A DNA stretch of 34,714 nt from Saprospiraceae bacterium (GTDB lineage Bacteria > Bacteroidota > Bacteroidia > Chitinophagales > Saprospiraceae), in NCBI GenBank assembly GCA_026989035.1, contig JALSKB010000004.1, positions 1-34,714 of the forward strand, read 5' to 3'. Positions 1-34,714 of this stretch are shown here, one piece after another (position 1 is the first letter of the stretch; each line of letters starts with the position of its first letter). The notes beneath the pieces were generated by a model that was not told the origin of the DNA, searched no databases, and was given only the letters and a program-made list of their open reading frames with translations. Position numbers and translations under genes: made by a program.

Positions 1-118
1 GTCTTGTATCTCCTTGCACTTCAACGAAAAACTCGGGCTTGAATCAACACCATGCTCGGCCTGTGTGTTGTTTTATCAACTGCTTGAAAGGCAGTATTGT
101 AACCAGAAATCGAAACCC

Positions 119-3100
119 ATGACAGTACGCTACTTTTTTTTCCTTCTCTTTGTCGCTTTCAGCACTTCTGTTTTTGCTCAAAAGCCTAATTGCGATTCTT
201 ATGTTGAAGATAGTAAAACGCTAAGGGGCATTCGCTATGTAGAGATGAACCCGCAAATCATTGTGCTGCGGGGTAGTTACAGCTACAGCATGAAGCTGTT
301 TACCGATGATCACGGCATACAGGCGCGCTTGTATTCCAAAGGAGGGGAACGTTTAAGGCAAAACAATGAAGTCATTTTTGTAGATATTCTCGGTGTTCGT
401 CGTCGCTATCGCTTTGTAGAAGCAGAAATCAGTTCTACGGAGAGCGGGCAACCGGTACATGAAAACGTTCTGCGTTTGGATTTTTCCGCTGTAGAATGGA
501 TGGCCGGTACGAAGTTGGCCACGATTTATTTGGTCAACAAGAGCGCTAATCAAATGAAAAAATTTAGCATCAACCCCAGTCGCCAAGAGGGCTTGTTGAA
601 TATGGCTTCTTGTTTCCTCTCCATCATTGACCCGGGTACTACGGCTTCCTCCCAGGCTTCTGTGGTGACAGAGGAGACTACTCCTTCGCGGCAAAGCGTT
701 TCCCGCATTTACGACAGAGATGTCATGAGCGATGATGAATTGGAACAGCTGCGCCGCGATTTGGAAGTGCTAAAAGAAAATTTGCGACAGCAAATCGAGT
801 CGGAGAAAGCGCAGGCGGAACATCAAATAGCTGCATACCGGGAGGAGGTGCGTCGGGCCAGGGAAGAAGCGGAAGCCAGTAAAAAACGCTATGCCGATGA
901 AGTGCAGGAGGCGCGTAAAGCTTCCCAAAATAAAATTGAACAAATCGAAGAAGAAACCAGGCGCCGTGTACAGGAAGCCAAATCCAGTGCAGAAAGCGAA
1001 ATAGAGCAAATCCACGCCCGCGTTTACGAGGCCCGCGAAAAAGCGGCAGAAGAAATTAAGCGAGCCCGAGAAGATGCCGCCACCGAAGTTGCTAAGGCTC
1101 GCGAAGAGGCTTCTCAGGAGTTGGCTGAAATCAATAAGCGTTTGGAACAGGCCCGATTGGAGTATCAGGATGAGATTGACAACATGCGTCTTGCTACCCA
1201 ACAGGATATTGAGAAAATTAGAGCACAAGAGGCTGAAGCCATAGCCAAAGCTCGCCGAGAGGCCGAAACCAAGCGCGAAATTACCATAGAAGAATTACAA
1301 CTGACCAAGGAACAAGCAGCACAGGAACGTCTGCGCATTCAAGAAGAATTGGCCCGAGATATTGCTCAAATGAAGGAGCGGATTGCTTTGGAAAAGGAAA
1401 AGTTAAACAAAGAAATCGTCGCAGCACGTCAGCGGGCTGCGGAGGAAAAAGCACTGGCAGAACAAGATTTAGCCAAAAGGCTGGCAGAAATGCGCGAACA
1501 AGCAGCTCAGGAAAAAGAAAGCCTGGCTCTGGATGTGGCGCAAGCTCGTGAACGTGCCGTCAAGGAAAAGGCCGCTATCGATAAGCAAATCGTCGAAATG
1601 AAACAGGAAGGAGAGGCGCAGAAGAAAGCCATACAGGACGATTTGGCCAGAGAATTGGCAGAAATGAAAGCCCAGGCCGAGCAGGAAAAAGCTCGTATGG
1701 CAGAAGAAATAGCCCAAGCCAGGGAACGTGCTGCTTTGGAATTGAACGAAATTGCTGCGGAAGAAAACCGCATTGTCGAAGAGACACGGCAAAAAGCTGA
1801 AGAAGAAAAACGGCGCATTGCAGAGGCCGTACAGAAAGTTCGTGAACGGGCCGAACGCGAAATCCAACGGATTCAGGCAGAGAAAGAAGAGGCTATAGCC
1901 GCCGCTGAAGCGGAAAAGCAAAAAGTCTTGCAGGAGAATGCCCAAACTGTGGCTGAAGCGCGTTCAAGGGCCGAGGCGGAAGTTCGCAAGGCCAAAGAAG
2001 AAGCTGCCCGACGTGTACAGGAAGTCAATCAACAGGCTGAAGCAGCCCGCCAAGACTATGCCAATGAAATCCAACAGCAAAAAAGTGCCGCTCAACAGCG
2101 TTTGGATGAAATAGAACAGGAAAAACAAGCTGCCATTGCCCAAGCTCAACAAGAAATTCTGAATATGAAGCAGTTGACTGAGGAAGAAATGCGCTCGGCT
2201 ATGGAAGAACAGGCACAGGCCATCCTGGCTGCCCGCAAAAAAGCTGCTGAAGAAATTGCCAAAGCTCGGGAAACAGCTGTTCGCAAACAACAGGAATACG
2301 CCGATCAAGTTTCGGAAGAGAAAAAGCGAGCGGCAGAAAACATTGCAGCCATTCGCAGTGAAGAGGCACAGGCCATTCAACAGGCTCGCCAAGAAGCTGC
2401 TGAGGAAAAACAACAACTGGCTGCTCAAGTGGCCGAAGCCCGTGAAAAGGCTGCTAAACAATTGGCCGAGTTGGATGCGCAATTGGCCGAGGAGATGCGT
2501 CAAAAACGCGAGCAAGTTACGCGTGAAAAAGAGCAACTGGACATCGACTTGCTCAATGCCCGCAGCCTGGCTGCCGATAGCATTGCAGCTGCTAAACAAA
2601 GGGCTGCCCGTGAAATAGCTACAGCCCGCAAAAAAGCTGCCGAAGAAGTGGCTCTGGCTAAGGAACAATTGGAAAACCTGAGACAAGACCTGGCTAAACA
2701 AAAAGCTGCCGAAGAGCAAAAAGCTGCTGAAGAACTAAGTGCCCTGCGCCAACAAATAGAGGAAAAGAAACGCAAGTTGCAAACCGAACTGGAAAGTGTG
2801 CAGCAGGATGGTTCTATCCAAATAGAAATTGCCCGAAAACAGGCCGCTGAAGAAATTGCTGCAGCTCGTCGAGAAGCCCAGGAAAAGAAAGAGCAATATG
2901 CCCGTGAAGTTCAAGACGCTCGAGAACGAGCTAATGAAGAACTGGCCGCCATACAGCGACAAAATTCCGATGCCATCTATCAGGCTAAGCAAGAAGCAGC
3001 AGAGCAATTGAGAAAGGTGAAAGAAGATACGCAGAGGGAAATTCAGGCAGAGTTGGAACGCCTTCGTCAGCTCAAAGAAGAGGTTGCCAGACTTGAGAAG

Positions 3101-3130
3101 AAAAAGAAAGAAATGGAAGGCAACAAATAA
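119..3130 (+). CDS. Secreted giant coiled-coil protein (1003 aa)
   Basis: No family is recognised. The start at 119 is chosen because it opens a clear signal peptide (residues 1-20, ending VFA-Q). The reading frame is open back to base 14, but that extension would bury the signal. Residues 21 to about 175 look like a small beta-rich periplasmic domain with two cysteines. A Ser/Thr-rich linker follows. From about residue 203 to the end the protein is one continuous coiled coil rich in E, A, K, Q and R. Much of the coil repeats every 11 residues in phrases like AREKAAEEIKR, AREDAATEVAK and AREEASQELAE, with stretches spaced by 18 (11+7). Hendecad spacing predicts a nearly straight rod about 100 nm long. 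No membrane anchor or sorting domain is visible. A structural role in the periplasm or envelope is inference only. A strong hairpin and the thioredoxin-like gene follow downstream. Confidence 0.85.
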   Translation: MTVRYFFFLLFVAFSTSVFAQKPNCDSYVEDSKTLRGIRYVEMNPQIIVLRGSYSYSMKLFTDDHGIQARLYSKGGERLRQNNEVIFVDILGVRRRYRFVEAEISSTESGQPVHENVLRLDFSAVEWMAGTKLATIYLVNKSANQMKKFSINPSRQEGLLNMASCFLSIIDPGTTASSQASVVTEETTPSRQSVSRIYDRDVMSDDELEQLRRDLEVLKENLRQQIESEKAQAEHQIAAYREEVRRAREEAEASKKRYADEVQEARKASQNKIEQIEEETRRRVQEAKSSAESEIEQIHARVYEAREKAAEEIKRAREDAATEVAKAREEASQELAEINKRLEQARLEYQDEIDNMRLATQQDIEKIRAQEAEAIAKARREAETKREITIEELQLTKEQAAQERLRIQEELARDIAQMKERIALEKEKLNKEIVAARQRAAEEKALAEQDLAKRLAEMREQAAQEKESLALDVAQARERAVKEKAAIDKQIVEMKQEGEAQKKAIQDDLARELAEMKAQAEQEKARMAEEIAQARERAALELNEIAAEENRIVEETRQKAEEEKRRIAEAVQKVRERAEREIQRIQAEKEEAIAAAEAEKQKVLQENAQTVAEARSRAEAEVRKAKEEAARRVQEVNQQAEAARQDYANEIQQQKSAAQQRLDEIEQEKQAAIAQAQQEILNMKQLTEEEMRSAMEEQAQAILAARKKAAEEIAKARETAVRKQQEYADQVSEEKKRAAENIAAIRSEEAQAIQQARQEAAEEKQQLAAQVAEAREKAAKQLAELDAQLAEEMRQKREQVTREKEQLDIDLLNARSLAADSIAAAKQRAAREIATARKKAAEEVALAKEQLENLRQDLAKQKAAEEQKAAEELSALRQQIEEKKRKLQTELESVQQDGSIQIEIARKQAAEEIAAARREAQEKKEQYAREVQDARERANEELAAIQRQNSDAIYQAKQEAAEQLRKVKEDTQREIQAELERLRQLKEEVARLEKKKKEMEGNK

Positions 3131-3141
3131 GCTCCTTTTGC

Positions 3142-3179
3142 GGTTTAGATGAACGGGCTTTGTCCCGTTCATCTAAACC
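3142..3179. terminator. Perfect 16-bp hairpin between the first two genes
   Basis: Bases 3142-3157 (GGTTTAGATGAACGGG) are exactly complementary to 3164-3179, with a 6-base loop. No T-run follows on either side, so this may be a factor-independent terminator lacking a tail, an mRNA-stabilising stem, or a repeat. It lies 12 bases after the upstream stop codon. The ATG inside the hairpin at 3149 is not taken as a start. Confidence 0.5.
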
Positions 3180-3214
3180 CGATCCATACCGTGAAAACAA
3201 ACATTTCTGGGATT

Positions 3215-4660
3215 ATGAAACGCATCTGGTTAGCAGCAGCCTTGCTGCTTTCTTTTTGGGTAAGTGCTCAAGCCCAAAACGAAGGCTATCGCATTGAAGT
3301 ACAGGCAGAAGGCTTTACCGGCGATACGGTCTTTTTGGGCTACTACCTTTTGGATAAGGAATATTTGGTGGATACCGCCATTGCTCAACAAGGGCGAGTG
3401 GTCTTCCAAGGCAAAGAAAAATTGCCCCCCGGTATGTATCTGGTAGTCTTCCCTCCGCAATTCCAGTTCTTTCAAATCTTGATGCCCGAGGAAGACCAGC
3501 ACTTTTCCGTGCAGACGACTTTCGGAGAAAATATGGCCTATGAGCTGCATTTCAAAGGCTCTCAAGACAATGAACGCTTTATGGAGTACGTGCTTTTTTT
3601 GCAGGCCCAACGCGAACCGGCCGAAAAACTCCGACGAGCTATTCAGGAGGAAGAAAAAGACGGAAAGCGAAAGAAGCTGGAAGCTGAACTGGAAGCCCTT
3701 AACCAAAAAGTACGAGCTTACCAGACAGCGTTCATCAAGAAGTATCCCCATACTTTGGCTGCTGCTTTTGTCAAAGCCAATTTGCCCGTACAAGCTCCGG
3801 ATTTTGACGACATCAAGGATGAACAAGAGCGCCAGGTGGCTCGCTGGCAATACACCAAAAAACACTATTTCGACAACCTTGAGCTGGCTAATCCCGCCAT
3901 GTTGCGCACGCCTTTTTTGTATCAACACGCGCGCTATTACATCGATAAACTCACCGTCCAACATCCGGATTCCATTTCTGCCTCTTTAGATGTTATTCTA
4001 CAGGGCGTAAAACCCGCTCCGGAAACCTTTAAGTACTATCTGGTACACTTCCTCAATGAGTATGCTGCTTCCAAAATCGTAGGTTTTGATGCCATTTACG
4101 TCCATTTGGTGGATAACTACTACGCTAAGGGCTTGGCAACCTGGACCGAGGAAGAACAATTGAAGAAGATCATCGACAATGCCAATACCCTGCGTCCTTT
4201 GCTCATAGGGAAAATCGCTCCCGACATCCGCATGGAAACGCGAGATGGCCGTAGTCTTTCTCTGCACGAAATCCATGCACCCTATACCGTGCTTTTTATC
4301 TGGGACCCTGAATGTGGCCATTGCAAAAAGAGCATGCCGGGCATGATTGACTTCTACAAAAAGTTTAAAGATCGGGGAGTAGAGGTTTTTGCCGTTTGCA
4401 CCAAGTTTTACAACGAACTCGAAAAGTGCTGGGATTTTATCGATGAACACGAGGACATGGAGCTTTGGGTGAACGTGGTGGACCCCTACCATCGCTCTCA
4501 CTACAAAACCATCTACGATGTTCGTTCTACACCGCAGATTTACATTTTAGACAAGGACAAAAAAATTCTTTCCAAGCGTATAGGGACAGAGCAATTGCCG
4601 GAAGTCATGGAACAAATCATGGCACAAGGGGCTGATACAAGTAAAGGCGATCAGCAGTGA
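3215..4660 (+). CDS. Secreted thioredoxin-fold (TlpA-like) oxidoreductase
   Basis: The 481-residue protein has a signal peptide (residues 1-20, SAQA-Q). The N-terminal part, roughly 22-130, resembles the DUF4369 domain that commonly precedes Bacteroidota TlpA-like proteins. A charged helical middle section resembles DUF5106. The C-terminal domain, from about 340 to 475, has the thioredoxin/AhpC-TSA fold. Its active site reads WDPECGHCKKSMP with cysteines at 367 and 370. Two further cysteines lie downstream (VFAVCTK and EKCWDF). The CGHC dipeptide is the one found in protein disulfide isomerases, which suggests thiol-disulfide exchange in the periplasm. The start at 3215 is preferred over 3149 because it begins the signal peptide and lies outside the hairpin. 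Substrate and partner are unknown. Confidence 0.88.
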   Translation: MKRIWLAAALLLSFWVSAQAQNEGYRIEVQAEGFTGDTVFLGYYLLDKEYLVDTAIAQQGRVVFQGKEKLPPGMYLVVFPPQFQFFQILMPEEDQHFSVQTTFGENMAYELHFKGSQDNERFMEYVLFLQAQREPAEKLRRAIQEEEKDGKRKKLEAELEALNQKVRAYQTAFIKKYPHTLAAAFVKANLPVQAPDFDDIKDEQERQVARWQYTKKHYFDNLELANPAMLRTPFLYQHARYYIDKLTVQHPDSISASLDVILQGVKPAPETFKYYLVHFLNEYAASKIVGFDAIYVHLVDNYYAKGLATWTEEEQLKKIIDNANTLRPLLIGKIAPDIRMETRDGRSLSLHEIHAPYTVLFIWDPECGHCKKSMPGMIDFYKKFKDRGVEVFAVCTKFYNELEKCWDFIDEHEDMELWVNVVDPYHRSHYKTIYDVRSTPQIYILDKDKKILSKRIGTEQLPEVMEQIMAQGADTSKGDQQ

Positions 4661-4685
4661 GGTCTATTTGTCGCTTTGCTTTAGG

Positions 4686-4782
4686 GACATTTGAAACGAG
4701 AAGCTTTGGGATGTGCCTCGGTATCCCAAAGCTTTCGATGGCTTGCAAGCTGAGAACATCCCGCATCTTTCGGTTTGGACAT
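4686..4782. repeat. Diverged member of the structured intergenic repeat
   Basis: A perfect 12-bp stem (AAGCTTTGGGAT at 4701-4712 with 4723-4734) has a 10-base loop. It is followed by a segment beginning CTTTCGATGG that matches the 21129 copy at about 23 of 31 positions up to ATCCC, then a CTTTCGGTTTGG end. The order of parts matches the two 104-base copies, but the stem bases differ (CTTTGGGAT here, GTTTGGGAGGC there) while pairing is kept. The outer ends here read ACATTTGA rather than TATAC/GTATA. Confidence 0.55.
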
Positions 4783-4796
4783 TTGAGGTGGATCTG

Positions 4797-4810
4797 ATTT
4801 GGTGAAAGCC
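4797..4810. repeat. Iterated palindrome, mutated intergenic copy
   Basis: ATTTGGTGAAAGCC, one mismatch from ATTTGSCGAAAGSC, next to AAAT. It is the only copy outside genes. Confidence 0.45.
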
Positions 4811-4973
4811 CAAATAGCAGACAGTTGACATGACTGTCATGCTTGCGAACTCGAACTTCTCTTGTTGCCCATCTGCCATGACTGCAGAGGCCAATGAAGA
4901 TGCCCATGGCGGATTTTTAAGGAAGAACTCTCCTGTTCTTTTAAAACCCCATGCTCGATGCTTGGAGCTTTTT

Positions 4974-6140
4974 TTAATTGCTTCGCTTTTTAAACATGGC
5001 CATGGCAAACAGGCCGTAGAGCAGATCCAAAGACAGCATAAGCCGAAAATGAGGCCATAGCTCTGCCCAACTACTACCTTTGAGCATGTTGAGCCGGACG
5101 ATGCTGACCAATTGAGCGATGGGGTTGATGTAGGTAAGTTTTTGTGCCCACGGTGGCATGCTTTCTATGGGTGTAAACAGCCCGCTCATCAATACAAAGA
5201 TGATCATAAAAAACCAAGCGATGAACATGGCTTGTTGTTGAGTCTCCGACATGTTGGAAATGAGCAAACCCAAACTCAACAGAGCCACAATAGTTAAAGC
5301 GGAAAAAACGTACAGGACCACCAGAGGCCCCTCCATGGGCGTGTGGAAGAGGACTTTGGCAATGAACAGCCCCAGGCTGAGCTCCGCTAAGCCGATGAGC
5401 AGCAGCGGAAGCAATTTCCCCAAAATGAAGACAGGTGTTTTTACGGGAGAAACCTCAATTTGTTCAATGGTGCCGATTTCGCGTTCCCGTACTACATTCA
5501 TGGCTCCTAGCAAGAGGGTGAGCATCGAAACCAAAAGAGCCAGAATACCCGGAACCATAAAAGTTTTGTAAGTCAGCTCGGGATTGAACCAATGGCTGTA
5601 GCGGATTTCAACTTGCGGCATAGCTAGCCGAATTGCTTCTTTTTTAGAAGGTATGATGCCGTCTTCTCGCAGCTCTTTTTGAAAATCCGCGATGATCGAG
5701 CCGGCATAGGTGGTGGCTACACCGGCCTTCATGCTGTTGATGGCATTGACCAGCAGCTGTATTTCCGTGGAACCACCCATGCGCAAGTTTTGTTCAAAGT
5801 CTTCGGGTATGATCATCACCAAATCGACTTGATCGGCATCTAAGGCCTGATCGATTTCTCGTTGGTTTTTTAGGCTGGCGGCTCGGGCTAGTTTAGATCC
5901 GGGTTTGTCAGAGGGGATGACAAAGTAACCGGTGCTGGTCATTTTGTTGATGAGTCGTTGAGACAGCAGACCGTGGCTTAGATCTCTCACTCCTAACTGC
6001 AAATTTTTTACCTCATTGGTCGCTACATGGGATAAAATGAGTAGCTGGATGATGGGCATGACGAAAAGCAGGGGCAACATGGCTTTGTTGCGGAATATCT
6101 GTAGCAGTTCTTTATGGACAAAGAAGAGGATGCTTCTCAT
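4974..6140 (-). CDS. ABC-2 permease, YbhR-like
   Basis: The 388-residue inner-membrane permease belongs to the ABC-2 type. One transmembrane helix lies near residues 20-40. A large extracytoplasmic domain follows to about 190, and a cluster of about five helices fills the C-terminal half. The cytosolic stretch NVVREREIGTIEQIEVSP, between the second and third helices, is typical of the YbhS/YbhR family. It is the last gene of the efflux operon. Its ATG overlaps the stop codon of the preceding permease by one base (TAATG), so the two are probably translationally coupled. With its neighbour it would form the membrane channel of a heterodimeric exporter. Substrate is unknown. Family known from E. 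coli ybhGFSR; assignment from length, topology and operon order. Confidence 0.88.
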   Translation of the reverse strand: MRSILFFVHKELLQIFRNKAMLPLLFVMPIIQLLILSHVATNEVKNLQLGVRDLSHGLLSQRLINKMTSTGYFVIPSDKPGSKLARAASLKNQREIDQALDADQVDLVMIIPEDFEQNLRMGGSTEIQLLVNAINSMKAGVATTYAGSIIADFQKELREDGIIPSKKEAIRLAMPQVEIRYSHWFNPELTYKTFMVPGILALLVSMLTLLLGAMNVVREREIGTIEQIEVSPVKTPVFILGKLLPLLLIGLAELSLGLFIAKVLFHTPMEGPLVVLYVFSALTIVALLSLGLLISNMSETQQQAMFIAWFFMIIFVLMSGLFTPIESMPPWAQKLTYINPIAQLVSIVRLNMLKGSSWAELWPHFRLMLSLDLLYGLFAMAMFKKRSN

Positions 6141-7255
6141 TAGAGGTGTATTTTAAAGTTCTTCCAACTGATGGCCAAAAAGGCAAAAGTCATTACAGCA
6201 AGTATGGTAACCGGCTTGATCAGTAATTTCAAACCTATGCCTTTGAGCATGATGCCCTTGATGATGATGATAAACCATTTGGCCGGAGTAATGTTGGAGA
6301 TGGTCTGCAATGGTGCAGGCATGCTTTCTATGGGAAAAATGTAGCCTGACAAAAGCACCGTGGGGAGCATGAGACCCAGGAGGGAAGCAAACAGGGCTGT
6401 TTGTTGACTATTGACTTTGGTGGAAATGAAAATTCCCAGCGAAAGGGCGGTCATGATAAAGAGCACTAAACTCAAGATGAGAAAAAGCCAGCTTCCGTGC
6501 ATAGGCATATCGAAAATCGCAATCCCCATCCCTATGATGATTAAGCCGTTTAATAAGGACAGCAAAATGTAGGGCAACACTTTTCCCACGATGATCAGCA
6601 AAGGAGGTAGGGGAGAAATCAATAAGAGCTCTATGGTGCGCTTTTCCTTTTCTTTGGCTATGGACAGAGAGGTGAGCATGGCTGAAATCAACATGAGCAC
6701 AACGGTGATAACTCCGGGGACGAACATGAAGGTGCTTTTCAACTCGGGATTATACACCATGGTTTGCTCAATACTTATGTTAGGAGGCGGCAGTGGGCCG
6801 AACCGCTTTTCAGATAAATCTCGCTGGTAAGTCAAGAGGATGCTATTGAGATAGTAGAGCAAAGTCGTTGCCGTGTTGGGCTCTGTGCCATCGGAAATCA
6901 ACTGTAGTTGGGTTGGCACTCCCTTTTCCAACATTTCTCCAAAGGAGGGCGGAATGACCAGAGCTACTTTGATTTCGCCTTGGCGAAACAGCTGCTCCAT
7001 CTCTTCTTTTTGTTGGACTGTTGCTTTTTGAAGGAAATAGCCGGATGCTGTCATGCGTTCAACGAGCATTTGGCTGTGTTGGTCTCTGGCCTGATCCCAA
7101 ACCGCAAATCCCGCTTCTTGAAAATCTGTGCGTACGGCATAGCCGAAAATCAGCATCAGGGCAATGGGCATGCCCAGCATAATGATTAGGGTGCGTTTGT
7201 CGCGTAGGATATGCCTGAATTCTTTAACGACGAATGCCAAAAAGGTCTTCCACAT
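6140..7255 (-). CDS. ABC-2 permease, YbhS-like
   Basis: This 371-residue ABC-2 permease has the same layout as the next gene: an N-terminal helix, an extracytoplasmic loop domain of about 130 residues, then five or six helices. It carries SIAKEKEKRTIELLLISPL, the conserved cytosolic motif of the family. The two permeases are clearly paralogous but not near-identical, consistent with an obligate heterodimer. It sits 39 bases after the ATPase gene. It closes by sharing one base with the start of the next permease. Its probable role is the membrane-spanning half of a drug or lipophile exporter energised by the two ATPases upstream. Confidence 0.88.
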   Translation of the reverse strand: MWKTFLAFVVKEFRHILRDKRTLIIMLGMPIALMLIFGYAVRTDFQEAGFAVWDQARDQHSQMLVERMTASGYFLQKATVQQKEEMEQLFRQGEIKVALVIPPSFGEMLEKGVPTQLQLISDGTEPNTATTLLYYLNSILLTYQRDLSEKRFGPLPPPNISIEQTMVYNPELKSTFMFVPGVITVVLMLISAMLTSLSIAKEKEKRTIELLLISPLPPLLIIVGKVLPYILLSLLNGLIIIGMGIAIFDMPMHGSWLFLILSLVLFIMTALSLGIFISTKVNSQQTALFASLLGLMLPTVLLSGYIFPIESMPAPLQTISNITPAKWFIIIIKGIMLKGIGLKLLIKPVTILAVMTFAFLAISWKNFKIHL

Positions 7256-7294
7256 GGTTTATTTAATCTAGTACTGTCTTACTTAGCAATAAGC

Positions 7295-8053
7295 TCAGTT
7301 TGTGCGAGCTGCATTTTGTCGGACCAGGTCTTTTTGGGAGAGTTTCAAAAAGAGTTGGTCCATGTTTTCCGTTTGGAATTCTTTCCTTAGCTCTGACGGT
7401 TTACCCAGGGCTTCAATGCGCCCGGCTACCATGATGCTAAGGCGATGGCAATATTCAGCTTCATCCATGTAGTGGGTAGTGATGAAGATGGTGGTTCCTT
7501 CCGAAGCTTCCTGGTGAATGTATTCCCAGAAAGCTCGGCGGGTAAGGGGATCTACGCCACTGGTGGGTTCATCGAGAAAAACGATTTTGGGTTTGTGCAA
7601 CAGGGCCAGGGAAAAAGCCAGTCGTTGTTTCCAACCCAGCGGCAAATCACCTACGCGTTTTTTTGCAATTTTTTCCATGCCAAGCTTGCCAATGAGCTCT
7701 TTGCTTTGTCTGCGGATTTCCTTGTAAGATAAGCCGTAAATACCTCCAAAGAACTGGATGTTTTCGGTGGGTGTGAGATCTTGGTACAGGGAAAACTTCT
7801 GACTCATGTAACCAATGCTTCTTTTGATTTGCTCGGGTTGGGTGTAGACATCAAATCCGGCAACCCGAGCTTGGCCCGAGCTGGGAAGTAAAAGTCCTGT
7901 CAACATGCGCATGGCGGTAGTTTTTCCGGCTCCGTTGGCTCCGAGGAAGCCAAAGACTTCGCTTTGCTTCACTTCAAAGGAGATGCGGTTGACGGCGGTA
8001 AAGGAGCCGAACTTTTTCGTCAGTTCTCTGGTTTCTATGCTGTTGGTAAACAT
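7295..8053 (-). CDS. ABC ATPase matching the C-terminal half of YbhF
   Basis: The 252-residue nucleotide-binding subunit has Walker A GANGAGKTT at 38-46 and Walker B IVFLDEP at 157-163. The switch histidine appears in FITTHYMDEAEYCHR. The ABC signature is degenerate: LPLGWKQ (137-143) replaces LSGGxxQ. The same substitution is, to my knowledge, characteristic of the second ATPase domain of the fused YbhF protein, so this gene corresponds to that half and the preceding gene to the first. The gap to the preceding ATPase is 15 bases. An asymmetric ATPase pair with one consensus signature is expected. Confidence 0.9.
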   Translation of the reverse strand: MFTNSIETRELTKKFGSFTAVNRISFEVKQSEVFGFLGANGAGKTTAMRMLTGLLLPSSGQARVAGFDVYTQPEQIKRSIGYMSQKFSLYQDLTPTENIQFFGGIYGLSYKEIRRQSKELIGKLGMEKIAKKRVGDLPLGWKQRLAFSLALLHKPKIVFLDEPTSGVDPLTRRAFWEYIHQEASEGTTIFITTHYMDEAEYCHRLSIMVAGRIEALGKPSELRKEFQTENMDQLFLKLSQKDLVRQNAARTN

Positions 8054-8068
8054 GGCCTGTTTTTGTTT

Positions 8069-9001
8069 TTATTTGGCGAAAGCCGGTGTTTCTTTCGTGC
8101 CTTTTTGCATGGCAATAAAGCAGTCCTCTACGGAAGGAGAGATTTCTTCCCATTGATGTTGAGGAGAGATTCCCTTTTGGTTTAGGTACTGTTCAAAATT
8201 TTTGGGGTCCAGGGGTTTTTTCATGAACAAATGCACGCTGTCTCCAAAGAGAACTGCTTTTTCCATATCGGGGTAAGCTCGAAGTTCTTCCAAGCGGCTG
8301 TACATGTCCGGAGAGCGGAAGGTATAGAGCCATCCTTCAAAGGTATCTTTCAGGCCTTGCGGTGTGTTGATGGCCATGATGTTGCCCTGCTGCATCAGGC
8401 CTACGCGATGGCAGCGTGCAGCTTCGTCCATGTAGGGCGTTGAGACGAAAATCGTTACTCCCCGCTGGCTTATACGCCCGAGGATGTCCCAGAATTCTTT
8501 TCGGGAAACCACATCTACGCCGGTGGTGGGTTCGTCCAGGAAGAGGACTTCGGGTTGGTGGATGAGTGCGCAAGACAAGGCCAGTTTTTGTTTCATTCCT
8601 CCGGAGAGTTTTCCTGCCCGGCGGTTTTCAAAAGGTTTCAGGGTGTCGTAGATTTCCCTGATTAGTTCGTAATTTTTTTCTACGCTTACGCCAAATACCT
8701 TGGCAAAGAAATGGAGGTTTTCAGCTATGCTGAGGTCTTCGTAGAGGGCGAAAACATCCGGCATGTAGCCAATGGATTTTCTTATGAGGATAAAATCTGT
8801 TTCCACATCTAAGCCCGCAACCTTAGCTTTGCCTCCGTCGGGTTTGATCAGCGTGGTTAGCATGCGGATAAGGCTGCTCTTTCCGGCCCCGTCGGGGCCT
8901 ATGAGACCAAAAATTTCTCCCTGCGGAATGTCGAGATTTACTTCGTTGACAGCAGTGAGTTGGCCGTAGCGTTTGAGCAGCCCTTCGGTTTGGATGGACA
9001 T
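8069..9001 (-). CDS. ABC ATPase matching the N-terminal half of YbhF
   Basis: The 310-residue ATPase has Walker A GPDGAGKSS at 35-43, a canonical signature LSGGMKQ at 132-138, and Walker B VLFLDEP at 152-158. The C-terminal 90 residues after the ATPase core are a short extra domain seen in exporter ATPases of this type. The last codons read AFAK-stop and lie on a copy of the iterated palindrome. It is separated by 5 bases from the HlyD-like gene upstream in the transcript. It is predicted to pair with the next ATPase to drive the two ABC-2 permeases. Confidence 0.9.
   Translation of the reverse strand: MSIQTEGLLKRYGQLTAVNEVNLDIPQGEIFGLIGPDGAGKSSLIRMLTTLIKPDGGKAKVAGLDVETDFILIRKSIGYMPDVFALYEDLSIAENLHFFAKVFGVSVEKNYELIREIYDTLKPFENRRAGKLSGGMKQKLALSCALIHQPEVLFLDEPTTGVDVVSRKEFWDILGRISQRGVTIFVSTPYMDEAARCHRVGLMQQGNIMAINTPQGLKDTFEGWLYTFRSPDMYSRLEELRAYPDMEKAVLFGDSVHLFMKKPLDPKNFEQYLNQKGISPQHQWEEISPSVEDCFIAMQKGTKETPAFAK
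8071..8084. repeat. Iterated palindrome copy
   Basis: ATTTGGCGAAAGCC. It overlaps the stop codon of the first ATPase (read AFAK-stop). Confidence 0.6.
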
Positions 9002-9006
9002 GGTGC

Positions 9007-9915
9007 TTATTTTTTTTCCGAAGACCAGTAGAGTTCTGCCGGCATGCCGATTTTGAGTTTTCCGTGGTTGGGTACGGCTACTTTTACGGCATAGACCAAA
9101 TGCACGCGTTCTTCTTTGGTTTGGATGGTTTTCGGGGTAAATTCAGCTTTGGGTGAAATCCACTGTATGGTACCCTTGTAGTCGTAGTATTCTCCGTCGG
9201 GAGCATCGATGAGCACTTTTACTTCCATGCCCGTGTGTATTTCGGGCAATTGGGTAGCACCGAGGTAGGCACGCAGGATGAGGGTGTCGAGAGGAGCTAT
9301 GACGTATAGGGGTTTCCCGGGAGTAGCCAGCTCTCCTTCTTCAGCCAGCTTGCTGAGTACTTGACCCTCTATGGGGTTTTTGATGTAGCAGCGCTGTAGT
9401 TGATCTTCCAGGGAGGCCAGTTTAGCTCGTAGTGGAGCTTCTTCACTGAGTATGGCTTGGTTGGCCTGTTGCGCCGTAGAGCGCGCTGCTGCCATTTTTT
9501 GCTCAATAATGGCTAATTGCCCGTCCAGGTCATCCAGTTGTTTTGGCGTGGCTGCTTTGCCTTCGATCAGTTTTTCCAGTCGCCGGCGTTCTTTGAGCAA
9601 AACCTCTTTTTGTTTTTGAAGGACTTTTATTTCCGGTTCGGGGTCGCGCAATTTGGCCCGCAGAGCCTGGATGGAGCGAAGCAGCTGCTGCTTTTGGAGG
9701 TAGATGGCTGTGGTGTCTATTAAGCCCACTGCTTGCCCGGTTTTCAGCTTTTGGCCCTCCTCGACTTTAAGTTGGAGAATGGGGCCTGCTACTTGAGCTG
9801 CTACGCGCACTTCATCGGCTTCGAAATTGCCGTAAGCATCTGCTCTTTTCACATCCTTGTTGCAAGCCGCTAACAGGAAAATTGTTAGGTAAAGCGGAAA
9901 GATTGACTTCTTCAT
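9007..9915 (-). CDS. HlyD/YbhG-like periplasmic adaptor lipoprotein
   Basis: The start at 9915 is chosen because it gives a lipoprotein signal (hydrophobic 4-17, lipobox LAAC with Cys18). The longer frame starting at 10029 would overlap the tolC-like gene. The 302-residue protein has a biotinyl-lipoyl-like half-motif near VAAQVAGPILQLKVEEG. A helical hairpin (about 75-175, rich in L, Q, K and E) follows, then a beta-barrel section. This is the membrane fusion protein order. It would bridge the inner-membrane ABC-2 permeases and the TolC-like channel encoded just before it, 19 bases away. Lipid anchoring at Cys18 would hold it to a membrane. Confidence 0.9.
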   Translation of the reverse strand: MKKSIFPLYLTIFLLAACNKDVKRADAYGNFEADEVRVAAQVAGPILQLKVEEGQKLKTGQAVGLIDTTAIYLQKQQLLRSIQALRAKLRDPEPEIKVLQKQKEVLLKERRRLEKLIEGKAATPKQLDDLDGQLAIIEQKMAAARSTAQQANQAILSEEAPLRAKLASLEDQLQRCYIKNPIEGQVLSKLAEEGELATPGKPLYVIAPLDTLILRAYLGATQLPEIHTGMEVKVLIDAPDGEYYDYKGTIQWISPKAEFTPKTIQTKEERVHLVYAVKVAVPNHGKLKIGMPAELYWSSEKK

Positions 9916-9934
9916 TTTGTCGTTTGGTTTGTTG

Positions 9935-11236
9935 TTAAATTGAGTGGTGGAGAAGATGAAGCAGGTGTTGTGTTTGCGTTTTTTGGAGCTGATGCCATTC
10001 CAATTGAAGTTTGCTTTGTTGTAGGGCATTCCACTTGAGTAAATAGTCGGTGGTGGTGATAACGCCTTGCTTGAGTTGGATGTCGGCCTCTTCTACCAGC
10101 TGTTGTCTGAGTTGAAGCAGCTCTTTGTCTTTGTCTATTTGTTTTTCGTAGCGTTTGATTTGCTCCCGCAGTTGTGCGTCTTCGGCCAGGTATTGTTGCT
10201 GGAGCTGGTCGCGTTCGTTGAGGATACTCCGGTTTTGCAATTGAAGCATTTCTTTTTTCCTTTTGGTTTGTTTCCAATCGATGGGTTGCCAGCTCAGTTG
10301 CAGGCCAATGATGCCGTAAGGAGAAATGTTTTCATCAAAGAAGTTTAAAGGATTGGGATAACCTATTCCGGCTTTGGCGAAAGTGGCCAGGGTAGGTTTG
10401 CGTTTGGCTTCCAGTATGCGGTTTTGTGCTTCGAGTTCCGTTTGTCGGAGAGCGAATAGCTTCATTTGCGCTCGTTGAGAAAAATCATCCGGATTTGGTG
10501 GAATCTCTATTTCCTCTGCTCGTTTGAGTTGTTTGCTGTTTTTGATGTCCAGGGCGGTGAGCAGGCTCAGCACGCGCAGGGCGCTGTTTTTATTTTGTTG
10601 GAGTTGTAGCAGCTGCGATTCCGTCTGGAGGATTTGGCCTCGCCATTCCAGCAGCTGACTTTCCAAGGCGGTTCCGGCAGCTACGGCATTTTGTAGGGCC
10701 TGTTCTCGTTCGTGCAGCGTTTTCAATCCGGTTTGTAGGATTTCTTCTTGTTTTTGCAGCAGGTGAATGCTGAAAAAGAGTTGTTGTACTTGTTTGATTG
10801 CCTCTTCTTCAGGAATTGCCAGGCTGGCCTGTTGTTGAGCTGTTCGGCTTTGCCATTCACTTTGTGCAGCTTGCAAGCGACCTCCGTCGTAGAGTATGTA
10901 TTGGGCTTCAGCGTAGAGCTGGGCCCGATATAGGGGCAGTTCAACGCCCTCAATGGGCAGGTTGGGCGGAAATTGCAGGCTGATGTTTTCGGATTGAAGG
11001 CTTCCGTTGGCGATGAGTTGTATCCGGGGCAGGCGTTGTGCATCTAAATTGGCCTGTTGCAAGGCTGCCTGTGCAGCGATGAGATCTGTGTTGCGCAGAA
11101 GCGGGAGGTTTTTCTTGGCAGCGCGATAGCAATCTTCCAGGGAATAGGTTTGTTGTATCTGCTGCCCGAAAGAAAAAAGAGGGGCGAGAACAAAGAGCAG
11201 ATGTATCGTGCTGAGAAATACTTGTTTTTGTGTCAT
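9935..11236 (-). CDS. TolC-like outer-membrane efflux protein
   Basis: The 433-residue protein has a signal peptide of about 24 residues ending SFG-QQ. The mature start TYSLEDCYRAAKKNLPLL is typical of outer-membrane efflux proteins. Two long helical repeats rich in L and Q, each with an LEAQNRILEAKR or DAQRLPRI type turn, build the tunnel, and a YGIIGLQLSWQPID segment is the usual strand near the second half. It starts one base after the tetR stop codon, which fixes it as the second gene of the operon. It supplies the outer-membrane exit duct for the exporter. Confidence 0.9.
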   Translation of the reverse strand: MTQKQVFLSTIHLLFVLAPLFSFGQQIQQTYSLEDCYRAAKKNLPLLRNTDLIAAQAALQQANLDAQRLPRIQLIANGSLQSENISLQFPPNLPIEGVELPLYRAQLYAEAQYILYDGGRLQAAQSEWQSRTAQQQASLAIPEEEAIKQVQQLFFSIHLLQKQEEILQTGLKTLHEREQALQNAVAAGTALESQLLEWRGQILQTESQLLQLQQNKNSALRVLSLLTALDIKNSKQLKRAEEIEIPPNPDDFSQRAQMKLFALRQTELEAQNRILEAKRKPTLATFAKAGIGYPNPLNFFDENISPYGIIGLQLSWQPIDWKQTKRKKEMLQLQNRSILNERDQLQQQYLAEDAQLREQIKRYEKQIDKDKELLQLRQQLVEEADIQLKQGVITTTDYLLKWNALQQSKLQLEWHQLQKTQTQHLLHLLHHSI

Positions 11237-11237
11237 T

Positions 11238-11885
11238 TCATTGGTGTTTTGTGTTGGTCAGGGCCATGTTGAGAAAAGTGCTTGCCAGCTCGATGCGTTC
11301 GTCGAGAAAGGCGTCAAATGCCCGGTTATCCATTTTGAGGAGAAGCTGCAACATGGGTTTGGCGAGAAAGGGAAATACGCAGAGTGCTATGATGTTAGTC
11401 CATAGGTGTCGAATGGGGTAGGGCGGTAGCTCTCCTTCTTTTTGCGCCTTTCTCATCTCTCGGAATAGTCTGCCGAGGACTTGTTTGGGCGATCGACCAT
11501 GCTCAGCTGCTTCGAGCTTTTGTATTTTTTCTAAAAACTGTGGCCCTCCGCTGTTCATCTCGTGCAAAACAAACAGAGGAATGTAGGGGTGCTTGCGCAA
11601 TTGGGTGATGTAGGCCTTCATGAAGGCATACAACTTTTCGCGAATGGGGCGGTCGGCCATCAACTCCTTTTCTATTTTGGGAAACATCTCTTGAATGGCC
11701 TCCATGAAAATTAGCTCGAACAATTGCTCCTTGCTGCGGAAGTAGTAGTGCAGCATGGCCTTGTTGATGCCGGCAGCATCTGCAATCTCCTGCATGCGCG
11801 TACCCGCCATACCGCGCTGTACGAAAATCCGCCGCGCCGCTTCTTTGATGCGCTCACGCGTGCTACTCCCTGTTGGTTTATCCAT
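11238..11885 (-). CDS. TetR-family repressor of the efflux operon
   Basis: The 215-residue protein has an N-terminal helix-turn-helix: TRERIKEAARRIFVQRG, then GTRMQEIADAAGINKAMLHYYFRSKEQLF. This is the standard TetR pattern. The rest is a helical ligand and dimer domain. The start at 11885 is preferred over 11912 because the extra nine codons would be encoded by the candidate operator itself. It heads the operon and probably represses itself and the exporter genes. In E. coli the analogous ybhGFSR operon is also controlled by a TetR protein (CecR). The inducer is not predictable from sequence. Confidence 0.9.
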   Translation of the reverse strand: MDKPTGSSTRERIKEAARRIFVQRGMAGTRMQEIADAAGINKAMLHYYFRSKEQLFELIFMEAIQEMFPKIEKELMADRPIREKLYAFMKAYITQLRKHPYIPLFVLHEMNSGGPQFLEKIQKLEAAEHGRSPKQVLGRLFREMRKAQKEGELPPYPIRHLWTNIIALCVFPFLAKPMLQLLLKMDNRAFDAFLDERIELASTFLNMALTNTKHQ

Positions 11886-11907
11886 ATTAACTAACTGGTT
11901 GGTTAAT
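11886..11907. promoter_or_regulatory. Candidate TetR operator
   Basis: Two half-sites, TTAACTAACT (11887-11896) and GGTTGGTTAA (11897-11906), form an inverted repeat matching at 8 of 10 positions, flanked by A and T. It abuts the tetR ATG, so binding would block transcription of the operon. Size and symmetry suit a TetR dimer. No binding data are available. Confidence 0.6.
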
Positions 11908-12007
11908 TTCAAATGAAACGCTTAGCCGTTGAGAAAGGTTGAACGGTTGTAAAAAAAAAATGAAGAAAGGACAGTTGTGGTGCATGTGGGATACTCTGCT
12001 TTATGTC

Positions 12008-12015
12008 TATCTTTG
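12008..12015 (+). promoter_or_regulatory. Bacteroidota -7 element for the VWA gene
   Basis: TATCTTTG matches TAnnTTTG exactly and lies 26 bases before the ATG at 12042. No good TTTG is found at the usual upstream distance. Its position inside the longer reading frame (from 12003) argues for the 12042 start. Confidence 0.4.
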
Positions 12016-12041
12016 CCGTTCATTCGATTCAATGGGCATTC

Positions 12042-14147
12042 ATGAGTGCGATAAGTTTTCAATATCCGACTTGGTATTTGTTGTTGTGTGTGGCTTTGGG
12101 CTTGCTGTATGCGGGGATTTTGTACTATCGCACAGGCCAAACGGATGAGCTGAAATTTGGCGAAAGCCACAGAAGAAGGGCTTTATTTCTGGGGTTTTTG
12201 AGGTTTTTAAGTGTGAGTTTGCTGGCAAGCCTTTTGTTGTCGCCTTTGCTCAAAACGGTACGCACAGAGACCCGCAAGCCTCTGCTTCTGTTGGCTCAGG
12301 ATGTTTCACAATCCATTTCTCACAGTTGGGAGCGGGCCGAAGATTCTTTGGCCTATCGCAGGTCTTTGGATAGTTTGCAAAGAGCCTTGGAAGCCCGGTA
12401 CAATCTGGAGGTTTACAGTTTTGGGGAACGTCTGCGGAGGGGCATTCCGGATACTTTTGCTGACAAGGCGACAGATATTTCGCAGGTTTTGCGCACGTTT
12501 TCCGAGCGTTACGCCCATCGGAATCCGGGGGCTATGCTCTTGTTGACCGACGGCATTTACAATAGAGGAAGCAATCCGCTTTATGCAGTGGATCAATGGG
12601 CCGCACCTGTTTTTACCGTTGCTTTAGGGGATACGGTACCTCCCCGCGATTTGCTCATCAAAGCCGTATTTCACAATAGGATTGCTTATTTAGGGGACCG
12701 TTTCAAGCTACAGGTCGATGTGTCGGCTCGACATTTGGCGGGTAAACAGACGGATTTGCGGGTCTTGCGGGGTGGGCAGGTTTTGCAGCGCATTCCTCTG
12801 ACCATTGATCGCGACAATTTTTTCAAAACAGTGGAGTTGGAGTTGCCGGCCGATCGGGTTGGCATTCAAACTTATCGTTTGGCCTTGAGTGCTTTGCCGG
12901 ATGAGTTGAGTGAGGAAAACAACCGCAAAGACTTTTTTGTAGAGGTCTTGGATGCTCGGGAGAAAATTCTCTTGTTGGCTGCTGCTCCCCATCCCGATAT
13001 AGCTGCCTTTCGGCAAATTTTGGAGACGAACAAAAATTACGAACTGGAAGTTGCTTTTTACGATGATTTGAAGGTCAAACCGCAGGATTTTGATTTGGTG
13101 ATTTTTCATCAGCTTCCGGCCGGGGGAAAGCCCATTGACAGAATGGTGAAGGCTTTGAATCAAAAGCGGGTTTCCCGTCTGTTTGTGGTGGGAACGCAGA
13201 CCGATGTGGCGGCTTTAAACCAAGTGCAAAGCTTATTGAATATTCGAGAAGGGCAGGCTGATTGGAATGAAGTGCAAGCTGTTTTGAACCCTTCCTTTGC
13301 CAGCTTCACGCTCAGTGAGCAGACGATTGAGCATTTGGATAGGTTTCCTCCTTTGTTGGCTCCTTTCGGGCAATACGAAGCAGGGGCTTCAGCCCGAATT
13401 GTGTTGTATCAAAAGATAGGTTCTGTAGTTAGTTCGTATCCACTTTGGCTGTTGGGCGAAGAAAAAGACACTAAAGTAGCGCTCATTGCCGGAGAGGGCT
13501 TTTGGAGGTGGAAGCTCTTTGACTACCTGCAATTTCAAAACTTTGACATCGTTTCGGAGCTTTTGCTCAAAACGGTGCAGTACGCCAGTTTGAAGGACGA
13601 CAAGCGTCGCTTTCGGGTCAATTTGCAAAAACAGGTTTTTGCCGAAAACGAACCTTTGCTCTTTGAGGCTCGGCTTTACAACGAAAACTACGAACTGGTT
13701 AATGAGCCGGATGCACGCCTGGTCATCAGCGATGAGCAGGGCAACAAATACGAGTACACTTTTGATAAATCCGACAGGGCTTACCGTTTGAATGCAGGGA
13801 TTTTACCTACAGGGGCCTACCATTATCAGGCCTGGGTAGAAGATCAGGGTCAGCGTTTGGATTTTTCCGGACGTTTTAGCGTAGAGCCTTTGCAGTTGGA
13901 GTGGTATGATCTACAGGCCCGGCATGCCATGTTGCATCTGTTGAGCAAGCGAACAGGCGGCCGATTGTTCTATCCCGATCAGCTTGGCGATTTGAGAATG
14001 CAATTGGATAGCTTGCCCTCCTTGAAACCCGTCCTGTATCGCTCTACCCGCACGCGGGAAGCCATTCACCTGAAGGCTGTGTTTTTCTTTCTTCTCACTT
14101 TGCTGGCTTTGGAGTGGTTTTTGCGGCGGTATTGGGGCTCGTATTGA
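12042..14147 (+). CDS. VWA-fold membrane protein
   Basis: The 701-residue protein has transmembrane helices at about 8-29 and 46-70, then an extracytoplasmic region, then a C-terminal helix at about 679-697. The region after the second helix carries a metal-ion-dependent adhesion site: DVSQS at 87-91 and LLTDG ending at 171, so the von Willebrand A fold is likely intact. The middle (about 310-430) contains a Rossmann-like stretch beginning EKILLLAAAPHPD, resembling glutamine-amidotransferase-like folds. Large proteins of this plan are common in Bacteroidota and are usually named BatA-like or VWA membrane protein, but no MoxR ATPase or Bat gene lies nearby. Function is unknown. Start choice rests on the promoter match and the position of the first helix. 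Confidence 0.75.
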   Translation: MSAISFQYPTWYLLLCVALGLLYAGILYYRTGQTDELKFGESHRRRALFLGFLRFLSVSLLASLLLSPLLKTVRTETRKPLLLLAQDVSQSISHSWERAEDSLAYRRSLDSLQRALEARYNLEVYSFGERLRRGIPDTFADKATDISQVLRTFSERYAHRNPGAMLLLTDGIYNRGSNPLYAVDQWAAPVFTVALGDTVPPRDLLIKAVFHNRIAYLGDRFKLQVDVSARHLAGKQTDLRVLRGGQVLQRIPLTIDRDNFFKTVELELPADRVGIQTYRLALSALPDELSEENNRKDFFVEVLDAREKILLLAAAPHPDIAAFRQILETNKNYELEVAFYDDLKVKPQDFDLVIFHQLPAGGKPIDRMVKALNQKRVSRLFVVGTQTDVAALNQVQSLLNIREGQADWNEVQAVLNPSFASFTLSEQTIEHLDRFPPLLAPFGQYEAGASARIVLYQKIGSVVSSYPLWLLGEEKDTKVALIAGEGFWRWKLFDYLQFQNFDIVSELLLKTVQYASLKDDKRRFRVNLQKQVFAENEPLLFEARLYNENYELVNEPDARLVISDEQGNKYEYTFDKSDRAYRLNAGILPTGAYHYQAWVEDQGQRLDFSGRFSVEPLQLEWYDLQARHAMLHLLSKRTGGRLFYPDQLGDLRMQLDSLPSLKPVLYRSTRTREAIHLKAVFFFLLTLLALEWFLRRYWGSY
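12155..12168. repeat. Iterated palindrome copy
   Basis: ATTTGGCGAAAGCC in the VWA gene, read KFGESH. Confidence 0.6.
13005..13018. repeat. Iterated palindrome copy
   Basis: Complement orientation in the VWA gene, read AFRQI. Confidence 0.6.
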
Positions 14148-14204
14148 GGGCCGGCAGAATCTTTTTTGCCGTCCAATGCTTTGTTTTGAAAACTCCCGGC
14201 TTTG

Positions 14205-14238
14205 TTTGGGCTGAACCATTCCGGTTGAGGTATGTTCT
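14205..14238 (+). promoter_or_regulatory. Possible promoter for the ABC exporter
   Basis: TTTG (14205-14208), a 22-base spacer, and TATGTTCT (14231-14238), which departs from TAnnTTTG at two positions. It would start transcription almost at the ATG at 14245. Confidence 0.3.
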
Positions 14239-14244
14239 AAACGC

Positions 14245-16029
14245 ATGAAAGAGCTTTTTGCCCTGAATAGCTATCTTTGGCGTTATCGCTATCGCTTGTT
14301 GATAGGGACGATTTTTGTCATTGCTTCCAATTATTTCAGGGTATTGCAACCCCAGGTGATTCGCCAGGCCCTGGATGTCATTTTTGAAGATCTGCGCTTT
14401 TTTTCTCTTTTTGAGGGCTTTTCCCATCGGGCTGTTTTGCTGAAAGAATTGGGAAAGGTTTTGTCGGTTTTCGGATTGGCCGTAGTGGTTTTGGCCTTGG
14501 TCATGGGTTTCTTTATGTACTGGATGCGCCAAACGGTGATTTATATGTCGCGCCTGGTGGAGCGGGATTTACGCAACGACATTTTCCGGCATTATGAGCG
14601 CTTGAGCCCGGCCTTTTACAAGCGTCGCAGTACCGGCGACTTGATGTCCCGAATAGCGGAAGACGTCTCCAAAGTACGCATGTACGTGGGCCCTGTGTTG
14701 ATGTACAGCGTGAACCTTTTGTTCTTGTTTTTTTTTGTGATTGGTTCCATGTTGCGGGTCAACGGGCAGTTGACTTTCTACAGCTTGTTGCCGTTGCCTT
14801 TGTTGTCGATATCCATTTATTATGTGAGCAACATCATCAATAAACGCAGTGAACGCATTCAGCGTCAATTGGCCCGTTTGAATTCGATAGCTCAGGAGGT
14901 GTATTCGGGCATACGAGTCGTTAAGGCTTACGTTCGGGAGCGTTTTTTTGTCGATTATTTTGCTGAGGAAAGCGAGAATTATAAGCGGAATGCCATGCAC
15001 CTGGCCAAGATTGACGCTTTCTTCCGGCCTCTGATGATTTTGTTGATTGGCCTGAGCATTATCATTACCGTCTATGTGGGAGCGCGAGAAGTGGTACAAG
15101 GCCGCATTAGCCCGGGTAATGTAGCCGAGTTTGTCCTCTATGTGAGTATGTTGACCTGGCCGGTTACCGCCATTGGTTGGATTGCTTCTATCGTTCAACA
15201 GGCGGCGGCTTCGCAAAAGCGCATCAATGAAATCTTGAGGATTAAGCCGGAGATTACTTCCCCGGAACAGCGAGAAGAATCCGTTTCTCTGCAGGGCCAT
15301 ATTGCGTTTAAGGCAGTTACCTTTACGTATCCGGATACGGGCATTACGGCTCTACAAGACGTGAGTTTTGATTTGCCGGCAGGCAGTAAGCTGGCTATTG
15401 TAGGGCAGACGGGTTCGGGCAAGAGTACTTTGGCGGAACTTTTGGAGCGCATGTACGATGTCAGTGCCGGAAGCATAACGATTGATGGGCGGGATATTCG
15501 GGAATATCCCTTGGAATTCTTGCGGCAAAACATCGGCTATGCCCCACAGGACGTATTTCTCTTTTCGGATACGGTAGCCAACAACATTCGCTTTGGCAAA
15601 CCGGATGCGCAGCAAGAAGAGATAGAGGCCTATGCTCGTTATGCCGCCGTGTACAAAGACATTTTGCATTTGCCGAAAGGCTTTGAAACCCAGGTAGGTG
15701 AACGAGGGGTCAGCCTTTCCGGAGGGCAAAAACAGCGAATTTCCCTGGCTCGGGCGCTTATCAAAAGGCCCCGTATTCTCTTGTTGGACGATGCCCTCTC
15801 GGCAGTAGATTCCGAAACGGAAAAGGAAATTTTGGAGTACTTACAGGGAGAAATGGAAGGTAAAACGACCATCATCATCACCCATCGCATCTTTTCCCTT
15901 TTGTCGTTCGACAAAATCATCGTTTTGGCTCAGGGGCGTATTGTTGAAGAGGGTACGCATGAAGAGCTGTTGCTCCGGCAAGGCTATTACGCAGCTATGT
16001 ATGAACAGCAAATGCGACAAAGGGTTTGA
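14245..16029 (+). CDS. MsbA-like ABC exporter (fused TMD-NBD)
   Basis: The 594-residue half-transporter has six transmembrane helices in residues 1 to about 320, followed by a nucleotide-binding domain. Walker A GQTGSGKST lies at about 387, LSGGQ at about 491, Walker B ILLLDDALSAVD at about 513, and the switch histidine in IITHR at about 547. All catalytic motifs are intact. It would work as a homodimer, since no partner half-transporter is adjacent. Proteins of this group flip lipids or export drugs or peptides, and the substrate cannot be read here. A T-tailed terminator follows, so it is probably a single-gene unit. Confidence 0.9.
   Translation: MKELFALNSYLWRYRYRLLIGTIFVIASNYFRVLQPQVIRQALDVIFEDLRFFSLFEGFSHRAVLLKELGKVLSVFGLAVVVLALVMGFFMYWMRQTVIYMSRLVERDLRNDIFRHYERLSPAFYKRRSTGDLMSRIAEDVSKVRMYVGPVLMYSVNLLFLFFFVIGSMLRVNGQLTFYSLLPLPLLSISIYYVSNIINKRSERIQRQLARLNSIAQEVYSGIRVVKAYVRERFFVDYFAEESENYKRNAMHLAKIDAFFRPLMILLIGLSIIITVYVGAREVVQGRISPGNVAEFVLYVSMLTWPVTAIGWIASIVQQAAASQKRINEILRIKPEITSPEQREESVSLQGHIAFKAVTFTYPDTGITALQDVSFDLPAGSKLAIVGQTGSGKSTLAELLERMYDVSAGSITIDGRDIREYPLEFLRQNIGYAPQDVFLFSDTVANNIRFGKPDAQQEEIEAYARYAAVYKDILHLPKGFETQVGERGVSLSGGQKQRISLARALIKRPRILLLDDALSAVDSETEKEILEYLQGEMEGKTTIIITHRIFSLLSFDKIIVLAQGRIVEEGTHEELLLRQGYYAAMYEQQMRQRV
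15668..15681. repeat. Iterated palindrome copy
   Basis: ATTTGCCGAAAGGC in the ABC exporter, read HLPKGF. This peptide is also normal for the family, so chance is possible here. Confidence 0.45.
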
Positions 16030-16040
16030 GCCGATGTAAG

Positions 16041-16079
16041 GGCTTGGAAAACAAATTATTTTTCCAGGCCGTTTTTTTT
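16041..16079 (+). terminator. Rho-independent terminator after the ABC exporter
   Basis: GGCTTGGAAAA (16041-16051) pairs with TTTTCCAGGCC (16060-16070) through one G-T wobble, and eight T follow at 16072-16079. It lies 11 bases after the stop codon. Confidence 0.8.
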
Positions 16080-16107
16080 GCAAGAACAATAGAAAGTTAT
16101 ACATTTG
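16077..16107 (+). promoter_or_regulatory. Promoter for the DUF3276 gene
   Basis: TTTG at 16077-16080, a 19-base spacer, and TACATTTG at 16100-16107 match the Bacteroidota consensus in sequence and spacing. The untranslated leader would be about 70 bases. The -33 box overlaps the tail of the preceding terminator. Confidence 0.6.
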
Positions 16108-16183
16108 TCCCGAGATTTATTGGTGAAAGTGCAACCTGAGCAATGGGTTGACGACTATATTTTCTAACCAAACTTAGCGTAAA

Positions 16184-16636
16184 GTGGATTTTGAGAATAC
16201 TGACAGGAGGCCGGATACCGTGTACTCTAAGCGTTTGCGTGCAGGTCGCAGACGTACTTACTTTTTCGATGTGCGCAAAACCAAGGGTGACGATTATTAC
16301 GTAACCCTTACCGAGAGTACCCGACGCTTTGATGGCAATGGCTTTGAACGCCACAAAATTTTCTTGTATAAGGAAGATTTCAACCGCTTTTTGGCTGATC
16401 TGGAAGAGGCCATCAATTACGTAAAAACCGAATTGATGCCCGATTACGACTATGACGAGTTTACTCGTCGGCAGGAGGAATGGGAAGCTCAGCAGGCTGC
16501 CCTGGCCGAAAGCGGTGAACAGCAGGTGCAAGAACCTCAACCGTCTGAACCCGAGTCGGCTGATGAGCATGGCGGAGATGATGGGCAGGAAGGAGAAGAA
16601 CCGCCCATCCAGTCTGAAGACGATATGACGTGGTAG
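16184..16636 (+). CDS. DUF3276 PUR-alpha-like nucleic-acid-binding protein
   Basis: The 150-residue protein has one PUR-type domain in residues 13-90: YSKRLRAGRRRTYFFDVR, then YYVTLTESTRRF and FERHKIFLYKEDFNRF. This is characteristic of the Bacteroidota DUF3276 family, whose fold binds single-stranded DNA or RNA. The C-terminal 60 residues are acidic and low-complexity (E, Q, D, P), probably disordered. It is flanked by its own promoter and a downstream hairpin, so it is likely transcribed alone. Related single-repeat PUR proteins are dimers. The physiological target is unknown. Confidence 0.88.
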   Translation: MDFENTDRRPDTVYSKRLRAGRRRTYFFDVRKTKGDDYYVTLTESTRRFDGNGFERHKIFLYKEDFNRFLADLEEAINYVKTELMPDYDYDEFTRRQEEWEAQQAALAESGEQQVQEPQPSEPESADEHGGDDGQEGEEPPIQSEDDMTW

Positions 16637-16650
16637 GATACCATGAATGT

Positions 16651-16673
16651 AGGCAGAGGCAGAGCCTCTGCCT
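16651..16673 (+). terminator. Terminator-like hairpin after DUF3276
   Basis: AGGCAGAGGC (16651-16660) pairs perfectly with GCCTCTGCCT (16664-16673) across a 3-base loop, followed by TTCGTTTATT. It lies between the DUF3276 stop and the fbp start. Confidence 0.65.
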
Positions 16674-16699
16674 TTCGTTTATTCCACAAGTTATACACC

Positions 16700-17704
16700 A
16701 TGTCGAGAATTATTACGCTGGATGAATTTATTACCCATCGCCAGAAAGATTTCCCTTATGCCTCCGGAGAATTGACGGGTTTGCTGCACGACATCGGCTT
16801 GGCCGTTAAAATTGTAAATCGGGAGGTCAATAAAGCAGGCTTGGTCAACATCTTGGGTAAAGCGGGCAGTGACAATGCCTCCGGCGATGAAGTGCAAAAA
16901 TTAGACCTCTACGCCAATGAAAAACTGCTGGAGAGCTTGCGCAACAGCGGTGAGTGCTGTGGCGTAGCTTCCGAAGAAATGGAAGACATCTTTCCCATTC
17001 AATCGGTAAAGGGCAAGCAATCGCAATACGTGGTGGTCTGTGACCCCCTGGATGGCTCCTCCAACATCGATGTGAACGTCTCTTTGGGTACCATTTTTGG
17101 CATCTACCGCCGCAAAAGTCATCCGGGAGAGAACTGCAGGCAGGAAGATTTCCTGCAAAAGGGCAGCAAACTGGTCGCTGCGGGCTACGTGCTGTACGGT
17201 ACCTCTACCTTGTTGGTTTATACGACCGGTAAAGGCGTCAATGGCTTTACCTTGGACCCTTCCATCGGAGAGTTTTGTCTGTCTCATCCCGATATTCGGA
17301 TTCCGGAGTACGGCAAACAGTACTCCATTAACCAAGGGTACTACCGGCGCTTTGACGAGCGGGTTAAGCGATTTATTGATCACTATTCCGAAGCCCACAT
17401 GAGTTTACGCTACATCGGCTCTATGGTGGCCGATGTACATCGGATTTTGCTCAAGGGAGGGATCTTTCTCTACCCGGGTACCGAAGATAGACCCGAGGGC
17501 AAATTGCGTCTGTTATACGAGTGCAACCCCTTGAGCTATTTGGTCGAGCAGGCCGGTGGAAAGGCCGTACACGGTGGAAGCTTGGAAAGGATAACGGATA
17601 TTGAGCCTGTTCAGCTGCATCAGCGCGTGAGTATAGCCATTGGCTCAAAAGGCATGGTGGAGGAGTTTGAACGCTTTGTGCAGCAAAAAACGGCCTCGGT
17701 ATGA
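16700..17704 (+). CDS. fbp: Fructose-1,6-bisphosphatase class I
   Basis: The 334-residue enzyme removes the 1-phosphate of fructose 1,6-bisphosphate in gluconeogenesis. The metal-binding motif DPLDGSSNIDVN begins at residue 115. Upstream is the loop GVASEEMED, and downstream are YIGSMVADVHR and GGKAVHG, all typical of class I enzymes. The length matches the E. coli enzyme (332). The start at 16700 is preferred over 16643 because the extra residues come from the preceding hairpin. The stop codon overlaps the next ATG (ATGA), so it leads an operon with the unknown membrane protein, rlmH and probably more. Confidence 0.96.
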   Translation: MSRIITLDEFITHRQKDFPYASGELTGLLHDIGLAVKIVNREVNKAGLVNILGKAGSDNASGDEVQKLDLYANEKLLESLRNSGECCGVASEEMEDIFPIQSVKGKQSQYVVVCDPLDGSSNIDVNVSLGTIFGIYRRKSHPGENCRQEDFLQKGSKLVAAGYVLYGTSTLLVYTTGKGVNGFTLDPSIGEFCLSHPDIRIPEYGKQYSINQGYYRRFDERVKRFIDHYSEAHMSLRYIGSMVADVHRILLKGGIFLYPGTEDRPEGKLRLLYECNPLSYLVEQAGGKAVHGGSLERITDIEPVQLHQRVSIAIGSKGMVEEFERFVQQKTASV

Positions 17705-18264
17705 AGAAGCACTACTCTTATCTGCTGCTGACCTTTTTGACTTTCGTTTCCGGCTATGTCTTTTTGCGCCTGGCTTATGGCGTTACGGATGCGTTTCCCT
17801 TTACTCAGGAAATCATTCTGATTGTTCTGGGCACCATTGCTACCATTGTCATCACGGCGGCCTTGCTCAACCGACAAACGGAGTTGGAATTGCGCAAAGA
17901 ACAACAGGTGATGACCTTTGAGTTGAAATCCCAATTTTATGTGGAGTTGATCAACTTCATCGAAGGCCTTGTGGCAGAGGGTAAAATTACCGAAAAGGAC
18001 CGCTTGCGCATGAAATTCCTGACGCATAAAATTTCCATCATAGCCAGCTACGAGGTGCTCAAAGAATATGAGAAGTTTTTGGAGGCTTTTTACTCCATTG
18101 TCAGGGACAGTGCCATCTCCAGCCTGGAATCCCGGGAGTTGTCCGAGCATTTGTCTCGTCTGTGTAGCCAAATCCGTTGGGATTTGCTGGGCGATACAGA
18201 TTTGACCGAGGCTGAAGAGGAAAAGGTCTCGCGCCAGATTTGGGAAAACGTGCAGGCCGGATGA
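17701..18264 (+). CDS. Unknown two-helix membrane protein
   Basis: The 187-residue protein is not recognised. Residues about 5-28 and 36-57 are hydrophobic helices. From 58 on it is a charged helical cytosolic domain, with an early coiled stretch (RQTELELRKEQQ) and no cysteine pair, HTH or enzymatic motif visible. It overlaps fbp by four bases at its start and rlmH by four bases at its end, so its expression is tied to both. This tight coupling is the only clue to its role. Confidence 0.75.
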   Translation: MKKHYSYLLLTFLTFVSGYVFLRLAYGVTDAFPFTQEIILIVLGTIATIVITAALLNRQTELELRKEQQVMTFELKSQFYVELINFIEGLVAEGKITEKDRLRMKFLTHKISIIASYEVLKEYEKFLEAFYSIVRDSAISSLESRELSEHLSRLCSQIRWDLLGDTDLTEAEEEKVSRQIWENVQAG

Positions 18265-18734
18265 AGGTGGCGTTTTGGCGCATAGGAAAAAGCTCGCCCT
18301 CGTATTTTGAGGAAGCAGAAGAAGAGTACGCGCATCGCCTGTCGCGCTACCTTCCCTTTGAGTTGCAGACCTTGCGGGAAGTGCGCAAATCCGGGAAAAT
18401 GTCACCGGAAAGTCTCAAAGAAAAAGAAGAGGAAGAAGTGTTAAGGCTGCTGAAGGCCTCCGATTATTTGATTTTACTGGACGAAAAGGGGCGCTCTTTT
18501 TCTTCTTTGGCTTTCGCCAAATGGATGGAAACCCGCCTGAATAGCAATGCCCGACGCTTAATCTTTTTGGCAGGTGGTGCCTATGGTTTTTCCAATGCCT
18601 TGCGGCAAAGGGCGGATTTCCTCTTGTCCCTTTCACCTATGACCTTTTCGCATCAATTGGTGCGACCCGTGTTTTTAGAGCAGCTCTACCGCGCCATGAC
18701 CATTTTGAAGAACGAACCTTATCACAACGAATAG
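18261..18734 (+). CDS. rlmH: 23S rRNA pseudouridine-1915 N3-methyltransferase
   Basis: The 157-residue SPOUT methyltransferase methylates pseudouridine 1915 in helix 69 of 23S rRNA using S-adenosylmethionine. The knot motifs are intact: FLAGGAYGFS, then LSLSPMTFSHQLVRPVFLEQLYRA, with the conserved C-terminal NEPYHNE. The length is standard. The start at 18261 gives the family's usual MKVAFWRIGK opening and overlaps the upstream stop as ATGA, whereas 18240 adds seven unsupported residues. Confidence 0.96.
   Translation: MKVAFWRIGKSSPSYFEEAEEEYAHRLSRYLPFELQTLREVRKSGKMSPESLKEKEEEEVLRLLKASDYLILLDEKGRSFSSLAFAKWMETRLNSNARRLIFLAGGAYGFSNALRQRADFLLSLSPMTFSHQLVRPVFLEQLYRAMTILKNEPYHNE
18509..18522. repeat. 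Iterated palindrome copy
   Basis: Complement of ATTTGGCGAAAGCC in rlmH, read AFAKW. Confidence 0.6.
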
Positions 18735-18740
18735 ATTCTC

Positions 18741-19358
18741 ATGAGTGTAACTTTGGCCATTGTCATCCTTACTGTTTTGGTATCCTGGGTAGCTTTTGAA
18801 CGCCCGCAACTGCTCAGCCAACTGGCACACTACCCCTATGTGGAGTACAGACAAAAAGAGTACCATCGCTTTTTGACATCTGCTTTGGTGCATGGCAGCT
18901 GGGGCCATCTGCTGATCAATATGTTCGTGTTGTATCAATTCGGCGAAGTAGTGGAACATTACTTCGCCATGGTATTCGGAGAGCTTAAAGGACGCGCATT
19001 TTTTCTTCTTTTGTACGTGGCCACGACGGTTTTTGCCGACATTCCCACTTTTGTCAAATATAAGGATAAGCCACACTTTCGCTCGGTGGGGGCTTCCGGA
19101 GCCGTTTCGGGCATTTTGTTCGCTTTTGTCATTTTTAACCCTTGGTCCACCTTATTGCTGTTCTTTATCTTGCCCATGCCGGCTATTCTTGCGGCTGTAG
19201 GCTATTTGGTATATTCTTCCTGGGCAAGCAAACAGGGGAGAGATATGATTGATCACGATGCTCACTTCTATGGAGCGGTTTTTGGTTTTTTCTTTACGAT
19301 AGCCTTGAAGCCGGATCTGTTTTTTTACTTCGTACAGCAGTTAAAAGCGGGTTGGTAA
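18741..19358 (+). CDS. Rhomboid-family intramembrane serine protease
   Basis: The 205-residue polytopic protein has six predicted helices. The conserved motif HGSWGHLLINMFVLYQFG supplies the HxxxN pair. VGASGAVSGILFA carries the GxSG nucleophile, and the catalytic histidine lies in DHDAHFYGAVFGF. All catalytic residues appear present, so activity is likely. Rhomboids cleave single-pass membrane proteins within the bilayer. It begins 6 bases after rlmH and 12 bases before the YdcF-like gene, within the same probable operon. Confidence 0.9.
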   Translation: MSVTLAIVILTVLVSWVAFERPQLLSQLAHYPYVEYRQKEYHRFLTSALVHGSWGHLLINMFVLYQFGEVVEHYFAMVFGELKGRAFFLLLYVATTVFADIPTFVKYKDKPHFRSVGASGAVSGILFAFVIFNPWSTLLLFFILPMPAILAAVGYLVYSSWASKQGRDMIDHDAHFYGAVFGFFFTIALKPDLFFYFVQQLKAGW

Positions 19359-19370
19359 ACTTGAAGGCTT

Positions 19371-20144
19371 ATGTTTTTTGTACTTTCTAAAGTCTTGTAC
19401 TTTCTCTTGCAACCCCAAAACTGGATAGCCGGGGGCTTGTTCTTGGCTCTTTTTGCTCGGTCTGGACATTGGAGACGCAGGGCTTTGTGGTTTGCTGCTG
19501 TGGTTTTTTTCATCACGACCAATCCGCTTTTGACCAATCTCGTTTTGGCTTGGTGGGAAGTGCCTGCTGCACCCTTGGAAGACCCGGATAAGACCTATGA
19601 TGTGGCTGTGGTCTTGGGCGGGTACAACAACGGCAGCGTACAGGCTCCACACGACAGGCTGCAGTTAAATGACAGTCCCAATCGGCTGGTCAATGCTTTG
19701 GAGTTGTTTCATCGGGGCAAGGTGAAGCGTCTGTTGCTCAGTGGAGCGGGAGGAACATGGATGCAGATGCAGGCAGCACCTACCTTGCACCTGGCTTCTT
19801 TGGTAGAAAGCCTGGGCATTCCCGATAGTCTGCTGTTGGTGGAGCCGAATTCAAAAAACACCTATGAAAATATCGTTTTTTCCAAACAGTTGATTGATAG
19901 CCTTCTACCGGAGACTTCAGTTTTGCTCATCACTTCTGCTTACCACATGCCTCGGGCAAGAGCGATTTGTCGCAAGCAGGGTTTGGCTTGCGATGTTTTT
20001 CCCACCGACATTCGGCGAGAGGAAATGGATTGGTGGCGCCTCTCTTCTTGGTTGATACCCAATACCCGTGCCTTGGTCAGCTGGGAGATGCTCATCAAAG
20101 AATGGGTAGGGCTGTTGGTTTACAAGCTGAGAGGCTATGCTTGA
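19371..20144 (+). CDS. YdcF/ElyC-like DUF218 membrane protein
   Basis: The 257-residue protein has two N-terminal hydrophobic helices (about 1-20 and 27-55) and a DUF218 domain. The domain shows VAVVLGGYNNG, then LFHRGKVKRLLLSGAGG, NTYENIVFS and LLITSAYHMPRARAICRK. This matches SanA/ElyC/YdcF proteins, linked in E. coli to envelope integrity. Catalytic function is unsettled for the family. It is the last gene of the fbp cluster, since a separate promoter for the sigma gene lies in the 61-base gap after it. Confidence 0.85.
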   Translation: MFFVLSKVLYFLLQPQNWIAGGLFLALFARSGHWRRRALWFAAVVFFITTNPLLTNLVLAWWEVPAAPLEDPDKTYDVAVVLGGYNNGSVQAPHDRLQLNDSPNRLVNALELFHRGKVKRLLLSGAGGTWMQMQAAPTLHLASLVESLGIPDSLLLVEPNSKNTYENIVFSKQLIDSLLPETSVLLITSAYHMPRARAICRKQGLACDVFPTDIRREEMDWWRLSSWLIPNTRALVSWEMLIKEWVGLLVYKLRGYA

Positions 20145-20168
20145 TGCGGGTTTATGGCGCTTTTTTTG

Positions 20169-20200
20169 TTTGGAAGATTGGAAAAGGTTTTTTACCTTTG
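20169..20200 (+). promoter_or_regulatory. Promoter for the ECF sigma gene
   Basis: TTTG (20169-20172), 20-base spacer, TACCTTTG (20193-20200): an exact match to the Bacteroidota housekeeping promoter. The ATG at 20206 is only five bases after the -7 box, so the transcript would be leaderless or nearly so. Confidence 0.6.
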
Positions 20201-20205
20201 TTTTA

Positions 20206-20817
20206 ATGGAATTTCATACAGAGCAGGAAAGCTCTTCTTCTGACGAAGGTGGCTTACCCGAACAACTTTCGGATGAGGATTTAGTCCGCAGCCTTTTGCG
20301 TGGGGGAAACCCCACCTTGAGGGAAGAGCTGTATAGACGTTATGCTCCCTTTGTCTATAAGCGGAGTTTGGCCATTATGCGAGATGAGGATTTGGCCAAG
20401 GATATGACACATGACGTGATGCTCAAGGTATTTTTAAGCTTAGCCAAATTTTCGTTTCGCTCGTCTTTTTCATATTGGGTGTATCGCATCACTTACAACC
20501 ACTGTGTAAATGTTTTAAAGCAGCAGCGAAAATGGAAAATAAGCGCAACGGAAGACTTAGAGCTTTATGACGAATCTGAAAATCTTTTGTTGGCTAAAAT
20601 AGACAAAGAGGAAAAGTTGTTGCTTTTGGAAAGAGCAATTGATCGCTTATCGGAATCGGAACGCATGCTGCTTTGGATGTATTATAGGGATGAAATTGCT
20701 TTAAAAGATATGGCTAAAGTGTTAAACGTAGGGTTGAGTGCTGTAAAGATGAGATTGAAGCGGGTGCGTGATAAACTGGCCTCGATCTACCAAAATTTAG
20801 AGCATGAGAGAAGATGA
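20206..20817 (+). CDS. ECF-type RNA polymerase sigma factor
   Basis: The 203-residue sigma factor has region 2 at about 45-115, with DLAKDMTHDVMLKVFLSL and FSYWVYRITYNHCVNVLKQQRK for -10 recognition. Region 4 runs from about 145 to 195, with SESERMLLWMYYRDE and the helix-turn-helix ALKDMAKVLNVGLSAVKMRLKR. The start at 20206 is chosen because the frame's earlier ATG (20137) would place the promoter inside the gene. The N-terminus is a Ser/Glu-rich tail. It overlaps by 14 bases a small acidic gene that may encode a regulator. Target genes cannot be inferred. Confidence 0.9.
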   Translation: MEFHTEQESSSSDEGGLPEQLSDEDLVRSLLRGGNPTLREELYRRYAPFVYKRSLAIMRDEDLAKDMTHDVMLKVFLSLAKFSFRSSFSYWVYRITYNHCVNVLKQQRKWKISATEDLELYDESENLLLAKIDKEEKLLLLERAIDRLSESERMLLWMYYRDEIALKDMAKVLNVGLSAVKMRLKRVRDKLASIYQNLEHERR

Positions 20818-21046
20818 TATACAACAAGGCAATTTTAGAGAAAATACGCCGGATTTTCTGCTCAAAGAATTGCTGCTCAAAAGAGAGCAAAAGCTGCAAC
20901 CCCCTCCGGAGGAGTTAAAGGACAAGTTGATGAGCACTTTGGGGGCTTTGGAGCTTTGTGCTGATTTGTTGGACTTGTTTGTCGGCAAGTTTTCTCAGGC
21001 AGATTTGGATCTTCTCGAAGAATTGGGAATCTGGGAAGAGGAGTAG
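20804..21046 (+). CDS. Small acidic protein coupled to the sigma gene
   Basis: This 80-residue soluble protein is not recognised. It overlaps the sigma gene's end by 14 bases in another frame, so translation is likely coupled. It has no transmembrane helix, unlike most Bacteroidota anti-sigma factors. It is helical and acidic at the C-terminus (ADLDLLEELGIWEEE) with one proline-rich break (LQPPPEELKD). An anti-sigma or sigma-cofactor role is suggested only by position. It could also be an unrelated small gene. Confidence 0.6.
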   Translation: MREDDIQQGNFRENTPDFLLKELLLKREQKLQPPPEELKDKLMSTLGALELCADLLDLFVGKFSQADLDLLEELGIWEEE

Positions 21047-21128
21047 GTAGCTTTTTATTTGTCTTCATGCTGAAATGATTGGGATTTACCTGCCCAGCCT
21101 ACTTGGTATGGCCTTTTTCTGATTGCGT

Positions 21129-21232
21129 TATACTCAGGGCGAAGTGGTTTGGGAGGCGTCAGCCTCCCAAACTCCTTATCTTTCGCTGGTTTGTGAGTTG
21201 TAAATATCCCAAACCATTTTGGTTTGGGTATA
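21129..21232. repeat. 104-base structured repeat, copy B
   Basis: The ends are TATAC and GTATA. The left hairpin is GTTTGGGAGGC (21147-21157) with a perfect partner at 21162-21172 and loop GTCA. The right hairpin is CCCAAACC (21208-21215) with GGTTTGGG (21221-21228) and loop ATTTT. The left 28 bases also pair imperfectly with the right end, sharing TGGTTTGGGA, like terminal inverted repeats. Copy C aligns over the full 104 bases without gaps at about 77 percent identity (24 differences by eye). Confidence 0.75.
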
Positions 21233-21269
21233 GCACTTCAATGCCCTTTGTTTTTGCTTCTTAGCAAGC

Positions 21270-21291
21270 AAACCATTTCAGTTTGGGTATA
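21270..21291. repeat. Partial right end of the 104-base repeat
   Basis: AAACCATTTCAGTTTGGGTATA matches the right end of copy B (21211-21232) at 20 of 22 positions in the same orientation, 59 bases further on. It may be a remnant of a second insertion or a local duplication. Confidence 0.6.
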
Positions 21292-21386
21292 TGTGACCAA
21301 AAGCTCATTTGTGGTCTTTTTAAATGGTTAGGGTTTTCATAGAGCCTATTGCTTTTTCTGTATTCTCTCGCCAAAAACACAAGACC

Positions 21387-22223
21387 ATGGATGACTTTAC
21401 CAACTGGACAGCGCTTTTTTTAGAGTCTTTAAGGGCTTTTGGAGAAGAGTTCATGCGGGCTTTACCGGGCGTTTTTGGAGCCCTTCTGATTTTGCTTTTT
21501 GGATGGGGTTTGGCTAAGCTTGTCGGTTCAGCTATAAGCCGTTTGCTAAAGCTTCTTCGCTTTGACCTTTTGGGTAAGCGCATTTATTTAACGGAAATGC
21601 TTACCAAGGCCAAGATTCAGGCATCCCCAAGTTTCTTGGTAGGTCGATTCGTGTATTGGTTGTTGATTCTTCTTGTTATCATAACGGCTTCCGACACCCT
21701 GGGGTGGAGCACTTTTTCCGGTGAGATTTCCAAATTGTTGAGCTTGTTGCCCAATTTGTTTGTGGCTGCACTGTTTCTCGTGCTGGGCTTGTATATTGCC
21801 GGTTTTGTACGTGATTTTCTTTCGGGTGCTACAACTTCTCTGTCTATTGCTTCGGGTAAAATCGTTAGTCAGGGGATTTACTACCTGCTGGTAGTCATGG
21901 TAGTTTTGACAGCTCTGGATCAGGCAGGTGTGGATATTTCAGTGATTACGAGTAACCTCATGCTCATTCTTGGAGCTGTTTTGCTGTCGGCAGCACTTTC
22001 TTACGGTTTGGCTTCTCGAGATGTTCTCTCTAATATTTTGGCCGGGTATTTTGCTCGCTCGCTCTACCGAAAGGGGCAGAGGATTGAATTTCAAGGCACT
22101 CAAGGGGTGATTGTTGAAATCACTAAGGTGGCGCTCATCCTCAATACTGAGGGGGGCAGTAAAGAAGTGATTCCAACTCATCATTTGATGACGGAGCGCG
22201 TGAAAATCTTGGAGGCAGAATAG
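21387..22223 (+). CDS. MscS-like mechanosensitive channel
   Basis: The 278-residue protein has four or five transmembrane helices: about 28-48, 85-110, 115-145, 158-182 and 195-220. It carries the small-residue helix pattern seen in conserved-TM-helix MscS relatives. The MscS-type beta domain begins after SRDVLSNILAGYFARSLYRKGQRIEFQGTQGVIVEI, which resembles the pore exit and the start of the beta domain. The region after it is short (about 40 residues, ending MTERVKILEAE), so the large C-terminal vestibule is absent. The start at 21387 is preferred to 21324. It probably releases solutes under osmotic down-shock. Confidence 0.82.
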   Translation: MDDFTNWTALFLESLRAFGEEFMRALPGVFGALLILLFGWGLAKLVGSAISRLLKLLRFDLLGKRIYLTEMLTKAKIQASPSFLVGRFVYWLLILLVIITASDTLGWSTFSGEISKLLSLLPNLFVAALFLVLGLYIAGFVRDFLSGATTSLSIASGKIVSQGIYYLLVVMVVLTALDQAGVDISVITSNLMLILGAVLLSAALSYGLASRDVLSNILAGYFARSLYRKGQRIEFQGTQGVIVEITKVALILNTEGGSKEVIPTHHLMTERVKILEAE

Positions 22224-22294
22224 GCTTTGTGAACTGATTTTGCAACACCCCTCTTTGGTTTTTACTTCTAAAAAACAGCAACTACTAAATCGAC

Positions 22295-23542
22295 ATGAGC
22301 ATGTACAGAGTTTTGAGCTTGGTTTTCTTTTTCGTGGCTTTTCATGCACACTTTGTTTTTTCCCAATTTGTTACTGTGGCTTACGATCATGCCCTCAATG
22401 TTTTTGGGAACTATGAGCCTTTACCTGCTGAACAGGCAATCATGTTTTCCGGCTTGGTGCCGGCTGGTATTGATATGGTTGAGGTTCTTGTTTTTTCTGA
22501 GAAAGGCGGAAAAAAGCGTAAGCCTTTGGCACAATCTTCCTGGCGCCGAGAAGTAGGTGCTGCCGGCCAAAATGCTACGACTTTTAAAATAGCGATGAAC
22601 TACCCGCTGGAAGCGGGCAAGAACTACGATTTGTACATCAATTACCTGGCATTGGTCGATTCGGAAGAGCGGGAGGAGTTGATTCGTTTGTTGATGAACA
22701 CCATGGATGCTTACTTGCGTAAAACATTTGAAATTAAAGGAAGGAAGCTGTATTTGGAGGGGAAGAGCAAGGAGATTTATAAGCAGCTGAACGAAATCGT
22801 TCACTCCGGTTTAGAAACTTATCGCTTCCCTCCCGCATTTGGGTTTAAAGGATTTTCTCCTTTGGTAGCAGAACATCTGAAAAGTCTGAATAAGGTGCAT
22901 GTGGATAATTTATCGGATATGCCCCTTTCCAGTCAGGATTCTTCTTTTGTAAAGCGAGTTCGAAAAAAGCGAGCTGCCAAGCGTCGGGCATTAGAGCTCA
23001 AGAAACGGCAGGCCAAAATAAATGCTTTAGAGGGTTTGGAGGAAGTTGTGGAGACGGAGCTTCGCCTGGCTTTGCAGGGGCCTTTTTGGCGTTTGACGGA
23101 TGTTCGTTTTTTGGATGATTATCCTACGAAAAAGCGCAAAGGCTATTTTGCCGTTCATATGGGATATGGTGCTGCACTCATAGAGAGACAGGCCGGGCGA
23201 TTGGATTATGGTTCATCGGCTTATGCCGGTTTGTCGGTACCTTTGGCTACTAGCCGCTTGGCTCCTGTTTTTTTGCGCAATGCTTCTATGACTGCCGGCT
23301 TTTTCTTTGACAATTTTACAGACGATGCGGGGCAGGTTGTTAGCGGGCCGGTTTTTCAGCGTCCACTCTATTTGGGATTGGATTACAAGTTATTCCAATT
23401 TTTCCGCATAAACCTGGGTGCGGCTTTCTTAGAGCGTCCTGTACATTCCGGAGTTCCGGCTAGTACGGAGACGGCTTTGTCGGTTAAGCCTTTTGTGGGG
23501 CTGAGCGCCAAAATCAACCTTTCTCTTTCCTTCGATGAGTAG
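22295..23542 (+). CDS. Secreted protein of unknown function, possible C-terminal barrel
   Basis: The 415-residue protein has a signal peptide of about 23 residues ending VFSQ. No family is recognised. Residues about 25-180 form a mixed domain. About 225-255 is strongly basic and helical (RVRKKRAAKRRALELKKRQ). The last 150 residues show alternating hydrophobic strands with aromatics (GYFAVHMGYGAALIE, YAGLSVPLA, GLDYKLFQFFRINLGAAFL), which resembles outer-membrane beta strands. It ends LSLSFDE rather than with the usual terminal aromatic, so an outer-membrane location is tentative. The stop is 73 bases before the next start. Confidence 0.7.
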   Translation: MSMYRVLSLVFFFVAFHAHFVFSQFVTVAYDHALNVFGNYEPLPAEQAIMFSGLVPAGIDMVEVLVFSEKGGKKRKPLAQSSWRREVGAAGQNATTFKIAMNYPLEAGKNYDLYINYLALVDSEEREELIRLLMNTMDAYLRKTFEIKGRKLYLEGKSKEIYKQLNEIVHSGLETYRFPPAFGFKGFSPLVAEHLKSLNKVHVDNLSDMPLSSQDSSFVKRVRKKRAAKRRALELKKRQAKINALEGLEEVVETELRLALQGPFWRLTDVRFLDDYPTKKRKGYFAVHMGYGAALIERQAGRLDYGSSAYAGLSVPLATSRLAPVFLRNASMTAGFFFDNFTDDAGQVVSGPVFQRPLYLGLDYKLFQFFRINLGAAFLERPVHSGVPASTETALSVKPFVGLSAKINLSLSFDE

Positions 23543-23554
23543 CTGAAAGTTGTT

Positions 23555-23562
23555 TACTTTTG
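23555..23562 (+). promoter_or_regulatory. -7 element for the acyltransferase
   Basis: TACTTTTG is an exact TAnnTTTG match 53 bases before the ATG at 23616. No clear TTTG is seen at the usual distance, so support is partial. Confidence 0.35.
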
Positions 23563-23615
23563 GGGAGTGTGTGAGGGTAGCCCGGCTGCCCTCTCGTTTA
23601 AAGCAAACTCCCCTT

Positions 23616-24572
23616 ATGGCCAGCAACCGACCTGCATACCGCATTTTGTCGGAATCGCAATATTTGCCGGTTCAGTCGCGTGCTTTTTGGTGGGATGCTA
23701 CTTGCGGAGAAGAGGGCTGGGATGCTGTTTTGTTGCCAGATAAGATAGGAGAGTGTCTTGCTGCTATGCCGTATCGCATAGAACACAAGTGGGGATTGCG
23801 CTTTTTGCGGGCTGCACCCTGGGCCACTTATGGTGGGGTTTATTTGAAGCCTCAGGCCTCCGATCGACTTTACCGGCAGCAGGCCTTTGAGCAACAGATG
23901 AGCCGTAGTTTGTTGGAGCATTTACCGGCAGCAGATGTTTTGCACTTCAATTTTCATCCTTCCTGGCGGGAGGTTTCTGCCTTTCGGCAAATGGGTGCTC
24001 ATGCTCTTTGCCGGACGACTTACGTTTTTGATGCGGGCATGGATGCAGCTGTCATTCATCGGCAGATGGCATCTTCTGTTCGCAACCATTTGCGCAAAGC
24101 CCGTCGGGAAGGTCTGTCTATTGAAGAGGGTAGGGATGCAACAGCTTTTTGCACTTTGCTGGAGCGGACTCTTGGCGGCAAAGTACTTCGGGCTGCCGGT
24201 GGCTGTGATAGCCTTGTTCGCTTGTACGCTGCCTTGTTGCAGCATCAATCGGGTTTGCTTTTAGAAGCTCGAGCCCTTTCCGGCAAGCTCCTGGCTGCTT
24301 GCCTGTTGGTTTGGGACGAGCACTGTCTGCATTTTTTACTCAGTGCTCAAAATGAAGAGGGGCGTCGCCTCAGCGCCATGTACTTGCTGATTTGGGAATC
24401 CATCAAACTGGCTGCCCGTAAAGGTCTGGCCTTTGATTTTAATGGGAGCATGCTGCCAGCTGTTGAGTCGGTTTTCCGCAGTTTTGGCGCTCGCCGACAA
24501 ACCTATGTAGAACTGCTCTGGGGCAGAAGCCTGAAGGGCCGGCTGGGCGTGGGGATGCGTTTGATGCGTTGA
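23616..24572 (+). CDS. GNAT-fold (FemAB/BioF2-like) acyltransferase
   Basis: The 318-residue protein resembles the FemAB/BioF2-like acetyltransferase group. The N-terminal half contains YGGVYLKPQ and HFNFHPSW. The middle has the diagnostic SSVRNHLRKARREGLSIEEG, typical where acyl-tRNA or acyl-CoA GNAT domains begin. The C-terminal half has KLLAACLLVWDEHCLHFLLSAQ, SAMYLLIWESIKLA and FDFNGSMLPAVESVFRSFGA, the conserved strand and turn of the fold. Such enzymes transfer amino acids or acyl groups to cell-surface molecules. The substrate is not inferable. The start at 23616 is preferred because a TACTTTTG promoter-like box at 23555-23562 sits upstream of it and inside the longer frame. Confidence 0.78.
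   Translation: MASNRPAYRILSESQYLPVQSRAFWWDATCGEEGWDAVLLPDKIGECLAAMPYRIEHKWGLRFLRAAPWATYGGVYLKPQASDRLYRQQAFEQQMSRSLLEHLPAADVLHFNFHPSWREVSAFRQMGAHALCRTTYVFDAGMDAAVIHRQMASSVRNHLRKARREGLSIEEGRDATAFCTLLERTLGGKVLRAAGGCDSLVRLYAALLQHQSGLLLEARALSGKLLAACLLVWDEHCLHFLLSAQNEEGRRLSAMYLLIWESIKLAARKGLAFDFNGSMLPAVESVFRSFGARRQTYVELLWGRSLKGRLGVGMRLMR
23979..23992. repeat. Iterated palindrome copy
   Basis: Complement of ATTTGCCGAAAGGC in the acyltransferase, read AFRQM. Confidence 0.6.
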
Positions 24573-24575
24573 TGT

Positions 24576-24588
24576 TATACTCATGGCG
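24576..24588. repeat. Stray left end of the 104-base repeat
   Basis: TATACTCATGGCG matches the left end of copy B (TATACTCAGGGCG) at 12 of 13 positions, with no hairpin following. It lies 91 bases before copy C. Confidence 0.45.
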
Positions 24589-24666
24589 TAAAAAAGTTAG
24601 GCAAGGAGCCGGCAGGAGGCTTTGTGGAACTGCGGCCTGCTGCTACTGTTGGGGTACAGGGTGTTG

Positions 24667-24770
24667 TATACTCGTGACGAAATGGTTTGGGAGGCTAATG
24701 CCTCCCAAACTCCTTATTCTCCACTTGTTAACGAGTGGGGAATATCCCCAACCACTTCGGTCTGGGTATG
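24667..24770. repeat. 104-base structured repeat, copy C
   Basis: The ends are TATAC and GTATG. The left stem GTTTGGGAGGC (24685-24695) pairs perfectly with 24700-24710, with loop TAAT. A second short stem CCACT/AGTGG (24721-24725 and 24734-24738) flanks GTTAAC. A weaker right stem is at 24746-24766. The stems are kept relative to copy B while loops differ at all four positions. GTGT occurs on both sides (beginning 24661 and 24771), possibly a target duplication or chance. Confidence 0.75.
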
Positions 24771-24828
24771 GTGTCATTAGTGGATAGCGGGTTAAAATAG
24801 AGCGCCCCCCATTGGGCCATAAGCTTTT

Positions 24829-25035
24829 TTAGGGGTCCGAAGGAGAGGTGGTTGGTCGAATGTTTACGTATCTGTTGCCGCCACGTAGGTATAGATCTCC
24901 GTTGTTTTGGCTCTTATGTCCCAACAGTTTGTGCATGTATCGCAGATCCATTCCACGCTTCGGGTGGTGCGTTGCAAACGAATGGCCGAGTGTGATTGGG
25001 CGCTGATTCTTAGCTCTAAGCCGGCCTTTTATCGC
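24829..25035 (-). pseudogene. C-terminal remnant of a XerC/D-type tyrosine recombinase
   Basis: Read on the minus strand, about 68 codons without an internal stop give HSFATHHPKRGMDLRYMHKL, then LLGHKSQNNGDLY and a tail NIRPTTSPSDP. This is the conserved end of XerC/D-like recombinases (HSFATHLLE-G-DLRYIQ-LLGHKS--T--IY, ending NIKSPLD). The sequence preceding HSFATH is ITLG where the family has roughly ITLHTLR, so the catalytic H-x-x-R segment is missing and the gene cannot be active. The later histidine and the tyrosine codon remain. The remnant begins directly after the stop codon of the Asp-box protein and in the same frame. The rest of the gene is absent. Confidence 0.75.
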
Positions 25036-27918
25036 TCAGGGTGCAGAGATGATCAGTTTTGTTTGCAGCTTTTCTCCATTTGCCGAAAGGCGGATGCTGT
25101 AGGTGCCGGGGAGGAGGTAGTACTTGCCGTTGTCAGCAGCTTTGAGCTTTTCGGCAGCTTTGCCCATCTCTTTTTTGTAGGCGGCTAGCTGTTGTTCCGG
25201 GAGTTCGAGTTTGTAGCTTTGGTAGTGTAGGCCGGCTTCTTTTTTTGTCTTCAGCTGAAAAATTTCGAGTCCGTCGGTTGTGGTGATGGAGAGCTCTATC
25301 TGGCCGGATCGGCTTAGGTAGTAGGGGATTTGTACTTCAGGCTCGTGAATTTCCTGCCATTGATTGCGCCTTTTGCCCCAGTGCTCGTTGTAGCTGAGGG
25401 TAGGAAGGTCAAAGAGGTGAACTGCTTTTGCGAGTATTTCTGGCCGCAGTTGTTGAAGCTCCCGCAAGCTACAGGCATAGAGCGATCGCCCGTGAGTGGC
25501 CACGACCAGTTCTTTGTCGCGAGTCTGGATGGCCAGGTCGTGTACAGGTGCATGGGGGAGGCCCTGCATCATGGCATGGAAAGAACTGCCTCCATCTGAA
25601 GACACGTATAAACCGTGATCGGTACCCAGGTAGAGGAGGTGTTCGTTGACGGGGTCCTCTGCAATGACGTTGACCGGCTCGGCGGGTAGGTTGAGGCCTA
25701 TGCGCTGCCAGTTTTTTCCGTAGTCTTCCGAGCGATAGACCAAGGCTTCGAAAAAGTCGTTTCGGTAGCCATTGAGGCAGAGGTAAACACGGCCCTCTTT
25801 GTGGGCCGAAGCTCTGATGCGGGAGACCCAAAGCCCTTCGGGCAAACCCGCGCTGATGTCTTCCCATTCATGCCCTCCGTCTCGTGAAACGTACACTTTC
25901 CCGTCATCAGAACCGGTGTACAGCAAGCCAAAACGCAGGGGAGATTCATGTATGCTGGTCAAGGTGCCGTAGGGCACATCTCCGGGTTTTCCACCTGAGG
26001 TTAGATCGGGTGAGATGGCTTCAAAGGTTTGGCCTTTATCGAGGGATCGATACAAGCGGTTAGCCCCGAGATAGAGGATGTCCCGATTGTGAATAGACAG
26101 GTGAATGGGCGTCTGCCAATTCCATCGCAAAGGACGTTCTCCCAATTCGTGTTTGGGTGTGATGTAGGTGCTTTCTTCGCTTTGGAGGTCGATGCGGAAA
26201 TAGTTTCCGAACTGAAAACCGGTATATACGGTTTTGTTGTCGCGGGTATCAATGGCCACCTGCATGCCGTCGCCACCCATGATCATTTTGTAGGGGTAGT
26301 GCCCGGTTTGCTGCCAGGCCGGGGAGTACTTGTAGGTGGAGGGGCCTCGCCAGACTCCGTTGTCTTGCAGGCCGCCAAAGACGTTGTAGGGCTTGTCCAT
26401 ATCAGCGGCTACGGTGTAGAATTGTCCCACAGGGGGAGTGTTGCATTTGATCCAGTGTTTTCCGTCGTCATAGGAAATGTTGATGCCTCCGTCGTTGCCG
26501 AGGATGAGGTGACCCGGGCGCCGGGGATTGACCCACAGTGCGTGATGATCCACATGGACGTTGTCTTCGTTGATGGAACTCCAGGTTTTGCCTCCGTCTT
26601 CGGATCGAAGTATGGGTACGCCGAAGATGTACACTTTGTCGGGGTCTTGGGCCTGTACTCGGATTTGCCCGAAGTAATAGCCATAGGAGTAGTAGAGGTC
26701 GTCCAGGTAGCCTTCGTGGGTTTTTGTCCAGCTTTTACCTTGGTCGTAGGAAACATAAACCTCAGCCCCGATGACCGGAGTGTCGAAGAGCTGTCGATTG
26801 GCATCTTCCAGGTATTCGACCAGGGCCAGGGGTTGAATTTTGTCTTGGCGAACCAAGTCGAAGACTTTCTCTGCCGTGTATTTTTTGGGGAATTTGTATT
26901 TGTCCAGATAGGCTTGAAGCGCTGTGGTATCGATGAGCAGAAAGTCTTCTTTGCTCATTTGTCTGAGCTGATCTTTGGTGAGTCCCTTTTCTTTTTCTTT
27001 GGCCTCTTTAGGGCGGTGGAAGTTGTTGTCGAGAATGGCATAAAGCACGGTTTGCCCTTCGGCCTTGCTTGCAGCGGCCAGTCCGATGCGTCCTACACCT
27101 TCACCTTGCGGAAAGCCGCTGCGTCGGATATTTAATTTTTTCCAGTGGTTTCCGCCATCGGTACTTTTGTAGATGCCACTGCCCGGGCCTGCTTCTTCGA
27201 AGTTCCATGCCTTTCGGCTGCGCTGCCAGGTAGCGGCATACAGCGTTTGGGGGGCGTTGGGATCGCGTAGCAGATCGATTGCTCCGGTTTGCTCATCGAT
27301 ATAAAGGGTTTTTCTCCAGCTTCTGCCTCCGTCGGTGGTTTGATAAACGCCACGCTGGGTGTTGGGCGTGTAGAGATGTCCGAGTACGGCTACCCACAGC
27401 TTATCGGGGTCTTTGTCATCCAGCAAGATTCGGCCGATGTGGTGGCTTTCGGGCAGGCCCCTGTGTTCCCAGCTTTTTCCTCCGTCTTTGCTGAGGTAGA
27501 TACCGGTGCCGGCATAGGAGGAGCGGCTGGAGTTGACCTCCCCGGTGCCGACCCAGATGAGTCTTTCTCGCCAGTTGACGGCTATGTCGCCTATGGTTAT
27601 CACGGCTTCTTCGTCGAACAGCGGCTCGAAGCTGATGCCGTTGTCGGTGGTGTGCCATAGACCGCCCGAAGCATAGGCCACGTAAAATTCCGTGGGGTCT
27701 TCAGGGTTCACCTCTATGTCTGCTACCCGTCCGCTCATGACCACGGGACCTAGAGAGCGGAAGGCGATTTCCCGAAACGGAGAGTTTTGAATCAGTTTTT
27801 CCCTTTGTCGGAAGGCCTCCAAGCGTTTGGCAGCAGGTGTTGGGGGGTGCTGTTGGGCGAGGCTGAAGTTTGCCGAAAGGCCGAAGAGGAAGCAGAGCAA
27901 AAGGCAGCTTGGTCTCAT
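25036..27918 (-). CDS. Secreted Asp-box (VPS10/BNR-like) beta-propeller protein
   Basis: The 960-residue protein has a signal peptide of about 21 residues (start 27918, ending SLAQ). About eleven Asp-box turns of the form S-x-D-x-G-x-x-W are visible, for example LSKDGGKSWE, QTTDGGRSW, KSTDGGNHW, RSEDGGKTW and VSRDGGHEW. This matches sortilin/VPS10-like or sialidase-like propellers of Bacteroidota, often annotated as glycosyl hydrolase although catalytic residues are usually unproven. A lysine-rich insert (about 310-375) breaks the propeller. The C-terminal 100 residues form a beta-sandwich-like domain (SGQIELSITTTDG). It is secreted and probably binds or degrades extracellular polymer. It starts 31 bases after the second DUF4252 gene and may be read from the same promoter. 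Confidence 0.85.
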   Translation of the reverse strand: MRPSCLLLCFLFGLSANFSLAQQHPPTPAAKRLEAFRQREKLIQNSPFREIAFRSLGPVVMSGRVADIEVNPEDPTEFYVAYASGGLWHTTDNGISFEPLFDEEAVITIGDIAVNWRERLIWVGTGEVNSSRSSYAGTGIYLSKDGGKSWEHRGLPESHHIGRILLDDKDPDKLWVAVLGHLYTPNTQRGVYQTTDGGRSWRKTLYIDEQTGAIDLLRDPNAPQTLYAATWQRSRKAWNFEEAGPGSGIYKSTDGGNHWKKLNIRRSGFPQGEGVGRIGLAAASKAEGQTVLYAILDNNFHRPKEAKEKEKGLTKDQLRQMSKEDFLLIDTTALQAYLDKYKFPKKYTAEKVFDLVRQDKIQPLALVEYLEDANRQLFDTPVIGAEVYVSYDQGKSWTKTHEGYLDDLYYSYGYYFGQIRVQAQDPDKVYIFGVPILRSEDGGKTWSSINEDNVHVDHHALWVNPRRPGHLILGNDGGINISYDDGKHWIKCNTPPVGQFYTVAADMDKPYNVFGGLQDNGVWRGPSTYKYSPAWQQTGHYPYKMIMGGDGMQVAIDTRDNKTVYTGFQFGNYFRIDLQSEESTYITPKHELGERPLRWNWQTPIHLSIHNRDILYLGANRLYRSLDKGQTFEAISPDLTSGGKPGDVPYGTLTSIHESPLRFGLLYTGSDDGKVYVSRDGGHEWEDISAGLPEGLWVSRIRASAHKEGRVYLCLNGYRNDFFEALVYRSEDYGKNWQRIGLNLPAEPVNVIAEDPVNEHLLYLGTDHGLYVSSDGGSSFHAMMQGLPHAPVHDLAIQTRDKELVVATHGRSLYACSLRELQQLRPEILAKAVHLFDLPTLSYNEHWGKRRNQWQEIHEPEVQIPYYLSRSGQIELSITTTDGLEIFQLKTKKEAGLHYQSYKLELPEQQLAAYKKEMGKAAEKLKAADNGKYYLLPGTYSIRLSANGEKLQTKLIISAP
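25078..25091. repeat. Iterated palindrome copy
   Basis: ATTTGCCGAAAGGC near the 3' end of the Asp-box gene, read RLSANG on the minus strand. Confidence 0.6.
27868..27881. repeat. Iterated palindrome copy, one mismatch
   Basis: GTTTGCCGAAAGGC in the signal peptide of the Asp-box gene, read GLSANF. Confidence 0.55.
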
Positions 27919-27949
27919 TTTTTGCGTAAAAGTACACAAAAAAAAGCTG

Positions 27950-28498
27950 CTACAGGGTGATGTCCTTGCCTTCGTTTTTCAGTAGGCTATGCACCAATTG
28001 CCAGAGGTGTTTTTTGCTGATGCGCGTTTTGGCATGAATCAGTGTAAAGTTGTTGTCTTCGCTGATGAGGATAAGGACGCTGCGCAGCTTTTTGCCCTTA
28101 TCGCGAACCATGACGGAGATGCGGCTACCTTTGTTGCGCACGAAGAGCAGGTCTTCATGACCTTTGCGCCGAAGTTTTTTGAAAGTCTTGTTAAGTTCTT
28201 TTTGAGGAATGGGGTTGTCGCCCTCTATCGAGAGAATGCGTACTTTTTTTATTCCCCAGGCGATGCCCAGGGCTTCTTGCCCTCCGTTCTCTTTTGTTTC
28301 CGCATCGAGAAAGCCGTTGGCTATGCCCAGCCCGGTATGTACGATGATGCCCGGAATCAAAACAGCTGTGGCGTTTTCCTGATGTTTGTATTTGCGATAA
28401 AGTTTGCGGATGGGGCCATTTTGAGCAAGCGTTGTTTGTGAAGATAGGGCAAGAGTTATAAATGTTAAAATTACGATGCTTATCGTTTTTGCGTGCAT
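27950..28498 (-). CDS. DUF4252 protein, second copy
   Basis: The 182-residue protein has a signal peptide ending LAQ (about residue 25). The region after it matches DUF4252 in length and layout: GIKKVRILSIEGDN, an EDLLFVRNKGSRISVMVRDKG strand pair, and a helical end. The family is of unknown function and in Bacteroidota commonly sits beside ECF sigma/anti-sigma pairs. It follows the first DUF4252 gene by 100 bases that hold a strong hairpin, so its level may be lower than that of the upstream genes. Confidence 0.8.
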   Translation of the reverse strand: MHAKTISIVILTFITLALSSQTTLAQNGPIRKLYRKYKHQENATAVLIPGIIVHTGLGIANGFLDAETKENGGQEALGIAWGIKKVRILSIEGDNPIPQKELNKTFKKLRRKGHEDLLFVRNKGSRISVMVRDKGKKLRSVLILISEDNNFTLIHAKTRISKKHLWQLVHSLLKNEGKDITL

Positions 28499-28547
28499 TG
28501 TTCAAGGGTTTGATGGATGTGTTTGGGAGAAAGAGAGGCCTCTAAAA

Positions 28548-28583
28548 CAAAGCCTGCCGGAGGGGTAGTCCGGCAGCGCTTTG
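28548..28583 (-). terminator. Hairpin between the two DUF4252 genes
   Basis: On the minus strand CAAAGC-(G)-CTGCCGGA pairs with TCCGGCAG-GCTTTG across a short loop, with one bulged base, followed by TTTTAGAGG. It may be a partial terminator or attenuator that sets the ratio of upstream to downstream genes. Confidence 0.6.
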
Positions 28584-28598
28584 TCGTCGTGGGGATTT

Positions 28599-29150
28599 TC
28601 ACTCCTGCTTGGTATCTTCTTGCTTTTCCGTGTTCGAGTTTCCGCTATCATCCTCTTCTTCGAAGGCGTTGGCCAAATTGGAAAGCTTGTTGAGGTTGAT
28701 GTTTCCGACAAAACTCATGAGCACAAATTCGTCTCCACCTCCTATGAGCAGCAGCAGTTCGTGGATGATGCCGTCACCGTTGTCTTTGATGTAGAAATTG
28801 ACATTTTCCTGATTCTTGTTGCGGACGGTGAGCAGCACTTCGTACTCTTTGGTATTGATGGTGTTCATGGCCTCTTTGAAGAAGCCTTTGGTATTTTCAT
28901 CAGCTACCAAAATGCGCAGACTCTTGAGGTCTGAGACCACCTCCATCAAGGCTTGGGCCTCTTCGTCTTTGAGATTGAGGTCCATTTGGTCAAATAGGGA
29001 AAACATCTTGGGGCTGATGTACACTACGGTGAATCGCTCGTCTTCGACGTATTTGTTGAAGTACTTGGATATGGCGTCGTTCTGAGCGTGCAGGCCTGCT
29101 GTTGTAAAGAGCAGGGCGAACAGGGCGAAAAAAATGCGAAATCCTTTCAT
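28599..29150 (-). CDS. DUF4252 protein, first copy
   Basis: The 183-residue protein has a signal peptide of about 22 residues (GLHAQ). The mature part has MFSLFDQMDLNLKDEEAQAL, SDLKSLRILVADENTKGFF and EVLLTVRNKNQENVNFYIKD, the DUF4252 pattern. The C-terminus is acidic and polar (EEEDDSGNSNTEKQEDTKQE). It lies 28 bases after the anti-sigma gene in the same direction. The regulon position suggests that it acts outside the cytoplasm or feeds a signal to the anti-sigma factor; this is inference. Confidence 0.85.
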   Translation of the reverse strand: MKGFRIFFALFALLFTTAGLHAQNDAISKYFNKYVEDERFTVVYISPKMFSLFDQMDLNLKDEEAQALMEVVSDLKSLRILVADENTKGFFKEAMNTINTKEYEVLLTVRNKNQENVNFYIKDNGDGIIHELLLLIGGGDEFVLMSFVGNINLNKLSNLANAFEEEDDSGNSNTEKQEDTKQE

Positions 29151-29178
29151 TTGGTGGTTTGTTGTTTGGTGAGTGATG

Positions 29179-29697
29179 TCAATTTTCGAGAATCCGGGTA
29201 ACTTTGCCGACTTTGCGAAGTTCTTTGCTCGTTTTTTTCTTTGAGCTGTTTAGCTTTTCGGCCAGAAGCTGAAGGGCTTCAATGGTTTCTTCCAGTGCTT
29301 CCTTCTCGCTCTTGGGTTGGTATTTTTCCCAATCGATTTGGCTTTCGGAATTTGCCAGCTTGCTCTTCTTTTGCCTTTCGGCAAATGGGATGTCGGTCAG
29401 GAAGAAGAACAAAGCCAGGGCAGCGGCGGCAGCTGTGGTTATGAACAAGTTGAGGAGCCTTGTGTTGTTTTGTTTTTGATTTGTGGCTTTCAGCTCGTTC
29501 AGTACTTTTTGCTCAAACCCTTTGGGCAATTGCTTTTTGGCGGAAGTTGAAAAGTAAGTGAACAGCGGCCGGTAGGGTAGCAATTCCTCCGGTACATCCT
29601 CTTGAGCAAAGTACTTGCGCAGTTCTTGTTCTTCCTGCAGGCTGGTTTCAGCCTCAAAATATTTGTCGATCAGTTTTTTGGCTTGCTGAATGTTCAT
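29179..29697 (-). CDS. Membrane anti-sigma factor
   Basis: The 172-residue single-pass protein has a cytosolic N-terminal helical segment of about 80 residues (IDKYFEAETSLQEEQELRKYF, then LPKGFEQKV). A transmembrane helix lies at about 81-103, and a charged extracytoplasmic tail follows. This matches anti-sigma factors paired with Bacteroidota ECF factors. It overlaps the sigma gene by four bases (ATGA). The peptide FAERQKK at 105-111 directly follows the membrane helix and is encoded on an iterated palindrome. The C-terminal tail contains a coiled stretch (KEALEETIEALQLLAEKLN). Confidence 0.85.
   Translation of the reverse strand: MNIQQAKKLIDKYFEAETSLQEEQELRKYFAQEDVPEELLPYRPLFTYFSTSAKKQLPKGFEQKVLNELKATNQKQNNTRLLNLFITTAAAAALALFFFLTDIPFAERQKKSKLANSESQIDWEKYQPKSEKEALEETIEALQLLAEKLNSSKKKTSKELRKVGKVTRILEN
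29373..29386. repeat. Iterated palindrome copy
   Basis: Flanked so that the stem extends to six pairs, TTTGCC with GGCAAA. In the anti-sigma gene it reads FAERQ. Confidence 0.6.
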
Positions 29698-30212
29698 AGC
29701 TTTTGATTGATGCGTTTGGTGTGAGCGATGAGTAATTTGCGCATGTGTTGTCTGGCTCGATGAAGATATACTTTGACCTGGCTCATGGACATATCCAGGC
29801 TTTGGCTGATTTCCTTATAGCTGTAGCCTTGGACATCTCGAAGTTTGATGATGATGCGCTGTTTTTCCGGCAACTGCTCCATCAGTTTTTCTATCTGTTG
29901 AAGTTCATCTTGCGTCTCTACCATTTGTTGAGGAGAGGCTGCATGGTCGGCCAGATCCCAGCGTTCTTCCACGGCCTCTGCGGGTCTGGGTCGTCTGCGC
30001 AAGAGATCTATGGCCATGTTGCGTTGGACGCGCATGCACCATCCTTCCAGGTTTTCGATTTGAGGTAAACGTTCGCGCATTTTCCAGAGTTTGATCAAGG
30101 CTTCCTGGACGGCATCCTCCGCTTCGGTCCTGTTGCCCATGATGGAATAGGCCAGGCCGAAAAGTTTGTTCTTTAGCGGAAGGATTTTTTCCTGGAACTC
30201 TTGAATGCTCAT
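29694..30212 (-). CDS. ECF sigma factor (BldN-like)
   Basis: The 172-residue sigma factor has region 2 at about 10-80, with FGLAYSIMGNRTEAEDAVQEALIKLW and LEGWCMRVQRNMAIDLLRRR. Region 4 runs from about 108 to 165, with LPEKQRIIIKLRDVQGYSYKEISQSLDMSMSQVKVYLHRARQ. It leads the cluster sigma, anti-sigma, DUF4252, DUF4252 and probably the Asp-box protein. A matching promoter upstream suggests autoregulation. The signal that relieves the anti-sigma is unknown. Confidence 0.92.
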   Translation of the reverse strand: MSIQEFQEKILPLKNKLFGLAYSIMGNRTEAEDAVQEALIKLWKMRERLPQIENLEGWCMRVQRNMAIDLLRRRPRPAEAVEERWDLADHAASPQQMVETQDELQQIEKLMEQLPEKQRIIIKLRDVQGYSYKEISQSLDMSMSQVKVYLHRARQHMRKLLIAHTKRINQKL

Positions 30213-30223
30213 GTCGGAAGAAT

Positions 30224-30249
30224 GACGCAGCTATTCAAAAAATGTTACA
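30224..30249 (-). promoter_or_regulatory. Candidate ECF-dependent promoter of the sigma operon
   Basis: Read on the minus strand: TGTAAC (complement of 30244-30249), a 16-base spacer, then CGTC (complement of 30224-30227), 11 bases before the ATG. The TGTAAC plus CGTC form is, to my knowledge, the pattern typical of autoregulated Bacteroidota ECF promoters. No TAnnTTTG box was seen here. Confidence 0.6.
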
Positions 30250-30276
30250 CCTGCACGGGCTTTCGGAAGAAAATTT

Positions 30277-31626
30277 TTAGTCTTGGCTTAACAGGTCCAA
30301 GATGGCTTTTTCGACTTTGCTTTTTGCTATGAGAAAATCCTCTCTGGAGAGCAACCCCATTTTTTCCCGTTCCTCCAGTTCGGACAGTCGGCTGCTTTGA
30401 ATGATGATGAGGTGAAGGATATCGGCCTGGTTTAACTCTTGGATGAGCATTTCCAGGGCTTCATTGATGCGGTTTTGGGCGATGAGTAATCGGCAATTTG
30501 TTATTAAGGTGTCCGGTATTTTTTTGACATGTTGTTCGTTTTGGAGGGGCTGTTCTCCGGTAGGAGCTGCTTGCGCCGGCGGCTGTGCGGCATAGGCACT
30601 GAGGCGTTCTAAGTTTTTGATTTGCCTCAACATGCTTTTGCAGGCGCGAATAAACTCCCCACCTTTTTCTCCGGCACGTGCGGAGATTTGCATGGCGGCA
30701 TTGAGCATACTTTTGAGCTCTTGCCAGTTGACGGCTGAGGATTTATCGCCTTTCATCCAGGGGAGCAATTTGGCAGCTAACTTGTTTCTCACTTGATGTG
30801 TTTGGCTTATGGCTTTCGCCAGATACATCATGTTGAGCAAATTGCGGTTGTACAGCGTGCCTTGATTGAGGTGTTGAATGCTTGCCTTGGCGTGTTTGTC
30901 GAAAGTGTCTGAGTAAAAGTCCTGGTGGTCAAGTTCGAATTCGGCAAAAAGAATGCCGCTTTGGTAATTGAGGAAATAAAGCATGTAGTAATGCGCGATC
31001 CCCACCCAATTGTGTTGTTCAGGGCTGTTTTCAAGATAGGTCTGGGCCAGTTGAAGGGCTGCCTCATGCGCCTGATTGATGGCTATGCGGGCTTCGTCAA
31101 ACCGGACGTTCATCAGGTGCTGAAGAGCCATGGAAAAGAAAATATCCGGTTCGAGGTGTTTGACCAATTCTACATATTGGGATGTGTAACGTCCTTGTGC
31201 ATTTTCAAGCAGGTTTTTAGCTTCTTTTTGTTTTTCCAGCCCGCTTTGGAAGTTGTTGGACCGGATGTCCAGAATGCCATCGTAGTAGATGCTCATGATG
31301 GCACTCAGGGAGGTCATCTCGCTCAATTGAACCTGCTTAAAAAGCTCCCGAGATTTTTGCATCTGTGCAACAGCTGCATCCCATTGCCCCAGATTTGTGG
31401 CCTGATATTGCGCCTGAAAAAAGAAGAGGCAGGCTTGCAGGATATGCCTGATGATTGTTAGCAAGGGGTCGTTTTGGCCTACATCGCTGTATTCGTCTAT
31501 GAGCTGTTTGACTTTTTCTATGGCTTCTTCATTGGTGGGAGACCGAAACAAGCCGTCTATGGTGTTGAATATTCTTTCTTGAATATCTTGGGGTAGCTGG
31601 GGGAAGTTGAGGTTTTGTTGGGGCAT
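30277..31626 (-). CDS. Helical-repeat protein ending in Effector-associated domain 11
   Basis: The 449-residue soluble protein shows no catalytic motif. Residues about 10-340 are helical and look TPR-like, for example WDAAVAQMQKSRELF, FQSGLEKQKEAKNLLENAQG and RFDEARIAINQAHEAALQLA. A Pro/Ala/Gln linker spans about 345-368. Residues 369-449 match, by motif and length, Effector-associated domain 11 (EAD11): LLIAQNRINEALEMLIQEL, then SRLSELEEREKMGLLSREDF and KVEKAILDLL. EADs are small helical adaptor domains proposed to pair effectors with sensors in bacterial conflict systems. No partner with an EAD or a protease, TIR or nuclease domain lies in the window. The gene sits 45 bases after lpd and 64 bases before the sigma operon. 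Confidence 0.65.
   Translation of the reverse strand: MPQQNLNFPQLPQDIQERIFNTIDGLFRSPTNEEAIEKVKQLIDEYSDVGQNDPLLTIIRHILQACLFFFQAQYQATNLGQWDAAVAQMQKSRELFKQVQLSEMTSLSAIMSIYYDGILDIRSNNFQSGLEKQKEAKNLLENAQGRYTSQYVELVKHLEPDIFFSMALQHLMNVRFDEARIAINQAHEAALQLAQTYLENSPEQHNWVGIAHYYMLYFLNYQSGILFAEFELDHQDFYSDTFDKHAKASIQHLNQGTLYNRNLLNMMYLAKAISQTHQVRNKLAAKLLPWMKGDKSSAVNWQELKSMLNAAMQISARAGEKGGEFIRACKSMLRQIKNLERLSAYAAQPPAQAAPTGEQPLQNEQHVKKIPDTLITNCRLLIAQNRINEALEMLIQELNQADILHLIIIQSSRLSELEEREKMGLLSREDFLIAKSKVEKAILDLLSQD
30811..30824. repeat. Iterated palindrome copy, one mismatch
   Basis: Complement of ATCTGGCGAAAGCC in the helical-repeat gene, read LAKAI. Confidence 0.45.
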
Positions 31627-31640
31627 GACGGGTGTTTTTG

Positions 31641-31664
31641 GGGAGCTGCCCTTGGGCAGCTCCC
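31641..31664 (-). terminator. Hairpin between lpd and the helical-repeat gene
   Basis: GGGAGCTGCCC (31641-31651) pairs perfectly with GGGCAGCTCCC (31654-31664) around TT. It lies just after the lpd stop on the minus strand. The T-tract is weak, so termination may be partial and the next gene could be cotranscribed. Confidence 0.55.
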
Positions 31665-31671
31665 TTTGTGC

Positions 31672-33069
31672 TTAGAGGTGGATGACCTCCCCGTAGGCCG
31701 CAGCAGCAGCCTCCATGATGGCTTCGCTCATGGTGGGATGCGGATGGATAGACTTGATCATCTCGTGGCCTGTCGTTTCCAGTTTTCGGGCTACGACGAT
31801 TTCGGCAATCATTTCGGTAACGTTCGCACCCAGCATGTGTGCGCCCAGCAATTCGCCGTATTTGGCATCAAAGATGAGCTTGACGAAGCCTTCGGGGGCG
31901 CCGGCAGCTTTGGCCTTGCCGGAAGCGGAAAAGGGGAACTTGCCGACCTTGATTTCATAACCGGCCTCTTTTGCAGTTTGTTCGGTATAGCCTACCGATG
32001 CCACTTCGGGCTGGCAATAGGTGCAGGCGGGAATGTTGTTGTAGTCCACCGGTTCGGGTTTGAGACCGGCTATGGCTTCCACACAGGTGATGCCTTCCGC
32101 ACTGGCTACGTGGGCCAGGGCTGCTGTGGGAATGACGTCCCCAATGGCATAGATGCCGGGAACATTGGTGCGATAGTACTCATCGACTTGGATAAAGCCG
32201 CGATCGGTTTTGATGCCCAGGGTTTCCAGACCGATTTCTTCGGTATTGGGTTGAATGCCGGCAGCGGACAAAATCAGATCGCATTCCAAAATTTCCTCTT
32301 TGCCGGTTTTTCTGTTTTTGACTTTTACCTTCAGCGTTTTTCCTTTGGTGTCAGCTTCTTCTACGGAAGTATTGCCCAGCACTTTGATTCCGGCTTTTTT
32401 GAAATGACGCGTGAGCTCTTTGGATACATCGGCGTCTTCGCGGGGCACCAAGCCCTGTTCCATGAACTCGACGATGGTTACTTCACTGCCTATGGCATTG
32501 TAAAAGTAGGCGAACTCGACGCCTATGGCTCCGGCTCCGACGACCAGCAGGCGCTTGGGGATTTTTTCCAGGGTCAATGCCTGGCGATAGCCGATGATCT
32601 TTTTACCGTCTATAGGTAAATTAGGCAGGGCTTTGGCCCGTGCTCCTGTTGCGATGAGGATGTGTGGAGCGGTGTAAGTTGTTTTTTTTCCTTCCGCATC
32701 GCTTACTTCCACTTGTTTGCCGGGGAGCAACTTGCCGTATCCGGGGATGTGCGTGATTTTGTTCTTTTTGAACAAAAATTGAATGCCTTTGCTCATACCA
32801 CCGGCTACCTCTCGACTGCGTTTTACCATGGCAGGTAAATCTGCTTTGGGCTTGCCGATTTTAATGCCGTAGTTTTCGGCATGCAGGAGATATTCAAAGA
32901 CCTGGGCACTTTTAAGCAGGGCTTTGGTGGGGATACAGCCCCAGTTTAGGCAGATGCCGCCCAAAGATTCCCGCTCTACCACACCTACTTTCATGCCGAG
33001 TTGCGCTGCCCGTATGGCAGCTACGTAGCCCCCGGGGCCACTTCCTATCACGAGGAGATCAAAAGTCAT
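31672..33069 (-). CDS. lpd: Dihydrolipoyl dehydrogenase (E3)
   Basis: The 465-residue flavoprotein reoxidises dihydrolipoamide in 2-oxo-acid dehydrogenase complexes or the glycine cleavage system. It has an FAD-binding motif (VIGSGPGGYVAAIRAAQLG), a redox disulfide GGICLNWGCIPTK (Cys40, Cys45), an NAD motif (VVGAGAIGVEFAYFYNAIG), and an FAD-contacting AIGDV. The C-terminal HPHPTMSEAIMEA carries the catalytic His-Glu pair. All key residues are present and the length is standard. No E1 or E2 genes lie adjacent. A TACCTTTG box upstream supports its own transcription. Confidence 0.96.
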   Translation of the reverse strand: MTFDLLVIGSGPGGYVAAIRAAQLGMKVGVVERESLGGICLNWGCIPTKALLKSAQVFEYLLHAENYGIKIGKPKADLPAMVKRSREVAGGMSKGIQFLFKKNKITHIPGYGKLLPGKQVEVSDAEGKKTTYTAPHILIATGARAKALPNLPIDGKKIIGYRQALTLEKIPKRLLVVGAGAIGVEFAYFYNAIGSEVTIVEFMEQGLVPREDADVSKELTRHFKKAGIKVLGNTSVEEADTKGKTLKVKVKNRKTGKEEILECDLILSAAGIQPNTEEIGLETLGIKTDRGFIQVDEYYRTNVPGIYAIGDVIPTAALAHVASAEGITCVEAIAGLKPEPVDYNNIPACTYCQPEVASVGYTEQTAKEAGYEIKVGKFPFSASGKAKAAGAPEGFVKLIFDAKYGELLGAHMLGANVTEMIAEIVVARKLETTGHEMIKSIHPHPTMSEAIMEAAAAAYGEVIHL

Positions 33070-33182
33070 TTTACTTGGGTTTATGATGTACAGAGTTGCT
33101 GTCTTTGCTTCGCTTCATAAGGATCTGCTCACCGGGAAGATTTGTTGTTTGCTTTTTCGGTTGAGCCAGCACCTAAGTCGGC

Positions 33183-33190
33183 ACAAAGGT
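33183..33190 (-). promoter_or_regulatory. -7 element for lpd
   Basis: TACCTTTG on the minus strand, exact TAnnTTTG. The nearest TTTG is 25 bases upstream and within the loop of the preceding terminator, so spacing is long. It predicts a leader of about 110 bases. Confidence 0.45.
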
Positions 33191-33193
33191 AGA

Positions 33194-33233
33194 AAAAAAG
33201 CCCTTCTGTCTCCACGCAAAGGGGACAGAAGGG
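33194..33233 (-). terminator. Rho-independent terminator after the sulfatase
   Basis: On the minus strand the 13-bp stem (33221-33233 with 33201-33213, one G-T wobble) is followed by CTTTTTTTC. It lies 59 bases beyond the sulfatase stop and just before the lpd promoter box. Confidence 0.8.
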
Positions 33234-33291
33234 GCCATCCTAACTTACTGATACTTGTGTTGGTGTTCCAAAGGTAAGGCTTTTTTTGTTT

Positions 33292-34714
33292 TTAGTCGCT
33301 GCCTTGCAGGAATTTCATCAAAAGCGGTGCTACGTCTTCGTGCTTGAGTTGGAGAGGTACTTCAGGAGGTATGTAGAAGCCCTCGTGAAAATCCGGCAAT
33401 TTGCGCAGCAAAAGGCTGTCGCGACTGATGATGTGTAGCGGTGTGGCATAGCTGTCGTAAATGCCGTCCAGCAAGGCCTCCAAGCCTGCGGGCTGGTGAT
33501 CACCCAAAAGAACGAAGAGGGTGTTTTCTTCTTTTTCGTCCAGGATAAATTGCGTGAGCATCTCCAGCTCGTAGCGCGCAACTTGAAAATAGCGATTTTG
33601 CATGCGACCCGGCAGATCCTTATCTTTGGGATAGATGTTTTTGGAGGTGTCTAAAGCTCGCCAGTCTTCCGTTACAGGTGGAGGCAGGTAGTACGGGTAG
33701 TGCGAGCTCATGGTGATGGCAAAGAGAAATCGAGGTGCCGGGGTTTGCTGTAGAAAGGCCTCCCGAGTGTAGGACAGGGCGTATTGATCGGGAATCCCCC
33801 CGAACTGGTCAAAGCGAAAGCCGCGATAAGGTATTTGGCTAAAGCCGATGAACCGATCAAAGTCCCAGTAGCTGTTTTGCAAGTCGCGCGGAATGTATTT
33901 TTCCACTTCGGGGTCGCTGTACATGGTAGAAAGGCGAAAGCAGGTGTAGCCCTGTCGTTTGAGGTAGCGGGGGAAATGCGGAAAATCCGCCTTGATCCGA
34001 ATTTGGTGGAGGTACTGTTGTTGGTTTTTCACGGGCAATCCACTCAGGCCGGTCGTGAAGCTCAACCAGGAACGTCCACCCATAATGGGTGCCCGACTGT
34101 AGGTCGATGCGATGTGCCATCCTCCGGTTTTTAATTTGGCTTCCAGGCTGTCGGCCATTTGCCGAAAGGCATCTCGATTTTCCTCGCTGAGTTGAGCTAC
34201 GGCTCCATAGGCTTCTATGAAAATCCAGTATATATCGGGTTTGTGTTGCAGGGATTTTTCGCTTAGGGCGCTCATCTTTTTTTGCCTTTCGGCAAATGAG
34301 GGAATTTCCGCCCCGGTACTGGAAAAACTGTTGAGCAAAGCCGGCGTGATGAAGTGGTACATCGCTGTTTTTTGCGAAGGGGAGAACAGCCGAATGGCCA
34401 GGGGTATGAGTAGAAGGGGAATGAAGCCCATGACCCATTTTTCTCGGCCTGCAGCTAGTTTGGTTGCAAGTTGATTTTGAAAAATTACTGTCCGGTATAG
34501 CATGAGGAAAAACACCGGTACAGCGAGAAGGAGGGGGAGATTTTGCAACAGGAATTGTCCGTTGCTGCTTTGCAGGAAGACGGGCACTACATCTCTTAGC
34601 AGGAGATAGTCGTATAAGAAAACGGGGTTTTCTCCGTAGGTAAAAAGGTAAAATGCCCGATATATCTGATAGGCAAACAGCAGTAGGAAAAGGATTGCGG
34701 CTGTTTTACTTAGA
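33292..34714 (-). CDS. LTA-synthase-like membrane sulfatase (5' end off window)
   Basis: About 473 residues are visible. The frame stays open to the right edge, so the N-terminus is missing and the apparent GTG start at 34587 is not used. The visible part has transmembrane helices including LLLAVPVFFLMLYRTVIF and GFIPLLLIPLAIRLF. It is followed by an extracytoplasmic alkaline-phosphatase-superfamily domain: DIYWIFIEAYGA, the nucleophile region GGRSWLSFTTGLSG, and VLLGDHQPAG for metal binding. This resembles Bacteroidota sulfatase/phosphoethanolamine or LTA-synthase-like proteins. Substrate is unknown. The juxtamembrane peptide FAERQKK is encoded on a palindrome copy also found in the anti-sigma gene. 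Confidence 0.85.
   Translation of the reverse strand, partial: LSKTAAILFLLLFAYQIYRAFYLFTYGENPVFLYDYLLLRDVVPVFLQSSNGQFLLQNLPLLLAVPVFFLMLYRTVIFQNQLATKLAAGREKWVMGFIPLLLIPLAIRLFSPSQKTAMYHFITPALLNSFSSTGAEIPSFAERQKKMSALSEKSLQHKPDIYWIFIEAYGAVAQLSEENRDAFRQMADSLEAKLKTGGWHIASTYSRAPIMGGRSWLSFTTGLSGLPVKNQQQYLHQIRIKADFPHFPRYLKRQGYTCFRLSTMYSDPEVEKYIPRDLQNSYWDFDRFIGFSQIPYRGFRFDQFGGIPDQYALSYTREAFLQQTPAPRFLFAITMSSHYPYYLPPPVTEDWRALDTSKNIYPKDKDLPGRMQNRYFQVARYELEMLTQFILDEKEENTLFVLLGDHQPAGLEALLDGIYDSYATPLHIISRDSLLLRKLPDFHEGFYIPPEVPLQLKHEDVAPLLMKFLQGSD
34157..34170. repeat. Iterated palindrome copy
   Basis: In the sulfatase gene, read AFRQM, as in the unrelated acyltransferase. Confidence 0.6.
34284..34297. repeat. 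Iterated palindrome copy
   Basis: 114 bases beyond the previous copy, in the opposite orientation and with a six-pair stem. It reads FAERQ in the sulfatase. Confidence 0.6.

Follow-up and report, generated by a model that had tools for sequence, protein, structure and literature searches.

What kind of element are two copies, B and C, of a 104-base repeat, and how did they come to stand where they do? Both are located in the window, i.e., the whole analyzed stretch of 34,714 nucleotides, which is contig C4 of a 3.12-Mb Saprospiraceae genome (G000; 215 contigs). The first-pass annotation offered three options: a non-autonomous mobile element (MITE), a REP/BIME-like element, or a dispersed structured RNA. 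Taken together, the results make it very probable that the repeats are non-autonomous MITEs of the IS630/Tc1-mariner type, presumably moved in trans by an IS630-family transposase.

Copies B and C in the window

A BLASTN comparison within the window aligned B and C without gaps with 80 of 104 positions identical (E 5e-19), which agrees with the identity of about 77 percent claimed for them in the first-pass annotation. The ends were also as described: B starts with TATAC and ends with GTATA, and C starts with TATAC and ends with GTATG. The outer arms, which had been described as imperfect terminal repeats, are about 26 bp long and match at 21 of 26 positions between the consensus ends. An 11-bp stem, GTTTGGGAGGC/GCCTCCCAAAC, is perfect in both copies, again as claimed. 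The 4-base loop is GTCA in B and TAAT in C; the claim that the loops differ at every position holds for the strand as read, because the hairpin of C is in the flipped orientation. Read on the opposite strand, TAAT becomes ATTA, a loop also present among the forward ones. No ORF of at least 80 aa in the window ORF list overlaps B or C. The features are listed in Table 1; the TA and TG flanks of copy C are read as the duplicated dinucleotide with one change.

Table 1. Coordinates of the repeat features in the window.
Feature	Position	Strand	Description
MITE copy B	21129..21232	+	Core 21131-21230, duplicated TA at both flanks; full-length match, 125.5 bits
B 5' terminal inverted repeat	21129..21154	+	Terminal-repeat pattern, 1 mismatch
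B central hairpin	21147..21172	.	11-bp stem, loop GTCA, common orientation
B 3' terminal inverted repeat	21207..21232	-	Terminal-repeat pattern, 1 mismatch
B 3' subterminal hairpin	21208..21228	.	CCCAAACC / GGTTTGGG
Solo 3'-end remnant	21269..21291	+	Element positions 82-104, 91% over 23 bases
Older shared repeat, insertion place of C	24575..24816	+	Starts TATACTCATGGCG; matches G030:C11:1696-1837 either side of C, 88% and 86%
MITE copy C	24667..24770	+	Core 24669-24768, flanks TA and TG
C 5' terminal inverted repeat	24667..24692	+	B/C alignment
C central hairpin	24685..24710	.	11-bp stem, loop TAAT, classed as flipped (locus L032 1592 = window 24667)
C 3' terminal inverted repeat	24745..24770	-	B/C alignment

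Two further observations concern the window itself. About 50 bases at 24817-24869 match sequences near contig starts of the genome G030 (C15:79-129 and C3:79-127; 92%), which suggests a further shared repeat. Positions 2-3130 contain a 1042-aa open frame that by eye resembles a coiled coil of great length and strong charge.

Family size, anatomy and placement

A covariance model was built from 44 copies (43 distinct; alignment A1) chosen from 54 loci, with truncated, odd or duplicate-looking loci such as L044 left out by choice. In the own genome, it gave at least 150 matches, all of full length and each with E ≤1.2e-14 (150 scored of 2567 candidates). The terminal-repeat pattern with at most 3 mismatches was found at 201 + 191 = 392 sites, and the reversed control pattern at 0 + 0, a difference that far exceeds chance. 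Since each copy has two ends, the family comprises about 200 copies in this genome, so that the search for further copies recommended in the first-pass annotation was successful. An nhmmer search of the stretches examined yielded 160 near-full-length copies after merging, or 155 without opposite-strand double hits; 109 of the 160 have the exact TATAC start and 119 the GTATA end. The mean column identity among the aligned copies (alignment A1) is 91%, and the copies appear to be young.

The consensus begins with the 5' terminal repeat TATACTCATGGCGAAGTGGTTTGGGA and ends with a 3' terminal repeat that reads TATACCCAAACCGAAATGGTTTGGGA inward; their agreement, given above, was counted by eye on the family consensus. 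The interior contains the central hairpin GTTTGGGAGGC-NNNN-GCCTCCCAAAC, then a weaker middle hairpin and the 3' hairpin CCCAAACC-NNNNN-GGTTTGGG.

Placement was surveyed in ten stretches totaling 188 kb, 90% of which is covered by ORFs of at least 100 aa. Sixteen of the 20 copies located there overlap such ORFs by at most 31%, and 14 of these sixteen are free of any overlap. Four copies are overlapped by at least 65%, by open frames of 100-155 aa that may not be genes. At C47:4399-4710 of the same genome, three tandem copies with equal scores show a period of 104, where 102 would be expected from a shared TA.

Target site and insertion history

The first-pass annotation had recommended a search for empty sites, and one was found for copy C. 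The window reads GTGTTG TA (100 nt) TG GTGTCATTAG, and the homologous empty site in contig C11 of G030 reads GTGTTG TG GTGTCATTAA. The window thus has 102 extra bases, one extra dinucleotide included. This is the sole inter-genome empty site among the matches listed, and its dinucleotide is TG and not TA, so the TA target at copy C is inferred, not seen. At least two copies are nested: L008 and L005 each stand within an older copy of the family. L008 interrupts GAGTTG-TA-AATAT and L005 the neighboring dinucleotide. Same-strand neighbors at most 10 bp apart overlap by exactly 2 bp in 8 of 16 cases (scripted count), and the other eight junctions are at -4 (2), -3, 0, +1, +5 (2) and +6. A TA-type target with a 2-bp duplication is therefore seen at a few sites.

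A genome of the same genus, G001, retains both genes that flank B, 111 bp apart vs. 340 in the window, and lacks the element: nhmmer found nothing better than E 0.27 in the syntenic contig. B provides the only clean comparison with G001, because the region of C is rearranged there. Copies in G030, a genome of another genus, reach 94% identity to B, whereas non-repeat stretches of the window are 66-81% identical to G030. This difference points to a recent transfer of the element between genera, with contamination of a MAG as the residual alternative.

Probable partner IS630-type transposon

An autonomous element with matching ends, another item proposed for checking, was found for a sister MITE in the genome G087. 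This single 7.5-Mb contig contains both 163-bp sister MITEs, four of five compared loci being 97.5-100% identical to each other, and an intact IS630-family IS. The IS is about 1.1 kb long and present in 7 full-length, near-identical copies. Its 351-aa transposase matches NCBIfam NF033545 (IS630) with 194.7 bits (cut-off 100) and Pfam DDE_3 with 104 bits; 34 residues separate the presumed second and third catalytic acids, the spacing of DD34E enzymes. Between the IS and the 163-bp MITE, the ends show 2-4 mismatches in 26 positions. For comparison, three further TA-ended inverted repeats next to Saprospiraceae IS630 genes, which were hand-picked and are only presumed IS ends, differ from the window MITE ends at 11-16 of 20 positions. 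Partly similar ends were also found in two further IS (G008 L194 and G022 L193). We regard G087 as the decisive case for the partner IS: of the genomes examined, it alone combines an intact IS with MITEs that match it, and these MITEs form a sister family to that of the window.

The own genome lacks any match to the DDE_3 profile, and tblastn revealed short transposase pieces at three places only. At C188, an open transposase N-terminus comes after the end TATACCCAAAGCGATTTGATTTGGGA and runs into a contig break. This IS end differs from the 5' end of the window-family MITE at 6 of 26 positions and from its 3' end at 4 of 26. It sits (C188:1-200; L238) in a gene that encodes CarboxypepD_reg and TonB Plug domains and is probably a recent insertion, judging from this context. 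The pieces at C179 and C46 contain stop codons, and family elements abut their broken ends. Given these pieces and the IS end at the contig break, the own genome may possess an intact copy. Matching ends also accompany a transposase piece at a contig edge in G003 and a decayed internal piece in G086. Within the decayed IS630 transposase remnant at C46 lies a nearly perfect palindrome of 29 bp that begins with TATAC and ends with GTATA (G000 C46:23692-23720; L237:1693-1721).

All these characteristics support the MITE option of the first-pass annotation. The unit is short (104 bp), occurs in at least 150 full-length copies and carries no ORF of at least 80 aa over B or C. Its inverted ends occur at hundreds of sites where the control pattern has none. 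A TA target with a 2-bp duplication is indicated by the copy C empty site (TG), the nested copies L008 and L005 and half of the close junctions, and B is missing from the syntenic contig of a genome of its own genus. Ends are shared with an IS630-family IS through the sister MITE of G087 and, for the window family, through the IS end at the contig break. The element would thus be a gene-free core of about 100 bp, TAC...GTA, whose 26-bp terminal inverted repeats are imperfect and which inserts at a TA dinucleotide that becomes duplicated, as seen at a few sites. An IS630-family transposase, presumably binding the shared ends, would move it in trans, chiefly into intergenic DNA and probably also between Saprospiraceae genera.

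Distribution in Saprospiraceae and beyond

The terminal repeat (at most 2 mismatches) was found in 17 of 120 family genomes, the own genome included, with a single site in five of them and a control count of 0. DDE_3 was detected in 34 of the 120 genomes, namely in 7 of the 17 MITE-positive and in 27 of the 103 MITE-negative ones. The idea that the presence of an IS630 transposase tracks that of the MITE was rejected: only seven genomes hold both, and mere presence is therefore not clearly associated. The end-rich genomes G086, G029, G030 and G031 gave no DDE_3 match; tblastn for the transposase found only fragments in G086 and G030 and none in G031. G086 (5.2 Mb, another genus) contains 95 + 96 terminal-repeat sites, several pairs of them about 103 bp apart, and represents a second large expansion.

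Among named genomes, the exact terminal repeat occurs in nine stretches, eight from Saprospiraceae MAGs and one from a Bacteroidetes MAG. The same pattern was found in no stretch of the viral contigs, and a BLASTN search of plasmids and phages gave no match to copy B.

Hairpin flipping and fold-backs

The loops of the central hairpin form reverse-complement pairs: GTCA/TGAC, GTTA/TAAC, ATCA/TGAT, CTTA/TAAG, CTCA/TGAG and ATTA/TAAT. After removal of opposite-strand double hits, 144 of the 155 near-full copies had a classifiable 4-base loop. The loop is flipped in 25 of these 144; in some of them the stem is weak, with 8 or 9 of its 11 pairs formed. When the sequence outside the hairpin is compared, 20 of the 25 flipped copies have a non-flipped copy as their closest relative, near the 83% expected from the share of non-flipped copies.

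Were the hairpins inverted repeatedly in place, or were older variants redistributed? A reading restricted to the loop flips, which we consider rather unlikely, holds that recombination between copies shuffled two old lineages of loops and that repeated in-place inversion did not occur. The copies are similar enough for recombination, which could erase tree signal, and the tree rests on only about 78 columns outside the hairpin. On this tree, loop orientation requires 24 changes, no fewer than under shuffled labels (mean 23.4; 24 or fewer in 245 of 300 shuffles). Among the controls, loop positions 1 and 4 show no signal (38/200 and 200/200), position 2 shows a slight one (6 vs. 6.9 changes, 10/200), and stem perfection shows some (38 vs. 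44.7 changes). The tree is therefore weak. However, loop position 3 does carry signal (28 changes vs. 36.8 shuffled, 0/200), and several loop types are found in both orientations, which argues against mere shuffling. Six carrier loci in G030 also speak against it (L368, L369, L370, L372, L374 and L240; e.g., L369:281-740). All six are copies of a larger element with ends of approximately CTCAAGTTTCGG, and the same MITE occupies an identical position in each. With the flanks conserved, two have the loop GTCA and four TGAC. These six carriers share one insertion, and the orientation has therefore changed at least once after it. The hairpin can thus flip in place, as seen once, in G030, and replication template switching best explains such a flip. 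In the proposed mechanism, the internal hairpins would be DNA palindromes able to flip in place, most likely through template switching at replication.

Two kinds of structure fit the same process. Pairing extends beyond the 11-bp stem in C118, C88 and C26. At C179:4141-4202 of G000 (L236:2142-2203), a perfect 62-bp palindrome around GTCA joins the element's 5' end to an inverted copy of that end, with TATA at both ends. Fold-back mini-elements were rejected as a second multi-copy family, as one exact case was found in 7 genomes; the pattern is specific to the central hairpin of the window family, and fold-backs in sister families would escape it. In G029 (C590:288-341), two identical terminal repeats stand face-to-face, 2 bases apart and 54 bp in all; this is possibly a fold-back of a sister family.

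Tentatively, we propose that the family may be a natural recorder of template switching, with repeated in-place flips, stem extension and occasional complete fold-back into palindromic mini-elements that have two identical, presumably transposable ends. If this is true, template switching would be a route to the birth of shorter MITEs. The greatest interest of the family lies in its flipping hairpins, and many similar hairpins in one genome offer material for measuring template switching.

RNA and REP/BIME readings

The hairpins could also have been maintained by selection on RNA folding, the repeats being a dispersed structured RNA with a regulatory or processing role. This is consistent with the strength of the hairpins and with the proposed structure, whose pairs are formed in 93.5% of cells (44 copies, 43 distinct). 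Four cells changed on both sides, a number reached by 15 of 500 shuffles, which is borderline. The other four measures were unremarkable against the shuffles, being reached by 124 of 500 (covariation score), 68 (pairs changed on both sides), 39 (cells paired) and 495 (further pair types). Compensatory changes were thus not clearly above the control, and hairpin conservation is poor evidence of RNA function here. No Rfam match was found in the window at the gathering threshold. In addition, the youth of the copies, the lineage-specific site of B and the 2-bp target duplication do not favor an RNA, and DNA template switching accounts for the flips and stem extensions. On the covariation counts and the Rfam result, the structured-RNA option was rejected, and we consider it extremely improbable. 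As hairpins may flip as DNA palindromes, their pairing need not reflect RNA function; in dispersed hairpins, it would be renewable by template switching without RNA selection.

REP/BIME elements are short palindromes linked to a RAYT gene (REP-associated Y1 tyrosine transposase). Mobilization by a RAYT would agree with the mostly intergenic placement, the many hairpins and the high copy number. However, the 104-bp length, the two terminal inverted repeats and the 2-bp TA duplication do not fit this type, as judged on anatomy only, and a DDE transposon exists with the same kind of ends. The REP/BIME option named in the first-pass annotation is accordingly very unlikely, and an IS630-type MITE is the reading retained.

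Comparison with known elements

The excerpts of two papers on template switching (PMC8794818; PMC8604942) describe spacer inversion together with homogenization of the arms. As here, a short spacer is inverted between perfect arms, including, in PMC8604942, a 4-bp spacer between 10-bp arms. The cases in these excerpts concern rRNA genes and yeast coding genes, whereas here a single mobile family shows the inversion, in 25 of 144 copies. Judged by title, none of the literature matches listed joins MITEs, template switching and bacteria.

No earlier paper on a Saprospiraceae MITE family was found among the matches listed. As far as this search shows, the family is new, but of a familiar kind. 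It adds to Saprospiraceae a high-copy superfamily of IS630-type MITEs together with a likely partner IS type. The IS982-derived MITE of Cardinium is likewise an IS-derived MITE spreading in a Bacteroidota genome, but it belongs to another IS family and its host is an endosymbiont, according to the excerpt of PMC9769881. Further parallels, drawn by description only, are provided by RUP and the Correia elements. RUP is about 107 bp long, present in about 110 copies and hairpin-forming, with a TA-containing target and ends like those of IS630-Spn1, as described in the excerpts of PMC2229807 and PMC3049150. It thus resembles the window family in size, TA target, IS630-type ends and hairpins. Unlike RUP, which is found in an unrelated bacterium, the Saprospiraceae family has terminal repeats of greater length, and sister families whose ends are related occur in other genera of one bacterial family. 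The Correia/NEMIS elements of Neisseria (about 107 and 155 bp) have terminal inverted repeats (24 bp), TA termini and a target duplication in the excerpt of PMC2229807, and the window family is alike in size and in having such repeats, termini and a duplication. By this description, the family appears ordinary in kind and comparable to RUP and the Correia elements.
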